Positions 1-64,000 of a stretch of DNA of 64,000 nt are shown here, piece by piece. Source of the DNA: Hanstruepera ponticola (lineage in GTDB: Bacteria; Bacteroidota; Bacteroidia; Flavobacteriales; Flavobacteriaceae); NCBI RefSeq assembly GCF_012931685.1, contig NZ_JABANC010000001.1, forward strand, positions 806,001-870,000. Reading direction: 5' to 3'. A program made the position numbers and the translations under genes. The notes under the pieces are model-generated. The model searched no databases. It had not been told where the DNA came from and worked only from the letters and a program-made list of their open reading frames with translations. Position 1 is the stretch's first letter. Every line of letters begins with the position of its first letter.

Positions 1-1
1 C

Positions 2-196
2 GTCTGCTCAACGCCAAATCAAGACAATCCATTAATGCCTGGCGTAGGCTGTGGAGGTACACCAATTTTAGGTCTAGATGTTTGGGAGCACGCTTATTAC
101 CTAAATTATCAAAATAGAAGGCCTGATTATATTGATGCTTTTTTCAAAGTGATTAATTGGAATGAGGTTGAAAGAAGATATGCTGAAGCAAAATAA
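2..196 (+). CDS. Fe/Mn superoxide dismutase, C-terminal fragment
   Basis: Only the last 64 codons lie in the window; the gene begins to the left. The visible part has the Fe/Mn-SOD signature [15 protein letters not shown], in which the Asp and His are metal ligands in this family, followed by the usual short C-terminal helix. The enzyme dismutates superoxide to oxygen and peroxide. Iron versus manganese preference cannot be judged from this fragment. A strong intrinsic terminator follows about 20 bases after the stop, so this is the last gene of its transcript. Confidence 0.93.
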
Positions 197-217
197 TTAG
201 TAAAGAATTACTATGTA

Positions 218-247
218 AAGCGGACCTATTGGGTTCGCTTTTTTTAT
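218..247 (+). terminator. Intrinsic terminator of the superoxide dismutase gene
   Basis: A 9-bp stem (218-226 with 232-240, one G-U pair) with a 5-base loop is followed by a run of seven T. It sits just after the dismutase stop codon. Confidence 0.85.
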
Positions 248-306
248 TTATATGGTAAATAGATTTTCTACTCATTAATTTTCCGCTTTGGTTGGAATTG
301 GAAATG

Positions 307-378
307 AAAAAAGGTGAACAGAAGTTCACCTTTTTTGCCCCAAATCTACCATAAACTTAACCTACTTATGTTATGGTG
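307..378 (-). ncRNA. Small RNA candidate, copy A (about 72 nt)
   Basis: Read on the minus strand, a block starting CACCATAACATAAG at 378 folds into a hairpin: ACCAT/ATGGT closing, then AAC/GTT and TAA/TTA, loop GTAGG (348-377). An unpaired GATTTGGGGC stretch follows, then a perfect 7-bp terminator hairpin (313-330) ending in six T. A perfect Bacteroidota -7 box, TATATTTG (complement of 382-389), lies three bases before the block, so the block should start at or near +1. The first 42 bases match copy B at 41 positions, while the terminator stems differ. No ORF is present. Function unknown; the RNA call is inference from promoter, fold, terminator and duplication. Confidence 0.6.
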
Positions 379-381
379 AAG

Positions 382-389
382 CAAATATA
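382..389 (-). promoter_or_regulatory. -7 box of small RNA copy A
   Basis: The complement reads TATATTTG, an exact match to the Bacteroidota sigma-A -7 consensus TAnnTTTG. It is three bases upstream of the conserved RNA block. No clear -33 TTG is found at the expected distance, which fits activator dependence. Confidence 0.6.
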
Positions 390-420
390 ACATTGCTTAT
401 TCCTAAACTTAAAAATTATT

Positions 421-453
421 AGATAAACGACTTATAAATTAGGCTAAAATAAA
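421..453 (-). promoter_or_regulatory. Operator-like repeats upstream of small RNA copy A
   Basis: AGATAAACGA at 421 and GGCTAAAATAAA at 442 are related 10-12-mers with starts 21 bp apart. The nearer one begins 32 bp from the inner edge of the -7 box. Copy B has similar sequences at the same distances. They are weaker than the copy B set. Confidence 0.35.
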
Positions 454-503
454 CTAAATGAGAAATTTAGTTATTGAATGATTGTTTAAAATCGGAGAAA
501 AAT

Positions 504-577
504 AAAAAAAGCCGAACCTAAGTTCAGCTTTTTTTGCCCCAAATCTACCATGAACTTAACCTACTTATGTTATGGTG
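504..577 (-). ncRNA. Small RNA candidate, copy B (about 74 nt)
   Basis: This is the second copy of the minus-strand element: the same CACCATAACATAAG start (at 577), the same GTAGG-loop hairpin (547-576), the same GATTTGGGGC tail, and a different terminator stem (511-528) with a T run to 504. The terminator pairs fully only on the minus strand, where one pair is G-U; read on the plus strand that pair is a C-A mismatch. This supports minus-strand transcription. A -7-like TACATTAG (complement of 581-588) sits at exactly the same spacing as in copy A. It could alternatively be a structured 3' end of the upstream purF transcript. Confidence 0.6.
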
Positions 578-580
578 GTA

Positions 581-588
581 CTAATGTA
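581..588 (-). promoter_or_regulatory. -7 box of small RNA copy B
   Basis: The complement is TACATTAG, one mismatch from TAnnTTTG, three bases before the conserved RNA block, as in copy A. No -33 TTG is visible. Confidence 0.45.
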
Positions 589-619
589 ATTTTTATTTAT
601 TTAGAATTTGATATAAAAT

Positions 620-672
620 AGATGAAATGCATTTATTTTAGCTAAAACGCACATTTTTTCAGATAAAATGCA
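620..672 (-). promoter_or_regulatory. Three 12-bp direct repeats upstream of small RNA copy B
   Basis: AGATGAAATGCA (620), AGCTAAAACGCA (640) and AGATAAAATGCA (661) are direct repeats starting 20 and 21 bp apart, two helical turns, so they lie on one DNA face. The nearest begins 32 bp from the -7 box, where an activator would sit. Paired sites with about 21-bp periodicity are typical of LytTR-type regulators; the regulator identity here is inference. Confidence 0.5.
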
Positions 673-685
673 CATTTTCAATATT

Positions 686-2584
686 TTAATAGGCTCTCTC
701 CTTATTGCCTTCATAAAAATTAATGAAGGCTCTATTCACAACACGATTTCCACCAACGGTTGGATAATTTCCGGTAAAATACCAGTCGCCTAAATTTTTT
801 GGACATGCATTGTGCAAATTCTCTATTGATTGGAATATAGTTTCAACTTGAGCATTCACGTTTTCATCAGAAATTAGTTCAGCTATTTTATTTGAAATTT
901 CATCGGCTGTAAATTCAGCATATAAATCTTTAACAAAATTACGAACTTCTTTATCTTCTAAATTTACTTGTGCTTTACATTTATCATAAACCTCCTGAAC
1001 CAAATGATATTTGTTATGCTCTTCGAGTAATTCAAGCATAGCTCTAAACGCAATAAGATCCTCCAATCGTGCCATATCAATACCGTAACAATCAGGATAA
1101 CGTATTTGAGGAGCAGAAGAAACTACAACAATCTTTTTTGGATGCAAGCGATCCATCATTTTAATAATACTTTTCTTGAGCGTTGTTCCTCTAACAATAC
1201 TGTCGTCAATAATTACAAGGTTGTCAGTGGGTTTAATCACACCATAAGTTACATCATAAACGTGTGCAACTAAATCATCACGGCTACTATCTTCAGTTAT
1301 GAATGTTCGTAGTTTGACATCCTTAATGGCTATTTTTTCAATTCGGGGTCTTTCAGAAAGAATATCAGTAACTGTCTCTGCGGATAGACCACCTTTACCA
1401 TCGAGGATTGCCTGCGTTTTCTTTTGATTTAAATGTTCTTCAACGGTTTCAATCATACCAAAAAAAGATGTCTCAGCTGTGTTAGGTATGTATGAAAACA
1501 CAGTGTTTTTAGTATCATTATTGATAGATTCCAAAACCTTTGGCATTAGTAATTTGCCTAATTCCTTGCGTTCTTGATATATTTCAGCATCACTACCTCG
1601 TGAAAAATAAATACGTTCAAAGGAACAAGCCTTTCGCTCTAAAGGCTCTATGATTTTTTTTATAGAAACTTCGCCAGATTTTTTGGTTATAATCGCATGA
1701 CCAGGATCTAGTTCTTTGACATCATCAAAATCAACGTTAAAAACGGTTTGAATTACAGGTCGTTCAGAAGCTACTACTACTACCTCTTCATCTTTGTAAT
1801 AATAGGCAGGTCTAATTCCTGCAGGATCACGTAAAACGAAAGAATCGCCATGACCTAACAAACCAGCCATAGCATAACCACCATCCCAGTTTTTAGAAGC
1901 CTTTTTCAATATTTTGGCTACATTTAGTCTTTCGGCAATTAATGGTGAACACTCACTTTTACTATAGCCTTCTTTTTTTAATTTTTTATAAATTTTAGAA
2001 ACAGCATCATCCAAAAAGTGGCCTATTTTTTCCATAATCGTAATGGTATCAGCTTTTTCTTTGGGGTGCTGTCCTAAATTTACGAGACCATCAAATAACT
2101 GATTTACATTAGTCATGTTAAAGTTACCAGCTACAATCAGGTTTCTGTGCATCCAGTTATTTTGACGCAAAAAAGGATGTACACTTTCTACACTGTTTTT
2201 TCCAAAAGTTCCATAACGTACATGGCCCAGTAAAACCTCACCTATGTATGGAATATGCTTTTTTTGAAGTGCAACATTATCAGCGTATTCAGGATGCTCT
2301 GTTAAATCTTTATTGATACGTTCATTTATTTGAGCAAAAATATCTTGAATAGGTTGTTGAGCAATCGAGCGTACACGACTTATATAGCGTTCTCCTGGTT
2401 TTGTGTCTAATTTAATACTTGCAAAACCAGCACCATCTTGACCACGATTATGCTGCTTTTCCATCATTAAATACATTTTGTTTACACCGTAAAAGGCACT
2501 ACCGTACTTTTCCTTATAAAATTCTAAAGGTTTAAGAAGCCTTATTTGGGCAATTCCGCATTCATGTTTTAAAGCGTCACTCAT
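686..2584 (-). CDS. purF: Amidophosphoribosyltransferase-type glutamine amidotransferase, long form
   Basis: PurF makes phosphoribosylamine from PRPP and glutamine, the first step of purine synthesis. The N-terminal Ntn glutaminase domain is recognisable: nucleophile Cys9 in ECGIAQ, RGQDG at 48-52 and RYGT at 123-126. The phosphoribosyltransferase PRPP loop is VIIDDSIVRGTT at 457-468, followed by SSAPQIRYPDCYG. At 632 residues it is over 100 longer than E. coli PurF (about 505). The extra length is in the glutaminase half and a C-terminal extension, and eight residues precede the Cys. A PfkB kinase gene and purN lie upstream on the same strand. It could be the main PurF or a specialised paralogue; the family assignment is firm, the exact role less so. 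Confidence 0.85.
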   Translation of the reverse strand: MSDALKHECGIAQIRLLKPLEFYKEKYGSAFYGVNKMYLMMEKQHNRGQDGAGFASIKLDTKPGERYISRVRSIAQQPIQDIFAQINERINKDLTEHPEYADNVALQKKHIPYIGEVLLGHVRYGTFGKNSVESVHPFLRQNNWMHRNLIVAGNFNMTNVNQLFDGLVNLGQHPKEKADTITIMEKIGHFLDDAVSKIYKKLKKEGYSKSECSPLIAERLNVAKILKKASKNWDGGYAMAGLLGHGDSFVLRDPAGIRPAYYYKDEEVVVVASERPVIQTVFNVDFDDVKELDPGHAIITKKSGEVSIKKIIEPLERKACSFERIYFSRGSDAEIYQERKELGKLLMPKVLESINNDTKNTVFSYIPNTAETSFFGMIETVEEHLNQKKTQAILDGKGGLSAETVTDILSERPRIEKIAIKDVKLRTFITEDSSRDDLVAHVYDVTYGVIKPTDNLVIIDDSIVRGTTLKKSIIKMMDRLHPKKIVVVSSAPQIRYPDCYGIDMARLEDLIAFRAMLELLEEHNKYHLVQEVYDKCKAQVNLEDKEVRNFVKDLYAEFTADEISNKIAELISDENVNAQVETIFQSIENLHNACPKNLGDWYFTGNYPTVGGNRVVNRAFINFYEGNKERAY

Positions 2585-2630
2585 TATTGTTTAGTTGTGA
2601 GTTAAATTTAATAAATGTTACTGTATATAA

Positions 2631-2661
2631 TTAAAAAACGCGCTCCATTTATGAGCGCGTT
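2631..2661 (-). terminator. Intrinsic terminator after the PfkB kinase gene
   Basis: A perfect 9-bp GC-rich stem (2637-2645 with 2653-2661) has a 7-base loop and a T run on the minus strand. It directly follows the PfkB stop and separates it from the purF-type gene. Confidence 0.8.
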
Positions 2662-2664
2662 TTA

Positions 2665-3591
2665 TTATGCTAATTCGATTTCAAATTGTGTTAATTGTTT
2701 GAATTGTTGCAAACGTTTATGAACCTCATTTGGTTTTAAATTAACCATGCGCTCTGTTCCAAATTTCTCTACACAGAAAGAAGCTAGAGTGGATCCATAG
2801 ATGACAGCATTCTTCATATTGTCAAAACTTAAGTCACCAGATTTGGCCAAATAGCCAGCAAAGCCTCCAGCAAACGTGTCACCAGCACCTGTTGGGTCAA
2901 AAACCTCTTCTAAAGGTAAAGCTGGGGCATAAAAAACATTATCGTCATGAAATAATAAAGCACCGTGTTCCCCTTTTTTTATCACCACATATTGTGGTCC
3001 CATATCGTGTATTTTACGCGCAGCAACAACCAAAGAGTATTCGCCTGTTAATTGTCTTGCCTCTTCATCATTAATGGTGATAACATCAACTTTTTTGATA
3101 ACATTGTGCAGTTCTTCCAAAGCGCAATCCATCCAGAAATTCATGGTATCCAAAATCACTAATTTAGGTTTAGTATCCATTTGCTCTAACACACTCATTT
3201 GGACGTTAGGATGTAAATTTCCTAACATTACTACCTCGGCATCTTTATAATCTTCAGGAACTTTAGGATTGAAGTCTGCCAATACATTTAGTTCAGTAGC
3301 CAATGTATCACGTGTATTCATATCATTATGATACTTACCACTCCAGAAAAAGGTTTTACCTTCTTTTATTACTTCAATACCAGAAATATCAATACCTCTT
3401 TCCGATAATAAATCTAAATATTCTTGAGGGAAATCACCACCAACAATGGATACAGCTGCAGCATCAACATGAAATTGCGATGCGGCAAGGCCAATAAAAG
3501 TAGCTGCGCCACCAAGTATTTTATCGGTTTTTCCAAAAGGAGTTTCAATGGCATCAAAGGCAACAGTTCCAACAATTACTAACTTACTCAT
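2665..3591 (-). CDS. PfkB/ribokinase-family carbohydrate kinase
   Basis: This 308-residue kinase has the family ATP-site signature DPTGAGDTFAGG at 232-243, with the catalytic base Asp238 in GAGD, and an N-terminal GGAATFIGL-type substrate region at 27-35. PfkB enzymes phosphorylate sugars or nucleosides at a hydroxyl; the substrate cannot be read from sequence. A perfect TATATTTG -7 box lies just upstream on the minus strand and a terminator follows, so it is probably its own transcription unit. Its position between purN/rnhA and the purF-type gene suggests a nucleoside or ribose-linked substrate, but that is inference. Confidence 0.85.
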   Translation of the reverse strand: MSKLVIVGTVAFDAIETPFGKTDKILGGAATFIGLAASQFHVDAAAVSIVGGDFPQEYLDLLSERGIDISGIEVIKEGKTFFWSGKYHNDMNTRDTLATELNVLADFNPKVPEDYKDAEVVMLGNLHPNVQMSVLEQMDTKPKLVILDTMNFWMDCALEELHNVIKKVDVITINDEEARQLTGEYSLVVAARKIHDMGPQYVVIKKGEHGALLFHDDNVFYAPALPLEEVFDPTGAGDTFAGGFAGYLAKSGDLSFDNMKNAVIYGSTLASFCVEKFGTERMVNLKPNEVHKRLQQFKQLTQFEIELA

Positions 3592-3613
3592 AAAATGGTT
3601 TCAAAATTTGCTG

Positions 3614-3621
3614 CAAATATA
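3614..3621 (-). promoter_or_regulatory. -7 promoter box for the PfkB kinase gene
   Basis: The complement reads TATATTTG, a perfect TAnnTTTG match, 23 bases before the ATG. The -33 element is not obvious. Confidence 0.55.
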
Positions 3622-3647
3622 CGCTTTTTAAAGACTTAAAAACGAAT

Positions 3648-4289
3648 TTATTTCCTCCCAAAATCGGCTGGAATTTCTCCCCAAGCTTTGGTTTCCCATT
3701 TTACAATGGTTGTTGTGTAATTATTGGTTTTTAACCAAGTGACGGCACGGTCTACCAGTTCAAATAGTGGTTTGTTTTTTTCTGTGCGTTCTAGTTTGGT
3801 ATTACAGGTTTTCTTTTTCACCCAACTTATAGCCGTCTTTGAATCGGTGTAAATAATGAAATCACTATTGTGTTTTTTTAAAAATGCCAGACCATGAACT
3901 ATAGCTAAAAATTCGCCAATGTTATTAGTTCCCTCGTCAAATGGGCCTTGATGAAAAAGCTGCTTTTTTGATTTAGTTTCTACGCCTCTGTATTCCATTT
4001 TACCGGGATTACCACTAGATGCTGCATCAACACTTATGGATTTTAGGTTTGGCTTTCCAATTTTTTTGAGCTGATCTTCAGAGAGCTCACTTTTAAATTT
4101 TTTGGACTTTCCAATATAATCTTTGTAGTTGCCTTTTAAAGCTTTTTTTGCTGCGTCAAACGTTGCAAACGATTTATATTGAGCGCCTTCAAAATCTTTA
4201 ATTTGGGCCTTGCAATCATCCCAAGATTCAAAGACACCTATGTGGTGACCTTTCCATACAGTGTAGTATTTTTTCTTTTTTTTGCTCAT
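3648..4289 (-). CDS. rnhA: Ribonuclease H with N-terminal viroplasmin (RNA-binding) domain
   Basis: It degrades the RNA strand of RNA-DNA hybrids. The first about 50 residues form a caulimovirus viroplasmin-like domain (KYYTVWKGHHIGVFESW), as in eukaryotic-type RNase H1. The catalytic RNase HI domain follows from about residue 85, with the four acidic residues in SVDAASSGNPG, NNIGEFLAI, YTDSKTA and the final IPADFGRK. The length of 213 fits the two-domain form common in Bacteroidota. It lies 30 bp downstream of purN on the same strand and may be co-transcribed with it. Confidence 0.92.
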   Translation of the reverse strand: MSKKKKKYYTVWKGHHIGVFESWDDCKAQIKDFEGAQYKSFATFDAAKKALKGNYKDYIGKSKKFKSELSEDQLKKIGKPNLKSISVDAASSGNPGKMEYRGVETKSKKQLFHQGPFDEGTNNIGEFLAIVHGLAFLKKHNSDFIIYTDSKTAISWVKKKTCNTKLERTEKNKPLFELVDRAVTWLKTNNYTTTIVKWETKAWGEIPADFGRK

Positions 4290-4296
4290 CTTTAGT

Positions 4297-4313
4297 TTCC
4301 GTGAAAACGGGAA
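4297..4313. repeat. Short palindrome between purN and rnhA
   Basis: An imperfect inverted repeat (TTCCGTGAAAACGGGAA) fills much of the 30-bp gap. Its rough form (GATTCC, TTC loop, GGAA) resembles the hairpin at 20521-20538. It may be a degenerate member of a dispersed REP-like family; weak. Confidence 0.3.
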
Positions 4314-4319
4314 TCTATT

Positions 4320-4886
4320 TTATGCTTTCAATAAGTCATCAACCACCTTCGGAAAATGCGTCATTTCCAATTCATGGATTTTTCTGGCAACATCTTCGGC
4401 AGTATCTGTTGGTGTCACTTCGCATCTTGCCTGAAAAATAATGGCACCTTCATCATAATGCTCATTTACATAATGTATAGTAATGCCTGTTTCAGTTTCT
4501 TTATTAGTAACAACAGCTTCATGCACATATTTCCCGTACATACCTTTTCCGCCATATTTTGGTAATAATGCAGGATGGATATTGATAACTTTATTAGGGA
4601 ATACCTCTAAAATTTTTTCTGGAAACTTCCATAAAAAACCAGCTAATACAATTAAATCTGGATTTACAGATTTTAGTAAATGTAATACATCATCTGTTTC
4701 AGTAAATGCTATTTTATTGAATGACAGTGCGCTAACTCCTAGTTTTTTTGCTCTATCTAAAACTTTGGCATGAGGATTGTTAGTCAATACTTGAATAACA
4801 GACGCTTGTTCTCTGTTGTGAAAAAACTTAATTAAATTTTCAGCATTAGTACCACTTCCGGACGCAAAAATTACAATACGTTTCAT
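4320..4886 (-). CDS. purN: Phosphoribosylglycinamide formyltransferase PurN
   Basis: It transfers a formyl group from 10-formyl-THF to GAR, the third step of purine synthesis. The start MKRIVIFASGSGTNAENL matches the family's phosphate-binding N-terminus. The active-site region NIHPALLPKYGGKGMYG carries the conserved Asn-x-His, and a downstream Asp lies in HYDEGAII. Its 188 residues are normal for PurN. A TTTTG then TCAATTTG pair, 18 bp apart, lies about 45-70 bp upstream as a possible promoter. The purF-type gene two positions downstream supports a purine context. Confidence 0.95.
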   Translation of the reverse strand: MKRIVIFASGSGTNAENLIKFFHNREQASVIQVLTNNPHAKVLDRAKKLGVSALSFNKIAFTETDDVLHLLKSVNPDLIVLAGFLWKFPEKILEVFPNKVINIHPALLPKYGGKGMYGKYVHEAVVTNKETETGITIHYVNEHYDEGAIIFQARCEVTPTDTAEDVARKIHELEMTHFPKVVDDLLKA

Positions 4887-5122
4887 CTGTTGGTTTTTAT
4901 TTTAAAATTAATGTCAGATGTAATTCGCAAATTGAAATTACCACAGTGTTTTGCAAAATTCGTAAGCTCATTTCATTTACAGACAATAATGTTAAGATTG
5001 TTCAACAAAAAAAAGAATAATAATTAACAATTAGAAGGCAAAAAGCATTTACTTCAATCTAATTTTAGTAAATTACAAGCACATTTTTAAACTAAAGGTG
5101 TGTTTATAAAAATAAAGTTTTT

Positions 5123-5130
5123 TATTTTTG
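5123..5130 (+). promoter_or_regulatory. -7 promoter box for acpP-fabF-rnc
   Basis: TATTTTTG matches the Bacteroidota -7 consensus and lies 31 bases before the acpP ATG. A T-rich -33 region (TGTTTA) is about 20 bp further upstream. Confidence 0.6.
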
Positions 5131-5161
5131 CCCACTAATTAAAACTTAAAATTAAAAGATT

Positions 5162-5395
5162 ATGTCAGACATTGCATCAAGAGTAAAAGCGATTATCGTA
5201 GACAAATTAGGTGTTGATGAAAACGAAGTTGTAACTGAAGCTAGCTTCACAAACGATTTAGGCGCAGATTCATTAGACACTGTTGAATTAATTATGGAAT
5301 TCGAAAAAGAATTCGATATTCAAATTCCAGATGATCAAGCTGAAAATATTGCAACAGTTGGTCAAGCTATTTCCTATATAGAAGAAGCTAAATAA
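5162..5395 (+). CDS. acpP: Acyl carrier protein
   Basis: A 77-residue acidic protein with the 4'-phosphopantetheine attachment motif GADSLDT, Ser37. It carries growing acyl chains as thioesters in fatty acid synthesis in the cytoplasm. Length and sequence are typical. fabF follows after 11 bp, the usual acpP-fabF-rnc order, and a -7 box TATTTTTG lies upstream, so it is the first gene of the operon. Confidence 0.98.
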
Positions 5396-5406
5396 GAACA
5401 AACTTT

Positions 5407-6657
5407 ATGGAACTTAAGCGAGTTGTAGTTACAGGTCTAGGCGCTTTAACACCTATAGGAAATTCCAAAGATGACTATTGGGATGCTCTTGTAAGTGGAA
5501 AAAGTGGTGCTGCACCTATAACCTATTTTGATACTGAAAAGTTCAAGACAAAATTCGCTTGCGAATTAAAAAACTTTAACGCAACCGATTTTCTTGACAG
5601 AAAAGAGGCTCGTAAAATGGACAAGTTTACGCAATATGCCATGGTGGCTTCTGATGAGGCCATCGCAGATTCCAAACTTGATCTAGATGTTGTAGATAAA
5701 CTTAAAGTTGGTGTAATTTGGGGTGCTGGAATTGGTGGATTGGAAACCTTTCAGGACGAAGTATTGAATTTTGCTGCTGGAGATGGTACGCCAAGATTCA
5801 ATCCTTTTTTTATCCCAAAAATGATTGCAGACATTGCACCTGGAAACATATCCATTAAACATGGTTTTATGGGTCCAAATTATACAACAGTTTCTGCCTG
5901 TGCTTCTTCGGCCAACGCTATGATTGATGCTTTAAACTACATTCGTTTAGGACATTGTAATGTTATAGTAACAGGTGGAAGTGAAGCTGCTGTAACCATT
6001 GCTGGTATGGGTGGTTTTAATGCCATGCATGCACTTTCTACAAGAAATGAAAGTCCAGAAACGGCATCTAGACCTTTTGACGCAACCAGAGATGGTTTTG
6101 TATTAGGTGAAGGTGCAGGCGCTATCATTCTCGAGGAATATGAGCATGCGAAAGCAAGAGGCGCTAAAATTTATGCGGAAGTATTGGGTGGTGGACTATC
6201 ATCTGATGCGCATCACATGACAGCGCCACATCCTGATGGCATAGGTGTTATTGCAGTAATGAAAAATTGTTTAGAGAATGCAGGAATTAAACCAGAAGAG
6301 GTTGATCATATCAACACGCATGGTACATCAACACCTCTAGGAGATGTTGCTGAACTCAAAGCGATATCTGAAGTGTTTGGTGAACATGCTAAAAATATTA
6401 ATATCAATTCAACGAAGTCCATGACAGGACACTTGTTGGGAGCCGCAGGTGCTATTGAGTCTATTGCTTCTATTTTAGCAATGGAACATGGTATTGTGCC
6501 TCCAACTATAAATCATGAAGTTGTTGATGAGAATATTGATCCTAAATTAAATTTAACATTAAACAAAGCACAAAAGCGCGACGTTAAAGTAGCTATGAGC
6601 AATACGTTTGGTTTTGGAGGACACAATGCCTGCGTACTGTTCAAGAAAATAGATTAA
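5407..6657 (+). CDS. fabF: Beta-ketoacyl-ACP synthase II
   Basis: It condenses malonyl-ACP with acyl-ACP in chain elongation. The thiolase-fold triad is visible: Cys165 in SACASSANAM, His in NTHGTSTPLGD at about 305, and His in KSMTGHLLGAAG at about 342. The C-terminal NTFGFGGHNA glycine loop is present. The 416 residues are standard. It sits between acpP and rnc with spacings of 11 and 8 bp. Confidence 0.98.
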   Translation: MELKRVVVTGLGALTPIGNSKDDYWDALVSGKSGAAPITYFDTEKFKTKFACELKNFNATDFLDRKEARKMDKFTQYAMVASDEAIADSKLDLDVVDKLKVGVIWGAGIGGLETFQDEVLNFAAGDGTPRFNPFFIPKMIADIAPGNISIKHGFMGPNYTTVSACASSANAMIDALNYIRLGHCNVIVTGGSEAAVTIAGMGGFNAMHALSTRNESPETASRPFDATRDGFVLGEGAGAIILEEYEHAKARGAKIYAEVLGGGLSSDAHHMTAPHPDGIGVIAVMKNCLENAGIKPEEVDHINTHGTSTPLGDVAELKAISEVFGEHAKNININSTKSMTGHLLGAAGAIESIASILAMEHGIVPPTINHEVVDENIDPKLNLTLNKAQKRDVKVAMSNTFGFGGHNACVLFKKID

Positions 6658-6662
6658 TCATT

Positions 6663-6722
6663 CGAATGAAGAACATTCGTAACATATTAAATTCCCGTTC
6701 TAAAAACGACGGGAATTTTTTT
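6663..6722 (+). promoter_or_regulatory. Two hairpins over the rnc start: start-codon stem and terminator-like stem
   Basis: CGAATG (6663-6668), which contains the rnc ATG, pairs perfectly with CATTCG (6674-6679) around a 5-base loop. Immediately downstream, a perfect 9-bp stem (6689-6697 with 6710-6718) runs into seven T (6716-6722), the form of an intrinsic terminator, but inside codons 8-19 of rnc. It may reduce rnc transcription or translation relative to fabF. The structure is seen; the regulatory role is inference. Confidence 0.5.
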
Positions 6723-7406
6723 GTGTCCATTCAGAAAATATTAGGTTTTAAACCTCGGAAAATTAAATTTTACCAAACAGCATTTACCCATCGGTCCATG
6801 AACATCAAGGATAGCGAAGGGCATCCAATTAACTACGAGCGTTTGGAGTTTTTAGGTGATGCTATGCTCGGTTCGGTTATTGCATCACATTTATATACCG
6901 AAGTGCCTAGTGGTGATGAAGGCTATTTAACCAAAATGCGCTCTAAAATAGTCAGTAGAGAACATTTAAATGAATTGGGTAAAGACCTAAACCTAGTAGA
7001 TTTGGTTGAAAGTAAAATTCCTAAAGGACAGTTTGGTGACAACATTTATGGCAACTTATTTGAAGCATTGATAGGAGCTATATTTTTGGACAGAGGCTAC
7101 AAGTACTGTGAAAAATTTATTTATAAAAAGGTCATTATTCCATATGTAGATATTGAAAAACTGGAGGGCAAAGTCATTAGCTACAAGAGCTTATTAATTG
7201 AATGGTGTCAAAAAGAAAAAAAGACGTTTGATTATAATGTTTATGAGGACACAGGTAATGATGATATTCGTCATTTTTCGGTTAAACTATCTATTAATGA
7301 TAAAATTGTTTCAAAAGCGCGAGCAACTTCAAAAAAGAAAGCTGAAGAAAAAGCTTCAAAACGCGCCTTTTTTGTTTTTCAAAATCAAATTTCAAGAGCG
7401 TATTAA
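6666..7406 (+). CDS. rnc: Ribonuclease III
   Basis: It cleaves double-stranded RNA in rRNA and mRNA processing. The catalytic signature ERLEFLGDAMLGS starts near residue 59, and the second acidic site is in GNLFEALIGAIFLDRG. A double-stranded-RNA-binding domain with YKSLLIEWCQ and SKKKAEEKAS occupies the C-terminal third. The length of 246 is normal. The ATG at 6666 is preferred because the N-terminal helices (ILGFKPRKIKFYQTAFTHRS) belong to the family fold, even though this start lies in a hairpin and a terminator-like stem follows in codons 8-19. Confidence 0.96.
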   Translation: MKNIRNILNSRSKNDGNFFVSIQKILGFKPRKIKFYQTAFTHRSMNIKDSEGHPINYERLEFLGDAMLGSVIASHLYTEVPSGDEGYLTKMRSKIVSREHLNELGKDLNLVDLVESKIPKGQFGDNIYGNLFEALIGAIFLDRGYKYCEKFIYKKVIIPYVDIEKLEGKVISYKSLLIEWCQKEKKTFDYNVYEDTGNDDIRHFSVKLSINDKIVSKARATSKKKAEEKASKRAFFVFQNQISRAY

Positions 7407-7523
7407 TTGTCTTCTACAAATTGTCACAAACTATAACGTTTTCGTAATAACGTATTGCTAAATTTAATTTAAAGGCTATAAAAATAATGCTTTTAAACAC
7501 TATATTTACATTCAATAGGATTG

Positions 7524-8012
7524 ATGATGGCAGTACAAAAACTAATTCTCGATGATTTTTTAGACGTACATGACTATGGATTGGTAGGCATTCATTGCTC
7601 CATTGAAGATTATAGGTTGGCTTATTTTTTAAACAAGTATTTAAATATAAACCTAACAAGAAATCATAAGGATGTGGATTTTAACAATCAGGTGTATTAC
7701 CCCATTTTTGAGTGGTTTGACGAAAATAAACTAATTACATGGAATTTAGTTTCCAATATATGTAAAGTTGATAGTGAAACCCATGAAACTTCGGAATCAC
7801 TTTTTGACAGTCCGCAAACCACTACAAAAACACACTATTTAATTCCAGAGTACCGTAAAGTGAATTATTTTTTAAAAATAACGGAAGAGGATATAAGCCA
7901 AACTAAATTGAAATTGATTTTGAATAAAATTCTCAATATTCCCCAAATAGTCACGGCATATAATCTTGTTCCTGAAGATTTAAAATCAAAAAACAACTTA
8001 ATTTTTTATTAA
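7524..8012 (+). CDS. IPExxxVDY family protein
   Basis: A 162-residue Bacteroidota protein of unknown function. The family-naming motif appears as IPEYRKVNY, with Asn where Asp is usual. The rest is a globular alpha/beta-looking protein with no signal peptide or membrane segment. ATG at 7524 is chosen over the TTG at 7521; an adjacent ATG at 7527 is equally possible. The stop codon overlaps the pyk ATG by one base, so the two are almost certainly co-transcribed and translationally linked. The function is unknown. Confidence 0.85.
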   Translation: MMAVQKLILDDFLDVHDYGLVGIHCSIEDYRLAYFLNKYLNINLTRNHKDVDFNNQVYYPIFEWFDENKLITWNLVSNICKVDSETHETSESLFDSPQTTTKTHYLIPEYRKVNYFLKITEEDISQTKLKLILNKILNIPQIVTAYNLVPEDLKSKNNLIFY

Positions 8013-9454
8013 TGTTAAAAAGAAAAAAAACCAAAATAGTCGCCACACTTGGGCCTGCAACTAGTTCAAAAGAAGTTTTAAAAGGAATGCTTGATGAAGG
8101 TGCTAACGTGTTTAGAATTAATTTTTCACATGCTGATTATAATGATGTCAAAGAACGTGTTGCCATGATACGTGAATTGAATGATGAATTTGACTATAAT
8201 GCCGCCATTTTAGCTGATTTACAAGGGCCTAAATTACGTGTTGGCAATATGAAAGGTGAAGTTGTAGTTAATGAAGGCGACGAGATTATTTTCGCAACAG
8301 GTAAACGCTTTGAGGGCAACAAAAAACGTGTATATATGACCTATGAGCGTTTTCCACAAGATGCTAAACCGGGTGAGAAAATTCTTTTGGACGATGGTAA
8401 ATTAATTTTTGAAGTTGTTTCAACCGATAAAAAAAGCGAAGTTAAAGCACGTGTCATTCAGGGAGGACCATTACGTTCTAAAAAAGGTGTCAATTTACCA
8501 AATACTAATATTTCGCAGCCAGCTTTAACAGAGAAAGATATTGAAGATGCGCTGTTTGCTATTGAGATGAAAGTAGATTGGATTGCACTATCTTTTGTAC
8601 GTCATGCAGAAGATTTAATGCAATTGGAGGAACTCATTAACGAGCATAGTGATCATAAAATTCCGATTATAGCCAAGATTGAAAAACCAGAAGCCGTTGA
8701 GAATATTGATAAAATTGTAGCTTATTGCGATGGTTTAATGGTTGCAAGAGGTGATTTAGGTGTTGAAATACCAGCAGAAGAAGTACCGCTCATTCAAAAG
8801 AAGTTAGTCCTCAGGGCCAAGCAAGCAAGAATACCTGTAATTATAGCGACACAAATGATGGAAACCATGATTTCTAGCTTAACACCAACACGTGCCGAAG
8901 TAAATGATGTTGCTAATTCAGTTATGGATGGTGCTGATGCTGTAATGTTATCTGGAGAGACTTCCGTTGGGAGTTACCCTGTTCAAGTCATTAAACAAAT
9001 GTCTGATATTATCAAGAGTGTTGAAGATTCAGAATTAATAAAAGTACCACAAATACCACCGCATATTCGTACCAAGCGTTATATTACAAAATCTATTTGT
9101 TATCATGCGGCAAATATGGCAAATGAAATAGACGCCAGAGCAATTTCCACGCTTACCAATAGTGGATACACAGCCTTTCAAATTTCAGCATGGCGACCAA
9201 GTGCACACATTTTAGTGTTTACGTCTAATCGTAGAATTCTTACGCAGCTGAACTTACTTTGGGGTGTGAGAGCCTTCTTTTACGATAAGTTTGTAAGTAC
9301 CGATGAAACTATTGAAGATGTAAATGCCATTGCTTGTAAAAAAGGATATTTGGAGGAAGGCGATATGTTAATTAGTTTAGCCGCTATGCCTATAAAAGAT
9401 AAAGGTATGGTAAATACGTTACGGGTTACCGAAATTACAACTTGTAGTTTTTAA
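8012..9454 (+). CDS. pyk: Pyruvate kinase
   Basis: It converts phosphoenolpyruvate and ADP to pyruvate and ATP, the last step of glycolysis. Family motifs in order: KTKIVATLGPATSS at the N-terminus, RINFSHAD, the active-site strand IPIIAKIEKPEAVENID, MVARGDLGVEIP, and ATQMMETMI with SGETSVGSYP. Its 480 residues are typical. Its last four bases overlap the end of the convergent DUF6090 gene. There is no extended C-terminal PEP-utiliser domain. Confidence 0.98.
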   Translation: MLKRKKTKIVATLGPATSSKEVLKGMLDEGANVFRINFSHADYNDVKERVAMIRELNDEFDYNAAILADLQGPKLRVGNMKGEVVVNEGDEIIFATGKRFEGNKKRVYMTYERFPQDAKPGEKILLDDGKLIFEVVSTDKKSEVKARVIQGGPLRSKKGVNLPNTNISQPALTEKDIEDALFAIEMKVDWIALSFVRHAEDLMQLEELINEHSDHKIPIIAKIEKPEAVENIDKIVAYCDGLMVARGDLGVEIPAEEVPLIQKKLVLRAKQARIPVIIATQMMETMISSLTPTRAEVNDVANSVMDGADAVMLSGETSVGSYPVQVIKQMSDIIKSVEDSELIKVPQIPPHIRTKRYITKSICYHAANMANEIDARAISTLTNSGYTAFQISAWRPSAHILVFTSNRRILTQLNLLWGVRAFFYDKFVSTDETIEDVNAIACKKGYLEEGDMLISLAAMPIKDKGMVNTLRVTEITTCSF

Positions 9455-10203
9455 GGATCTTTAATTTCCTTTTCTATTTGCAAAATCATATTTTCTGAAA
9501 AAGTAATAAGTCCATTTATATACCGTTCACCAGTATTTAACGTTTCCAGTTTAAAGGTGGCAATGTTCCATAATTCCATGCTTGATATAAGACTATTGTA
9601 ATCCGTTTTTGGACCACCTTGTATCAGGCCATCTTTAAAATAATCTATAGCTATTTCGCTATAGTTAATGTTTTCAACAAAATAGGGCTCTATAGTATTG
9701 GTGTATTGTGTTTGGTTATAATCCGTGTTAATACCGAAAGCGTCTCTAATTTCTCTAAAATATTTAAAGTACAATTTAAGCGAGTCATTTTTTATTTGAG
9801 CTTGAAGATTTTGATTGATAAATTCATCAGTAACAGGATAGGAAAGTGTCATGCCCCAAAATGTAGCCGTATTGCCCAGAAGCTTTTTAAGAGTAGGTAT
9901 AGAATCTGGGTTTTTACTATCAAGTATGCTTAAAACTCGTTTACTGCTTTTAATTTGAGAAGCAACATCGTCTTTAGCATATTTTAAATCTTCAATTTGA
10001 TTTTTAAGTTCTTCAGAAATACGGATTAAATAATCGGTTTTTTTATTTGTTATAATTCTATCAGAGTTCCAGTTGTTAATACTTAAGGCAATTAAAATTC
10101 CTATAACTACAAGAATGATTTCACCAATGGCATATTTAAAATATGTTGTGGTTTTACCTATAGAAAGCAAATTTTTTCTAATTTTTCTAAAGAATTTTAT
10201 CAT
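9451..10203 (-). CDS. DUF6090 family membrane protein
   Basis: A 250-residue protein whose N-terminus (MIKFFRKIRKNLL, then one membrane helix YAIGEIILVVIGILIALSIN at about 24-43, then NWNSDR) is the hallmark of DUF6090, a family abundant in Flavobacteriaceae. The remainder is predicted outside the membrane and is helical and charged. No function is known. It is a single gene, convergent with pyk and overlapping it by four bases. Confidence 0.8.
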   Translation of the reverse strand: MIKFFRKIRKNLLSIGKTTTYFKYAIGEIILVVIGILIALSINNWNSDRIITNKKTDYLIRISEELKNQIEDLKYAKDDVASQIKSSKRVLSILDSKNPDSIPTLKKLLGNTATFWGMTLSYPVTDEFINQNLQAQIKNDSLKLYFKYFREIRDAFGINTDYNQTQYTNTIEPYFVENINYSEIAIDYFKDGLIQGGPKTDYNSLISSMELWNIATFKLETLNTGERYINGLITFSENMILQIEKEIKDP

Positions 10204-10312
10204 TGGTTAGTAGTTATTTTTTGTGGTGTATAATATTAAAGTGAAATACATCTTTTGCTTTTAATTATATGCCTCAACGAATTTCGACTTTTTTTATACA
10301 ATGTCAAAATCA

Positions 10313-11419
10313 TTAAAATTCAAATTGTAATTGCACGCTTACTTCCTTTTTGGGCTCCAATTTTTTTATTGGTTTCTTTTCAGTGTTGAGGTTTGATAAT
10401 GAAATTCCTAACAAGCGTACAGAATTATGTAGCTTTTCTTGATACAATAAGTCTTTGGCAGTTTCAAGAATGATACTCTTATCATGTATAAAGTAGCGTA
10501 AGGTTTTGCTACGAGTTTGAAGTGTAAAATCGCTATACTTTATCTTTAAAGTTATGGTTTTTCCAGCCACTTGACTTTTTTGCAAGCGTCTAGAAACTTC
10601 TTCGGCAATATGATCTAGTTTTTCAAGCATAAACACTTCAGACGAGAGGTTTTCACTAAAGGTACGTTCGGCAGCTAACGATTTTCTGGTGCGGTTTGGT
10701 TTTACCTGACTGTTATGTATTCCTCTAACAATATAGTAGTACGATTTCCCAGATTTCCCAAAGTTTTCTTCAAGGTATTCAGCTGTTTTCGATTTTAAAT
10801 CCCTTCCTGTAAAAATACCTTTTTGATACATTTTTTCGGCAGTAACCTTGCCAATACCATAGAATTTTCTGATATCTAATGCTTCTAAAAATCCTAAAAC
10901 CTCTTCAGGGTTTACGGTTTTTTGCCCATTAGGTTTATTATAATCACTGGCTACTTTTGCTATAAATTTATTAATAGAAACACCTGCCGAAGCCGTTAAA
11001 CCAACCTCTTTAAAAATCCGTTCACGTATTTCTTTTGCAATTAAGGTTGCGCTCGGATTACCTTTTTTATTTTCGGTAACATCTAAATAGGCTTCATCCA
11101 TTGAGAGTGGTTCAACCAAGTCCGTGTAATCATGAAATATTTTACGAATTTTTTTCGAAATTTCTGCATAACGTTCAAAACGTGGACGCACAAAAATAAG
11201 TTCTGGGCAATTGCGCCTTGCTTGCACACCGCTCATGGCGCTTTTAACACCAAATTTACGCGCTTCATAACTCGCTGCACTTACCACACCACGTTTACCA
11301 CCACCTCCAACAGCTAGAGGTTTACCTTGTAATTCAGGATTATCTAGTTGTTCTACAGAGGCATAAAAAGCATCCATATCCACATGAATAATTTTCCGTA
11401 TTGGTAAATCGTTTGACAT
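10313..11419 (-). CDS. dinB: DNA polymerase IV (Y family)
   Basis: An error-prone translesion polymerase. Y-family motifs are present: HVDMDAFYASVEQ near the N-terminus (first catalytic Asp pair), then AASYEARKFGVKSAM, then SMDEAYLDVT (catalytic Asp-Glu). The thumb and little-finger regions follow. The C-terminus ends QLQFEF, which resembles a beta-clamp-binding QLxLF peptide. The length of 368 is usual. It is monocistronic on the minus strand. Confidence 0.96.
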   Translation of the reverse strand: MSNDLPIRKIIHVDMDAFYASVEQLDNPELQGKPLAVGGGGKRGVVSAASYEARKFGVKSAMSGVQARRNCPELIFVRPRFERYAEISKKIRKIFHDYTDLVEPLSMDEAYLDVTENKKGNPSATLIAKEIRERIFKEVGLTASAGVSINKFIAKVASDYNKPNGQKTVNPEEVLGFLEALDIRKFYGIGKVTAEKMYQKGIFTGRDLKSKTAEYLEENFGKSGKSYYYIVRGIHNSQVKPNRTRKSLAAERTFSENLSSEVFMLEKLDHIAEEVSRRLQKSQVAGKTITLKIKYSDFTLQTRSKTLRYFIHDKSIILETAKDLLYQEKLHNSVRLLGISLSNLNTEKKPIKKLEPKKEVSVQLQFEF

Positions 11420-11449
11420 GATGTAAATTTATGACATAAAAACCAACGT

Positions 11450-11493
11450 CAGTTCGAGTGTTTTCATTTTTTGAATGAAAATGTATAGAGAAC
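11450..11493. repeat. Palindromic intergenic repeat
   Basis: TTTTCATT (11461-11468) and AATGAAAA (11474-11481) form a perfect 8-bp stem, flanked by GTTCGAGTG on the left and TATAGAGAAC on the right, which extend the symmetry imperfectly. It lies between divergent dinB and the CYTH gene. It looks like one copy of a dispersed REP-like family with GTTCGAG/GAGAAC ends; this window alone cannot prove dispersal. Confidence 0.45.
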
Positions 11494-11527
11494 GTTTAAA
11501 GATTCCTTTTTTTCAAGGGAGGTAGGC

Positions 11528-12001
11528 ATGATAGAAATAGAACGTAAATTTTTAACACTTTCAGATGCTTTTAAAAGCGAAGCAAAGCGTAGCTTTAGAA
11601 TTAAGCAAGGATTTTTAAACACTAATCAAGATAGAACAGTTCGTGTGCGCTTGAAAGATGATAACGGTTTTCTAACAGTGAAAGGCAAATCGTCTGATGA
11701 TGGCTTATCACGGTTTGAATGGGAAAAAGAAATTTCTAAATCAGATGCTGAATCATTACTTGGCTTATGTGAAGAAATTGTGATTGATAAAATACGCTAT
11801 GAGATTCCTTATGGAAATCATATTTTTGAAGTCGATGAGTTTTTTGGAGAAAATGCTGGTTTGATAATTGCTGAAGTTGAATTGCAAAACGAAAACGAGT
11901 CTTTTGAAAAGCCTCACTGGCTTGGTAAAGAAGTCACAGGGCAAGTTAAATATTACAATGCTCAATTGAGCAAAGAACCTTTTAATACTTGGAAAAAATG
12001 A
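11528..12001 (+). CDS. CYTH domain protein (triphosphate tunnel metalloenzyme)
   Basis: A 157-residue protein beginning MIEIERKFL, the ExExK signature of CYTH/TTM enzymes, followed by conserved charged strands (RTVRVRLKDD, GFLTVKGKS, FEVDEFFGENAGLIIAEVEL) of the eight-stranded tunnel. Family members hydrolyse tripolyphosphate or related triphosphates; adenylate cyclase activity is seen in a few. Substrate unknown. Its stop overlaps the ATG of the next gene (ATGA), so the two are translationally coupled. Confidence 0.9.
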   Translation: MIEIERKFLTLSDAFKSEAKRSFRIKQGFLNTNQDRTVRVRLKDDNGFLTVKGKSSDDGLSRFEWEKEISKSDAESLLGLCEEIVIDKIRYEIPYGNHIFEVDEFFGENAGLIIAEVELQNENESFEKPHWLGKEVTGQVKYYNAQLSKEPFNTWKK

Positions 12002-12528
12002 AACATATAAGTTTAATATTATTAATACTTTTTACTGTAAGCTGTAAAAAAGAAGCACAAACAACTGACTCAACAACTGAAACGATTATCACTAAAACAG
12101 ATACGGTTTATATAGAAACCTATAAAGGCGAACCTATAAAAACCGCTAAAGAACTTAAAGCAGAATTAACTGAAAAAGGCTATCAAACTTTTGATTATGT
12201 TGACGAAAAAACACAAGATACAATCTTAATGCAACAATATTTTATAGCTTTTTTGAAATCAGGTCCAATACGTTCTCAAAATGAAGAAGAAGCGGCAAAA
12301 CTTCAAGAAGCACATTTAGCGCATTTAGGTAGAATGTATGAAGAGGGCTATGCTGATATTTCAGGACCTTTTGGAGATAATGGTGACATTAGAGGTATTA
12401 CTATTTATAATGTACCTACTTTAAAAATAGCGGATAGTTTAGCCAATATGGATCCTATGGTAAAAGCAGGCAGACTTGAAATTGAAATTCATCCTTGGTG
12501 GGCCGCAAAAGGGTTTCCTTTACGGTAA
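11998..12528 (+). CDS. YciI-like domain lipoprotein
   Basis: Starts MKHISLILLILFTVSCKK, a lipoprotein signal with lipobox Cys16, so it is anchored in an envelope membrane. The mature C-terminal about 90 residues (QQYFIAFLKSGPIRSQ, then HLGRMYEEGYADISGPFGDN) match the YCII-related fold, normally a small cytoplasmic domain; export is unusual. ATG 11998 is chosen because it gives the lipobox and an ATGA overlap with the CYTH gene; a start at 11989 would place Met-Glu-Lys before it. It is convergent with and overlaps the next gene by nine bases. The function is unknown. Confidence 0.75.
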   Translation: MKHISLILLILFTVSCKKEAQTTDSTTETIITKTDTVYIETYKGEPIKTAKELKAELTEKGYQTFDYVDEKTQDTILMQQYFIAFLKSGPIRSQNEEEAAKLQEAHLAHLGRMYEEGYADISGPFGDNGDIRGITIYNVPTLKIADSLANMDPMVKAGRLEIEIHPWWAAKGFPLR

Positions 12529-12840
12529 TTTAAATTCGTATTCGCGTTCAACTTTACAAATTCTCACATGGTACCACTTATACCATTGACTACGTCCTTT
12601 ACTTTGTGCCATAAGATGTTCACTATTTAGTTTCCATGCTTTAATAGCCTCTAAAGATTGCCAGTAGCTGACAGTTATTCCTAATGTGTCTCTTGCTGAT
12701 TCTATACCTAAAAAACCATCTTGGTTTTTGGCTAAGGCTTCCATTTTATTAGCCATTTCAGCATATTCTGAAACATCTTCTGAATGTTTAGAAGTAAAAA
12801 TTACTGCATAATATGGATTTTTATGTGATTTCATTATCAT
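12520..12840 (-). CDS. Antibiotic biosynthesis monooxygenase (ABM)-fold protein
   Basis: A 106-residue dimeric alpha/beta-barrel type protein with the ABM pattern: YAVIFTSKHSEDVSEYAEMA, then GFLGIESARDTLGITVSYWQS, then an HVRICKVEREYEF strand. Such proteins range from quinol monooxygenases to haem-degrading enzymes; no specific substrate can be assigned. ATG 12840 or the in-frame ATG at 12834 could start it. A TTG-19-TATATTTA promoter is upstream. Confidence 0.8.
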   Translation of the reverse strand: MIMKSHKNPYYAVIFTSKHSEDVSEYAEMANKMEALAKNQDGFLGIESARDTLGITVSYWQSLEAIKAWKLNSEHLMAQSKGRSQWYKWYHVRICKVEREYEFKLP

Positions 12841-12866
12841 TCTTATTTACGAAAACGATTGCGTGT

Positions 12867-12874
12867 TAAATATA
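12867..12874 (-). promoter_or_regulatory. Promoter -7 box for the ABM-fold gene
   Basis: On the minus strand a TTG, 19-base spacer and TATATTTA lie about 27-55 bases before the ATG, a good match to the Bacteroidota pattern with one mismatch in the -7 box. Confidence 0.45.
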
Positions 12875-12929
12875 TCTTATTATCAATTCAAAGCAAGTAA
12901 TTAAATTGACTATTCCGTATTTTTATAAC

Positions 12930-14804
12930 ATGTATAAAGTTAATACATATACATTTATTTTTTTGAGCTTAATTCTGTTATTGAGTGGTAATTTTGGTTA
13001 TGCCCAATTGAGTTTTTGTTCTGGAAATTCAGGTGATCCTATTTATTTTGATGATTTTGGTTCGGGTACCACAAACGGACCTGCGCTTCCTTCTGGTACA
13101 ACTTCATATACCTATGCCAATTCTGAACCTGAAGATGGCTTTTATACCATTTCCAGCAATACCAATTGGTTTGGTTGGCATAATACACAGGACCATACTC
13201 CTGGAGATACCAATGGCAGAAGCTTGATTGTTAATGCCGATTTTACTGCGGGAGAGTTTTACAGAACAACTATCTCTGGATTATGTGACAATACGACTTA
13301 TGAATTTTCTTCTTGGCTTTTAAATCTATTACCTCCAGGCGGATTTTGTGGTACAGGTATTCCTATAAATGTAAAATTTCAAATTTGGGATAACACTGAT
13401 ACTGTACTATTAGCTTCAGGAGATACAGGTGATATACAAGGCACAACTACTCCAGTTTGGGAAGAATATGGACTTGTTTTTACAACAACGGCTGGGCAAT
13501 CGTCAATAATCTTAAAAATGCTAAACAATGGTGTTGGAGGCTGTGGAAATGATTTGGCCATAGATGATATTGTTTTCAAAACGTGTGGTGATTTTATATC
13601 TATTGCGGATAGCTCATCTAATTCAAGTGTCTCCTTATGTACTTATGATTTACCCTATAACACACTATTGGAAGCCACTCCAGATTTTTCGGTTTACGAT
13701 ACTCATTTTTATCAATGGCAACAAAGTAATGATGGAATAAACTGGTTTGATATATCAGGTGAAACGAATCAAACCCTTCAAATAAATAATCTTACGACCA
13801 CGACACATTATAGAGTGAAAATGGCCGAAACACAAGCCAACTTGTTAAATGAATCTTGTAATACGATTTCAGAAGAATTTGAGATAATTGTTTTTCCTGA
13901 AGTAAGTCCGCCAACGAGCGATGGAGATGTTAATTTAAATTGTTCCACGGGTGTTTTATCTGTAACAGTACCTAATGGAATACAAGTAGATTGGTACAAT
14001 GCGCCAACTGGTGGTCAATTATTAGAGAGTAATAGCTTAAATTTTAGCCCTAATATTTTGGGTGTTTATTATGCTGAAGCAATTGATTCTAATTCAAACT
14101 GCAGCTCAACTACAAGAACAGCTGTAACTTTGTTATTTGGAGAAGAAATCCCTGTTATTGAAGATGAATATCTCACATTTTGTGAAGGTGAAAGCATCAT
14201 TCTAGAAGCTGGTTTAATGGATATGGATTATTTATGGAATACAGGTGAGACGACCAGTCAAATAACAGTAAGTACGCCAGGTATTTATACTGTTGAAGTC
14301 ACGAATTCTTCTAATTGTTCTGCGATTAAAACAATAGAGTTATTACAAATTGATGCGCCAGTCATTGAAGCGATTAATTCAAATGGATACCAAATTGAAA
14401 TTCATGTTTCAAGTAATGGCAACTACTTATTTTCACTAGATGGTACAAACTTTCAGTTAAGTAATATATTTGAGATTGAAGGTGGGAATTATACCGTATT
14501 TGTTAAGGCTGAAGGGGATTGTGGGATAGTGTCTGAAAACTATATACATTTTGTGATTCCAAAGTTTTTTACACCAAATAATGATGGTCAGAATGATACT
14601 TTTAATTTGAAAGGAATTGAAAGTTTTTCCGAATCAGAAGTATACATTTTTGATCGTTATGGCAAACTAATAAAGAGTGCTTTAAACCAACCCTTTTCAT
14701 GGGATGGAACGTATAGAAATGAAGTATTACAAACTTCAGATTTTTGGTATTACATTCGAATTGAAAATCAAATTTTCAAAGGGCATTTCACCTTAAAACG
14801 ATAA
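12930..14804 (+). CDS. T9SS-exported surface protein with type B (CHU_C) sorting domain
   Basis: A 624-residue secreted protein. The N-terminal signal peptide (YTFIFLSLILLLSGNFGYAQ) is followed by a jelly-roll-like region rich in Gly/Asn with paired cysteines, and then Ig/PKD-like repeats (for example GIYTVEVTNSSNC). The C-terminus FFTPNNDGQNDTFNLKG, IFDRYGKLI, FSWDGTY, and final FKGHFTLKR is a type B gliding/T9SS sorting domain. It is therefore predicted to be displayed or released through T9SS. ATG 12930 is preferred over the TTG at 12906. The ligand is unknown. Confidence 0.9.
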   Translation: MYKVNTYTFIFLSLILLLSGNFGYAQLSFCSGNSGDPIYFDDFGSGTTNGPALPSGTTSYTYANSEPEDGFYTISSNTNWFGWHNTQDHTPGDTNGRSLIVNADFTAGEFYRTTISGLCDNTTYEFSSWLLNLLPPGGFCGTGIPINVKFQIWDNTDTVLLASGDTGDIQGTTTPVWEEYGLVFTTTAGQSSIILKMLNNGVGGCGNDLAIDDIVFKTCGDFISIADSSSNSSVSLCTYDLPYNTLLEATPDFSVYDTHFYQWQQSNDGINWFDISGETNQTLQINNLTTTTHYRVKMAETQANLLNESCNTISEEFEIIVFPEVSPPTSDGDVNLNCSTGVLSVTVPNGIQVDWYNAPTGGQLLESNSLNFSPNILGVYYAEAIDSNSNCSSTTRTAVTLLFGEEIPVIEDEYLTFCEGESIILEAGLMDMDYLWNTGETTSQITVSTPGIYTVEVTNSSNCSAIKTIELLQIDAPVIEAINSNGYQIEIHVSSNGNYLFSLDGTNFQLSNIFEIEGGNYTVFVKAEGDCGIVSENYIHFVIPKFFTPNNDGQNDTFNLKGIESFSESEVYIFDRYGKLIKSALNQPFSWDGTYRNEVLQTSDFWYYIRIENQIFKGHFTLKR

Positions 14805-14805
14805 A

Positions 14806-15879
14806 TTAATTCTTGTAAATACCGACATATAATTCACCTTTATCATTCATAGAGGCTCTGTACATTCCAGCAGTATTAAACTCCATGGTTATATTTCCGT
14901 GTTTGTCTATAGCAATAATACCTCCATCACCACCCAATTCAGGTACTTTTTTCTGAATGACTTCTTTGGCAGCTTCTTGTAAAGTCACGCCTTTATAGTC
15001 CATCAATGCTGAAATATCATAAGCAACCATAGCACGAATAAAAAATTCGCCCCAACCTGTACTTGAAACCGCACAAGTGTTATTGTTAGCATAGGTTCCT
15101 GCACCAATAATAGGTGCGTCTCCAATACGTCCCCAACGCTTGTTAGTCATGCCTCCAGTTGAGGTTCCAGCTGCTAAATTGCCGTTTTTATCCAAAGCTA
15201 CGCAACCTACAGTTCCAAATTTTGAGTCTTTTATAATTGGGTCATAAAATGCAGTTTTATCTTCAGCTTGTTTTTTAGACTCATAGTCTTTAACGCTTTT
15301 CAAGGATTTGTAACGGTTTTCGGTGTAGAAATAACTAGAATCAACAATTTTTAAGCCTTGCTCTTGAGCAAATGTTTCGGCTCCAAGTCCTGACAGCATC
15401 ACATGCGGTGATTTTTCCATTACTGCACGAGCCAAATTTATTGGGTTTCTCACAGTTTTTGTTCCAGCGGATGCTCCTGCATTCAGTGTTTTTCCGTCCA
15501 TGATAGAAGCATCTAATTCATTAGTTCCAGCATTGGTAAAAACTGCACCTTTTCCAGCATTGAATAATGGGGAATCTTCTAATATATTAATGGTTTTTTC
15601 AACCGCATCTAGGCTGCTACCACCATTTTTTAAAATGTTGTGTCCTAAGCGTATAGCTTCTTCTAATTTGGCTATATAAGCAGCTTCTTTTTCAGGAGAC
15701 ATGTTTTCGCGTAAGATGGTTCCAGCGCCACCATGAATAACAATGGCAAATTCATTCACTTGAGCAGGAATACTGTCTTTTTCTGTTGGCTTTTTGGTTA
15801 TGGTAGATTGCAATTCTTCCTTGTTTTTGCATCCGATAATAATAAAGCAAAAAGCGAATAAGTATATTAGTTTATTCAT
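14806..15879 (-). CDS. Isoaspartyl peptidase / L-asparaginase (Ntn hydrolase), lipoprotein
   Basis: A plant-type asparaginase family Ntn hydrolase that cleaves isoaspartyl dipeptides or asparagine after autoprocessing. The nucleophile Thr223 lies in SKFGTVGCVALD, with GTSTGGMTNKRWGRIGD and GAGTYANN downstream as substrate-binding loops. The N-terminus has a lipobox (FCFIIIGC, Cys17), so the enzyme is envelope-anchored. The 357 residues are normal. It converges on the T9SS gene with a one-base gap. Confidence 0.92.
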   Translation of the reverse strand: MNKLIYLFAFCFIIIGCKNKEELQSTITKKPTEKDSIPAQVNEFAIVIHGGAGTILRENMSPEKEAAYIAKLEEAIRLGHNILKNGGSSLDAVEKTINILEDSPLFNAGKGAVFTNAGTNELDASIMDGKTLNAGASAGTKTVRNPINLARAVMEKSPHVMLSGLGAETFAQEQGLKIVDSSYFYTENRYKSLKSVKDYESKKQAEDKTAFYDPIIKDSKFGTVGCVALDKNGNLAAGTSTGGMTNKRWGRIGDAPIIGAGTYANNNTCAVSSTGWGEFFIRAMVAYDISALMDYKGVTLQEAAKEVIQKKVPELGGDGGIIAIDKHGNITMEFNTAGMYRASMNDKGELYVGIYKN

Positions 15880-15959
15880 AATGATTTCGATAATTTATGG
15901 TTGCTTAAAGTTACATTATTTATAGAATTAGTCTTTCTCTGAAAACGACTTTTTATTAG

Positions 15960-15967
15960 TATATTCG
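15960..15967 (+). promoter_or_regulatory. Possible -7 box for the ALDH7-type gene
   Basis: TATATTCG is one mismatch from TAnnTTTG, 35 bases before the ATG. No clear -33. Confidence 0.35.
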
Positions 15968-16002
15968 CAGATAATTAAATAATAATTAAAAAAACAAAAT
16001 TT

Positions 16003-17556
16003 ATGCAAGCAGTTGCAACAGATTTCGGAATTGATAAAGCCCTAAAAGCATTAGGCGTAAAAGATATAAATGAAGGATCTTCAACAGGTTCAAATAATTT
16101 TTCTAATGGAGAACTTATTGAGAGTTACTCGCCAGTAGATGGTAAATTAATAGGAAAAGTTAAAGCAACAACCAGAGAAGATTATGACAGAGTAATGGAT
16201 GCTGCAACCAAAGCATTTTTATCTTGGAGAGATGTGCCTGCACCTCAACGTGGCGAAATAGTTCGTCAATTTGGAAATAAATTAAGAGAATTGAAAGAGC
16301 CACTGGGTAAGCTAGTTTCCTATGAAATGGGAAAATCTCTACAAGAAGGTTATGGTGAAGTTCAGGAAATGATTGATATCTGTGATTTTGCTGTTGGATT
16401 GTCACGACAATTAAACGGACAAACCATTCCTTCGGAACGTCCAGGTCACGTAATGAGAGAACAATGGCATCCAATAGGTGTAGTTGGTATTATTTCGGCA
16501 TTTAATTTCCCAGTAGCAGTTTGGTCATGGAATACGGCTTTGGCTTGGATTTGTGGTGATGTTTGTGTTTGGAAAGCTTCTGAAAAAGCACCTCTATGTT
16601 CTATTGCTTGCCAAAATATCATAGCAGATATTTTAAAAGACAACAACTTGCCAGAAGGTATTTCTTGTATCATTAATGGTGATTATAAAGTTGGAGAATT
16701 TATGACAACTGACCCAAGAATTCCTTTAGTGTCTGCAACAGGTTCTACAAGAATGGGTCGCATTGTTGGTAAAACAGTTGCTGAACGTTTCGGAAAATCC
16801 TTATTAGAGTTAGGCGGTAACAATGCCATTATTATCACTCCTACGGCAGATTTAAAAGTTGTGGTTCCTGGTGCAGTATTTGGTGCTGTTGGAACTTGCG
16901 GACAACGATGTACCTCGACAAGACGATTAATTATTCACGAATCGGTTTATGATAAGGTACGTGATGCTATTGTTGGTGCTTATGGTCAATTAACTATCGG
17001 AAATCCGTTAGATGAAAAGAATCATATAGGCCCACTAATAGACCACGATGCAGTAAATACGTATTTGGCGGCTATTGAAAAAGCAAAAGCTGAAGGCGGA
17101 AATGTTTTAGTTGAAGGTGGCGTTTTAGAAGGTGAAGGTTACGAGTCTGGATGTTATGTAAAGCCAGCAATTATTGAAGCTGAAAACGATTTTGAAATCG
17201 TACAACACGAAACCTTTGCTCCAATATTATATTTAATGAAATATTCAGGGGATGTCGAAAATGCTATTGCTAAACAAAATGGCGTTGCTCAAGGATTATC
17301 ATCAGCCATCATGACCAACGAAATGAAAGAAGCTGAAAAATTCTTGTCATACGCTGGTTCTGATTGTGGAATCGCAAATGTGAATATTGGAACTTCGGGT
17401 GCTGAAATTGGTGGTGCTTTTGGAGGCGAAAAAGAGACTGGTGGTGGACGTGAGTCTGGATCTGATGCTTGGAAAGTTTATATGAGACGTCAAACAAATA
17501 CAGTTAATTACTCTGATGAATTACCTCTAGCACAAGGGATTAAGTTTGATTTGTAA
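16003..17556 (+). CDS. Aldehyde dehydrogenase, ALDH7 type (aminoadipate semialdehyde / piperideine-6-carboxylate)
   Basis: A 517-residue NAD-dependent dehydrogenase. Catalytic Cys303 is in GTCGQRCTSTRR and the general base Glu269 in LLELGGNN; the cofactor site includes FNFPVAVWSWNTALA and KASEKAPL. The QRCTSTRR context and NFPVAVWSWN are characteristic of ALDH7A1-like enzymes of lysine catabolism, which oxidise alpha-aminoadipate semialdehyde. It is monocistronic, ending in a strong terminator. No other lysine-catabolic gene is adjacent, so the substrate is by family analogy. Confidence 0.9.
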   Translation: MQAVATDFGIDKALKALGVKDINEGSSTGSNNFSNGELIESYSPVDGKLIGKVKATTREDYDRVMDAATKAFLSWRDVPAPQRGEIVRQFGNKLRELKEPLGKLVSYEMGKSLQEGYGEVQEMIDICDFAVGLSRQLNGQTIPSERPGHVMREQWHPIGVVGIISAFNFPVAVWSWNTALAWICGDVCVWKASEKAPLCSIACQNIIADILKDNNLPEGISCIINGDYKVGEFMTTDPRIPLVSATGSTRMGRIVGKTVAERFGKSLLELGGNNAIIITPTADLKVVVPGAVFGAVGTCGQRCTSTRRLIIHESVYDKVRDAIVGAYGQLTIGNPLDEKNHIGPLIDHDAVNTYLAAIEKAKAEGGNVLVEGGVLEGEGYESGCYVKPAIIEAENDFEIVQHETFAPILYLMKYSGDVENAIAKQNGVAQGLSSAIMTNEMKEAEKFLSYAGSDCGIANVNIGTSGAEIGGAFGGEKETGGGRESGSDAWKVYMRRQTNTVNYSDELPLAQGIKFDL

Positions 17557-17583
17557 TAAATGTGTTTTTCAAAATTTAAATTT

Positions 17584-17613
17584 AGCCGTATCATTTTTGA
17601 TACGGCTTTTTAT
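17584..17613 (+). terminator. Intrinsic terminator of the aldehyde dehydrogenase gene
   Basis: A perfect 10-bp stem, AGCCGTATCA with TGATACGGCT, with a TTTT loop and following T run. Confidence 0.9.
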
Positions 17614-17702
17614 TTGATTTAAACTCAATTTTTTTACTTCTGTTAGTATAGCTTGATTTTTTTTAATATCTTAATAGTCACTAACTAATAAACAACCATC
17701 TA

Positions 17703-18632
17703 ATGAGCAAAAAAACTCAATATCTTCTAGGTATTTTGTTCACCATTCTTGTTGGCTCTATTCTTAACTATTACTTATGCTGTGAAGGTAGTGAAGCAGA
17801 TTTAAATGCTGATTCTGACTCAAGCGTAACAGCTGTTGAGCCTATTGATAACTCTACCAAAACTGCATTTTTGGTTGCAGATGAGGAAGGTGACTTGAAT
17901 GTTGAACTTAACGATAACTTTAATTTTAAAGAATCGTATTTCACAATTTTAGAACCGCTGTCAAACCCACTAAATGAGGCAATAGTTAAAGTTAAAAATT
18001 ACATGCAGCAGGACTCTATGAAATTACTTCATATTACTGGTTATTATAAATCTGATGAAAGTAATAATTCAGCATTTCCTAATTTAGGTTTAGCAAGAGC
18101 AAATGCCGTAAAGAATTATTTTGTTTCAACGGGTATTTCGTCAAAAAATATTGATACTTATGGTGAACAAAACAATGATATGGTTGCTGACAATAGTAAA
18201 ATATATTACGGTCCAGTTACTTTTAAAATGTCAACTCATGATGAATTAGATACATCAAGAATGGAGGCTATACAAGCACTAGGTGATGCTATAAAATCAG
18301 ACCCATTAGTTCTTTATTTTGAAACGGGTGCTTCAACATTGAACCTTACTGCTGAACAGCGTGAGAAAGTAGCAAATATTTCAAGATATATAGATAAAGT
18401 TCATGAGGCTCAAATTCATGTAATTGGCCATACTGACAATACAGGAGATGCTTTTAGTAATACAAAACTTGGGCAAAAGAGGGCAGATTTTGTTAAGCGC
18501 TATTTAATGGGTAATGCTATTTCAGAAAGTCAAATAGAAACGCTTTCTAAAGGTCAAGAGGAACCCATTGCATCAAATGCAACTGATGAAGGAAGAAAAC
18601 AAAATAGACGTGTAATCGTAACAATTAACTAA
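17703..18632 (+). CDS. OmpA-family protein with two OmpA-like domains
   Basis: A 309-residue protein with one N-terminal hydrophobic segment (YLLGILFTILVGSILNYYL, about 7-25, followed by a Cys pair). The C-terminal domain has OmpA peptidoglycan-binding features (HVIGHTDNTG, KRADFVKRYL, and a final RKQNRRVIVTI). The middle region (ITGYYKSDES, ARANAVKNYF, STGISSKNI) looks like a second, degenerate OmpA unit. It probably tethers a membrane to the cell wall. The following membrane-anchored HhH gene is 16 bp away, so the pair is likely one operon. Confidence 0.85.
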   Translation: MSKKTQYLLGILFTILVGSILNYYLCCEGSEADLNADSDSSVTAVEPIDNSTKTAFLVADEEGDLNVELNDNFNFKESYFTILEPLSNPLNEAIVKVKNYMQQDSMKLLHITGYYKSDESNNSAFPNLGLARANAVKNYFVSTGISSKNIDTYGEQNNDMVADNSKIYYGPVTFKMSTHDELDTSRMEAIQALGDAIKSDPLVLYFETGASTLNLTAEQREKVANISRYIDKVHEAQIHVIGHTDNTGDAFSNTKLGQKRADFVKRYLMGNAISESQIETLSKGQEEPIASNATDEGRKQNRRVIVTIN

Positions 18633-18648
18633 CTAAAAAAATAAATTT

Positions 18649-19125
18649 ATGAATTGGTGTATTATAATTCCATTGCTTGTAGGTGCAATTTGTGCGCTGC
18701 TTGGATATTTATTAGGCAAAATACTTAAGAATGAGGAAAATAGTGGTGTTGATGTAGATGTTTGGAAAAATAAAGTGGCAAGACTTGAAGCTGATTTAAA
18801 AGCTTGTAAAAGCGCAAAAGAGTTAGTGCCATTCAACGCAGCAGAAGCTGCAGCAATATTTGGTAAGAAAATAAAAGAGAATGACTTAACCTTAATTGAA
18901 GGTATTGGACCTAAAATCGCTGAATTGTTTCATAATAAAGGCATAAACACTTGGAAAGATTTATCCGAGTGTAACGTAGAACAATGTCAAAGCATCCTTG
19001 ATGAGGGAGGAGACCGCTTTAAGATTCATAATCCTGGAACATGGCCTGAACAAGCCAAAATGGCTTATGAAGGACATTGGAAAAAATTATTTGATTGGCA
19101 AGAAGAATTAGATGGCGGAAGATAA
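18649..19125 (+). CDS. Membrane-anchored helix-hairpin-helix protein
   Basis: A 158-residue protein: an N-terminal membrane helix (IIIPLLVGAICALLGYLLGKIL), a short coiled coil (about 35-60), then a helix-hairpin-helix-type domain LTLIEGIGPKIAELFHNKGI followed by TWKDLSECNVEQC. Such domains are often annotated as flap-endonuclease-like or DUF4332, but no nuclease active site is visible. It lies 16 bp after the OmpA-family gene and a terminator follows. A role linking envelope and another partner is inference. Confidence 0.8.
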   Translation: MNWCIIIPLLVGAICALLGYLLGKILKNEENSGVDVDVWKNKVARLEADLKACKSAKELVPFNAAEAAAIFGKKIKENDLTLIEGIGPKIAELFHNKGINTWKDLSECNVEQCQSILDEGGDRFKIHNPGTWPEQAKMAYEGHWKKLFDWQEELDGGR

Positions 19126-19150
19126 TAGCTTGTAATCATTACAATAGAAC

Positions 19151-19184
19151 AAAACCCATGGTGTAATTAGCTCTGGGTTTTTTT
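19151..19184 (+). terminator. Terminator of the OmpA-HhH pair
   Basis: AAAACCCA (19151-19158) pairs with TGGGTTTT (19174-19181), followed by further T. The loop is 15 bases. Confidence 0.7.
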
Positions 19185-19215
19185 GTGTTAAATGATAAAT
19201 GAGTTTTTGGCAAAT

Positions 19216-19260
19216 AAAAAAGCCTTGAAAACAATAGAAACTACTGTCATGATCAAGGCT
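19216..19260 (-). terminator. Terminator of the AlbA_2 gene
   Basis: On the minus strand an 8-bp outer stem (AGCCTTGA with TCAAGGCT, 19221-19228/19253-19260) encloses a second 7-bp stem (19231-19237/19241-19247) and ends in a T run. It is about 120 bp beyond the stop codon. Confidence 0.65.
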
Positions 19261-19380
19261 GATTTGGATATTGATTAATAGCAATTCAAAGGTACATAAA
19301 ATACTATAGTCAACTATTTATTTTACATACTTGGTAGGAAAAATCACATAATTGGTAGTGTTTTTTGTATAACCAACAGT

Positions 19381-20514
19381 TTAATTGTACTTCACTTTTC
19401 GTAAAATTCTCATGGCCTCTTTGTATAATTGATATACATCGGGATTATATGCTTTTAGTAGATTTTTGGCTTCTTCTAATTTTGTTAAAGCATTTGAGAA
19501 ATCATTTAAATAACAAATAAGATAGGTGGCTGGTAAATTTTTTAAGTCGGTTTTTTCGTTGTTATTGAGTTGCAAACCCTTCTTTAACTTTGCTAGAATC
19601 GTATTATTAGCATTAAAAATATGATGCAACACCTTTTTATCATATTGAGGAGGTTCAAAAATAAGGTTGGTCTCGATGTTATAATTTACATTTTCAGCAA
19701 AGTGAATGGTGGTTTCTTCTAAAGGGTAATACTTAAAAGCATTCTGTAAACCGAGATTAACATACTCAATAATTTTAAAAGAGTCTTGGGTAATATCTAT
19801 TGAAACTTCATCTAAAGCAGAATAGAATAGTCTGACTTGTTCATTTATTAATTCAATATCTACTCTGGAGTAAAATGTTTCATTTTTAACAACCTTTCTT
19901 TTTCCGGCCCAACAAACCACAAAATATTCTTTAAAAACTTTGTATTTTGGTTCATAATCTTGGCGTTTGTTCATAAAGTCAAAGACACCATCCAGCGTAT
20001 GCTCCATATTGTTTTGAGCATGAGCTTCAATAGCTTCAACTATTTTTGAGTTCACATCCTTAATTTCAATATCAAAAACCTTTGGCATGCTCATACTACC
20101 ATCTCTAAAGAATACAGAACCACCATAATACTTCCATATGTTTTTGCGTAATGAGGTTATTTCATTATTCGGACGAATAGTTACCAAACCCACAACTTTA
20201 TCATCTGGTAAATGCGGAAATGAAATGTTCTCGTATTGAACAATTGGTGGATGGCTTAAATAAGCATTAATGAGATTTTGGATTTTGCTGTCATCAAAAA
20301 AATCGACACCAACAATGTTGTTGTCCTCATCTTCAACACCAATCACTATATAGGAATTGTTCTTTGGATTACTGTTAGATAGTGCACAAATGTGTTTCAA
20401 GAACTTGGCTTTACCTTCTTTGAAGCTAATATCAATTTTTCGCTTTTTATCATAAAAACTATTCTCATCATTATGAGCAAGTAGGTTTTTAATAAGTAAG
20501 CGTTTGTTAATCAT
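19381..20514 (-). CDS. AlbA_2 (Schlafen-type) domain protein
   Basis: A 377-residue protein. The N-terminal 140 residues match the AlbA_2 putative DNA-binding domain: ISFKEGKAKFLKHICALSNS, then SYIVIGVEDEDNNIVGVDFF, then VGLVTIRPNN and a FFRDGS strand. The C-terminal about 200 residues are not recognised and contain helical segments near the end (LTKLEEAKNLLKAY). Family members are often called ATP-binding or transcriptional regulators, mostly without experimental basis. A perfect short hairpin lies just upstream of its start. Confidence 0.8.
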   Translation of the reverse strand: MINKRLLIKNLLAHNDENSFYDKKRKIDISFKEGKAKFLKHICALSNSNPKNNSYIVIGVEDEDNNIVGVDFFDDSKIQNLINAYLSHPPIVQYENISFPHLPDDKVVGLVTIRPNNEITSLRKNIWKYYGGSVFFRDGSMSMPKVFDIEIKDVNSKIVEAIEAHAQNNMEHTLDGVFDFMNKRQDYEPKYKVFKEYFVVCWAGKRKVVKNETFYSRVDIELINEQVRLFYSALDEVSIDITQDSFKIIEYVNLGLQNAFKYYPLEETTIHFAENVNYNIETNLIFEPPQYDKKVLHHIFNANNTILAKLKKGLQLNNNEKTDLKNLPATYLICYLNDFSNALTKLEEAKNLLKAYNPDVYQLYKEAMRILRKVKYN

Positions 20515-20520
20515 ATCAAC

Positions 20521-20538
20521 TTCCTGCGAAGGCAGGAA
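20521..20538. repeat. Short perfect palindrome before the AlbA_2 gene
   Basis: TTCCTGC and GCAGGAA form a perfect 7-bp stem with a GAAG loop, six bases upstream of the AlbA_2 start region. The sequence type (GATTCCTGC, TTCG-like loop, GCAGGAA) recalls dispersed REP-like hairpins of Bacteroidota. Confidence 0.45.
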
Positions 20539-20543
20539 TCGTA

Positions 20544-21299
20544 TTAATTATTTTTATTTACTATCGTACTACTAGCTTGAGCGGTACAAAACATTAAAAC
20601 ATCGGCTATATTTACGTGGCTGGGTCTGGAAACAGCAAAATAAATGACTTCGGCAACATCTTCAGGCTGCAAGGCTTTGTAGCCCTTATAAACGTCATCT
20701 GCTTTTGCATCGCCTTTAAAACGGACCTTTGAAAATTCAGTTTCTACCAGTCCAGGATTTATTGCCGATACTTTTATATTATACGGATTTAAATCCATAC
20801 GCATCCCATCGGTTATAGCCAAAACGGCATGTTTACTTGCGCAATACACGTTGCCTTTTGGATAAACTTCTTTTCCTGCGGATGACCCTATATTAATAAT
20901 GTGCCCAGCCTGTCGTTCAATCATTTGTGGCATTATAGCTTTACTAACATACAATAATCCTTTCACGTTTATGTCCATCATGGCATCCCAATCTTCAATA
21001 TCACCATCGTGAATAGGATCAAGTCCGTGTGCATTTCCTGCGTTATTGATTAGTATGTCAATGGTTTTAAATGCTTCAGGTAAGCTATTTATAGCCGCTA
21101 TAGTTTTTTCCTTATCTCTAACATCGAAGTTTAAGGTATGGACTTCAACTTTTTTGCTCAATGCTTTTTGAATAGTGTTTAATCGTTCTTGTCGTCTACC
21201 ACATAAAACAAGGTTGATGCCATGCTTGGCGAATTCATGTGCTGTTGCACGTCCAATACCACTTGTGGCACCTGTTATTAAAGCTGTTTTTTTTATCAT
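20544..21299 (-). CDS. Short-chain dehydrogenase/reductase
   Basis: A 251-residue classical SDR: cofactor motif TGATSGIGRATA near the N-terminus, NNAG at about 86-89, and catalytic YxxxK in VYCASKHAVLA with Ser upstream in NIGSSAG. It resembles the YdfG/serine 3-dehydrogenase subgroup, but the substrate cannot be assigned. It is 11 bp downstream of the aldo-keto reductase gene on the same strand, so the two probably form an operon. Confidence 0.93.
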   Translation of the reverse strand: MIKKTALITGATSGIGRATAHEFAKHGINLVLCGRRQERLNTIQKALSKKVEVHTLNFDVRDKEKTIAAINSLPEAFKTIDILINNAGNAHGLDPIHDGDIEDWDAMMDINVKGLLYVSKAIMPQMIERQAGHIINIGSSAGKEVYPKGNVYCASKHAVLAITDGMRMDLNPYNIKVSAINPGLVETEFSKVRFKGDAKADDVYKGYKALQPEDVAEVIYFAVSRPSHVNIADVLMFCTAQASSTIVNKNN

Positions 21300-21309
21300 A
21301 TTATAGTTT

Positions 21310-22173
21310 TTAGGGCACTTTGTGACCTTGTGATTCTACTAAAAGTTTAAACCAATCTTCTAATTCAAAATTTATATCTAGTGCTTCATTTGCTTGTGAG
21401 ATGCGCTCGGTATTTGTTGTTCCAATAACGGGCTGAATGTTAGATGGATGTTTTAAAATCCAAGCTAATAATAGTTGATCTTTAGTTGCATTATATTTAC
21501 TTATTAATGTCTCCAAAAGATTTTGAATGCGTTTGCTTTGCTCATTACCTTCTTTAAATACAGAACCTAAAGGCGACCAAGCCATTGGTGTAATATTATG
21601 AGTCATCATATAATCTAAAGTTCCATTATGCATTGCTCCATGAGACGTTAATGAAAATTCAATTTGATTCACATCTATTTTCTGAAACTTTGAAATAAGT
21701 GTCATTTGACTAACGGTGAAATTAGACACACCAAAATCACGAATTTTACCATTGGCTTTTAAAGTTGAAATAGCTTCGGCAATGGTTTCGGGATGCATTA
21801 ACGGGCTTGGTCTATGTAATAGTAACAGATCTAAATAGTCGGTTTGTAGTTTTTTAAGTGATTCTTCAACAGACCAAATGATATATTCTTTACTATAATC
21901 GTAATGTTTAACAGTATTATTTCTGTTCTCACTAAAATATTGAATACCGCATTTGGAAATAAGCTGAATAGTTTCTCTTTTTATTCCAGAATCCTTAAAA
22001 GCGTTGCCAAAATCGGCTTCTGTGGTGTAGCTACCATAAATATCAGCATGATCAAAAGTTGTAATCTGGTTTTCTATACAATGATGCATAAGTAATATCA
22101 TGTCCTTTTTAGAAAGTTGTTTGCCCCAACTTCCCCATGTCATTGTTCCAGCAATTATTTTTGAATAAGTCAT
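21310..22173 (-). CDS. Aldo/keto reductase
   Basis: A 287-residue TIM-barrel oxidoreductase. Tetrad regions: Asp and Tyr in TFDHADIYGSY, Lys in ISKCGI, and His in LLLLHRP; NADPH-site IGTTNTERI is near the C-terminus. It is similar to the YdhF-type group. A possible -7 box (TATTTTTA on the minus strand, 22196-22203) precedes it. It is the first gene of a pair with the SDR. Substrate unknown. Confidence 0.93.
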   Translation of the reverse strand: MTYSKIIAGTMTWGSWGKQLSKKDMILLMHHCIENQITTFDHADIYGSYTTEADFGNAFKDSGIKRETIQLISKCGIQYFSENRNNTVKHYDYSKEYIIWSVEESLKKLQTDYLDLLLLHRPSPLMHPETIAEAISTLKANGKIRDFGVSNFTVSQMTLISKFQKIDVNQIEFSLTSHGAMHNGTLDYMMTHNITPMAWSPLGSVFKEGNEQSKRIQNLLETLISKYNATKDQLLLAWILKHPSNIQPVIGTTNTERISQANEALDINFELEDWFKLLVESQGHKVP

Positions 22174-22477
22174 AAATAGTTTTAAGATTTCTGTATAAAA
22201 ATACTTATTCGCTCTTTAAAAATAGAGTCAGTTAACAATTATTTATTGCGAGATTTTCTGTTATTACGTACTTATATTCCATTTGAAAAATGGTTCTAAA
22301 ATACATTTAACATTTTTTTATCATTCTCAATAATGTCTTTTAAATCGCTTGTTTTTCAATTGTTTAAAAGGAATACCTAGAAATTAAATAATGGATACCA
22401 CTATGATTTTATTGAATAAAGCATCTATTATACATAGTCGCCACGTATATTTTTATGAACCAAAACTTATAATATTT
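22174..22477. other. Intergenic stretch of 304 bp between divergent genes
   Basis: AT-rich spacer separating the AKR and DUF4382 genes. Apart from a weak -7-like box on each strand (minus 22196-22203, plus TATATTTT at 22446-22453), I see no gene, RNA fold or repeat. Confidence 0.5.
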
Positions 22478-23287
22478 ATGAATACTTTAAAACAGCTTAA
22501 ATTAGTGTTACTAATAATTTTAACTATTACGTTTTTTAGTTGTAGTGATGACGATAGTAACAACACACCTTCTCAAGGAACTTCGACTATTTCAGTAAAA
22601 TTAATGGATAGACCTGGAGACTACGAACATGTTTATGTGGATGTTGTAGATGTTAGAGTTAAAGTAAATGACGCTAGTGATGATGATAATTGGGTAAGTC
22701 TGGAAGCCATAAACACAGGTGTTTATGATTTATTGGAGTTAACAGGTGGTATTAATGTGTTACTTGTTGATGATTTTGTTGTTCCATCAGGAACCTTAAA
22801 TCAAATTCGTTTGGTATTGGGTAATGATAACTCCATTGTAATTGATGGTGAAACATTTCCTTTAAACACACCAAGTGCCCAGCAATCGGGATTAAAAATT
22901 CAAGTTAATGAGACATTAGAGCCTAATATAGCCTACACGTTTTTATTAGATTTTGATGTTGATGAATCTATTGTAGTCGCTGGAAATTCTGGTAATATTA
23001 ATCTAAAACCTGTAATTAGAGCCAGTGTTGAAGCACAATCAGGAGCTTTAAGTGGCAGTATAACACCTATTGATGTTCAAACAGAAATTACAGCAACCAA
23101 TGGTATTGAAACTGTTTCGTCTTATGCTGATGTTGATGGTAATTTTGTTTTGGTCGGTTTAACCGAAGGAACATATACTGTTACTATTACACCAGATCCA
23201 GCTTCTGGATTACCAATTCAGATTATAGAAGATGTTGAAATTACAGTAGGATCTACAACGGAGTTAGGTGTTATTTTACTAGAATAA
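22478..23287 (+). CDS. DUF4382 lipoprotein with carboxypeptidase-regulatory-like domain
   Basis: A 269-residue lipoprotein: the signal TLKQLKLVLLIILTITFFSC ends in the lipobox Cys, followed by an Asp-rich spacer and the DUF4382 beta-sandwich (STISVKLMDRPGDYEHVYVD). The C-terminal third, after about residue 190, looks like a carboxypeptidase regulatory-like Ig fold (YADVDGNFVLVGLTEGTYTV). ATG 22478 is chosen since longer forms put about 29 residues before the signal peptide. It is monocistronic with a strong terminator. The function is unknown. Confidence 0.88.
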   Translation: MNTLKQLKLVLLIILTITFFSCSDDDSNNTPSQGTSTISVKLMDRPGDYEHVYVDVVDVRVKVNDASDDDNWVSLEAINTGVYDLLELTGGINVLLVDDFVVPSGTLNQIRLVLGNDNSIVIDGETFPLNTPSAQQSGLKIQVNETLEPNIAYTFLLDFDVDESIVVAGNSGNINLKPVIRASVEAQSGALSGSITPIDVQTEITATNGIETVSSYADVDGNFVLVGLTEGTYTVTITPDPASGLPIQIIEDVEITVGSTTELGVILLE

Positions 23288-23312
23288 TTGTAAAAACATT
23301 TCAAAAAGTTAT

Positions 23313-23347
23313 AAGAGCAGCACTAATCAGTGCTGCTCTTATTTTTT
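23313..23347 (+). terminator. Intrinsic terminator of the DUF4382 gene
   Basis: A perfect 12-bp stem, AAGAGCAGCACT with AGTGCTGCTCTT, with an AATC loop, followed by a T-rich run. Confidence 0.9.
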
Positions 23348-23439
23348 TAACCAATTGTTAACAGCATTAAAGCAAAAATTTTAACAATTTAGCCGTGCTA
23401 AAATAAATCCTATTTTAAATAGAATTTTAAAACACATAC

Positions 23440-24444
23440 ATGATGGAAGAAACGAGTGCAATTGATATTAAAGCGATTAATGAAAAGATAGAGAAAGAAA
23501 GTGCTTTTGTTGATTTGCTTACAATGGAAATGAATAAAGTTATCGTTGGACAGAAGCACATGGTTGAACGATTACTGATTGGTTTGTTAGGGCAAGGCCA
23601 TATTTTATTAGAAGGTGTTCCTGGTTTAGCAAAAACATTAGCAATTAATACGCTTTCACAAGCCGTTGATGGCTCTTTTAGTAGAATACAGTTTACACCA
23701 GACTTATTACCAGCAGATGTTGTAGGTACTTTAATTTACAACATAAAAGAAAATGATTTCACCATAAAAAAAGGACCAATTTTCGCCAATTTCGTTTTGG
23801 CAGATGAGATTAACAGAGCTCCTGCCAAGGTACAATCGGCTTTGTTGGAAGCCATGCAAGAGAAGCAAGTTACTATTGGTGATGAAACGTTTATTCTTGA
23901 TAAACCATTTTTGGTAATGGCAACTCAAAATCCAGTTGAGCAGGAAGGAACCTATCCACTTCCAGAAGCGCAAGTTGACCGTTTTATGCTAAAAACAGTA
24001 ATTGATTATCCTAAACAAGATGAAGAGCAACTGATTATGAGAGCCAACATGAAAGGTGCTTGGGATAAAGTCAATCCAGTAGTTTCTGTTGCTCAAATCT
24101 TAAATGCCCAAAAAGCAGTTCGCGAGGTTTACATGGATGAGAAAATAGAAAAATACATACTAGATATCATCTTTGCTACACGTTATCCAGAAAAATATAA
24201 GTTAGCAGACCTAAAACCATTAATTTCGTTTGGAGCTTCGCCACGTGGTAGTATTAATTTGGCAACTTCGGCCAAATGTTATGCCTTTATTAAGCGTCGA
24301 GGATATGTTATTCCTGAAGACGTACGCGCTGTTGTGCATGATGTGTTGCGCCATAGAATAGGGATTACTTATGAAGCTGAAGCTGAAAATGTAACTTCTG
24401 AAGACATTATCAACAAGATTGTAAACGAGATTGAAGTGCCATAG
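23440..24444 (+). CDS. MoxR-family AAA ATPase (Bat locus)
   Basis: A 334-residue AAA+ ATPase. Walker A is LEGVPGLAKTLAIN and Walker B is FVLADEINRAPAKVQ; sensor-like TQNPVEQEGTYPLPEAQVDR follows. MoxR ATPases act with VWA-domain proteins as chaperones or metal-insertion factors. It heads a plus-strand run of DUF58, VWA and TPR genes, the classical Bat order. ATG 23440 or the next codon at 23443 may be used. Confidence 0.95.
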   Translation: MMEETSAIDIKAINEKIEKESAFVDLLTMEMNKVIVGQKHMVERLLIGLLGQGHILLEGVPGLAKTLAINTLSQAVDGSFSRIQFTPDLLPADVVGTLIYNIKENDFTIKKGPIFANFVLADEINRAPAKVQSALLEAMQEKQVTIGDETFILDKPFLVMATQNPVEQEGTYPLPEAQVDRFMLKTVIDYPKQDEEQLIMRANMKGAWDKVNPVVSVAQILNAQKAVREVYMDEKIEKYILDIIFATRYPEKYKLADLKPLISFGASPRGSINLATSAKCYAFIKRRGYVIPEDVRAVVHDVLRHRIGITYEAEAENVTSEDIINKIVNEIEVP

Positions 24445-24486
24445 ACAGATACTGTAAATAATATTTCTAAATCAATAATTGTTTAT

Positions 24487-24912
24487 ATGAAATCTGAAAA
24501 AGAAGTTTCTTTCAAATCAAATCACAAACCTTTAATAACAATATTATTATTTTGTTTATTAGTAATCATTCTTCTAAAACAATTTAATGAAATAGAAGAT
24601 GTGTTTTTTTATGGAATTGGCTCTACGATTGTTGTTTTATTATTAATTCAGATATATAAACAAACACAATATGATTTTACAATAAAAATAAATCAACAAG
24701 AACTCTCATATAAAAATGACAAAAAGGTTTTTGATCTAAAAAGAATTGAAAGCTTTTATATCGTTCCTCAAGTAAATAAGAATCCGCCGAAATTGATAGT
24801 TTCTTACAGAGGTAAAGAGGAACTTCTTTTATTAGAAAATTTTAGTAAAAAGAGATTAAAGGAAGTATCAGAGTCATTGACGAAAAAAATAGATGAATTA
24901 GATAGGAGTTAA
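24487..24912 (+). CDS. Small membrane protein inserted in the Bat locus
   Basis: A 141-residue protein with two membrane helices (PLITILLFCLLVIILLKQF and VFFYGIGSTIVVLLLIQIY), then a cytoplasmic beta-rich tail (YDFTIKINQQELSYKND, KLIVSYRGKEELLLL) that resembles a bacterial PH-like fold. I do not recognise a named family. It starts 42 bp after moxR, and its stop overlaps the next ATG by one base, so it is part of the operon. Its job is unknown; it could be an accessory subunit or a local insertion. Confidence 0.75.
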   Translation: MKSEKEVSFKSNHKPLITILLFCLLVIILLKQFNEIEDVFFYGIGSTIVVLLLIQIYKQTQYDFTIKINQQELSYKNDKKVFDLKRIESFYIVPQVNKNPPKLIVSYRGKEELLLLENFSKKRLKEVSESLTKKIDELDRS

Positions 24913-25781
24913 TGAGTACCACAAAAGAACTTTTAAAAAAAGTACGAAAAATAGAGATTAAGACACGTCGATTGTCTGATCATATTTTTGGAGGTGAATA
25001 TCATTCCACCTTCAAAGGACGTGGTATGACCTTTAGTGAAGTACGCCAATATCAATATGGAGATGATGTTAGAAATATTGATTGGAATGTTACGGCTCGT
25101 ACAAACGAACCACATATAAAAGTTTTTGAAGAAGAGCGTGAATTAACCATGATGCTTATGGTTGATATTTCAGGATCAGAATTTTTTGGAACAGCATCCC
25201 AATTTAAAAATGAAGTAGTTACTGAAATTGCTGCAACTTTAGCATTTTCAGCGACTCAAAATAATGATAAAATTGGTCTTATTTTATTTTCTGATGAGAT
25301 AGAGCTTTATATTCCACCAAAAAAAGGGCGTTCACACGTATTACGCATAATTCGTGAGCTAATTGAGTTTAAACCAAAAAGTAAGCAAACAAATATTACT
25401 GAAGCATTGAAATTTTTATCTAATGTGATGAAAAAGAAAGCTATTGTTTTTGTGCTTTCAGATTTCATTGCGGACGATTATCAACATACTTTAAAAATTG
25501 CATCTGGTCGTCATGACGTCACTGGAATTCGTGTATATGATAAGCATGAAGAAAGCATTCCAAATTTAGGAATGGTTCAAATGCAGGATGGGGAAACGGG
25601 TGAATACATGTTAGTGAATACAGCATCTAAAAAAGTGCGTAACAACTATGCCAAGTTTTATAATGATAAAGTAGCATATTATCACGATAGTTTTTCAAAA
25701 TCAGGAGCAGGAACCATCAATTGTCGTGTTGATGAAAGTTATGTAAAAAAATTATTAGGTTATTTCAAAAGAAGAGGATAG
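24912..25781 (+). CDS. DUF58 domain (VWA-like) protein of the Bat locus
   Basis: A 289-residue cytoplasmic protein with the DUF58 signature GEYHSTFKGRGMTFSEVR, VRNIDWNVTARTNEPHIK and a VWA MIDAS-type sequence MLMVDISGSEFFGT. DUF58 proteins pair with MoxR ATPases. It overlaps the preceding gene by one base. The Bat (Bacteroides aerotolerance) locus is linked to oxygen and stress tolerance in some species; the mechanism is unsettled. Confidence 0.93.
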   Translation: MSTTKELLKKVRKIEIKTRRLSDHIFGGEYHSTFKGRGMTFSEVRQYQYGDDVRNIDWNVTARTNEPHIKVFEEERELTMMLMVDISGSEFFGTASQFKNEVVTEIAATLAFSATQNNDKIGLILFSDEIELYIPPKKGRSHVLRIIRELIEFKPKSKQTNITEALKFLSNVMKKKAIVFVLSDFIADDYQHTLKIASGRHDVTGIRVYDKHEESIPNLGMVQMQDGETGEYMLVNTASKKVRNNYAKFYNDKVAYYHDSFSKSGAGTINCRVDESYVKKLLGYFKRRG

Positions 25782-25828
25782 TCCAATTAAGAATTATGTT
25801 GTTCGAGCGCAGTCTAGGCCTTATAAAA

Positions 25829-27508
25829 ATGAGAAAAAAGAATTTACATACTAAAGAATCGAGAACCAAGAGCCAAGAATCAAGTCTTTCTTGCGTGTTA
25901 AAGTCTTTGGTGTCTTTTGTCTTGGTTCTCATGTCTTGTTTCTCTTACGCTCAAATCAAATCATCAATAGATACAAACCAAATTAAGATTGGTGAGCAAA
26001 TCACTTTTAAAATTGAGGTTAGTACAGATACAACTAATCTGGTAGTGTTTCCAGAAGGGCAAACCTTTATGCCCTTGGAGGTTATTGATTCGTATGATGT
26101 TGATACCACAAAACAAGACGCTAAATTTAATCTGATAAAAAAATATGGTCTAACACAGTTTGACTCTGGTGTTTACACTATTCCCAGACAGAAATTAGTT
26201 ATTGGAGACAGAACCTTTTATACAGATTCGTTAAAAGTTATTGTAAATCCTGTTGTAGTTGACACTACAAAACAAGGGCTATATGGTATAAAACCAATAA
26301 TTGAAGTTGAAAAAGGAAAAAGTAATTGGTTGAGAAATCTACTTATCATACTATTAGCGATTGGTGTAGTAGTATTTTTAATTTATTGGTTTGTTTGGCG
26401 TAAAAAACCATTAACCGAAGAAGAAAAAATTGCTTTATTGCCACCTTATGATAGAGCGAAATTAGCACTAGCAAAACTAGATGAAAGCAACTACTTAGAG
26501 CAAGATGAATTTAAAGCTTATTATTCTGAATTAACATTAGCAATTCGTAAGTATTTAGATGAAAAAGTATATGATCACGCTTTAGAAAGCACTACAGACG
26601 AACTAATTTCCAGATTACGATTGTTGAAAGACGGTAATCAAATTGATTTAAGTCCAGAAACCATAAAAAACCTCGAAAGCATTTTTAAACGCGCCGATTT
26701 AGTAAAATTTGCCAAATCTGCACCAGATAAGGAATTAGCCAAACTAGACAGAAATACAGTTGCAGTTGAAATTGACCATGTAAAAGAAGTCCTGCCAGAA
26801 CCTTCCGAGGAAGAGAAACTGCTAGATAAACAATACAAAGAAGCACAAGAACGTAAAAAGAAGCGCAGAAAAATAGTTATTACGATAGTAGCTGTTATTG
26901 CTGTTTTGGCTGCCACTTTTGCTGGTTTCGGTATAAAGTACGGTTTTAAATACGTGACAGATACGTTGTTGGGTAACGATAATTTAGAATTGTTAGAAGG
27001 CGAATGGGTACAGAGCGCATATGGTTATCCACCTATTACCATTTCAACACCAGAAGTTTTAAAGCGTATTGAAACTGATAGTCTAAATGTGGTTGATGGA
27101 CCTGTAAGCTTTACAGAATTCCGTTATGGCAATGTATTGGATGATTTAAGCATTAGTTTATTGACAGCTAGTTTAAAAGATCATAAAGCAGATGAGCCTA
27201 TTGACTTAAACCAAGTTTCAGAAAAAGCAATTTCACAATTAGAAGATAAAGGTGTTGAGAATATTTTTGTAAAAACAGACAAATTTGTAACCCCTAATAA
27301 TGCTGAAGGACTTAAAACACATGGTTCAGCTAGTTTCCCATATCCTAATTCTGATAAGTTTGTTGACGGTGAATATATCATGTTGCATTTTACAGCACAA
27401 AATATCATACAACAGATTATGATTACCTATCATAAGGAAGATGAATATGCTCAAGAGATAGTAAATAGAATTTTAAATTCAGTCGAACTTAAACCAGCTG
27501 CCGAATGA
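25829..27508 (+). CDS. BatD-like membrane protein with extended N-terminus
   Basis: A 559-residue protein with N-terminal signal-like segment SLVSFVLVLMSCFSYAQ, an extracytoplasmic BatD-like Ig region (KIGEQITFKIEVSTDTT), and two membrane helices at about 180-203 (LLIILLAIGVVVFLIYWF) and 352-372 (IVITIVAVIAVLAATFAGFG). A helical domain lies between the two helices (LALAKLDESNYLEQDEFKAY). A C-terminal beta domain follows the second helix. ATG 25829 is chosen; about 24 residues before the signal core are encoded by a palindromic repeat. The stop overlaps the BatA ATG, giving tight coupling. It is distinct from the BatD further down. Confidence 0.75.
   Translation: MRKKNLHTKESRTKSQESSLSCVLKSLVSFVLVLMSCFSYAQIKSSIDTNQIKIGEQITFKIEVSTDTTNLVVFPEGQTFMPLEVIDSYDVDTTKQDAKFNLIKKYGLTQFDSGVYTIPRQKLVIGDRTFYTDSLKVIVNPVVVDTTKQGLYGIKPIIEVEKGKSNWLRNLLIILLAIGVVVFLIYWFVWRKKPLTEEEKIALLPPYDRAKLALAKLDESNYLEQDEFKAYYSELTLAIRKYLDEKVYDHALESTTDELISRLRLLKDGNQIDLSPETIKNLESIFKRADLVKFAKSAPDKELAKLDRNTVAVEIDHVKEVLPEPSEEEKLLDKQYKEAQERKKKRRKIVITIVAVIAVLAATFAGFGIKYGFKYVTDTLLGNDNLELLEGEWVQSAYGYPPITISTPEVLKRIETDSLNVVDGPVSFTEFRYGNVLDDLSISLLTASLKDHKADEPIDLNQVSEKAISQLEDKGVENIFVKTDKFVTPNNAEGLKTHGSASFPYPNSDKFVDGEYIMLHFTAQNIIQQIMITYHKEDEYAQEIVNRILNSVELKPAAE
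25861..25930. repeat. Palindromic repeat within the signal-peptide coding region
   Basis: GAGAACCAAGA (25861-25871) and TCTTGGTTCTC (25920-25930) are perfect 11-bp inverted repeats enclosing 48 bp that includes a CCAAGA unit repeat (GCCAAGAATCAAG). Its translation gives the odd N-terminal SRTKSQESSLSC segment of the BatD-like protein. It looks like an intergenic repeat element that has entered the reading frame. Confidence 0.6.
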
Positions 27509-28512
27509 TGTTTGAAGGAATTGAATTTTTAAATAAGGAGTTATTCTGGTTGATGTTGTTACTGCCATTAGCTTTAGTTTGGTACATTTTCAAATTTCAA
27601 AAGCAAACGGCAGAATTAAAAATATCAAGTCTAAAAGGCTTTAAGTTTACGTCATCTATTCTTCCAAAATTTAGACACTTTTTGTTTTTCCTTCGCTTAC
27701 TAGCTTTGGCAGCGTTAATTACAGCTCTAGCAAGACCCAGAACTGTGGATGTAAGCACCAAAACAAAAACAACTCGCGGAATAGATATTGTTATGGCCAT
27801 TGATGTATCTGCTAGTATGTTAGCCAGAGATTTAAAACCAAATAGGCTTGAAGCGCTTAAAAATGTTGCAACCGAGTTTATAAAAGGGCGTCCAAATGAT
27901 AGAATTGGCTTGGTTGAATATGCAGGTGAAAGTTATACAAAAACACCCATTACAAGTGACAAGGCTATTGTTTTAAGATCGTTAAGTGATATTCAATACA
28001 ATACGATAATTGAGGGTGGAACTGCTATTGGTATGGGATTAGCAACTTCGGTTAACCGTTTAAAAGACAGTAAGGCCATTAGTAAGGTTATTATTTTACT
28101 TACAGATGGTGTGAACAATACAGGATTTATAGATCCTAAAATAGCGAGTGAATTGGCTGTTGAATATGGTATTAAAGTTTATACTATAGGTTTAGGAACA
28201 AATGGTATGACACTTTCACCAATCCGTATTAAACCAAATGGACAATTCCAATATGGTCGTGTTCAAGTTGAAATTGACGAAGAATTATTAAAGGAAATTG
28301 CCGATGCTACTGGAGGTAAATATTTTAGAGCTACTGATAACAAAAAGCTGGTTGAGATTTATAACGAAATTAATAAACTTGAGAAAACCGAAATTGAAGA
28401 ATTTAAATTCTATAATTACGAAGAAAAGTACAGACCGCTTGTCATTTTAGCATTACTGTTGTTGTGTCTGGAGTTATTAATGCGCGTAACTATTTTTAGA
28501 AGTTTTATATAA
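27505..28512 (+). CDS. batA: VWA domain protein BatA
   Basis: A 335-residue membrane protein: N-terminal helices (LFWLMLLLPLALVWYIF and FLFFLRLLALAALITAL), a VWA domain with MIDAS DVSASMLARDLKPNRL at about 98-113, and a C-terminal membrane helix (PLVILALLLLCLELLMRV). Second MIDAS residues are in GGTAIGMG and LTDGVNN. BatA acts with BatB in the Bat complex. It overlaps the preceding stop (ATGA) and is followed by batB after 2 bp. Confidence 0.93.
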   Translation: MMFEGIEFLNKELFWLMLLLPLALVWYIFKFQKQTAELKISSLKGFKFTSSILPKFRHFLFFLRLLALAALITALARPRTVDVSTKTKTTRGIDIVMAIDVSASMLARDLKPNRLEALKNVATEFIKGRPNDRIGLVEYAGESYTKTPITSDKAIVLRSLSDIQYNTIIEGGTAIGMGLATSVNRLKDSKAISKVIILLTDGVNNTGFIDPKIASELAVEYGIKVYTIGLGTNGMTLSPIRIKPNGQFQYGRVQVEIDEELLKEIADATGGKYFRATDNKKLVEIYNEINKLEKTEIEEFKFYNYEEKYRPLVILALLLLCLELLMRVTIFRSFI

Positions 28513-28514
28513 GC

Positions 28515-29552
28515 ATGTATCAATTAGAAGAAAAAATATGGTTTTGGATTTTAGCAGCGATACCTGCAATATGGCTTATTTACATCATTCTGCATATTTG
28601 GAAAAAAAGTGCTCAACGAAAATTTGCCGATAAAAAGCTACTAAAACGATTAAGTCCAAATCAGTCGGTCTTCAAAACTGTTTTGAAATTAGTAGTAGTT
28701 AGTGTTGCAATTGCGGCTATCGCTATTGCTTTAGTAAACCCTAAAATTGGTACGAAATTAGAAACCGTAAAGCGAGAAGGTGTGGATATTGTTTTTGCGG
28801 TTGATGTCTCAAAGAGTATGCTGGCAGAAGATATCGCGCCAAACCGACTTGAAAAGTCAAAACAACTGGTAACACAAATCATAAACAATTTAGCAAGTGA
28901 CCGTATTGGAATAATTGCGTATGCAGGTAAAGCCTTTCCGCAATTGCCAATTACAACCGATTATGCTTCGGCAAAAATGTTCTTACAGAGCATGAATACT
29001 GATATGTTATCGTCACAAGGTACAGCAATCAATGAAGCCATAGAATTGGCAAAAACCTATTATGACGATGAAGAACAAACCAATCGTGTACTTATAATCA
29101 TTTCTGATGGTGAAGATCATAGTGAGGTTTCAGCAAGTATAGCAGAAGAAGCCAGTGAAGAAGGTATTCGAATATTTACTATTGGTGTAGGTGATACAAA
29201 AGGTGGTCCTATTCCAATTAAACGGAACGGTGTCGTTTTAAACTACAAGAAAGATCAAAATGGCGAAACGGTAATTACCAAATTAAATGAAGAAACATTG
29301 ATGGATATCGCAGAAGAAGCTAATGGTATTTATATTAATGGTCAAAACACCAATGAAGTTGTAGAGTCCATAAGAGATATATTAAACAGCATGGATAAAA
29401 AGGAATTTGAAGCCAAGCAGTTTGCTGATTTTAAAGATCAGTTTCAATGGTTTATTGGTTTGGCAATCTTTTTATTATTTATTGATGTTTTTCTTTTAGA
29501 GCGCAAAACAGCATGGCTAAAGAAGCTCAATTTATTTAACGAAAACCTTTAA
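28515..29552 (+). CDS. batB: VWA domain protein BatB
   Basis: A 345-residue paralogue of BatA: two N-terminal membrane helices, the VWA MIDAS FAVDVSKSMLAEDIAPNRL, GTAINEAI and IISDGEDHSE motifs, and a C-terminal helix (WFIGLAIFLLFIDVFLL). BatA and BatB are thought to form the membrane core of the Bat machinery. It starts 2 bp after batA. Confidence 0.93.
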   Translation: MYQLEEKIWFWILAAIPAIWLIYIILHIWKKSAQRKFADKKLLKRLSPNQSVFKTVLKLVVVSVAIAAIAIALVNPKIGTKLETVKREGVDIVFAVDVSKSMLAEDIAPNRLEKSKQLVTQIINNLASDRIGIIAYAGKAFPQLPITTDYASAKMFLQSMNTDMLSSQGTAINEAIELAKTYYDDEEQTNRVLIIISDGEDHSEVSASIAEEASEEGIRIFTIGVGDTKGGPIPIKRNGVVLNYKKDQNGETVITKLNEETLMDIAEEANGIYINGQNTNEVVESIRDILNSMDKKEFEAKQFADFKDQFQWFIGLAIFLLFIDVFLLERKTAWLKKLNLFNENL

Positions 29553-29616
29553 AACAGTAATTTTATAAAATATTTAACTCATTCAAAACCAGTAGTTTTA
29601 TAATTTAGATGTTTGT

Positions 29617-30462
29617 ATGAAGCGTATTATATTATACATATTAGCAATTTACACGGTTAACGCCTTTTCTCAAAACGATGAGAAACAGCAGCTAAAGGAT
29701 TTGGAACAGGCTAAAGGGTTGGTTTATCAGGCCAATCAATTAGCTTCAAATGATAATTATATAGATGCTGAAATGGAATACCGAAAGGCCATTTCCAAAG
29801 AACCTAATATGGCAGTTGGGAATTATAATTTAGCAAATTCTTATTACGAAAAAGGAAACTTTGACGAAGCCTTCTACAGATTGCAACAAGCGGCTAAAGT
29901 TGCAAAAACAAAAGAGGAAAAACATAAAGCTTATCACAATATCGGGAATGTTTTAATGCAAAATAAAAAATGTAAAGAAGCCGTTGAAGCTTTTAAAAAT
30001 GCATTAAGAAATAATCCTACTGACGAAGAAACACGTTATAATTTTGCCCTTGCAAAACAATGTGCTGAAGATCAGCAAGACCAACAAGATCAAGAGGACG
30101 AAAAGAAAGATCAGAACGATCAAAACGACGAGAATAAGGATCAAGACGATAAAAACGAAGACCAAAAGGAAAACGAAGACGAAAACAAAGAAGATCAGAA
30201 GGATAAAGGCGATCAAGACAAGAAAGAAGGTGATGATGAAAAAGATGATGAGGGCGATCCTAAAGACGAGAAAGATAAAGACGGAAATCAAGAAAATAAA
30301 GATAAAGACCAGAAAAAGCCTCAACCAAAACCAGGACAATTGTCGCCTCAACAAATTAAGAACTTATTGGAGGCTATGAATAACCAAGAAGAGAAGGTTC
30401 AAGAAAAGATAAATGCTGAAAAAACAAAAGGTGCTAAAGTAAGATCTGAAAAAGATTGGTAA
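29617..30462 (+). CDS. batC: BatC-type TPR protein with acidic low-complexity tail
   Basis: A 281-residue exported protein: signal peptide (IILYILAIYTVNAFSQ), TPR repeats (AVGNYNLANSYYEKGNFDEAFYR region, about 60-150), then about 85 residues almost only Asp, Glu, Lys, Gln and Asn (for example DQQDQQDQEDEKKDQNDQ), then a short helix (QQIKNLLEAMNNQEEKVQEK). The charged tail is unusual but known in Bat TPR proteins. The low-complexity codons create spurious open frames on both strands at about 30000-30380. It follows batB and precedes batD. Confidence 0.88.
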   Translation: MKRIILYILAIYTVNAFSQNDEKQQLKDLEQAKGLVYQANQLASNDNYIDAEMEYRKAISKEPNMAVGNYNLANSYYEKGNFDEAFYRLQQAAKVAKTKEEKHKAYHNIGNVLMQNKKCKEAVEAFKNALRNNPTDEETRYNFALAKQCAEDQQDQQDQEDEKKDQNDQNDENKDQDDKNEDQKENEDENKEDQKDKGDQDKKEGDDEKDDEGDPKDEKDKDGNQENKDKDQKKPQPKPGQLSPQQIKNLLEAMNNQEEKVQEKINAEKTKGAKVRSEKDW

Positions 30463-30508
30463 ACCCATTCATTTTAGGTGATGTTTAAGTTCATTTTGAT
30501 TTAGAATT

Positions 30509-32278
30509 ATGAAACTATTAAAACAATTTCAAATACTTATGTTTTTACTTGCCGCAACTGTGGTAAGTGCACAAGTAACGTTTGAAGCCAAGGTTAGCAA
30601 AAAGAAACTAGGTATAAACGAACGCTTACGTGTTGATTTCGAAATGAATCAGGATGGTGATAATTTTAATCCTCCAGATTTTGCCAATTTTATGGTAGTT
30701 GGAGGACCAAATCAAGCAGTAAGTAATTCATGGATAAACGGAAAACGTTCGTATTCCAAAACATACAGTTATTTTTTGGCACCCAAACGTCAAGGAACCT
30801 TTACCATTAATCAAGCCACTATTGAAATTGATGGTGAAATATACAAAACGACACCTGTTCCAATAATGGTTACATCGGCTGTTGAAACACCAAAAGATGG
30901 TAATAATGCCGACTATATCGCTTCTGAAAATATTCATTTGGTTGCCGAAGTCTCTAAAACCAACCCGTATTTAAACGAAGCCATAACAGTGGTTTATAAG
31001 CTATACGTTTCGCCAAATACAGGTGTTAGTAATTGGCGTGAAATTGACAATCCCAAATACAGTGATTTTTGGAGTCAAAATATAGATATCAAAGGACTAA
31101 AAGTTCTAAACGGAACCTATAAAGGCGAAGATTACCGATATGTTGTTTTAAGAAAAACAGTTCTATACCCACAAAAAACGGGAGAATTGGAAATAGAACC
31201 TTTAAGTTTAGATATAACTGTTGATGTTCCAACCAATAGACGAGATATTTTTGGAACACGACTTATGAATCAGGTTCATAAAACGGTTTCAGCTGGAAAA
31301 CGAACTATAAACGTCAAGCCATTACCTGAACGTGGAAAACCTTCTGATTTTACAGGTGCTGTTGGCGATTTTAATTTTAAGGTCACAACATCAAAATATG
31401 AGCTTAACGCTTCAGAATCGTTACAAGCAAAAGTTGAGGTTTCAGGAACTGGAAACTTAAAACTTTTTGAATTGCCAAAATTAAATTTACCTAGTTCTTT
31501 AGAGGTTTACGAACCTGAGCATGCTGAAAATGTGAGAACAAATTTAGATGGTATGTCTGGATCTATATCTGATAGTTACACGGTTGTACCGCAGTACAGA
31601 GGTAAATATCCAATACCGAGTATCTCGTTTTCTTATTTTGATTTAAGGTCTCAATCATATAAAACCATCAATTCTAATGAAATGGTTATTGATGTTTTAG
31701 AAGGACCAACAACCAATAGCGCTCAAGATATTACTTCGGTAAATGGTAATAAGCAACGTGTCGTTTTAAACGACAATCAGTTCGCTTTTGTAAAAACAAA
31801 TACCAATTTTACTTCTATTAAACCAACACATTTCTTTAAATCAATAGCTTTTTGGTCGGCTATGATATTACCGTTTTTAGCCATTCCACTGGTACTTGTA
31901 TTTAAACAGCAAAAGGAAAAGAGACAAGCAGATGTCTTTGGAAATAAAATAAGAAAAGCTGATAAACTAGCTAAAAAGTATTTAGGTGAAGCCAAGAAAG
32001 TATTGGGCAATAAAGAAGCCTTTTACATCGCTTTGGAAAAAGCCTTACACAACTATCTCAAAGCGAAATTACATATTGAGACTAGCGAATTTACAAAAGA
32101 AAAAATATCGAATTTATTAAATGATAGAGGTGTAGATGACCATACAATAAAAGACTTTATCGCCATTTTAGAACATTGTGAATTAGCTAGGTACACACCA
32201 ATTGATCAAGTAGAAATGCAAAAGGATTATGATTTAGCGGCCAAAACAATAACAGTTATAGATAAAGAAATCAGATAG
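30509..32278 (+). CDS. batD: BatD family protein
   Basis: A 589-residue BatD protein: signal peptide ending AAATVVSAQ, Ig-like repeats (TFEAKVSKKKLGINERL, then NPYLNEAITVVYKLYVS), one membrane helix near residue 450 (FWSAMILPFLAIPLVLVF), and a cytoplasmic helical tail (KEAFYIALEKALHNYLKAKL). It anchors extracytoplasmic domains to the Bat complex. The stop overlaps the region before batE. Confidence 0.93.
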   Translation: MKLLKQFQILMFLLAATVVSAQVTFEAKVSKKKLGINERLRVDFEMNQDGDNFNPPDFANFMVVGGPNQAVSNSWINGKRSYSKTYSYFLAPKRQGTFTINQATIEIDGEIYKTTPVPIMVTSAVETPKDGNNADYIASENIHLVAEVSKTNPYLNEAITVVYKLYVSPNTGVSNWREIDNPKYSDFWSQNIDIKGLKVLNGTYKGEDYRYVVLRKTVLYPQKTGELEIEPLSLDITVDVPTNRRDIFGTRLMNQVHKTVSAGKRTINVKPLPERGKPSDFTGAVGDFNFKVTTSKYELNASESLQAKVEVSGTGNLKLFELPKLNLPSSLEVYEPEHAENVRTNLDGMSGSISDSYTVVPQYRGKYPIPSISFSYFDLRSQSYKTINSNEMVIDVLEGPTTNSAQDITSVNGNKQRVVLNDNQFAFVKTNTNFTSIKPTHFFKSIAFWSAMILPFLAIPLVLVFKQQKEKRQADVFGNKIRKADKLAKKYLGEAKKVLGNKEAFYIALEKALHNYLKAKLHIETSEFTKEKISNLLNDRGVDDHTIKDFIAILEHCELARYTPIDQVEMQKDYDLAAKTITVIDKEIR

Positions 32279-32283
32279 TGGTT

Positions 32284-33042
32284 ATGAAACAAGTTTTATA
32301 TATAGCAGTTTTTCTTTTAAGTGGTTTTGGTTTTTCTCAAAACATGACGTTATTTGAGCAAGGTAATGCATTATATAACGATGGGAAGTATGATGATGCC
32401 ATTAACAAATACCAAGCTATTTTAGAGACGGAAGTACATTCTGCTGAATTATATTTTAATTTAGGTAATGCGCATTATAAGCTAAACAATATTGCTCCTA
32501 GCATTTATTATTATGAAAAGGCATTACAATTAAAACCAAATGATACTGAAATAATAAACAACCTGAACTTTGCAAAAAACATGACTTTAGATGCCATAGA
32601 TGTTATTCCTGAAGTAGGTATGTCTAAAGTTTTGAATAACGTTTCAAGTGCCTTAAGTTTTGATATGTGGGCTATTCTTTCAGTATGTTTTGTGATCTTG
32701 GCTGTTGCTATGTTTATAAATTATATCATGTCGGAAGGCACAAAAACTAAGCGCTTTTCATTTAGTTTAGCGTTTGCTTCCTTATTTCTTATGGCGGGCT
32801 CTTTAGTTTCAGCTTTTCATAAGTATAATCTAGACAAATTAGACAATCCAGCCATAGTTTTTGCACAAGAAACTAAAGTGAAAAGTGAGCCTAACTTGCG
32901 CAGTGAAGAAGCGTTTCGACTTCATGAAGGGACAAAAGTACAAGTGTTAGATACAGTTGAGAACTGGAAAAAAATTAAACTAACAGATGGTAAAATGGGT
33001 TGGATATTGGCTGAAGACATCAAATTGTTAAATAGGTTTTAA
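32284..33042 (+). CDS. batE: BatE-type TPR and SH3-like protein
   Basis: A 252-residue protein with signal peptide (QVLYIAVFLLSGFGFSQ), TPR pair (LFEQGNALYNDGKYDDAINK, ELYFNLGNAHYKLNNI), two membrane helices (AILSVCFVILAVAMFINYIM; LAFASLFLMAGSLVSAF), and a C-terminal SH3-like domain (VQVLDTVENWKKIKLTDGKMGW). ATG 32284 is chosen over GTG 32278 because it begins a normal signal peptide. It is the last gene of the Bat locus; an independent promoter for the next gene follows. Confidence 0.9.
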   Translation: MKQVLYIAVFLLSGFGFSQNMTLFEQGNALYNDGKYDDAINKYQAILETEVHSAELYFNLGNAHYKLNNIAPSIYYYEKALQLKPNDTEIINNLNFAKNMTLDAIDVIPEVGMSKVLNNVSSALSFDMWAILSVCFVILAVAMFINYIMSEGTKTKRFSFSLAFASLFLMAGSLVSAFHKYNLDKLDNPAIVFAQETKVKSEPNLRSEEAFRLHEGTKVQVLDTVENWKKIKLTDGKMGWILAEDIKLLNRF

Positions 33043-33075
33043 AGATTATTTAACAAAATAACCAAGTTGAAGTAT

Positions 33076-33083
33076 TATATTTG
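33076..33083 (+). promoter_or_regulatory. -7 box upstream of the small exported protein gene
   Basis: TATATTTG matches TAnnTTTG perfectly, 18 bases before the ATG at 33102. This argues that the SulP cluster has its own promoter. Confidence 0.55.
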
Positions 33084-33101
33084 TTATTTCAGATTTACTT
33101 T

Positions 33102-33389
33102 ATGGGTAAGAAAACTATTGCAATTTTATTCTCTGTTTTGTTTTTGGCGTTTATCACAGCGCCAACTATTATTATAGCAGTTGACAATTCAGTTGATGTA
33201 TCTATTTTCTATAGTGTTACCGAAGAAGAAAACGAAAATTTAAAATTACCTTTCCCTGATAATAGTTTTAAAGGAATAGAAAACTTATCATTTAAAGACT
33301 CAAAAGAAAATTTAGGATATTATTTCAAAAATTATCCTAAACCTCACCTTAATTTAATTTCTCCCCCTCCCGAACGAATCATTTTATAA
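33102..33389 (+). CDS. Small exported hypothetical protein
   Basis: A 95-residue protein: one N-terminal hydrophobic segment (TIAILFSVLFLAFITAPTIIIA), probably a signal or anchor helix, then about 70 polar residues with Glu/Asn-rich and Pro-rich (LISPPPERI) parts. I know no domain for it. It precedes a SulP transporter by 84 bp and shares its direction, so it may belong to that module. ATG 33102 is preferred to the TTG at 33081 that lies in the promoter. Confidence 0.65.
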   Translation: MGKKTIAILFSVLFLAFITAPTIIIAVDNSVDVSIFYSVTEEENENLKLPFPDNSFKGIENLSFKDSKENLGYYFKNYPKPHLNLISPPPERIIL

Positions 33390-33473
33390 TTCAGGATTTC
33401 ATGGGCTTTGCCCAAAACTAAATTTTAATTTAAATCAATCTTTTTAGAAGGTTGATCAAAACTTTGTTATAAA

Positions 33474-35060
33474 ATGTTTAAATATATTAAGAATGACTTA
33501 CCAGCGAGTATAGTCGTATTTTTTGTTGCCCTACCGTTGTGTTTAGGGATTGCTCTTGCTAGTGGAGCACCATTGTTTTCAGGATTAATAGCTGGTATAG
33601 TAGGTGGTATTGTAGTGGGAAGTTTAAGTGGATCTAAAATTGGTGTTAGTGGTCCAGCAGCAGGATTGGCTGCAATTGTTTTGACAGCCATTGGGACGTT
33701 AGGTGGTTATGAAAACTTTTTAGTAGCGGTTGTTTTAGGAGGTATTATCCAACTAATTTTTGGAGTATTAAAAGCAGGTATCATTGGTTACTATTTTCCA
33801 TCGTCAGTAATAAAAGGTATGCTAACAGGTATCGGAATAATAATTATTCTAAAACAAATACCTCACTTTTTTGGCTATGATGCCGACCCAGAAGGTGATT
33901 TTGCTTTTTTTCAGGTTGATGGTGAAACAACATTCTCTGAAATTATTAATGCCATAAATCATATTACACCTGGTTCAGCACTTATAGGAATAATTGGTTT
34001 AGCAATACTTTTACTTTGGGACAAAGTCCTTTCCAAAAAAGGGAAATTTTTTAAATTAGTACAGGGTCCTTTGGTAGCTGTTATTGTCGGAATCATTTTC
34101 TTTGTAATCACACAATCCAATGAATTTTTAAGAATAGAACAATCCCATTTAGTTAGTGTACCAGTTCCAGAAGGTATAGATTCATTTATTGGGCAATTTA
34201 GTTTCCCAAATTTTGCAGTTATTGCTAATCCAGAAGTATGGATAGTAGCCTTTACAATTGCTCTGGTAGCCAGTTTAGAAACGCTATTATGTGTTGAAGC
34301 AACTGATAAACTTGATCCTCATAAAAATGTAACACCAACTAACAGAGAGTTGCTGGCTCAAGGAACCGGGAATATTATTTCTGGATTGATAGGTGGCTTA
34401 CCAATTACTCAAGTAATTGTTAGAAGTTCTGCTAATATTCAATCTGGTGGGCGTACAAAAGCATCTGCTATTATTCACGGTTTCTTTTTACTAATTTCAA
34501 TAATACTAATTCCAAGATTGCTAAACATGATTCCATTATCAGTGTTGGCAGCAGTTTTATTTATTGTCGGATTTAAGTTAGCCAAACCGGCTTTGTTTAA
34601 ACAAATGTATGATTTAGGATGGAAGCAGTTTATTCCTTTTACAGTGACTGTTGTGGGTATTGTTTTTACAGATTTATTGGTTGGAATTGGACTTGGTTTA
34701 GCCGTAGGAATAGTAGTTATTTTGATTAAAAGTTATCAAAACTCACACTTCTTGCATATTGAAGATAAAAGTAACGGGAAACATAAGATAAAAATGACAC
34801 TTGCTGAAGAAGTGACATTCTTTAATAAAGGAGCTATTTTAAAGGAGTTAGATAGCTTACCAATGGATACTTATTTAGAACTTGATGTGAGAAAGACGAG
34901 GTATTTAGATAATGACATTATTGAAATACTTGATGACTTTGCATTTAAGGCTAAAGAAAGAAATATTGATATTCAGTTAGTTTCTGAAAGGGGAGTTGTG
35001 GAAAACCCTGAAAGCTTTATTGAGTTTTTTAGTTTAAGGCCTAAAACTTCTAAAAACTAA
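33474..35060 (+). CDS. SulP-family anion transporter with STAS-like tail
   Basis: A 528-residue SulP (SLC26) protein. The N-terminus YIKNDLPASIVVFFVALPLC and SGSKIGVSGPAAGLAA are family motifs; about 10-12 membrane helices follow. The C-terminal about 95 residues (MTLAEEVTFFNKGAILKEL, LDVRKTRYLDNDIIEIL) are a STAS-like domain. SulP members move sulfate, bicarbonate or related anions. A universal-stress gene, a second SulP and a carbonic anhydrase follow, which favours bicarbonate, by inference. Confidence 0.93.
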   Translation: MFKYIKNDLPASIVVFFVALPLCLGIALASGAPLFSGLIAGIVGGIVVGSLSGSKIGVSGPAAGLAAIVLTAIGTLGGYENFLVAVVLGGIIQLIFGVLKAGIIGYYFPSSVIKGMLTGIGIIIILKQIPHFFGYDADPEGDFAFFQVDGETTFSEIINAINHITPGSALIGIIGLAILLLWDKVLSKKGKFFKLVQGPLVAVIVGIIFFVITQSNEFLRIEQSHLVSVPVPEGIDSFIGQFSFPNFAVIANPEVWIVAFTIALVASLETLLCVEATDKLDPHKNVTPTNRELLAQGTGNIISGLIGGLPITQVIVRSSANIQSGGRTKASAIIHGFFLLISIILIPRLLNMIPLSVLAAVLFIVGFKLAKPALFKQMYDLGWKQFIPFTVTVVGIVFTDLLVGIGLGLAVGIVVILIKSYQNSHFLHIEDKSNGKHKIKMTLAEEVTFFNKGAILKELDSLPMDTYLELDVRKTRYLDNDIIEILDDFAFKAKERNIDIQLVSERGVVENPESFIEFFSLRPKTSKN

Positions 35061-35064
35061 AGTC

Positions 35065-35871
35065 ATGAAACAAAATAGATATAAAATTTTAGTACTATCC
35101 GATTTAAAAGAAACGACCGATCAGGTATTAAAAAGTACAGCCGGTTTAGCCGGGATAGTAGGTGGTGATATAACACTATTTCATGTCAAGAAACCTATTG
35201 ATGTTATTGAACGAGAGAGTCAGTTGTCGGCTTTTAGAACAATTAACGAAAAAAACCTAAAAATTAAAAGAAGAATAGAACGTCATGCTAATCATTTACT
35301 GAAAGAGCATAACAAACAAATAGGTTATAAATACACATTTGGTAATGTTAAGAATGAAATAGAAGAATTCATTAAAGCAAATAAACCAGATATCATTGTT
35401 TTAGGTAAAAGAAACGCAAAATCGATTAGTTTAATAGGTGATAACATTACCGATTTTGTGTTAAAAACACATAAAGGAATCGTAATGATAGTTGGTAATG
35501 AAAATACAATTGAACCAAATCAAGAATTATCAATAGCAGCGCTTGATGGCAAAATACCTGTTAACATAAGATTTGCGAAAGAGCTACTGAGTTGCACAAC
35601 GAGTCCATTAAAATCATTCAAGTTTGTAAATAAAGGGAATGACTTGACAGAAACCGTTTTATCGCCAAATTTAAAAACTGAAGAGTATGTTTTTGAACGC
35701 AACGAAAATACCGTTCAGAATTTTTCAAACTATTTGTTGAAAAAGAAAATAAACTTACTGTTAATTGATGGTGATTATAAAAACGAAAAACAAAAAGAAG
35801 GTTTAAATCAATCTGATATTAAGAGTTTTATTAAAAAAACTAATGTATCTCTTTTGATATCTAATAATTAA
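35065..35871 (+). CDS. Universal stress family protein
   Basis: A 268-residue USP-like protein, probably two tandem UspA folds. The first half has the strand YKILVLSDLKETTDQVLKST and a nucleotide loop resembling G-x2-G-x9-G (VLGKRNAKSISLIGDNITDF). The second half is diverged. It starts 4 bp after sulP and is followed by the second SulP, so it is part of the operon; a regulatory role for the transporters is inference. Confidence 0.8.
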   Translation: MKQNRYKILVLSDLKETTDQVLKSTAGLAGIVGGDITLFHVKKPIDVIERESQLSAFRTINEKNLKIKRRIERHANHLLKEHNKQIGYKYTFGNVKNEIEEFIKANKPDIIVLGKRNAKSISLIGDNITDFVLKTHKGIVMIVGNENTIEPNQELSIAALDGKIPVNIRFAKELLSCTTSPLKSFKFVNKGNDLTETVLSPNLKTEEYVFERNENTVQNFSNYLLKKKINLLLIDGDYKNEKQKEGLNQSDIKSFIKKTNVSLLISNN

Positions 35872-35966
35872 GAACAAAAAGTATGCGAATTTATTTTAGT
35901 CTAATATGCTTGGCTTTTTAGATTTATGACAATAAAAAACTGTAAATTAGGGCAAGACGAAAAACT

Positions 35967-37838
35967 ATGAAAAATTTATTTTCAAATTTAAGAGGTGATG
36001 CATTTGGAGGAATTACCGCTGGTATTGTTGCCTTGCCTCTTGCTCTAGCTTTCGGAGTATCTTCCGGTTTAGGACCAGATGCTGGGCTTTATGGCGCTAT
36101 ATTTATTAGTTTTTTCGCAGCACTTTTTGGAGGAACAAATACGCAAATATCTGGCCCAACGGCTCCAATGACAGCTGTTAGTATGGTTGTTATTGCTGGA
36201 ATTATTGCTACAAATGATGGTGATGTAGAAAAAGCGCTTCCTGCAATCTTAACGGTTTTCCTCTTGGCTGGACTTATGCAAATAGGACTTGGTGCCATTG
36301 GACTTGGTAAGTATATCAGATACATTCCATATCCTGTTGTTTCTGGGTTTATGACAGCCATAGGTGTTATTATACTTTTAACTCAAGTGCTACCATCATT
36401 AGGATATTATCCTAAAGAAGATATGGAGTTTGTGCAGCAATTCAAACCTCAAGCCGAAGAGTTAATTTTAGAAAATATTTTGCGCGAAGAAGCAGGTGAA
36501 GGAATTTTGGTGCTTGAAGATTTTGAAGAAACAATAGACCGTGCACAACTCATTTCTGAAGAAGATATTTTAAGAGAATCGCAAACTTTAGCAGCAAAAG
36601 AGGCCTCCGGAGCATTAGGTGCTCTAAAGGTTGTTCCTAGAGCATTACAAAACATTAGCTGGTTAGAACTATTATTGGCTTTAGGAACTATTATTATAAT
36701 TTATGGTTTTAAACGAATAACAAAAGCAGTTCCAAGTACTTTAGTAGCGCTAGTAGTTATGTCGGGTATTGCTATGGCATTTTCATTAGATTATAAACCT
36801 ATTGAGCAAATTCCAGATGGTTTGCCCATTCCGAATTTGGACATCATTACCAGTTTTAAACTAAAATCTATTACGCCTTATATCTTTACAGCTCTTACTT
36901 TAGCCCTTTTAGGTGCCATAGATTCGCTGTTAACTAGTGTTGTGGCAGATAATATGACTAAAACAAAGCATAAACCAAATAAGGAATTAGTAGGACAGGG
37001 TATTGGGAATTCTGTAGCCGCACTTTTTGGTGGCATCCCTGGAGCAGGAGCAACCATAAGAACAGTTGTGAATATTAATTCTGGAGGAAAAACCAAATTA
37101 TCAGGAATGATAGCTGGTTTACTCCTATTGGGCATTCTATTAATACCTGGATTGCCAAATCTTGCGTCAAATATACCCGCTGCGGTTCTAGCAGGTATTT
37201 TAATTACCGTTGGTATAGGTGTAATGGATTATAGAGGCTTAAAAGCTATTCCAAGTTTGCCGAAAGACATCAAATTTGGACCAATCAAATTTAGTTCAGA
37301 AGTAGTGATTATGCTAGTTGTTTTAGTATTGTCAACATTCTGGAATTTGGTTTATGCAGTTGGAATTGGTTTGGTATTTGCCTCACTAATGTTTATGAAG
37401 AAAATAGGTGATTTAACGGCAGAACGCTCTGATGTAAAATCATTAAAAGAAGAAGCATGGGCAGACGAATCAGAATTTCCAGAGAATCTCAAAGAAGAAG
37501 TTTTTATAAAACACTTAAAAGGACCACTGTTTTTTGGCTCTACTAGTGATTTTCAAGCCTTGGCAGCTCAAATTCCAGATACGGCCAAAACGGTTATTTT
37601 AAGATTAGATCGCATGCAATATATGGATCAATCCGGATTATATGCTATGGAAGATATGCTACAGGATTTAAACTTAAAACAAATACAAGTTTTATTTGTA
37701 GGCTTATTAAAACAGCCGCGTTATATGATGGAGCGTATTGATATTATTCCAGATTTAATTCCACAAGAACACATATTCAAAAAGTTTAAAAACTGCTTGA
37801 ATTGGATAAAAGATAATGTAAAAGACACAATTAATTAA
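35967..37838 (+). CDS. SulP-family transporter with STAS domain, second copy
   Basis: A 623-residue SulP protein, larger than the first. The N-terminus LRGDAFGGITAGIVALPLAL and NTQISGPTAPMTAVS are typical. Between membrane helices is an acidic insertion at about 155-215 (AEELILENILREEAGEGILV). The C-terminus is a STAS domain (LKGPLFFGSTSDFQALAAQI, LDRMQYMDQSGLYAMEDML). The carbonic anhydrase follows after 11 bp, a common partnership for bicarbonate uptake; the substrate remains inferred. Confidence 0.93.
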   Translation: MKNLFSNLRGDAFGGITAGIVALPLALAFGVSSGLGPDAGLYGAIFISFFAALFGGTNTQISGPTAPMTAVSMVVIAGIIATNDGDVEKALPAILTVFLLAGLMQIGLGAIGLGKYIRYIPYPVVSGFMTAIGVIILLTQVLPSLGYYPKEDMEFVQQFKPQAEELILENILREEAGEGILVLEDFEETIDRAQLISEEDILRESQTLAAKEASGALGALKVVPRALQNISWLELLLALGTIIIIYGFKRITKAVPSTLVALVVMSGIAMAFSLDYKPIEQIPDGLPIPNLDIITSFKLKSITPYIFTALTLALLGAIDSLLTSVVADNMTKTKHKPNKELVGQGIGNSVAALFGGIPGAGATIRTVVNINSGGKTKLSGMIAGLLLLGILLIPGLPNLASNIPAAVLAGILITVGIGVMDYRGLKAIPSLPKDIKFGPIKFSSEVVIMLVVLVLSTFWNLVYAVGIGLVFASLMFMKKIGDLTAERSDVKSLKEEAWADESEFPENLKEEVFIKHLKGPLFFGSTSDFQALAAQIPDTAKTVILRLDRMQYMDQSGLYAMEDMLQDLNLKQIQVLFVGLLKQPRYMMERIDIIPDLIPQEHIFKKFKNCLNWIKDNVKDTIN

Positions 37839-37849
37839 AAACAAAAAAT

Positions 37850-38485
37850 ATGGCACATATTTCAAATGCAATTGACAAAAAAGCACAAGATGTACTAACA
37901 CCTAGTGGTGTTTTAAAAGATTTATTAGACGGTAATAACCGATTTGTTTCAAACAATTTAAATTCAACAGATAATCAAGCTTTAGTATCTCAAACTACTA
38001 GTGGGCAATTCCCTAAAGCCGTTATATTATCGTGTATAGATTCCAGAGTTCCTGTAGAGATCGTTTTTGATCAAGTAATTGGAGATGTTTTTGTAGCACG
38101 AGTAGCTGGAAATTTTGAAAACACGGATATTTTAGGAAGTATGGAATATTCCTGTAAAGTAGCAGGAAGTAAACTAGTGTTAGTTTTAGGACATGAGAGT
38201 TGCGGAGCTGTAAAAGCAGCTTGCGATGGTGTAGAATTGGGCAACATTACTGCTATGTTGGATAACATTATGCCTGCTGTTCATAAATCATCGGATGAAG
38301 TGGAAGGCGAAGCGAATTCTTCAAATAAAGATTTTGTTGCAGCAACGGTTGCAAATAATGTACGTTTAACTATGGATCGCATACGTGAAAAATCACCAAT
38401 TTTAAAAGAAATGGAAGAACAGGGTGATATTAAAATAGTTGGAGGTGTCTATATGCTTTCAACAGGAAAAGTAGAAATGCTTTAA
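37850..38485 (+). CDS. Beta-class carbonic anhydrase
   Basis: It interconverts CO2 and bicarbonate. Zinc ligands are visible as Cys in VILSCIDSRVP and His-x-x-Cys in LGHESCGAVKAA; the Asp-Arg pair of CIDSR is the catalytic dyad. The 211-residue length is normal. It is 11 bp after the second SulP gene and ends before a terminator. The pairing suggests that imported bicarbonate is used for carboxylation or pH control. Confidence 0.96.
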   Translation: MAHISNAIDKKAQDVLTPSGVLKDLLDGNNRFVSNNLNSTDNQALVSQTTSGQFPKAVILSCIDSRVPVEIVFDQVIGDVFVARVAGNFENTDILGSMEYSCKVAGSKLVLVLGHESCGAVKAACDGVELGNITAMLDNIMPAVHKSSDEVEGEANSSNKDFVAATVANNVRLTMDRIREKSPILKEMEEQGDIKIVGGVYMLSTGKVEML

Positions 38486-38511
38486 ATAGTTTCAATTTTA
38501 AATATGAAAGA

Positions 38512-38537
38512 AGTCACTTTTTTAGTGGCTTTTTTTA
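38512..38537 (+). terminator. Terminator after the carbonic anhydrase gene
   Basis: AGTCACT (38512-38518) pairs with AGTGGCT (38524-38530) through one G-U pair, then a seven-T run. The complementary strand would have a mismatch, favouring plus-strand use. Confidence 0.75.
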
Positions 38538-39056
38538 TTCCGTATGAGTTTCAGAATCATCTTTTTCAGTCATTTCAGCTTTAATAATAGTTGGGAATAA
38601 CATAGGAGCTAGAGATTTTACAGGTTCATAAAGGACAGAATCTTGGGTATGTTCTTCATCAACAAAGGTGATGGTATTATTCATTTTATCAAAAATGATA
38701 AGTAATATACTTAAAATCAAACCTATTTTTAATAAACCAAAAACACCACCTAATAATTTATTCAGAAAACCCAATGCAGCAAAATCGGCTAATTTTGTTA
38801 GAGCTTTTCCAGCTAGAGCAATAACCAATACTATAATTATAAAAGTAATAGCAAAAGCGGTAATATTTATGGTTTTCTCACTCCAATCTACATGTTCTAT
38901 CAATAAATCGGCTACGTAGTAACTAAAATGAATAGCACCGTAAATTCCTGCGATAAGTGCAACTAACGAAGCCACTTCAACAAAAAACCCTTTGAAAAAG
39001 CCTCGAATAAGTCCGAATCCTAATAAAGCAACTAAAACGATATCTATAATAGCCAT
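38535..39056 (-). CDS. CvpA family membrane protein
   Basis: A 173-residue protein with four predicted membrane helices (starting IIDIVLVALLGFGLIRGFFKG, the CvpA signature, and ending GLILSILLIIFDKM). CvpA-type proteins have been tied to colicin V production and envelope stress; the true role is unclear. The tail is charged (TEKDDSETHTE). A perfect TATATTTG box lies upstream on the minus strand. Confidence 0.85.
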   Translation of the reverse strand: MAIIDIVLVALLGFGLIRGFFKGFFVEVASLVALIAGIYGAIHFSYYVADLLIEHVDWSEKTINITAFAITFIIIVLVIALAGKALTKLADFAALGFLNKLLGGVFGLLKIGLILSILLIIFDKMNNTITFVDEEHTQDSVLYEPVKSLAPMLFPTIIKAEMTEKDDSETHTE

Positions 39057-39073
39057 ATGTTGAAGATTTTCAG

Positions 39074-39081
39074 CAAATATA
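39074..39081 (-). promoter_or_regulatory. -7 box of the cvpA-type gene
   Basis: Complement TATATTTG, perfect consensus, 17 bases before the ATG. It is back to back with the plus-strand box at 39106. Confidence 0.55.
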
Positions 39082-39105
39082 AAGTATTGCTATCTATCTA
39101 CTTTG

Positions 39106-39113
39106 TAACTTTG
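39106..39113 (+). promoter_or_regulatory. -7 box of the 39130 gene
   Basis: TAACTTTG, a perfect TAnnTTTG match, 16 bases before the ATG. A TTG lies 16 bp upstream, slightly close. Confidence 0.55.
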
Positions 39114-39129
39114 TTTTTTTAAAATTATT

Positions 39130-39486
39130 ATGTCAAGAGACGAAGAATTAAAACAACGTTGGGAGTTGGTAGTTGAAAAATTATCCAAGCAATTTGCAGA
39201 TGGAGACACGCTTGATCTTGATGCTATAATTTATTTAATAGGTGTTCAAGAACTCGGACAATTTGATAGAAAATTCAAAAAAGACCATAAGCTAGACCTC
39301 ATGCATATTGCCATTTGCAGACTTCTAGAGCCTTATGGCTATTATGAATTTGATTATTTTGATGAAGATAAATGGCCTCATTATAAAGTAAAGGAACAAT
39401 TGCCAAATCTTAAAGCAGGTGAACAAAGTGTGCTTATGAAAGAGGCTATTGTAAACTATTTTCTTGAAGCCGAGTTTATTAATTAA
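39130..39486 (+). CDS. Conserved hypothetical protein, 118 residues
   Basis: A small acidic soluble protein (SRDEELKQRWELVVEKLSKQ, then LDLDAIIYLIGVQELGQ, then ICRLLEPYGYYEFDYFDED). No signal peptide or membrane helix. I recognise no family with a known function. It has its own -7 box and lies 73 bp before pheS, divergent from the cvpA-type gene. Confidence 0.75.
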   Translation: MSRDEELKQRWELVVEKLSKQFADGDTLDLDAIIYLIGVQELGQFDRKFKKDHKLDLMHIAICRLLEPYGYYEFDYFDEDKWPHYKVKEQLPNLKAGEQSVLMKEAIVNYFLEAEFIN

Positions 39487-39531
39487 GTTACTTGTATTGC
39501 TGAACTTGTTTCAGCTTCTCACAAAAAACAC

Positions 39532-39539
39532 TAAATTTG
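39532..39539 (+). promoter_or_regulatory. -7 box of pheS
   Basis: TAAATTTG, perfect -7 consensus, 19 bases before the ATG; a TTG (39506-39508) lies 23 bp upstream. Confidence 0.55.
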
Positions 39540-39558
39540 CAGCCCTTATTAGGATATC

Positions 39559-40578
39559 ATGATAGATAAATTAAAAGAATTAATTGCTGAAGCCGAAGCA
39601 TTTAGTGCGCAATCAAAAGAAGAGGTTGAGGCATTTCGTATAAAATATTTAGGTAAAAAAGGATTACTTAATGATTATTTTAAGGAATTCAAAAATGTTG
39701 CTAATGATCAAAAAAAGGAATTTGGTCAAGTTATCAATACCCTAAAAAAAACGGCAGAAGATAAAGTAAATGCCTTAAAGGAAGAATTAGAAAGCAAGGA
39801 AGAAGTCAAAGGTATTTATGGTGACTTATCTAGACCTGGTGAGCCCATTGAAATTGGTGCTAGACATCCAATATCTATAGTTAAAAATCAGATTATTGAC
39901 ATCTTTTCACGTATTGGATTTAACGTCAGTGAGGGTCCAGAAATTGAAGATGATTGGCATAATTTCACAGCATTGAACTTGCCAGAATATCATCCAGCAC
40001 GTGATATGCAGGATACGTTTTTTATTCAAACAAACCCTGATATTCTGTTGCGTACACATACCAGTTCGGTACAAGTGCGTTATATGGAAAATAACAATCC
40101 ACCTATTCGTACTATTTCTCCTGGCCGCGTGTATAGAAACGAAGCTATTTCAGCACGTTCGCACTGTTTTTTCCATCAAGTAGAAGGTTTGTACATAGAT
40201 AAAGACGTAAGTTTTGCAGACCTAAAACAAACACTTCAATATTTTACTACCGAAATGTTTGGCAAGAGTAAAATTCGTTTGCGACCATCGTATTTCCCAT
40301 TTACAGAGCCAAGTGCAGAAGTAGATGTGTATTGGGGATTAGAAACAGAAACGGATTATAGAATAACTAAAGGAACAGGTTGGTTAGAGATTATGGGTTG
40401 CGGAATGGTAGATCCTAATGTGTTAGAAAACTGCGGAATAGATTCTAAAACCTATTCCGGTTTTGCTTTTGGTATGGGTATTGACCGTATTGCCATGCTA
40501 TTGCATCAAATAGGAGACATACGATTGTTGAGTGAGAATGATGTGCGTTTTTTAGAGCAGTTTAAGTCGGCACTTTAA
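39559..40578 (+). CDS. pheS: Phenylalanine--tRNA ligase alpha subunit
   Basis: Charges tRNA-Phe together with PheT, which is not in this window. Class II synthetase motifs: motif 1 in GPEIEDDWHNFTALN, motif 2 in SPGRVYRNEAISARSHCFFHQ, and motif 3 FGMGIDRIAMLLHQIGDIR. The N-terminal coiled coil (about 1-85) binds tRNA. The 339 residues are standard. A conserved small gene follows after 6 bp. Confidence 0.97.
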   Translation: MIDKLKELIAEAEAFSAQSKEEVEAFRIKYLGKKGLLNDYFKEFKNVANDQKKEFGQVINTLKKTAEDKVNALKEELESKEEVKGIYGDLSRPGEPIEIGARHPISIVKNQIIDIFSRIGFNVSEGPEIEDDWHNFTALNLPEYHPARDMQDTFFIQTNPDILLRTHTSSVQVRYMENNNPPIRTISPGRVYRNEAISARSHCFFHQVEGLYIDKDVSFADLKQTLQYFTTEMFGKSKIRLRPSYFPFTEPSAEVDVYWGLETETDYRITKGTGWLEIMGCGMVDPNVLENCGIDSKTYSGFAFGMGIDRIAMLLHQIGDIRLLSENDVRFLEQFKSAL

Positions 40579-40584
40579 TACGTA

Positions 40585-40980
40585 ATGAAAAAAGACATTA
40601 ACATTCCAGTAGTTAAAGACGTTCACGTAGCTGTTGTAAACGAGTTCAATAAAGAACATCACACACACGATTGGAATGCCTATATTATTAATAACAAAGA
40701 TGTAGATTTAGATACCGTTTTAATAGTAACAAAAGGTTATAGCCAGGATAAAATTACGCCTGTTATGCGTCACACTATTAAAATGTTACCAGCACGCAGC
40801 TATGCTAAAATAGAATACTTACAAGAAGATGTTTTAAGACTTAACAACGAGTTTAAAGTCACTTTTTTTGACGGGAATACCATGTTTGATAAAACGTATC
40901 TTTTTAGAAAAAATACCATAAATAAAAAGGCTCTGCAAACCTTACCATTAATGCAGGAAAAAGGGGTTTTGGTGAAGTAG
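40585..40980 (+). CDS. Conserved hypothetical protein, 131 residues
   Basis: A soluble beta-rich protein (VKDVHVAVVNEFNKEHHTHD, then WNAYIINNKDVDLDTVLIVT). No signal peptide, membrane helix or known catalytic motif. It is six bases after pheS and probably co-transcribed. The repeat-bounded cassette starts directly after its stop codon, leaving the gene intact. Confidence 0.78.
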   Translation: MKKDINIPVVKDVHVAVVNEFNKEHHTHDWNAYIINNKDVDLDTVLIVTKGYSQDKITPVMRHTIKMLPARSYAKIEYLQEDVLRLNNEFKVTFFDGNTMFDKTYLFRKNTINKKALQTLPLMQEKGVLVK

Positions 40981-40996
40981 TTTCGTTTACGGTTTT

Positions 40997-41105
40997 GTAT
41001 AAGAATAGTGCGGTTTTGCGTGCGAGGAATTTCCGCAGGAAATTCAGAAGTAGCAAAAGTGGGCTATTCGTTGATTTAGCACTAAACTAAGCATTATTTT
41101 TATAC
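40997..41105. repeat. Long foldable arm at the left end of the cassette
   Basis: A 15-bp stem (40997-41011 with 41091-41105, two G-U/T pairs) encloses TTTTGC/GCAAAA (41014-41019 with 41053-41058) and a perfect 8-bp hairpin with a GCA loop (41027-41034 with 41038-41045). Confidence 0.6.
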
Positions 41106-41109
41106 GTTG

Positions 41110-41547
41110 TTACCCAACGTTTTTTTCTTTCCGTTCAATATGGTGAAATTCTTGAGTTTGTTCCTTTTCGGATTTATATTCTTTTTCGTCTGTTAAAATC
41201 CAAGAGTTTAAATTCAGATATAATTCAGTAATTCCTTTCGTCCTAGACTTGCTTTTCCCAGCAGTAAAGTCAACTTTAAATTCAGCCTTTACTTTTGCTT
41301 CTTTAATTAATTCCGTTTCAATATTGTGCTTTTTTAAATCGTCCGCAAACCATTCCGAAATTTCATAAAACATATTAAAGTCAGTTTTCGATTCCGCATT
41401 ATTGAGTTTTTGTGTTCTATTCAGGAAATCAAATTCAATAATTCCACTTTCCAATTCAACCAAAGATTTCATATCGTTCACTATTTTCCAACCTGCGAAC
41501 ATATCGCAAAAAATATCTGTATGATGTTGAAGTCTTTTCCTTCTCAT
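41110..41547 (-). CDS. Cassette-borne hypothetical protein
   Basis: A 145-residue soluble protein beginning MRRKRLQHHTDIFCDMFAGWK, rich in Lys and Glu. I do not recognise a functional domain. Its stop lies in the inverted repeat GTTGGGTAAC, so the repeat contributes its last residues (NVG). The gene is the only cargo of the repeat-bounded unit. No function can be assigned. Confidence 0.6.
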   Translation of the reverse strand: MRRKRLQHHTDIFCDMFAGWKIVNDMKSLVELESGIIEFDFLNRTQKLNNAESKTDFNMFYEISEWFADDLKKHNIETELIKEAKVKAEFKVDFTAGKSKSRTKGITELYLNLNSWILTDEKEYKSEKEQTQEFHHIERKEKNVG

Positions 41548-41652
41548 TGTTGGTTGGTCAAATGTTGGGTAACGTTCTGATACGAATCCGTTTCAATGAT
41601 TTGTATCTTCTGTAAACGAAGTTCTGCTATTTTTTTGAAAATGTCAAATGGG

Positions 41653-42654
41653 TTAATCCAACTTATCTGTTAATTTCTTAAACACTTTTTTAGCGTCTTT
41701 GCCTTCATATAAAATACTGTAAACAGCATCTATTATAGGCAGGCGTGTTTTCTTTTTGTTTTTCTCGTTAAGCAAGTGTGCACTTTTTGTAGCGTAGTAA
41801 CCTTCGGCAACCATGTTCATTTCCATCATGGCACTTTTTACGGTATAGCCTTTACCAATCATGTTTCCAAACATACGGTTTCTGGAAAACACCGAGTAAC
41901 CCGTTACCAATAAATCTCCAAGGTAAGCCGAGTTGTTGATGTTGCGTTTCATTTTGTGCATTTTCTTTATAAAACGCTTCATTTCACGAATGGCATTACT
42001 CATTAGCACACTCTGAAAGTTGTCTCCATAGCCTAAACCATGAGCAATTCCTGCCGCAATAGCATAGATGTTTTTTAGCATGACGGCATATTCAGTACCA
42101 ATAATGTCATCGCTTATTTTGGTTTTTATGTAGTCACTAGATAAGGCATCAGCAATGGCTTGTGCTTTTTCGGCATCAGCACAAGAAATGGTTAAATACG
42201 ATAAACGTTCTAAAGCCACCTCTTCAGCATGACAAGGTCCAGCAATTACTGCAATATTTTCGAAAGGAATATTATAAATATCATGAAAGTGCTCACCCAC
42301 TAATAAACCAGACTCAGGAATAATGCCTTTTACTGCCGAAACAATAATTTTATCGCTAATATCTGCTGTAAGCTTTTCTAGCTCTCCATGCATAAAAGCT
42401 GACGGAATAACAAAAATCAGTACATCGGCATAGTTTGCCATTTCGTTGATATTGTTACTTAATTTAAGTTGATTAACCTTAAATTCAACCGAACTCAAAT
42501 AACTTGGGTTATGGTACTCTTTTAAAATGTGCTCTTTGGTATAAACACTTCGCATATACCAACCCACTTCCTCTAAATTTTCCGATAACATTTTTACAAT
42601 AGCTGTTGCCCAACTACCTGCTCCAAACACCGCGTACTTTAAAGGTTTGTCCAT
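41653..42654 (-). CDS. gpsA: Glycerol-3-phosphate dehydrogenase
   Basis: It reduces dihydroxyacetone phosphate to glycerol-3-phosphate for phospholipid synthesis. The N-terminal Rossmann motif is YAVFGAGSWATAI; AVKGIIPESG, AGPCHAEEV, the catalytic-Lys stretch EYAVMLKNIYAIAAG and GLGYGDNFQS follow in family order. ATG 42654 (333 residues) is preferred since the upstream extension (MICKNKLQF) precedes the conserved N-terminus. Confidence 0.93.
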   Translation of the reverse strand: MDKPLKYAVFGAGSWATAIVKMLSENLEEVGWYMRSVYTKEHILKEYHNPSYLSSVEFKVNQLKLSNNINEMANYADVLIFVIPSAFMHGELEKLTADISDKIIVSAVKGIIPESGLLVGEHFHDIYNIPFENIAVIAGPCHAEEVALERLSYLTISCADAEKAQAIADALSSDYIKTKISDDIIGTEYAVMLKNIYAIAAGIAHGLGYGDNFQSVLMSNAIREMKRFIKKMHKMKRNINNSAYLGDLLVTGYSVFSRNRMFGNMIGKGYTVKSAMMEMNMVAEGYYATKSAHLLNEKNKKKTRLPIIDAVYSILYEGKDAKKVFKKLTDKLD

Positions 42655-42787
42655 AAACTGTAATTTGTTTTTACAAATCAAAAGTACATAAAAAAAGCCG
42701 CTTTAAAAACTCTTGTTCAATAGAAGCGTTTTGATTTTGGCACGTGTTTTGAAACTCTTAAAACAATAACTTTAAAATGAAAGCCTT

Positions 42788-43729
42788 ATGAAGACATTAA
42801 AACTACTTTTAGTATTTGCAGTATCGGCAACGCTATTTACGTCTTGTTATACTGAAGAGATAATTGTTGATGGATACAATCCAGAACCAGCACCTTCAAT
42901 TTCATTGAATCAGTTATTGAACTCATATGAGTTGTGGTATGTAGATATAAATGAAACCATAGGTTATGGTGAAACGCCGTTTTTACAAATAGCGTTTACA
43001 GTGTCGTTTAGAAACGGAAACTTATTTGCCAATAACAATTTAGTTGGAATAGGAAGCCAAGGAAATGGATATGGTATTCAGGTAGGAAGTTATGATGCCC
43101 ATAATATGATTCTAGATGTGTATCATGTTATTGATGGTTACCAAACCTTTGATGTGTATCAAATAAACAATAATACCATTGAATTGTATAACCCAAATAA
43201 TGATACATCTTATTTTTTAAGAGGCTATCAACGTGCCAATTTTGATTACGATTTTGTGTTTTATGATAACATTCATTATTTCTTACAAGAATATGAAGCT
43301 TGGGAAAAAACATATACAAGCCCAACAGGTACTATAAACGAATTTGATAATGAAAACTACTTACAGTTTTTAGCTGGCGGGAATGATTCAGAATTTAGAA
43401 GTTCACAAGATACGAATGTTGGAAACCCAAATAATATATATTGGGATTACACAGGAATTTATGGCGTGAGTAATATTCCAGGTAATATGTATTTGAAAAC
43501 CTTGACTTTGGATTATGATTATTTTGGAAATGAACATTTTGAATTAAGTGTTCTTAATGATGCCAGAATAGAACTGTATCACATAGCCTCTGGTACCATT
43601 TATGAATTTACAGGACGCGGCTATATACAATATTTAAGAAATGCCGAGGGTAAGCAATCAAGTAAGGCTAAAAAACGAAATTTTAAGTCAGAACGTAAAG
43701 AAAACCCTCGTGAAAGTAATCGTGTATAA
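42788..43729 (+). CDS. Lipoprotein with two homologous beta-domains
   Basis: A 313-residue lipoprotein: signal TLKLLLVFAVSATLFTSC with lipobox Cys20. Two related domains follow, about 40-150 (LLNSYELWYVDINETIGYGE, ending FLRGYQR) and about 165-285 (FLQEYEAWEKTYTSPTGTIN, ending FTGRGYIQ), each finishing with a length-of-strand and RGY motif. The tail is basic (KKRNFKSERKENP). In databases such proteins sometimes carry a nicotinate-mononucleotide adenylyltransferase name, which nothing in the sequence supports. Function unknown. Confidence 0.82.
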   Translation: MKTLKLLLVFAVSATLFTSCYTEEIIVDGYNPEPAPSISLNQLLNSYELWYVDINETIGYGETPFLQIAFTVSFRNGNLFANNNLVGIGSQGNGYGIQVGSYDAHNMILDVYHVIDGYQTFDVYQINNNTIELYNPNNDTSYFLRGYQRANFDYDFVFYDNIHYFLQEYEAWEKTYTSPTGTINEFDNENYLQFLAGGNDSEFRSSQDTNVGNPNNIYWDYTGIYGVSNIPGNMYLKTLTLDYDYFGNEHFELSVLNDARIELYHIASGTIYEFTGRGYIQYLRNAEGKQSSKAKKRNFKSERKENPRESNRV

Positions 43730-43845
43730 TTTTTTAAAGTAGTATGTGACCTTTTGTAAAGAATGGTGTCAAAATAGATACAAGATTAAATTCAAATAAA
43801 GGTTGAAAACAAACTATTGTTTAGATTAAGATTTTTGGTTGGTAG

Positions 43846-43887
43846 GAACTGTCTGCGAAATTAGTAACAGGCAGTTTCTTTTTTTTT
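43846..43887 (+). terminator. Hairpin terminator upstream of the BON-LysM gene
   Basis: AACTGTCTG (43847-43855) pairs with CAGGCAGTT (43868-43876, one G-U), followed by a T run. It lies about 110 bp beyond the lipoprotein stop, so it likely ends that transcript. Confidence 0.6.
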
Positions 43888-43973
43888 GAGTTAAACTAAT
43901 TAGTTTTTGCAATAGGATTTAAACAAGAATTTTTTGAACTTTACCAATATTAACATAAAACATATAAACAATC

Positions 43974-44474
43974 ATGGGATTATTTTCATTTATTAAAGAT
44001 GCAGGAGCCAAAATTTTTGGAATAGGAAAAACATCGGCTGAAGAAGCTGCCGAAGCAGCAGCAGATGCTGCTGAAGCAAAAAGGAAAAGAGAAGAAGCTG
44101 CAGCAGGCAGGCTTGAAGAAACCATAAGCGATTTACAATTACAAGTTGAAAATTTAGACATTCATATCTCTGGTGATTTAGCAACCGTAAAGGGTATGGC
44201 CTATGACCAAGCTACAAAAGAAAAGGTGGTTTTGGTTGTTGGTAATTCTAATGGCATAGCGACAGTTGATGACCAAATGACGGTTGAACATAAGGAGCCT
44301 GAAGCACAATTTCATACTGTAGTGAGTGGAGATACTTTGGGGAAAATTGCCAAAAATTATTATGGTAATGCTATGAAATACCCAGTAATTTTTGAGGCCA
44401 ATAAACCTATGCTTAAAGATCCAGATTTAATTTATCCAGGTCAGGTTTTGCGAATTCCAGCTTTGGATAAATAA
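43974..44474 (+). CDS. BON and LysM domain protein
   Basis: A 166-residue protein like E. coli Kbp/YgaU: an N-terminal Ala/Glu-rich helix (EEAAEAAADAAEAKRKREEA, about 22-45), a BON domain (about 48-105), and a C-terminal LysM domain (about 113-164, TVVSGDTLGKIAKNYYG). It lacks a signal peptide. LysM domains bind peptidoglycan; Kbp-like proteins bind potassium in enterobacteria. A role here is unproven. A terminator follows. Confidence 0.93.
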   Translation: MGLFSFIKDAGAKIFGIGKTSAEEAAEAAADAAEAKRKREEAAAGRLEETISDLQLQVENLDIHISGDLATVKGMAYDQATKEKVVLVVGNSNGIATVDDQMTVEHKEPEAQFHTVVSGDTLGKIAKNYYGNAMKYPVIFEANKPMLKDPDLIYPGQVLRIPALDK

Positions 44475-44497
44475 TTAATTTACTACCATATTTTAAT

Positions 44498-44526
44498 AAA
44501 GCCAACTTTAATAGTTGGCTTTTTTA
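44498..44526 (+). terminator. Terminator of the BON-LysM gene
   Basis: GCCAACT (44501-44507) pairs with AGTTGGC (44513-44519), with flanking A and T runs. Confidence 0.88.
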
Positions 44527-44725
44527 TTGAAAATAGGTGTTGGATTTATACAAATGAATGCAAAGAATAACTGCGTTTTTGTAACATATTTATTTCATCC
44601 AAGAAAAATTGTGTTTTATCTGGTTTTTATTTTTTAAACGAAAAAAGTCAATGAAACATCGAAAAATTATGGCAAATGAATTGATTACGTGTAGTTTAGA
44701 TTTCACAACCCAAACTACTATAATC

Positions 44726-45304
44726 ATGAAAAAACTTAATTTATTTTTGACTGCACTATTAACAATCCTATTAATTAATTGTACTACTGAAGAAAGTTTA
44801 AACGAAAATTTAGAAACCAATAAAGATCCTAATTTTAGAGTTGAAGAATTTAGCAATCAGTTTAACCGACTGGATTCGGAAGAGCCATGCATCTATTTAT
44901 GGCTTTTAGCAGGACAGCATGACCAAGCTGGAAGCGTGAGTGTTGATATTGAAGGTGAAGATTTAGTAATTACATACACTACGCAAGAAGATTGGGTAAT
45001 CAATGCAACCCATATGAGTATTGGAAATTGTGGTGAGCAAGAAATTCCTACTACTGGTTCAGGAAACCCTAAAATAGGTAAGTTCGAACATGGTACAAGC
45101 CACAGTATCGGAGTGAATGAGGTAGTTTATTATATAAATAGAGAATCATTAAATGATTTATATTGTTTTGCAGCACACGCCGTAGTAACGGGACCTGATG
45201 GTGAAGAAACGGCATGGGCAGAAGGCATTGAATTTGGAGGGAATAGTTGGGCTATGTATGTAGAAGCCACACAATCTGAATGCTACTATATAGATGAAAA
45301 ATAA
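44726..45304 (+). CDS. Hypothetical lipoprotein, 192 residues
   Basis: Signal KLNLFLTALLTILLINC with lipobox Cys, then a region with Glu/Asn and a beta-rich domain (SVSVDIEGEDLVITYTTQED, INATHMSIGNC, VVYYINRESL, EGIEFGGNSWAMYVE). Several cysteines may form disulfides. ATG 44726 is chosen because longer frames put about 39 residues before the signal. I do not recognise a family with a function. It lies between two near-identical terminators. Confidence 0.75.
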   Translation: MKKLNLFLTALLTILLINCTTEESLNENLETNKDPNFRVEEFSNQFNRLDSEEPCIYLWLLAGQHDQAGSVSVDIEGEDLVITYTTQEDWVINATHMSIGNCGEQEIPTTGSGNPKIGKFEHGTSHSIGVNEVVYYINRESLNDLYCFAAHAVVTGPDGEETAWAEGIEFGGNSWAMYVEATQSECYYIDEK

Positions 45305-45316
45305 CAGTTAACTAAA

Positions 45317-45352
45317 TAAAAAAAAGCCAACTTTAACGAGTTGGCTTTTTTT
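45317..45352. terminator. Bidirectional terminator between the lipoprotein gene and nadD
   Basis: GCCAACT (45326-45332) pairs with AGTTGGC (45339-45345), with A and T runs on either side; it serves both converging transcripts. The stem sequence is the same as at 44498-44526. Confidence 0.85.
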
Positions 45353-45935
45353 ATTTGTAAAAATTCATCTCATCCACATATTCCCAAACATGTTCTGGAA
45401 GCATGGGTCTAATATTTTGACCAGCTTTTATAGCTTTTCTAATAAATGTAGACGATAATTGAATAATTGGTGCCTGTACGTGATGTATTCTTTCATGTTG
45501 ATCAAATTGTGTTTCAATTTTTCCATCTGAAATTCTCGGATAGACATATATATCATGATTATCAAGAATGAGTTGATAGTTTTTCCACTTATGAAAACTC
45601 TTTAAATTATCCTCTCCCATAATTAGTGAAAAAGTTTTATCAAGATATTTTTCTTGCAGATAAGCCAATGTATTTATAGTGTAATTAGGTTGCGGTAGAT
45701 TAAATTCAATATCACTTGGATATAGATTGGTATAATCTTTTGTAGCACGATAAACCATTTCTAAACGCTGGTAATTATCCAGGAGGGATTGCTTTTTTTT
45801 AAAAGGACTTTGTGGCGTGACAACCAACCATATCTGGTCTAAATCACTATTTTCAGCCAGATGGTTTGCAATAATTAAATGACCAACATGAATAGGATTA
45901 AATGTTCCAAAGTATAAACCAACCTTCATAAACAC
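45351..45935 (-). CDS. nadD: Nicotinate-nucleotide adenylyltransferase
   Basis: It makes deamido-NAD from NaMN and ATP in NAD synthesis. The nucleotidyl-transferase motif GTFNPIHVGHLIIA is near the N-terminus and ISSTFIR-like LSSTFIRKAIKAG at the C-terminus, as in the family. The 194 residues fit. Its ATG at 45935 overlaps the gmk stop; the in-frame ATG at 45929 (MKVGLYF) is the more canonical start. It is the last gene of a yicC-gmk-nadD run. Confidence 0.96.
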   Translation of the reverse strand: MFMKVGLYFGTFNPIHVGHLIIANHLAENSDLDQIWLVVTPQSPFKKKQSLLDNYQRLEMVYRATKDYTNLYPSDIEFNLPQPNYTINTLAYLQEKYLDKTFSLIMGEDNLKSFHKWKNYQLILDNHDIYVYPRISDGKIETQFDQHERIHHVQAPIIQLSSTFIRKAIKAGQNIRPMLPEHVWEYVDEMNFYK

Positions 45936-46507
45936 TAACTATTTATAAATTCAGATACAAGCGTTTCGGCTTCTTTGAGTGCTTTTTCTAAATTATCATT
46001 TTCAATAACAACGTCAAATAAAGGAGCTGTTGCCAATTCAGCAGAGGCTTTTGCAATACGCATGTTTATTTTGTCCTCGCTTTCGGTTTTACGCTTTTTA
46101 AGCCTGATTTTTAATTCATCAATACTAGGAGGCTTTACAAAAACAGCCAAAGTTTGTTCCGGGAATTTGCGCTTTATACGTAATCCGCCAGACACGTCAA
46201 TATCAAAAATCACGTGTTTACCAAGAGACCAAATGCGCTCAACTTCAGTTTTTAAAGTACCGTAAAAATTATCACGATACACTTCTTCCCACTCTAAAAA
46301 CTCATCGTTTTTTATTTTATTTTTAAATTCTTTAGCTGATAAAAAATAGTAGTCTTTAGCATGAATTTCTTCACCACGTTTTTCACGGGATGTGGCTGAA
46401 ATTGAAAATTCCAGATTTAAGGCATCAATTTCCAATAAATGCCTAACTATGGTTGTTTTTCCAGATCCTGAAGGTGCCGAGAATACGATGAGTTTTCCTT
46501 TATTCAT
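45935..46507 (-). CDS. gmk: Guanylate kinase
   Basis: It phosphorylates GMP to GDP. P-loop APSGSGKTTIVRHLL lies near the N-terminus; the GMP-binding region (EFSISATSREKRGEE, then KDYYFLS) follows. Its 190 residues fit the family. It overlaps nadD by one base and starts 2 bp after the YicC gene stop, so the three are an operon. Confidence 0.97.
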   Translation of the reverse strand: MNKGKLIVFSAPSGSGKTTIVRHLLEIDALNLEFSISATSREKRGEEIHAKDYYFLSAKEFKNKIKNDEFLEWEEVYRDNFYGTLKTEVERIWSLGKHVIFDIDVSGGLRIKRKFPEQTLAVFVKPPSIDELKIRLKKRKTESEDKINMRIAKASAELATAPLFDVVIENDNLEKALKEAETLVSEFINS

Positions 46508-46509
46508 AC

Positions 46510-47367
46510 TTACAAAACATTCAATAACTGTTCCTTAATTTTTTCAAGCTCATCTTTCATTTGAACAACTAATTTTTGCATAGGTGCATAGTTGCTTTTA
46601 GATCCAATAGTATTTATTTCCCTACCAATTTCTTGGCCTATAAAACCTAGTTTTTTACCATTAGAATCCGCAGAATCCAAGGATTTTATAAAGTACTCTA
46701 AATGATTTTTAAGGCGGACTTTTTCTTCAGTAATATCAAATTTTTCAATGTAAAACACTAATTCTTGTTCAAAGCGGTTTTCATCAACTTTTTCTTTAAG
46801 CTCTTCAACACCTTTCCTTAAGCGCTCACGTACACCTTCAATACGCTCAGGATCCATAGCGATAACTTGCTCTAATAAATGATCAATATTTTGAATACGA
46901 TTTCGAAAATCATTTTCAAGCACTTTACCTTCATCCAAGCGGTATTTTTCAATACGTTGTAATGCGGCTTCAATTTCATTCAAGATAGCTTTCCATTCAT
47001 CATCATCAATATCATCGCGCTCTGTATTAAGTGCATCGGGAAATCTAACAGCCATTTTTAAGAGCTCGATGTTATCACCATCAACAACCTCCTTCAATTG
47101 CTTCATGTATTGATTAACAACAGGTTTGTTAAGCTGTGTTGTGGTTTCTTCGCCTGTCATTTCAACATAAATTGAGAAATCGATTTTTCCACGTTCTAAT
47201 TGATTGCCAATTAATTTGCGCAGACTTAATTCCTTTTCTCTGTAAATTGAAGGCATTCTAGCATTCAAGTCAAGATTTTTGCTATTCAGTGATTTTATCT
47301 CAATAGTTATTTTTTTGGTTGGCAACTGTAAAACAGATTTGCCATATCCTGTCATTGAATGTATCAT
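46510..47367 (-). CDS. YicC/YloC family endoribonuclease
   Basis: A 285-residue YicC-type protein: N-terminus MIHSMTGYGKSVLQLPTK and SLNSKNLDLNARMP are family signatures; the C-terminus has the conserved QEIGREINTIGSKSNY block. YicC proteins of other bacteria have endoribonuclease activity. It is the first gene of the yicC-gmk-nadD operon, an arrangement seen in many bacteria for yicC and gmk. Confidence 0.93.
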   Translation of the reverse strand: MIHSMTGYGKSVLQLPTKKITIEIKSLNSKNLDLNARMPSIYREKELSLRKLIGNQLERGKIDFSIYVEMTGEETTTQLNKPVVNQYMKQLKEVVDGDNIELLKMAVRFPDALNTERDDIDDDEWKAILNEIEAALQRIEKYRLDEGKVLENDFRNRIQNIDHLLEQVIAMDPERIEGVRERLRKGVEELKEKVDENRFEQELVFYIEKFDITEEKVRLKNHLEYFIKSLDSADSNGKKLGFIGQEIGREINTIGSKSNYAPMQKLVVQMKDELEKIKEQLLNVL

Positions 47368-47453
47368 AAGCTTGTTTAAAGTGATACAAAGGTAACCAAA
47401 ACTGTAGGTTTTGAAAACAGAAAACGGTTTAATACGTTCCTAGTTATAAATTG

Positions 47454-47461
47454 TATTTTTG
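47454..47461 (+). promoter_or_regulatory. -7 box of the thioesterase gene
   Basis: TATTTTTG, perfect -7 consensus, 20 bases before the ATG; no clear -33. Confidence 0.5.
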
Positions 47462-47481
47462 TTCTTTTATAATTACTGGAT

Positions 47482-47961
47482 ATGTTTACTAAACAATTTG
47501 AAATACGCTGGAATGATTTAGATGCCAATATGCATTTGGCAAATGCGTCTTATATGAATTTTATGAGTCATACTCGAATGGCTTTTTTTGAAGAATTTGG
47601 ATTTTCACTTCACGAAATAGCTAAACATGAACTAGCACCTATTGTGTTTTATGAACACATTTATTACTTTAAGGAGGCACATATTGGAGACCCAATAACT
47701 GTTGGATTGGAAGTTACAGGTTTGAGTGGTGATGGCATGTTTTTTAGTATAGAACATAATTTTTATGACGAAAGAGCTAAGAATATAGCACATTGCGAGA
47801 TGCTTGGCGCCTGGATGAATTTTAAAACCAGGAAGTTAACCCATTTAAATGATGAGTTGATGGCTTGTGCAAGCCGTTTCCCAAAATCTAAAGATTTTAA
47901 AATACTCACAAAAGCAGATACACGCAAGTACCAAAAACGGCCAATAGATTTAAACCTTTAA
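47482..47961 (+). CDS. Acyl-CoA thioesterase, hot-dog fold
   Basis: A 159-residue 4HBT-type thioesterase. The active-site region IRWNDLDANMHLANASYMNF carries the Asp-x-Asn-x-H-like pattern of the YbgC/FadM group; the hot-dog helix and strands follow (HIGDPITVGLEVTGLSGDGM). It hydrolyses acyl-CoA; chain preference is unknown. Its end overlaps the convergent EamA gene by 12 bases. Confidence 0.9.
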   Translation: MFTKQFEIRWNDLDANMHLANASYMNFMSHTRMAFFEEFGFSLHEIAKHELAPIVFYEHIYYFKEAHIGDPITVGLEVTGLSGDGMFFSIEHNFYDERAKNIAHCEMLGAWMNFKTRKLTHLNDELMACASRFPKSKDFKILTKADTRKYQKRPIDLNL

Positions 47962-48846
47962 TTTGGGTTTTTTAGTTACCAAATAAACTCCAGTAAAGAT
48001 TAGAGATGCTGCTATCAATTTAATGGAATTAATGGTGTCACTTCCCATAATGATAGCAAAAACACCAGCAATTACAGGTTGAATATATAAGAACGTGCTT
48101 ACGGTTGAGGCTTTTAGTTGCCTTAAGGCTAGTGGATTTAATAAGTATGTGGCAAAGGTTGCACCTAAAATCACAAACACAACTGAAAATATAATATAAG
48201 GTGGAAAATTAGTCCAGACTACTTCTGAAAGTTCGCCATATCCAAACGGAATAACCATAATTAAACCAAATAAAAACAACCAACGAATAAATGTAAACGG
48301 ATGGTATTTATCAGTTATTTTTTTGATGAGAATCAAATAAATACTGTATGAAACGGCGTTTATAAAAACCAAGGTATTTCCCAATAAAATATTATCTCCT
48401 ATTTGAGTAGATTTTCCGTAAATACTTAAAATAATAGCACCTGCAAATCCTAATAGAATTCCAGTAAATTTTAAATTAGTAATACGTTCTTTTAAAAATA
48501 TAGCAGATAACACCAAAACAACAATTGGCACCACAGTCATAATAACTGATGCATGAATGGGTGTTGTAAACTCAAGGCCTTTAAAAAAAGTAAGCATGTT
48601 TAAGGCGATGCCAAAAATTGAGGCTATAAAGAATTTGAAATAATCCTTCCTGTCAACTTTTTCCATAGGTGTAAACAAGCTCAATAGCCAAAATAAAGCT
48701 GTTGCACCAATTATTCGGAGTAATATAAAACCATAAGGCTTAATATGTCCATCATCAATAACATCGTTGGCAAAAGTAAAAGTGAGTCCGTAAATAACCT
48801 GAACCATAAAGGCAGCAAAAAGTGCGAAAATTCGGTTATTTCCCAC
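47950..48846 (-). CDS. EamA/DMT-family transporter
   Basis: A 298-residue integral membrane protein with about ten helices in two EamA halves (FAAFMVQVIYGLTFTFANDV; VFINAVSYSIYLILIKKITD; PVIAGVFAIIMGS). Drug/metabolite transporters export small metabolites; no substrate can be given. Its start overlaps the end of the ArsC-like gene by 11 bases, so they share a transcript. Confidence 0.92.
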   Translation of the reverse strand: MGNNRIFALFAAFMVQVIYGLTFTFANDVIDDGHIKPYGFILLRIIGATALFWLLSLFTPMEKVDRKDYFKFFIASIFGIALNMLTFFKGLEFTTPIHASVIMTVVPIVVLVLSAIFLKERITNLKFTGILLGFAGAIILSIYGKSTQIGDNILLGNTLVFINAVSYSIYLILIKKITDKYHPFTFIRWLFLFGLIMVIPFGYGELSEVVWTNFPPYIIFSVVFVILGATFATYLLNPLALRQLKASTVSTFLYIQPVIAGVFAIIMGSDTINSIKLIAASLIFTGVYLVTKKPKLKV

Positions 48847-49192
48847 TTAAAGTATTTTTAACCTGTTCAACTGTTTTTCTAGAATTACCAATAAAAATAA
48901 GATCATCAATAATGATAACTGGACGACTTAAAAATGTATAATGCTCAAGAATATAATGTTTAAAGTCAGCTTCTGATAGTGCGGTATTTTTTAAATCCAT
49001 TTCCTTATAAAGTTTGGCACGCTTACTAAAAAGGGATTCGTAGCTTCCTGAAAGTTTTTGCATTTGTTCCAATTGCTTTACAGTTATGGGTTCAGTTTTT
49101 ATGTCCTGAAGCTCGAAATCAGAGGATAAGTCAAGTTCTTTTAAAATACGGATACAAGTATTACAAGTTTTGAGATAATATACTTTTTTCAT
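48836..49192 (-). CDS. ArsC/Spx-like thioredoxin-fold protein
   Basis: A 118-residue ArsC-family protein. N-terminus KKVYYLKTCNTCIRILKEL has a CNTC redox motif; downstream are SRPVIIIDDLIFIG and a final KTVEQVKNTL helix. Related proteins include arsenate reductases and Spx regulators, and which applies here cannot be told. ATG 49192 (MKKVYY) is preferred over 49201. It is upstream of the EamA gene in the same operon. Confidence 0.85.
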   Translation of the reverse strand: MKKVYYLKTCNTCIRILKELDLSSDFELQDIKTEPITVKQLEQMQKLSGSYESLFSKRAKLYKEMDLKNTALSEADFKHYILEHYTFLSRPVIIIDDLIFIGNSRKTVEQVKNTLSGK

Positions 49193-49263
49193 GCTAAACA
49201 AATATGATGCAAAGTAAATTCATTTTAGTAGAATTTGGTTAATTTTAGTCAAAAATTAAAATT

Positions 49264-49719
49264 ATGGATTGGGCTTTTGATATTTCAATTAAGAACAGAA
49301 AACTTTTAGAATCATTTTTAGAAAACTATTCGCTTGAGCAATTAAATAAAATCCCTAAAGGCTTTAGCAATAATATTATTTGGAACATTGCACATACCAT
49401 AGTCACACAACAACTACTGGTTTATAGATTATCTGGGTTACCTTGTATGATTTCTGACGACTTGATTGAACGATTTAAAAAAGGAACTAAACCAGAGTCT
49501 GACTTGTCGCAGGCTGAAGTTGATGCCATACATAACTTGTTGTTTTCAACCATTGAAAAAACAAAAGAAGACTATAAAAATAAGTCATTTCAACAATTTA
49601 ATGAATACACAGTTACTACAAAAAGCAGGCTAACAAATGTCGAAGAGGCTATTGATTTTAATTGTTACCATGAAGGCATACATTTGGGTGTTATTTTAGC
49701 CATCAGGAAATTTATTTAA
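49264..49719 (+). CDS. DinB superfamily protein
   Basis: A 151-residue four-helix-bundle protein of the DinB/DUF664 type. Putative metal ligands are His in IIWNIAHTIVTQ and His in FNCYHEGIHLGVILA. Such proteins are often metal-dependent, with unknown or thiol-linked activity. Despite the name it is unrelated to DNA polymerase IV. It stops one base before the convergent DUF3298 gene. Confidence 0.85.
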   Translation: MDWAFDISIKNRKLLESFLENYSLEQLNKIPKGFSNNIIWNIAHTIVTQQLLVYRLSGLPCMISDDLIERFKKGTKPESDLSQAEVDAIHNLLFSTIEKTKEDYKNKSFQQFNEYTVTTKSRLTNVEEAIDFNCYHEGIHLGVILAIRKFI

Positions 49720-50442
49720 TTATTTGTAATTTAAAAGGGCGTTTACTTCACTAAATGGAATATGTATTTCAGTAATACCTGAAGAATAAGGCGCAATTTC
49801 ATAGGTGTTGTAGAGCAATATTAAGCCTTCGTCATTTAAACCTATATTGGCAGGTAGAGTAAAATTATCTGGCTCAAAATAATCTTCTTTTTTATCAGAA
49901 ATTTCCATGAAAAAGTGGTCTTTTGCCAAATTTTCGAAAGCAGTAAAATCTGAAAATAAATCGTTGTTTGAAATTGAATTTCCAGTTTGAGTATCAAAAT
50001 TCAAAAAAGTAACAATAACATTGCCATGTGCGCCTCCCGTATTTTGGTAGTTAGTAATTGCCAATGAAATAATGGCATCAGATTGATAGGTGACCTCACC
50101 ATCTATTTGTGCTTCCCAAACCATAGGGCTTTCTGGAAAATCTGCTTTAAAGTTTTTATACTCTCTATTAAACCGACTAACACTTTCTTTAACTGATGAT
50201 GAAGTTGCGGTTTCTGAATCCCCAATTGATAAAGATGTTATAAGTACTTCGTCTATTTTTGTGTTTATTTTTTCAGAAACATTATCATTTCCAATCGCTT
50301 TAGGAACATAGATTTCTACAAGACTATTATCATCAGTTGTAATATTTACCTCTTTAAAAGTAATATTGGTTTTATCTTCAGCACAAGATAAAGTCAGCAG
50401 CATTGAGACTATTATAATCAGAATGTAATAATAATTTCGCAT
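49720..50442 (-). CDS. DUF3298/DUF4163 lipoprotein (RsiV-like fold)
   Basis: A 240-residue lipoprotein: signal YILIIIVSMLLTLSC with lipobox Cys20. The central part (VEIYVPKAIGNDN, FNREYKNFKADFP, GGAHGNVIVTFLNFDTQTG) matches PdaC/RsiV-type DUF4163-DUF3298 modules; the end is a DUF3298 core (LLYNTYEIAPYSSGITEIHI). In other bacteria this fold occurs in peptidoglycan deacetylase and anti-sigma proteins. Here no catalytic domain is fused. It is a single gene. Confidence 0.85.
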   Translation of the reverse strand: MRNYYYILIIIVSMLLTLSCAEDKTNITFKEVNITTDDNSLVEIYVPKAIGNDNVSEKINTKIDEVLITSLSIGDSETATSSSVKESVSRFNREYKNFKADFPESPMVWEAQIDGEVTYQSDAIISLAITNYQNTGGAHGNVIVTFLNFDTQTGNSISNNDLFSDFTAFENLAKDHFFMEISDKKEDYFEPDNFTLPANIGLNDEGLILLYNTYEIAPYSSGITEIHIPFSEVNALLNYK

Positions 50443-50506
50443 AATATATTTCTTGTTAATATTATACTAAAGGTAATTATTGCATTTAAATACACCAATT
50501 AAAATA

Positions 50507-50514
50507 TAACTTTG
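50507..50514 (+). promoter_or_regulatory. -7 box of the metB-type gene
   Basis: TAACTTTG, perfect consensus, 18 bases before the ATG; a TTG is 24 bp upstream. Confidence 0.5.
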
Positions 50515-50532
50515 TGAAAACAATAGTTATTT

Positions 50533-51672
50533 ATGAAATTCAATACGAAAACAATTCATGGTGGTCAAAAACATGATCCTGCTTATGGTTCTGTGATGCC
50601 ACCAATTTATCAAACATCGACATACGCACAAAGTACGCCAGGAGGACATAAGGGATTCGAGTATTCACGAACACACAACCCAACGAGGCAGGCACTGGAA
50701 AATGCTTTTGCTAGTATTGAAAACGGTGAGTTTGGGTTGGCTTTTGGTTCTGGTCTAGCTGCTATTGATGCCGTAATTAAGTTATTAGAACCAGGAGATG
50801 AAGTAGTTTCAACTAATGATTTGTACGGTGGGTCATACAGGTTATTTACTTCTATATTTAAGAAATTTGGTATAATATTTCATTTTGTAGGTATGGAAAA
50901 TGCCACAAATATTGAAAACTATATAAATGAAAAAACCAAGTTGATTTGGGTTGAAACACCAACAAACCCTATGATGAATATCATAGATATTAAAGCCTGT
51001 TCAGATATTGCTAAAAAGCACAACTTATTATTGGCAGTAGATAATACGTTTGCTACTCCTTATTTACAACAACCACTAGATTTGGGAGCCGATATTGTGA
51101 TGCATTCAGCTACAAAGTATTTAGGAGGACATAGTGATGTTGTTATGGGAGCTTTAGTTGTTAAAGATAAAGAACTGGCAGAAAGATTGTATTTCATTCA
51201 AAATGCTAGTGGTGCGGTTTGTGGTCCACAGGATAGCTTTTTAGTATTAAGAGGTATTAAAACATTACATATCCGTATGCAGCGTCATTGCGAAAACGGA
51301 CAGGCTGTAGCATTATACTTAAATTCCCATCCAAAAGTTGAAAAAGTATACTGGCCAGGATTTGAAAATCATCTAAACCATCAAGTCGCCAAAGAACAAA
51401 TGAATGGATTTGGAGGAATGGTTTCGTTTACAACCAAAGACAATAATTATGAAGCAGCCATAAAAATTGTTGAAAAATTAAAAGTATTTACTCTAGCTGA
51501 ATCTTTAGGAGGAGTTGAATCTTTAGCGGGACATCCAGCGAGTATGACACATGCCAGTATTCCAAAAAAAGAACGTGAAAAAACAGGCGTCGTTGATTCA
51601 CTCATTCGTTTGAGTGTAGGAATTGAGGATGAAGAAGATTTAATTGCCGATTTAAAACAAGCCATCGGATAA
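50533..51672 (+). CDS. metB: Cystathionine gamma-synthase-type PLP enzyme
   Basis: A 379-residue trans-sulfuration enzyme: PLP-binding Lys in MHSATKYLGGHSDVVMG, substrate-phosphate regions ASIENGEFGLAFGSGLAAI and NDLYGGSYRLF, and the C-terminal ESLGGVESLAGHPASMTHA. These features cover cystathionine gamma-synthase, gamma-lyase and related enzymes; the choice of synthase follows the overall similarity. It makes or breaks cystathionine in methionine/cysteine metabolism. It is monocistronic and a strong terminator follows. Confidence 0.9.
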   Translation: MKFNTKTIHGGQKHDPAYGSVMPPIYQTSTYAQSTPGGHKGFEYSRTHNPTRQALENAFASIENGEFGLAFGSGLAAIDAVIKLLEPGDEVVSTNDLYGGSYRLFTSIFKKFGIIFHFVGMENATNIENYINEKTKLIWVETPTNPMMNIIDIKACSDIAKKHNLLLAVDNTFATPYLQQPLDLGADIVMHSATKYLGGHSDVVMGALVVKDKELAERLYFIQNASGAVCGPQDSFLVLRGIKTLHIRMQRHCENGQAVALYLNSHPKVEKVYWPGFENHLNHQVAKEQMNGFGGMVSFTTKDNNYEAAIKIVEKLKVFTLAESLGGVESLAGHPASMTHASIPKKEREKTGVVDSLIRLSVGIEDEEDLIADLKQAIG

Positions 51673-51696
51673 ATAACATAAACGTCTTAAAATAAA

Positions 51697-51727
51697 AAAG
51701 CCAAGTTTAAAACTTGGCTTTTCTTTC
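51697..51727 (+). terminator. Terminator of the metB-type gene
   Basis: AAAGCCAAGTTT pairs with AAACTTGGCTTT (about 51697-51721), followed by T-rich sequence. Confidence 0.85.
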
Positions 51728-51741
51728 TTTTTTTATGGTGA

Positions 51742-52527
51742 TTAATCTAGATAATATATATAACCAAAGTTTAACCAAACTAACCAATCATTATGCTTGT
51801 TTGAATCTAATTGATGATTTAAACCATCTATCCAGTCACTAAAATAATATTGCCACCTTAAATCCAGCATTAAATCAGATAGTTTTGTAAGCTTATAACG
51901 TGCTCCAATACTGGTTACTACAGACCAAGTACTTCCTGAATCTGGATTGATTGATCCAGGTTCCCATTTACTCCAGAAATTAGTGTGATCAGCAATAGTC
52001 TGTGTGCCATAGGTTGTATAAGCTTTTGGATTGTACGACGTATAATGAGCTCCTAAACTTACAAAGGGTGCTATACGATAACTAAATGCTTGGAAAGACC
52101 GAATACTTTTTGGGAAATATTCTAGTTGCATACCAATATCAAAATTGTTGGCCTCACCAGTGTGTCCTCTCAAACGGTCATCATCTTGATAACCAGCTCT
52201 TGGTTCTTGCCATTGACCAAAATGCTCGAGTTTGGTTGAGTTGTACGATATTTCGCTACGCAATTTGAAATGGTCATTAAAATAAGTATCTGTTGAATAA
52301 CAATTACAATCCGCTCTGTAAGCAAAATTAATATAGTGAATAAGACCAATACCATAACCTGAATTACCTAGGTTAGTTTCTTCGCTATTTCTTACTCCAA
52401 AATCTGATCTGAATTGAACAGGTCCAACAATGGCACCAATTTCATGAGAAAACCCTAGCTGCGAAAAGCCAAATTGTAACCCAGCGATAAAGGCCAAAGC
52501 TACGGTTAATTGTTTCAAATTGAACAT
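51742..52527 (-). CDS. THC0290_0291 family outer-envelope protein
   Basis: A 261-residue exported protein: signal LKQLTVALAFIAGLQFGFSQ, then a beta-rich region with aromatic alternation (IGAIVGPVQFRSDFGVRNSE, LHYINFAYRADCNCYSTDTY, TSIGARYKLTKLSDLMLDLR) that resembles a small outer-membrane barrel. It matches the family named THC0290_0291, found in Flavobacteriaceae, of unknown function. A perfect TATATTTG box precedes it. Confidence 0.82.
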   Translation of the reverse strand: MFNLKQLTVALAFIAGLQFGFSQLGFSHEIGAIVGPVQFRSDFGVRNSEETNLGNSGYGIGLIHYINFAYRADCNCYSTDTYFNDHFKLRSEISYNSTKLEHFGQWQEPRAGYQDDDRLRGHTGEANNFDIGMQLEYFPKSIRSFQAFSYRIAPFVSLGAHYTSYNPKAYTTYGTQTIADHTNFWSKWEPGSINPDSGSTWSVVTSIGARYKLTKLSDLMLDLRWQYYFSDWIDGLNHQLDSNKHNDWLVWLNFGYIYYLD

Positions 52528-52562
52528 AGTATAAATTTCAATAATTTAGAGCAAACTGTTAA

Positions 52563-52570
52563 CAAATATA
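52563..52570 (-). promoter_or_regulatory. -7 box of the THC0290_0291 family gene
   Basis: The complement reads TATATTTG, perfect consensus, 35 bases before the ATG at 52527. Confidence 0.5.
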
Positions 52571-52700
52571 TAAAAACGCCTTTATCTACCAAATTTATTG
52601 TTGAAATCCAGTTGCTTATGTAACAAATTAACGAATAATTTATTATTTCTAGATGTATTATGAAAAATAAAAAAATGATAATTCTTTTTTAAAGATAATG

Positions 52701-52708
52701 TATATTTG
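52701..52708 (+). promoter_or_regulatory. -7 box of gdhA
   Basis: TATATTTG, perfect consensus, with an AT-rich leader of about 46 bases to the ATG. Confidence 0.55.
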
Positions 52709-52724
52709 TGCCCATAAATTTTAA

Positions 52725-54098
<1,374 letters not shown>

Positions 54099-54122
54099 TT
54101 ATTGATTTTGAATAATACTAGA

Positions 54123-54155
54123 AAGCTTTCTAAATTTTAGAAGGCTTTTTTGTTT
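54123..54155 (+). terminator. Terminator of gdhA
   Basis: AAGCTTTCTAA pairs with TTAGAAGGCTT (one G-U pair), followed by a T run. Confidence 0.8.
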
Positions 54156-54193
54156 TTAGATATGAAATCTTTACTAAACTCGTTAGTATTAGA

Positions 54194-54201
54194 TATATTT
54201 G
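54194..54201 (+). promoter_or_regulatory. -7 box of porZ, deciding its start
   Basis: TATATTTG, perfect consensus. Transcription should begin near 54205-54208, which makes the ATG at 54221 more likely than 54209. Confidence 0.5.
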
Positions 54202-54220
54202 AAAGTAGATGTATATGAGT

Positions 54221-56569
54221 ATGATTAAAAGGGTAGTAATTTTAATAATTTTGATAATTCCAATTACAGGATTTTCACAAGATTTTTCAAGTGAATGGCA
54301 AGGACATTTTTCGTATTTAAATATTAAAGATGTGTCAAGTGGAAACAATAAATTATATGCAGCAGCAGAAAATGCTGTTTTTGTGTATGATACTCAAACC
54401 CAGGAAACCACAACGCTATCTACAATCAATGGACTATCCGGAGAAACCATATCGCAAATACATTACAGTGAAGCCTATCAACTATTAGTTATAGGTTATG
54501 AAAATGGCTTGATGGAAATTGTTTTTGACAATGATGATAACGTATTAACTATTGTTGATATATTAGACAAACCAACAATACCACCAAATGATAAAAACAT
54601 CAATCATTTCAATGAGTATGAAGGTCTTATTTATATCGCTACAGATTATGGTATTTCGGTTTATGATCTAACTCGATTAGAATTTGGAGACACTTACTTT
54701 ATGGGTAATGGTGGTGCTCAAATAGCAGTTACTCAAACGGCTATTTACAATGATTTTATTTATGCTTCTTGTCTAAACAACAATGGCATAAAGAAAGCGC
54801 CACGAACTAGTGGCAACCTAATTGATTACCAAGTTTGGGAAAATGTAAGAGGAGGTTTTTATTTTTCCATAGAATCACTAGAAAACAAAATATTTATAAC
54901 TCGAGGAGATAGAAGTTTTTTTGAAGGAATAAATGATACGTTCACATTATTAACAAGATATGATGATAGGCCAATTGATTTAAGAGTTGTTGATAATTAT
55001 TTATTGGTTACTACAATAAACGCTGTTTTTATTTATGATGTTGACTTTAATTTATTGTCACAAGTTGATGTTTCAGACCCATTTGACACAGAATACACTT
55101 CAGCGACAATTATTGGAAGTCATCTTTTCATTGGAACAGAAGGCTTTGGAGTTCTTAAGACAGAATTATTCAATTCTTTTGAATTTGAAGAAATACATCC
55201 AGATGGTCCATTGTTAAATAGTGCCTTTAGCGTTGATGCCGTCTCTAATAATTTGTGGGTAACTTATGGAGAATATAACATATCATTTAATTGGTTTCCT
55301 GGAGCTAGTAGAGGTGTCAGTCATTTAAATGGAGAATCTTGGGTCAATATTCCCTTTGACAGCTTGTTTGGTGCGAGAAATTTAAACAAAACGGCTATTA
55401 ACCCATTTAATAATTCACAAGTATTTATTAGTTCATTTGTTGATGGTTTATTAGAAATTAATGAAGATTCACCCACAATATTATATGACAATTCTAATAG
55501 TGGTTTAGAGCCAGAAAATGAACCCGGAGATTCTCAATACCCACTAATAAGACAATGTGCATCAGCTTTTGATAGAAATGGTGTTTTATGGACAATGACA
55601 GGTAGAGTTGGTAAACCGCTTAAGTCTTACGATCCGTCAACTGATCAATGGCAACGATTCGATTTTTTAAGCTTAATACAAGATCCTTTTGAAGGTGAAT
55701 GGGGTTATGGAGAGCTTGTTGTTGATGATAATGGAACTAAATGGATAGGTGGTTATAATTTTGGTCTTATAGGCTTTAACGAAAATAATGGAGGAGTTTC
55801 TTTAAAGAGTATCAATGATGAAAATGCAAATATGCCAACAACATTAGTAACTGGCTTAGCGCTAGATAAGAGAAATCAATTATGGATTGGTACAACAAAC
55901 GGATTGAGGGTGCTTTACAATACATCTAATTTTTTTACTGATGACAATATACAAGCTCAAGAAATAATTATTTTAGAGGATGGCGTGCCAAAAGAGTTGT
56001 TGTTCCAACAACCTATTTCTGATATTGAGGTAGATGGGTCAAATAATAAATGGATTGGCACAATTGGATCTGGATTATTTTATTTTTCATCTGATGGACA
56101 ACAAACGTTGTATCATTTTACTAAAGACAATTCTCCTTTACCTTCAAACAATGTAATTGATACCTCAATTGATGGGTCAAATGGTATTATCTATATTGCA
56201 ACTGATAGAGGTTTGGTCTCCTTTAAAGCTGGGGGATCTGAAACCCAAGAAAGTTTAGAAAACGCATTTGTTTATCCAAACCCAGTACGACCAACATTTG
56301 ACATAACAGACAAAAAAGTAAAAATAAAAGGAATATCTGAAAATGTGAATATCAAGATAACAGATATTGAAGGGAATTTGGTGGCTGAGGCACAATCTAG
56401 AACAAATTTAAGATTTAAAGGTTATAATTTGGAAATTGATGGAGGTGTTGCTTTTTGGAATGGAAAAAACCTAATGAACAATGTGGTTTCTTCAGGGGTT
56501 TATTTAATCATGCTATCTGATTTAGACACGTTTGAAACGAAAGTATTAAAGGTAATGGTCGTTAGATAA
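54221..56569 (+). CDS. porZ: PorZ-like type IX secretion surface protein
   Basis: A 782-residue protein: signal peptide (VVILIILIIPITGFSQ), then a two-component-regulator-type beta-propeller region (GNNKLYAAAENAVFVYDTQT; WIGTTNGLRVLYN; WIGTIGSGLFYFSSDG), and a T9SS type A sorting tail (FVYPNPVRPTFDITD, final SGVYLIMLSD and VLKVMVVR). PorZ in Porphyromonas is part of the attachment complex that joins A-LPS to T9SS cargo. ATG 54221 is chosen from the promoter position. Its stop overlaps the recO start by one base. Confidence 0.85.
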   Translation: MIKRVVILIILIIPITGFSQDFSSEWQGHFSYLNIKDVSSGNNKLYAAAENAVFVYDTQTQETTTLSTINGLSGETISQIHYSEAYQLLVIGYENGLMEIVFDNDDNVLTIVDILDKPTIPPNDKNINHFNEYEGLIYIATDYGISVYDLTRLEFGDTYFMGNGGAQIAVTQTAIYNDFIYASCLNNNGIKKAPRTSGNLIDYQVWENVRGGFYFSIESLENKIFITRGDRSFFEGINDTFTLLTRYDDRPIDLRVVDNYLLVTTINAVFIYDVDFNLLSQVDVSDPFDTEYTSATIIGSHLFIGTEGFGVLKTELFNSFEFEEIHPDGPLLNSAFSVDAVSNNLWVTYGEYNISFNWFPGASRGVSHLNGESWVNIPFDSLFGARNLNKTAINPFNNSQVFISSFVDGLLEINEDSPTILYDNSNSGLEPENEPGDSQYPLIRQCASAFDRNGVLWTMTGRVGKPLKSYDPSTDQWQRFDFLSLIQDPFEGEWGYGELVVDDNGTKWIGGYNFGLIGFNENNGGVSLKSINDENANMPTTLVTGLALDKRNQLWIGTTNGLRVLYNTSNFFTDDNIQAQEIIILEDGVPKELLFQQPISDIEVDGSNNKWIGTIGSGLFYFSSDGQQTLYHFTKDNSPLPSNNVIDTSIDGSNGIIYIATDRGLVSFKAGGSETQESLENAFVYPNPVRPTFDITDKKVKIKGISENVNIKITDIEGNLVAEAQSRTNLRFKGYNLEIDGGVAFWNGKNLMNNVVSSGVYLIMLSDLDTFETKVLKVMVVR

Positions 56570-57285
56570 TGTTAACCAAAAGTAAAGTCATTGTATTATC
56601 TAAAATTAGGTATCGTGATAATGATTTAATCGTAAAATGTTACACCCAAGAACGAGGTGTTTCAAGTTATTTGATTCGAAATGCGTTTAAGAGTAAAAAG
56701 AACCAAACAATTGCCTATTATCAACCATTGTCTCAATTATTTATAGAAGAGAATTACAAACAAAATCAATCTCTGCAATATATTAATGAAGTGAAGTCAA
56801 GTTTTATATACAAAACACTTCATACTAATATTTTAAAGAGTGCTATGGCATTATTTATTGCCGAAGTCCTAAACGGAGTACTAAAAGAAGAAGAAAAGAA
56901 TGCCATGTTGTTTGATTACATAGAGTCAGCATTGCAATGGTTAGATGCGGAGGAAGTCTTTTCTAATTTTCATTTATTATTTTTATTGAAGCTTACTAAA
57001 TACCTTGGTTTTTATCCAGAAATCACAACCAATCCCAAGGCAATTTTTAATTTACAAATAGGTGCTTTTGAAAAAGATGTTATTGATAAATATACTATTT
57101 CAGACCAAAACAATATTATTTTAAATAAGCTCTTGGGCATGAAATTTGATGCCTTAAATCAGTTACATTTAAATGGAGCACAAAGACGCGATTTTTTAAA
57201 CATGTTGTTAGTATATTTTGAGTTGCATTTAGGATATTTTAAAAAACCAAAATCCTTGGACGTTTTCAACCAAGTATTCAACTAA
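56569..57285 (+). CDS. recO: DNA repair protein RecO
   Basis: A 238-residue RecO: the N-terminal OB-fold (SKVIVLSKIRYRDNDLIVKC, GVSSYLIRNAF) is followed by the helical domain (FLLKLTKYLGFYPE). It loads RecA at gaps with RecR. No zinc-binding cysteine cluster is seen. It overlaps porZ by one base, so it is translated from the porZ transcript. Confidence 0.93.
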   Translation: MLTKSKVIVLSKIRYRDNDLIVKCYTQERGVSSYLIRNAFKSKKNQTIAYYQPLSQLFIEENYKQNQSLQYINEVKSSFIYKTLHTNILKSAMALFIAEVLNGVLKEEEKNAMLFDYIESALQWLDAEEVFSNFHLLFLLKLTKYLGFYPEITTNPKAIFNLQIGAFEKDVIDKYTISDQNNIILNKLLGMKFDALNQLHLNGAQRRDFLNMLLVYFELHLGYFKKPKSLDVFNQVFN

Positions 57286-57292
57286 AAAACCA

Positions 57293-59716
57293 ATGAGATT
57301 CTTAAATATGAAATTAAAGTTTCTGTTTCTATTTTTAAGTACCATTTATTCTTTTCAGGCTTTTTCCCAAACGGTTCAGGTCATTGAAAATGACACCAAT
57401 ATACCTTTAGCAGGAGTAATCATAGTTGGCGAACATGAGACAACTCAAACAAATATAGATGGTGAAGCGTCACTAGACATATTTGAAAATGATGAAATGC
57501 TTACGTTTAAAAACAGCTCCTACATTCAGGTTAAAATTTTGAAATCTGAAGTTGTTAGGGCGAATAATATAGTGTATCTAACAAGTCGAGTTGATTTGGA
57601 TGAAATTGTTATTTCAGCATCAAAATTTGAGCAAAACTCTAGGGACATACCACAAAAAATCATAAACTTTACTTCAAAAGATATTCAATTTTCCAATCCA
57701 CAGACAAGTGCAGATTTGTTAGAGAATACTGGAAATGTTTTTATACAAAAAAGTCAGCTTGGAGGTGGTAGTCCGATGATTCGTGGATTTTCAACCAATA
57801 GACTTTTGATTACTGTTGATGGTGTAAGGATGAACAATGCTATTTTTAGATCTGGTAACCTTCAAAATGTCATATCTATTGATCCATTTACAGTTCAAAA
57901 CACTGAAATTACACTTGGTGCTGGATCAGTGGTTTACGGAAGTGATGCTATAGGAGGCGTTATGAGCTTCTATACTAAAAAACCTCAACTTTCATATAAG
58001 GATGATTTGTATTTTAAAGCAAATACATCAGTTAGGTATGCTTCAGCAAATTTTGAAAAAACAGGACATGTGGATTTGAATTTTGGTTTGAAAAAATGGG
58101 CTTTTTTAACTAGTATTAGTTACAGCGATTATGATGATTTAAGGATGGGAAGCAATGGGCCAGATGAATATTTAAGACCTGAATACGTTGAAATTATTGA
58201 TGGGATTGATACAATTGTAGCTAATGAAAACCCTTTGGTTCAGGTGCCAACAGGATTTAATCAATATAATTTAATGCAAAAAGTAAGGTATGAACCCAAA
58301 GAAGATTTAAGCCTTGATTTGGGATTATACTTTTCTCATACATCAGATTATTCAAGATATGATAGGTTATTGCGTTATCAAGATGATAATTTACGTTCGG
58401 CTGAATGGTATTATGGACCGCAACAATGGTTAATGGCTAATTTTCAATACACCAAATTAAGAAGTCGTTCCAATTTATATGATAAGGTACAAACTACTGT
58501 TGCTTTTCAAAACTTTAAAGAAAGTAGACATGATCGTGATTTTCAATCTGAAATAGAAAATATTAGGGAAGAAGCGGTTAATGCCGTATCTTTTAATATG
58601 GATTTAGAAAAACAGATAAGCCCTAAAACGGAATTGTTTTATGGATTTGAATATGTTTATAATTTAGTTAATTCAAGCGGGCAAGAAAAGAACGTCAATA
58701 ATAATTTAGTTAGTCCAACGGTTTCAAGATATCCAGATGGTTCTACATGGCAATCGGCAGCTGTTTACACAAGTCTAAAATACAAACCTACTTCAAAATT
58801 TATTTTTCAATCAGGCTTAAGGTATAATCAGGTCTTTGCAAAAGCAGATTTCACTGAAAACAATCAGTATTTAAACTTGCCATTTGATTCAACCAAAATT
58901 AATTCTGGAGCTTTAACTGGGACAGCAGGAATTAGTTGGTTACCAAATAAAACAATACAATGGAAGTTAAATGCTTCAACGGCGTTTAGGGCACCGAATA
59001 TTGATGACATTGGAAAAGTATTTGATTCTGAACCAGGTTCCGTTGTAGTACCAAATGATAATTTAAAGCCCGAGTATGCCTACGGCGGAGAATTGGGATT
59101 AATGTTGAATTTTGAAAATGTTGTTATTATAGATTTAGGCACATATTACACATTTTTGGACAACGCTTTGGTTCGAAGAGATTATACCATTAATGGCGAA
59201 TCAGAAATTATTTACGATGGAGAATTGAGTAATGTACAAGCTATTCAAAACGCTTCTAAAGCATGGATTTACGGCTTTGAATTTGGGCTTAAAATAAATG
59301 CCTCCAATAACTTAAAACTAACATCTCAATATAACGTTATTGGAGGTTCAGAGGAAGACCATGGTATTGAAGTGCCAGTAAGACATGTAGCCCCGAATTT
59401 CGGGAATACACATCTTATATTTAATAAAAACAGATTTATGATTGATGGATTTATTAATTACAATGGTGAATTGTCCTATAATCAGTTGGCACCTTCTGAA
59501 AAGGAAAAAGACTATTTGTATGCAAAAGATGACGATGGAAACCCTTATGCGCCATCTTGGTACACTTTAAACTTAAGAACGCAATATCAGTTTAATAGTG
59601 ATTTGCGTGTTGTTTTAGGTTTAGAAAACATTACAGATCAACGATACAAAACCTATTCATCTGGTATCGCATCTCCAGGCAGAAATTTTATCTTGTCATT
59701 GAATTATACCTTATAA
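57293..59716 (+). CDS. TonB-dependent outer membrane receptor
   Basis: An 807-residue receptor: signal (LKFLFLFLSTIYSFQAFSQ), a carboxypeptidase-regulatory-like N-terminal domain (about 27-105), plug domain (about 115-225, GGGSPMIRGFSTNRLLITVD), then a 22-strand-type barrel ending NFILSLNYTL. The plug resembles haemin/vitamin-B12-type receptors, but the ligand is unknown. An in-frame ATG at 57308 is an alternative start. It is 7 bp after recO, so co-transcription is possible. Confidence 0.93.
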   Translation: MRFLNMKLKFLFLFLSTIYSFQAFSQTVQVIENDTNIPLAGVIIVGEHETTQTNIDGEASLDIFENDEMLTFKNSSYIQVKILKSEVVRANNIVYLTSRVDLDEIVISASKFEQNSRDIPQKIINFTSKDIQFSNPQTSADLLENTGNVFIQKSQLGGGSPMIRGFSTNRLLITVDGVRMNNAIFRSGNLQNVISIDPFTVQNTEITLGAGSVVYGSDAIGGVMSFYTKKPQLSYKDDLYFKANTSVRYASANFEKTGHVDLNFGLKKWAFLTSISYSDYDDLRMGSNGPDEYLRPEYVEIIDGIDTIVANENPLVQVPTGFNQYNLMQKVRYEPKEDLSLDLGLYFSHTSDYSRYDRLLRYQDDNLRSAEWYYGPQQWLMANFQYTKLRSRSNLYDKVQTTVAFQNFKESRHDRDFQSEIENIREEAVNAVSFNMDLEKQISPKTELFYGFEYVYNLVNSSGQEKNVNNNLVSPTVSRYPDGSTWQSAAVYTSLKYKPTSKFIFQSGLRYNQVFAKADFTENNQYLNLPFDSTKINSGALTGTAGISWLPNKTIQWKLNASTAFRAPNIDDIGKVFDSEPGSVVVPNDNLKPEYAYGGELGLMLNFENVVIIDLGTYYTFLDNALVRRDYTINGESEIIYDGELSNVQAIQNASKAWIYGFEFGLKINASNNLKLTSQYNVIGGSEEDHGIEVPVRHVAPNFGNTHLIFNKNRFMIDGFINYNGELSYNQLAPSEKEKDYLYAKDDDGNPYAPSWYTLNLRTQYQFNSDLRVVLGLENITDQRYKTYSSGIASPGRNFILSLNYTL

Positions 59717-59742
59717 AAAAAGCCTTAATAAGGATTAAGGCT
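59715..59742 (-). terminator. Terminator of the giant T9SS protein gene
   Basis: AGCCTTAAT (59721-59729) pairs with ATTAAGGCT (59734-59742). The T run is on the minus strand and overlaps the TonB receptor stop. Confidence 0.7.
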
Positions 59743-59766
59743 TTGAACTAATTAGTTTTTAACAAC

Positions 59767-62700
59767 TTATTTTTTTATGGCTTTTTTATGAAAAACGTGA
59801 TTATTTGAAAGAGTTATTTTAGCTACATAAGTCGAACTTCCTAAATTTGATAAATTAAATGTTTCACTATTATTTTGACCATTCAAGTTATAAACTACTC
59901 TACCTGTTAAATCAATAATTTTAATATTCTTAATTGATAAATTGTTGGAATGAACCTTAAACTTCACATAGTCGTTATCAAGTTCAATGATGCTAATGTT
60001 GTTTGAATCAAAATTTAAATCGTCTATAGATAAGGCACTAGCTCTAAATACGATTTCAAATCGATTATCAAAGACGCCTTCTTCGGTTACAAAACTATAA
60101 GGATTAGTTCTCAAATTGTGAGTAATTCCTAATAAATGATCTTTCAAATAAATTGTTTGATTGTTTTGGTCAAACATACCATCTAAATCAGCAATTGCAA
60201 TTATATAATTCCCTTGTGAAATACTTTTAAAACCTAAAGGAATTATGTCAGATTCATTAAAAGGAAGACCTCGCCCTTGAATTACAAAAGCCTTGTTTTC
60301 AATCAAAGAATAAAAATTCAGGTTATCAGAAATAGCATCAAACATTCTATCTCGATCCTGTGTTGCTCCTTGCGCATAACCAACTAAAATACGATTTGCA
60401 GGTTGGTTTTCAGAAATAAGATCTAACCAAATTCTATGCTTTTCAGCATTTCTATAATTACTATTTTTTTGAGAATTATTTAATCTATAAAATTGAGAAT
60501 TATCATGATTAACACCTCTCATGGTATTACTAAACACAATATTGCTTGGAGATGGGGCAGTTTCTAGCATGTTAACCATAAAACTTTGACCAGAAGCTAT
60601 ATATAAATCTCCAGGTCCACTAGACATTCCCATACCATTATAGGTTAAATAATCACTTTCATAATAATTAGACCCAAAATCATAATAAAAAGGATCAGTA
60701 GTTCCAGTAGGCGGATTGCCATGAGTCCAGAGATTAACAAATCCGTCGAGAACACTACTGTTTTGATCTAAAAATGTATAAGCGTCAATAGCCGAAGGAT
60801 AAGGATTTCCTATTAAATTCCACTGGTCGTCGTTACCAGCAATAGCTCCTCTTGTGACTTGAAGAGTTGGGACAGGTCCATTATGAGGAATGCCATTATT
60901 AAAGTTAGCTGTGAAATTTAAATCACCAGGCATAGGTGGTGCTGTTTGTCCATTAGGTACTCTAATGATGTAGCCTACACCTTCTTGCATAGTTTCTCCA
61001 GCAGCCGAAACCCAATTGCCAAAAGTACCATTGGTATTGGCAAACGTAGGATTCCATTTATAAATACGGTTTGTTGGCGAACTCGGTGAAACATTATTAA
61101 CATTCATATTAGTGATTGGCGAGGACCAATACACATAGTCTTGAGCATCAACTGAAGCTGATCTTTCCACGCTAATATTACCAGTATTAATACCAGTGTC
61201 ACTTCCTTGAACCAGAGAACCGTTGTTGTTTATATTAAACACACCATTATTTGTAAAGTCGTTGTTTACATAAATGTAACGTCCATCAGATACTGTAACA
61301 GTATTAGTTGGATCTACAATTAAGCTTCCATTAGCATGAAGATTGTTTGACGTACTTGTATCGAAATTATTGTCTAGTGTAACATTGTAAAATTCTTCGG
61401 TATTGGTAGGTACATTATTATTAATTACTTGAGGTCCATCCAAAGGATCTCCGGCAAATACTACACGACCATTACCTTCATCAAAAGCGTTGACATCTAT
61501 ATTATTAGTCCAATCTTCATACAGGTAAATAATACTTCCAGGCGTTCCAACACCATCATGATTCATATCCAATGAACCAGTTCCTTGAATAGTAACATTC
61601 CTAACATACAATATATCTAAATCTGAATCAATGTTCAGTTTTTCATCACTAATGGTTAAATCTTGACAATCGGCTACATAGCCATATTTAGCAGCATTAG
61701 GCGAGGTATGATCAATATCACAATATGTTGTTGAGGCATTATCGATAATTACATTGGTATCTCGTTTAGGAACTGAAAAATTTTCCCAGTTTTTACAATC
61801 AAACCAATCAGTACTCACGCCACCTATCCAATGACCGGCTATATTTGCAGATCCAGTTATTGTATAAGAACTGTTACATAAGAATGAAATATCATCACCT
61901 TCTTGTCCAGAACTAGCGCTTTGTAATACCCAATTACCAGATACATCAGTAATATCAGCTAATAATGCATAATGTGTTCCTGAAGTCATGTTGTTATGAT
62001 ATCCATAAAATCTGTCATTTGATGTAGTACCAGTTTCTAAATACACACATTCAATATCTGGATGTATTCTAGATACTCTAGTCCCTCCAGCATTTCCAGC
62101 AACTGAAAACGGCTGAAAATTTCCTTTGGTTTGTAAACCACCTAAAACAACGCCATTAAATGTTCTAAAATTATCTGGATCTGAATCTGCTGTATCTGGG
62201 CCATCAGGTTCAGAATTTACATCAGTGAAAGTACCTTGCATTAACCAAATAGCATCTGGACTAGAGGTGCTAATATTTCCAGCAAGGTTATCATTATCGT
62301 GTGATGGATTATCAAGTACAGTAAAATCACTTGTAGCATCAACACCGTTTACCGTGATTGAAGAAATATAGGCAGGAAAACTATTAGTTTCAAGGCAAAT
62401 AATGGAACCTTTTGGAATATCGGAACAACCGTTATACTGCAAAGTAGCATAAGGAGGTTCTCCAGCTTCATCAAAATCATCATTACAATCATACCATCTT
62501 CCAGTACTTATACCAGCAGGAGCGTTGTATTCGTATAATAAATTAGCCATTGTGAATTCAGTTCCAACACCAATATCGACCATATTCAAAATGGAAAATC
62601 TATCTATTCCTCTGTTGGTAGATGGACCAGCGTAACTATCAAACCCTACAAAAACTAAATCACCAGGGATGAATGTTGTTGGACCAGAACCTCCTGAACT

Positions 62701-64000
62701 AACAGCAGTAGCTGAAGAGGTTATACCTGAACTCCAAGAAGTTCCAATCCGTGTAAAAATTTTAAAATGGTAGGTAACACCATTAGTAAGACCAGTTATG
62801 GTTTCTGGAGGGGTTGTACCTTTAAAAACGACCTTTCCTGATAAAAGGTTAGAGCCAGTTCCAGCAAAATTAGGATCTGATGTATAGGAAGTCCCGTCTC
62901 CAGTTGGCGTTCCTGCTGCAACAGGATTATTGGCCCTAGCCACTACTAAAACCTCATCATAACAGACAGGAAGTGACCATGTCAGGGCAATATCGCCACA
63001 ACTGTTATAACTACTAAAAGAGGCTACATTATCAACATTCAGATTGGCAGTTTCAAAATCAGAAATACCAGTACTCCACATAGTGCCAACTCTTGAAAAA
63101 ATAGTAAAATGATACGTGTTACCATTAGATAAGCCAGTAATAGTTGCAGAAATACCCGTACCTTTGTAAACAGCGAATTGACCAGCTAGAATGGCTGTAC
63201 CATTACCAAATTGTGTGTCTGCGGTGTAGGCAGTTCCATCTCCAGTTGGTGAAGCTGTTACGGCATTTGTTTGCCTAGCAACAATTAAAACTTCATCGGC
63301 ACAGGCAGGCAAATCCCAACTCAAATCTATTCCAGTACAGCCACTTGTTGCTGTAAATGATGCAGTATCACTAGGAGAACTACAAGAAAAACAGGTCCAA
63401 CTTAAATTATTAATGAGTGTCCTGTTGCCACTATTTCTTAATTCTACATCTATAAAACCAGAAACGTTCACAGTTGTACTAAAGGTGGATGAACTGGTGT
63501 TGCTAACAGTAATATCGCCACCATATTGGATGCCATTTATCCACACTTGTAAAGTGGAATTACCTGTATAAATTCTAGCATAATCAAACGTTATAACACC
63601 ACATCCGTTTGGGAAAGAAGTAACATTCGTAAGAGATCCATTTCTTAACATCACGGCTTCTTGTCCATTAAGGTCTTGATCAGTTCTTGAATCGGTTGCT
63701 GTCCAATCAATACCATCATCGCCAGTCCAAGTTTCAGTGCCATAAGAACTGCTATTTCCTGAATTAACAAAAGATTCACTAGCACATGGTCCAACAAAAA
63801 CATCCCATTGGGCATATAATGTAATGTCAGAAGAAAAATTATAAACAGAACCATCAGCATAGGTTGTACCACTGCCATCAGCTGCCGTATTCCAACTGTT
63901 AAAGGTAAAACCAGAGAAGGTAAACGAGTTAGTGTCTAAATTAGTAGGAGCACAATTTATTTGATCTGGCATTGTGCCTGATCCTCCATTACTATTAAAA
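59767..64000 (-). CDS. Giant T9SS-secreted multidomain surface protein, 5' end outside window
   Basis: At least 1410 residues; the frame is open to the right edge, so the true start is outside and the internal Met near 63972 is not the start. From the edge: an InlB B-repeat (Listeria-Bacteroides) unit (GGSGTMPDQINCAPTNL, WNTAADGSGTTYADGS), a beta-sandwich region with Cys, two fibronectin-III-like repeats (each with DLTWSLP-like and GLSNGNTYHFTIFSRVG), a lamin-tail-like domain (FIPGDLVFVGFDSYAG), long Asn/Asp-rich stretches, and a T9SS type A tail (LTGRVVYNLNGQNN, final HKKAIKK). It is probably an adhesin. Confidence 0.85.
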   Translation of the reverse strand, partial: FNSNGGSGTMPDQINCAPTNLDTNSFTFSGFTFNSWNTAADGSGTTYADGSVYNFSSDITLYAQWDVFVGPCASESFVNSGNSSSYGTETWTGDDGIDWTATDSRTDQDLNGQEAVMLRNGSLTNVTSFPNGCGVITFDYARIYTGNSTLQVWINGIQYGGDITVSNTSSSTFSTTVNVSGFIDVELRNSGNRTLINNLSWTCFSCSSPSDTASFTATSGCTGIDLSWDLPACADEVLIVARQTNAVTASPTGDGTAYTADTQFGNGTAILAGQFAVYKGTGISATITGLSNGNTYHFTIFSRVGTMWSTGISDFETANLNVDNVASFSSYNSCGDIALTWSLPVCYDEVLVVARANNPVAAGTPTGDGTSYTSDPNFAGTGSNLLSGKVVFKGTTPPETITGLTNGVTYHFKIFTRIGTSWSSGITSSATAVSSGGSGPTTFIPGDLVFVGFDSYAGPSTNRGIDRFSILNMVDIGVGTEFTMANLLYEYNAPAGISTGRWYDCNDDFDEAGEPPYATLQYNGCSDIPKGSIICLETNSFPAYISSITVNGVDATSDFTVLDNPSHDNDNLAGNISTSSPDAIWLMQGTFTDVNSEPDGPDTADSDPDNFRTFNGVVLGGLQTKGNFQPFSVAGNAGGTRVSRIHPDIECVYLETGTTSNDRFYGYHNNMTSGTHYALLADITDVSGNWVLQSASSGQEGDDISFLCNSSYTITGSANIAGHWIGGVSTDWFDCKNWENFSVPKRDTNVIIDNASTTYCDIDHTSPNAAKYGYVADCQDLTISDEKLNIDSDLDILYVRNVTIQGTGSLDMNHDGVGTPGSIIYLYEDWTNNIDVNAFDEGNGRVVFAGDPLDGPQVINNNVPTNTEEFYNVTLDNNFDTSTSNNLHANGSLIVDPTNTVTVSDGRYIYVNNDFTNNGVFNINNNGSLVQGSDTGINTGNISVERSASVDAQDYVYWSSPITNMNVNNVSPSSPTNRIYKWNPTFANTNGTFGNWVSAAGETMQEGVGYIIRVPNGQTAPPMPGDLNFTANFNNGIPHNGPVPTLQVTRGAIAGNDDQWNLIGNPYPSAIDAYTFLDQNSSVLDGFVNLWTHGNPPTGTTDPFYYDFGSNYYESDYLTYNGMGMSSGPGDLYIASGQSFMVNMLETAPSPSNIVFSNTMRGVNHDNSQFYRLNNSQKNSNYRNAEKHRIWLDLISENQPANRILVGYAQGATQDRDRMFDAISDNLNFYSLIENKAFVIQGRGLPFNESDIIPLGFKSISQGNYIIAIADLDGMFDQNNQTIYLKDHLLGITHNLRTNPYSFVTEEGVFDNRFEIVFRASALSIDDLNFDSNNISIIELDNDYVKFKVHSNNLSIKNIKIIDLTGRVVYNLNGQNNSETFNLSNLGSSTYVAKITLSNNHVFHKKAIKK

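Follow-up and report, generated by a model that had tools for sequence, protein, structure and literature searches.

Putative tandem small-RNA genes downstream of purF in Flavobacteriaceae and their predicted pairing with the mRNA of an unlinked peptide gene

Two small-RNA units between purF and sod

The DNA analyzed here (the window) is a stretch of 64,000 nucleotides from Hanstruepera ponticola (contig NZ_JABANC010000001.1). At its left end, two small minus-strand units lie between purF and the 3' end of a gene that, from its sequence, we take to encode superoxide dismutase (sod; Table 1). The first-pass annotation had described the units as near-identical small RNAs with separate terminators, and rereading the sequence bears this out: minus-strand positions 378-307 and 577-504 are identical at 41 of their first 42 bases, the single difference being C in copy B and T in copy A at base 26, and the terminator stems that follow the shared block differ between the copies. 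As the annotation had it, all stem positions of the copy B terminator are paired when it is read from the minus strand, and reading it from the plus strand leaves one mismatch. Both -7 boxes, of the sigma-A type, were located where it placed them, ending three bases ahead of the shared block. Its proposal that the RNA begins at the hairpin came close. The -7 box of Flavobacterium psychrophilum is reported to lie at -12 to -5 (PMC9723704), and this published spacing places the predicted starts at A377 and A576, one base inside the annotated 378 and 577. The predicted sRNA is ~71-73 nt long and would start at the A of ACCATAAC. Two features go beyond what had been annotated: each copy is preceded by direct-repeat boxes, and another part of the genome encodes an antisense partner.

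Table 1. Features at the locus, in window coordinates
Feature	Position	Strand	Basis or remark
Superoxide dismutase gene, 3' end (presumed)	2..196	plus	convergent neighbor
sRNA copy A	307..377	minus	predicted start A377, GUAGG-loop hairpin, tail GAUUUGGGGC, terminator stem 336-307
-7 box, copy A, TATATTTG	382..389 (389-382)	minus	position and TAnnTT conservation
Activator-like box, copy A, proximal, contains GTCGTTTATCTAATAA	418..433	minus	TT.A.C conservation
Activator-like box, copy A, distal, contains TTTTAGCCTAA	439..453	minus	TT.A.C conservation
sRNA copy B	504..576	minus	predicted start A576; core as in copy A; own terminator stem 535-504
-7 box, copy B, TACATTAG	581..588 (588-581)	minus	position and TAnnTT conservation
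Activator-like box 1, copy B, TGCATTTCATCTA	619..631	minus	
Activator-like box 2, copy B, TGCGTTTTAGCTA	639..651	minus	20 bp from box 1
Activator-like box 3, copy B, TGCATTTTATCTG	660..672	minus	21 bp from box 2
purF (name from the first-pass annotation)	686..2584	minus	upstream neighbor, conserved synteny

The predicted folding energy of the whole unit is -23.0 kcal/mol for copy A (z -3.8) and -22.7 kcal/mol for copy B (z -4.0). By themselves, the 5' hairpin and tail are weak, at -6.7 kcal/mol (z -1.1) and -6.0 kcal/mol (z 0.0), respectively, so the terminator supplies most of the stability of the unit. A 28-base core pattern, allowing up to three mismatches, matched the window twice and none of 100 shuffles, on which ground a chance repeat was rejected. 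The genome holds four sRNA copies, two of them outside the window. The fourth (G000:C2:22627-22700) is on a small contig, a few kilobases from genes that we named by sequence as a restriction-type specificity gene and a histidine kinase/response regulator pair.

Distribution, synteny, and core forms

A covariance-model search of the family, which the first-pass annotation had proposed, matched 202 of 249 sampled Flavobacteriaceae genomes at E ≤ 1e-4 and 210 at E ≤ 0.01 (8 above 1e-4), establishing conservation beyond this genome. Within the genus Flavobacterium, 96 of 121 genomes were matched at E ≤ 1e-4 and 98 at E ≤ 0.001. Strong matches (E < 1e-11) were well separated from weak ones (> 1e-3) in the 22 genomes searched closely; three genomes with intermediate matches (G019, 3.7e-8; G211, 4.2e-7; G189, 1.2e-5) were counted as carriers on score alone. 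Among the matches listed, carriers include Xanthomarina, Winogradskyella, Maribacter, Zobellia, Aquimarina, and Flavobacterium. When a 39-base block was searched with up to three mismatches, 14 of 25 family genomes contained it, and none of 15 genomes from elsewhere in the order did. Of the copies listed for this block, 34 of 36 had no mismatch, and the other two, both from one genome (G009), had two. That genome carries two copies ending in GGGTA, not GGGGC, ~8.6 kb apart (C13:463996 and 472620) on a contig different from that of its twin pair.

The order-wide search matched 29 of 196 genomes at 1e-4, 26 from the same family and three from another (f11), whose four sites were rejected as terminator hairpins lacking the core; all 15 genomes matched among 198 of the phylum were Flavobacteriaceae. 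At Rfam gathering cut-offs, the only two matches were Flavo-1 and a tRNA, neither of them the core, in keeping with the annotation, which knew of no named RNA family with this sequence. Relaxing the threshold to E ≤ 5 over window positions 1-800 brought up unrelated families only, below cut-off, and viral contigs held no exact 21-mer match to the sRNA.

Synteny and core forms were counted over 117 named loci, all selected for holding the core. The purF 3' end was in view at 102 of these, and 101 of the 102 had a same-strand copy less than 1000 nt downstream, with the core 78-316 nt from the purF 3' end (median 118). Wherever both purF and sod were in view (81 of 81 loci), the copies lay between them, convergent with sod. 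Of these 81 arrays, 30 comprise a single copy, 18 have two, 17 have three, 10 have four, 5 have five, and 1 has six; one genome has seven copies in tandem. Terminator stems vary yet stay paired, with both-side changes in 4 of 14 pairs. The hairpin stem, for which a covariation test had also been suggested, was invariant at 10 of 11 pairs in the alignment tested, which makes covariation uninformative on the hairpin.

The core exists in two forms set apart by a one-base difference, GGTAGATT and GGTAAGATT. The former alone was found in 51 of the 117 named loci and the latter alone in 59, including Zobellia, Maribacter, and Flagellimonas; few were mixed or of another form, and L464 and L465 carry both. 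Separately, 41 of the 117 loci have one copy with a GGGA instead of a GGGG tail, always the last from purF (e.g., L091, L096, L101, L107, L130, L150, and L168). A common promoter type like TTTCCCACAATACCAGTA precedes 29 of these 41 copies, which are apparently a subfamily under other control.

Promoters and activator-like boxes

For promoter analysis, 157 nonredundant upstream sequences were drawn from 400 distinct sRNA copies. TAnnTT was present at a fixed distance in 120 of them, and the column table of the 157 upstreams contained no clear -33 element. Farther upstream, TT.A.C occurred at -49 in 75, at -69 in 94, and at both positions in 61 of the 157, compared with 0-7 of 157 at 17 control positions. 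The resulting direct repeat has TGCATTTCATCGAA as its best form and a spacing of 20-21 bp, and it looks like an activator site. LytTR-type regulons have direct repeats of ~9 bp, 21-22 bp apart, with an AlgR-like site. In both spacing and letters, the sRNA-promoter repeat may resemble the sites of LytTR-type regulators (AlgR, AgrA).

A box matrix trained on the sRNA promoters alone was then applied to other genes. Paired boxes (z > 2) were found in 72 of 75 promoters of the peptide gene described below, in 12 of 14 secreted-protein candidates, and in 7 of 124 control ORFs. A cruder pattern scan, which saw both boxes in two peptide loci and one of the pair in most of the others that it detected, placed the peptide-promoter boxes ~28 and ~48 bp upstream of the -7 box (-28 and -48). 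The corresponding positions in the sRNA promoters are -37 and -57, so the peptide-promoter boxes would be one helical turn closer.

Family-wide conservation, fixed promoter geometry, double changes in the terminator stems, and the lack of an Rfam match to the core together support the reading of the twin units as two small-RNA genes, each with its own predicted promoter and terminator and outside the named families. The first-pass annotation had assigned them no function. An own promoter and an intrinsic terminator, recognized by sequence, are features of trans-acting sRNAs; we also found a further such feature, conserved complementarity to start regions of mRNAs encoded elsewhere.

A conserved peptide gene as antisense partner

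The partner gene came to light through an mRNA carrying several longer sites complementary to the sRNA. It encodes a peptide of ~42 residues with the consensus MNxAxNLPEQPTxxESKFKETxKENLxFxKSLxYLTKKxFML, and three examples matched no family in Pfam or NCBIfam. The gene was searched for with a nucleotide pattern first and a protein profile afterward. The profile matched 101 of 249 family genomes at E ≤ 0.01; G086 and G208, whose matches lie inside ORFs of 815 and 281 aa, were dropped from the tally. At most 99 of the 202 sRNA carriers, about half, therefore have a detectable peptide gene. Conversely, when the tables were compared by eye, all 99 peptide-bearing genomes carried the sRNA, versus 202 of 249 overall. 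In the genome of the window, the peptide gene is at C6:597147-597269 on the minus strand, ~209 kb from the sRNA locus on the same contig. A convergent gene, named by sequence as an ABC-transporter ATPase, adjoins the peptide gene in 15 of 16 loci inspected.

Pairing was evaluated at 75 loci. These come from G001 and G002 and from 73 of the sample genomes counted above, the set leaving out 24 of the 99. Two doubtful matches, G161, which has no sensible ORF, and G127, were excluded from the pairing and box tests, and two with an in-frame stop in the profile match (G097 and G251) were retained in the leader tests. Against these 75 leaders, the sRNA core gave a median duplex energy of -33.9 kcal/mol and a median z of -6.4 (40 dinucleotide shuffles), with z < -2 in 71 of 75. 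A perfect complement of at least 10 nt was present in 52 of 75 leaders, and 3 of the 1094 windows used as controls had one. When the region -250 to +45 was aligned locally, at least one site appeared in 70 of 75 loci versus 1 of 541 control windows, and no pairing site in the other five (G093, G112, G221, G231, and G096). A site covers the start codon in 56 of the 75. By hand count, a site begins upstream of the start codon in 68 of 75 loci and two or more do so in 19, while 51 have two to five sites when the early-codon site is included. The genome of the window has four pairing windows, at -24 to -26, -22 to -24, -29.6, and -45 to -47 kcal/mol, the strongest of which spans codons 3-17 and engages nearly all of 45 sRNA bases. 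This complementarity indicates that the conserved sRNA core is predicted to be antisense to an unlinked peptide gene over its leader, its start codon, and its early codons.

The leaders of three loci (L484, L490, and L483, from G149, G262, and G116) contain degenerate antisense repeats of the sRNA in tandem, an arrangement suggestive of growth by duplication. Several genomes have shortened peptides of ~24-29 residues (e.g., ending YVAKKVFLLM; L434 and L436-L445, except truncated readings), and the leaders of these loci are short and dominated by a ACTTAACCTACTTATG-like site at the start codon.

Codon statistics separate the two ends of the gene. Over the last 17 codons (58 ORFs), third positions vary most (0.50 versus 0.37 and 0.17). 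Codons 6-12, which form the second pairing site (31 ORFs), show no third-position excess (0.27, 0.31, and 0.30), a count partly affected by the search itself, as is any count over codons 5-12: 31 of the 75 peptide loci match the nucleotide pattern in these codons, and the profile was built from such loci. The upstream leaders are free of this bias. The C-terminus thus evolves as protein and the pairing site does not, and coding and pairing constraints seem to overlap at the early codons.

The peptide is not the sole cause of sRNA conservation, given how few partners the GGTAAGATT form has: 17 genomes with this core yielded two peptide matches, one well paired (G016, z -4.4) and one poorly (G237, z -1.3). 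Further sRNA targets must exist.

Secreted-protein candidates

Several sites complementary to the sRNA tail lie directly before start codons in relatives. As a bare motif, the tail complement HCCCCAAATCT has no family-specific excess over its backward control in a tally made by hand with 8 self matches removed (109 versus 59 in 25 family genomes; 37 versus 20 in 15 others). In the genome of the window, the pattern CCCAAATCT..ATG had 11 matches, of which 1 was the sRNA, 4 lay before ORF starts, and 6 lay in or antisense to ORFs. The ORFs of the window itself offered no outlier as sRNA targets, the lowest of 58 reaching -19.2 kcal/mol.

The candidates are M14 carboxypeptidases and leucine-rich repeat (LRR) proteins, from domain tests of four proteins; one of two M14 proteins tested has a type IX secretion (T9SS) sorting tail. 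NCBIfam effector/internalin matches of the LRR proteins fell far below cut-offs and were taken as LRR repeats only. Of the four ORFs with a match before the start in the genome of the window, two (MbnP-like and a lipoprotein) had no boxes and were treated as chance. Pairing of the 16 candidates tested ranged from z -1.7 to -3.8, scores that are partly circular, since the candidates were picked for holding a 9-mer; the boxes alone are independent. The box test reported above covered 14 of the 16, without L276 and L300, and its 12 positives are paralogues and orthologues from few genera. Orthologous LRR genes retain both site and boxes in four genomes of one genus.

Proposed mechanism and alternatives

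Considered as a whole, these observations make it probable, in our judgment, that a trans-acting sRNA shares an activator with its targets and caps its own regulon. The twins would be two genes of a base-pairing sRNA of ~71-73 nt, which we infer to be transcribed. One transcription activator, acting via the 20-bp direct repeat, would switch on the sRNA, the peptide gene, and some secreted proteins. Along much of its length, the sRNA core is predicted to pair with the peptide mRNA, from the leader across the start codon into the first codons, and the tail AGAUUUGGGG just before the start codons of the secreted M14 peptidases and LRR proteins. Pairing most likely would block ribosome entry, making repression the presumed direction of control. 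F. psychrophilum is said to lack Shine-Dalgarno sequences (PMC9723704), so blocking of the start region would be a natural route. The sRNA would thereby cap the output of the regulon that contains it, an incoherent feed-forward arrangement in which tandem copies may raise the dose. Of this picture, the computations themselves establish the sRNA family with its conservation and synteny, the complementarity, and the promoter boxes in common.

Only tentatively would we go on to propose a two-locus RNA-RNA system in which the peptide mRNA combines the roles of main target and sponge, setting a threshold for translation of the secreted M14 and LRR proteins. One activator would drive both the tandem sRNA genes at purF-sod and the peptide mRNA at a second fixed locus, the leader and coding start of that mRNA would contain as many as five sequences antisense to the sRNA, and the peptide would perhaps serve as an output signal or membrane-active effector.

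The main rival, which we regard as rather unlikely, makes the peptide mRNA purely a sponge whose antisense sites absorb the sRNA and free the mRNAs of secreted proteins, the peptide itself being secondary. The multiple sites described above speak for it (two to five in 51 of 75 loci, e.g., G149 and G262; at least two upstream of the start codon in the 19 counted by hand), as do the very strong duplexes in the genome of the window. A pure sponge, however, requires neither cover of the start codon, seen in 56 of 75 loci, nor C-terminal codons that evolve as protein, and both RNAs seem to be made under the same activator.

It is improbable that sRNA and peptide form a pair like a type I toxin-antitoxin, with an amphipathic, toxic peptide and the sRNA as a trans-encoded RNA antitoxin. 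In favor of such a pair, the protein is small, its C-terminus is fairly amphipathic (moment 0.44-0.56 in three examples), the start codon is under antisense cover, there are several RNA gene copies, and an RNA antisense to a small-protein mRNA is a feature of these systems. Against it, the two genes, which should occur together, do not do so regularly: at most 99 of 202 carriers have a detected peptide gene, the loci in the genome of the window lie ~209 kb apart, and the sRNA is present in 103 of the 150 sample genomes that gave no peptide match. The peptide gene is moreover fixed beside the convergent ABC-transporter gene in 15 of 16 loci, and the site is common to other mRNAs.

Conservation of the core even where the peptide gene is undetected would suit a block that binds a protein, the RNA titrating an RNA-binding protein and pairing arising as a by-product; we hold this to be very improbable, as 71 of 75 leaders at z < -2 are unlikely to be a by-product. 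That the units are something other than sRNA genes, whether a repeat or the leader of an mRNA for a tiny ORF (ATGGTAGATTTGGGG...), we practically discount: a short frame can be read from the ATG in the copy A core, but a one-base insertion breaks it in about half of the named loci, and the fixed place, promoter, and terminator argue against a repeat or leader.

Significance and relation to known systems

Flavobacteriaceae are major degraders of polymers in the sea and in soil, and little work has been done on their posttranscriptional control; PMC9723704 calls the family understudied. The analysis supplies an Rfam-unmatched sRNA family in about four-fifths of sampled genomes together with a partner gene, a candidate regulon, and a promoter motif that can be tested jointly. 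It also offers a clear example in which pairing to an unlinked RNA apparently constrains both the leader and the early codons of a small-protein gene. The new element appears to be this partner, a conserved and uncharacterized peptide gene seemingly under the same switch as the sRNA.

The closest analogue of the flavobacterial sRNA is FopS of Bacteroides. PMC11697453 describes FopS as multicopy sRNAs of ~65-70 nt with a conserved 5' part and a terminator, the 5' part being single-stranded, encoded at many loci in Bacteroidaceae, mainly targeting SusC mRNAs, and deposited in Rfam. FopS/GibS of Bacteroides thetaiotaomicron are said there to pair near start codons, with mRNAs of outer-membrane transporters and glycoside hydrolases as targets (PMC11697453). 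Size, copy number, and start-site pairing are thus alike. Unlike FopS as so described, the flavobacterial sRNA has a weak predicted 5' hairpin in place of a single-stranded 5' part ahead of the terminator, sits mostly in one syntenic array, and has a peptide-mRNA partner and direct-repeat boxes. Our sRNA model (R1) had no match outside Flavobacteriaceae in the 198 phylum genomes, and neither this search nor that of Rfam at gathering cut-offs detected homology of the core to FopS, which was compared by its description.

Rfp18 of F. psychrophilum is a conserved sRNA whose deletion lowers two metalloprotease mRNAs, according to PMC9723704, and so, by description, it too is a conserved flavobacterial sRNA. 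The reported effect is lower, not higher, target mRNA, and the available text does not mention tandem copies or a purF neighborhood (PMC9723704). Rfp18 might be related to the sRNAs of the window, a comparison by description only; the third stem-loop through which it is described as pairing speaks against identity with a single sRNA unit (PMC9723704). Neither this RNA nor the peptide turned up in the literature searches, although either may still have been published.

Among type I systems with a trans-encoded RNA, IstR/TisB also involves long antisense pairing to a small-protein mRNA; it differs from the present pair, which has several RNA copies and seemingly targets other mRNAs too. Qrr, LhrC, and OmrA/B likewise exist as near-identical copies with envelope or lifestyle targets, in other phyla and with other sequences. 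We know of no sibling sRNA of this type whose activator also drives a peptide mRNA strongly antisense to it. The three are named as sibling sRNAs in PMC11697453. Flavo-1 (RF01705) is likewise a flavobacterial sRNA; identity with it was rejected on the basis of an alignment that revealed a different sequence and fold. One Flavo-1 copy, in F. swingsii (L125:5116-5193), lies just upstream of sod, on the side opposite to the sRNA copies.
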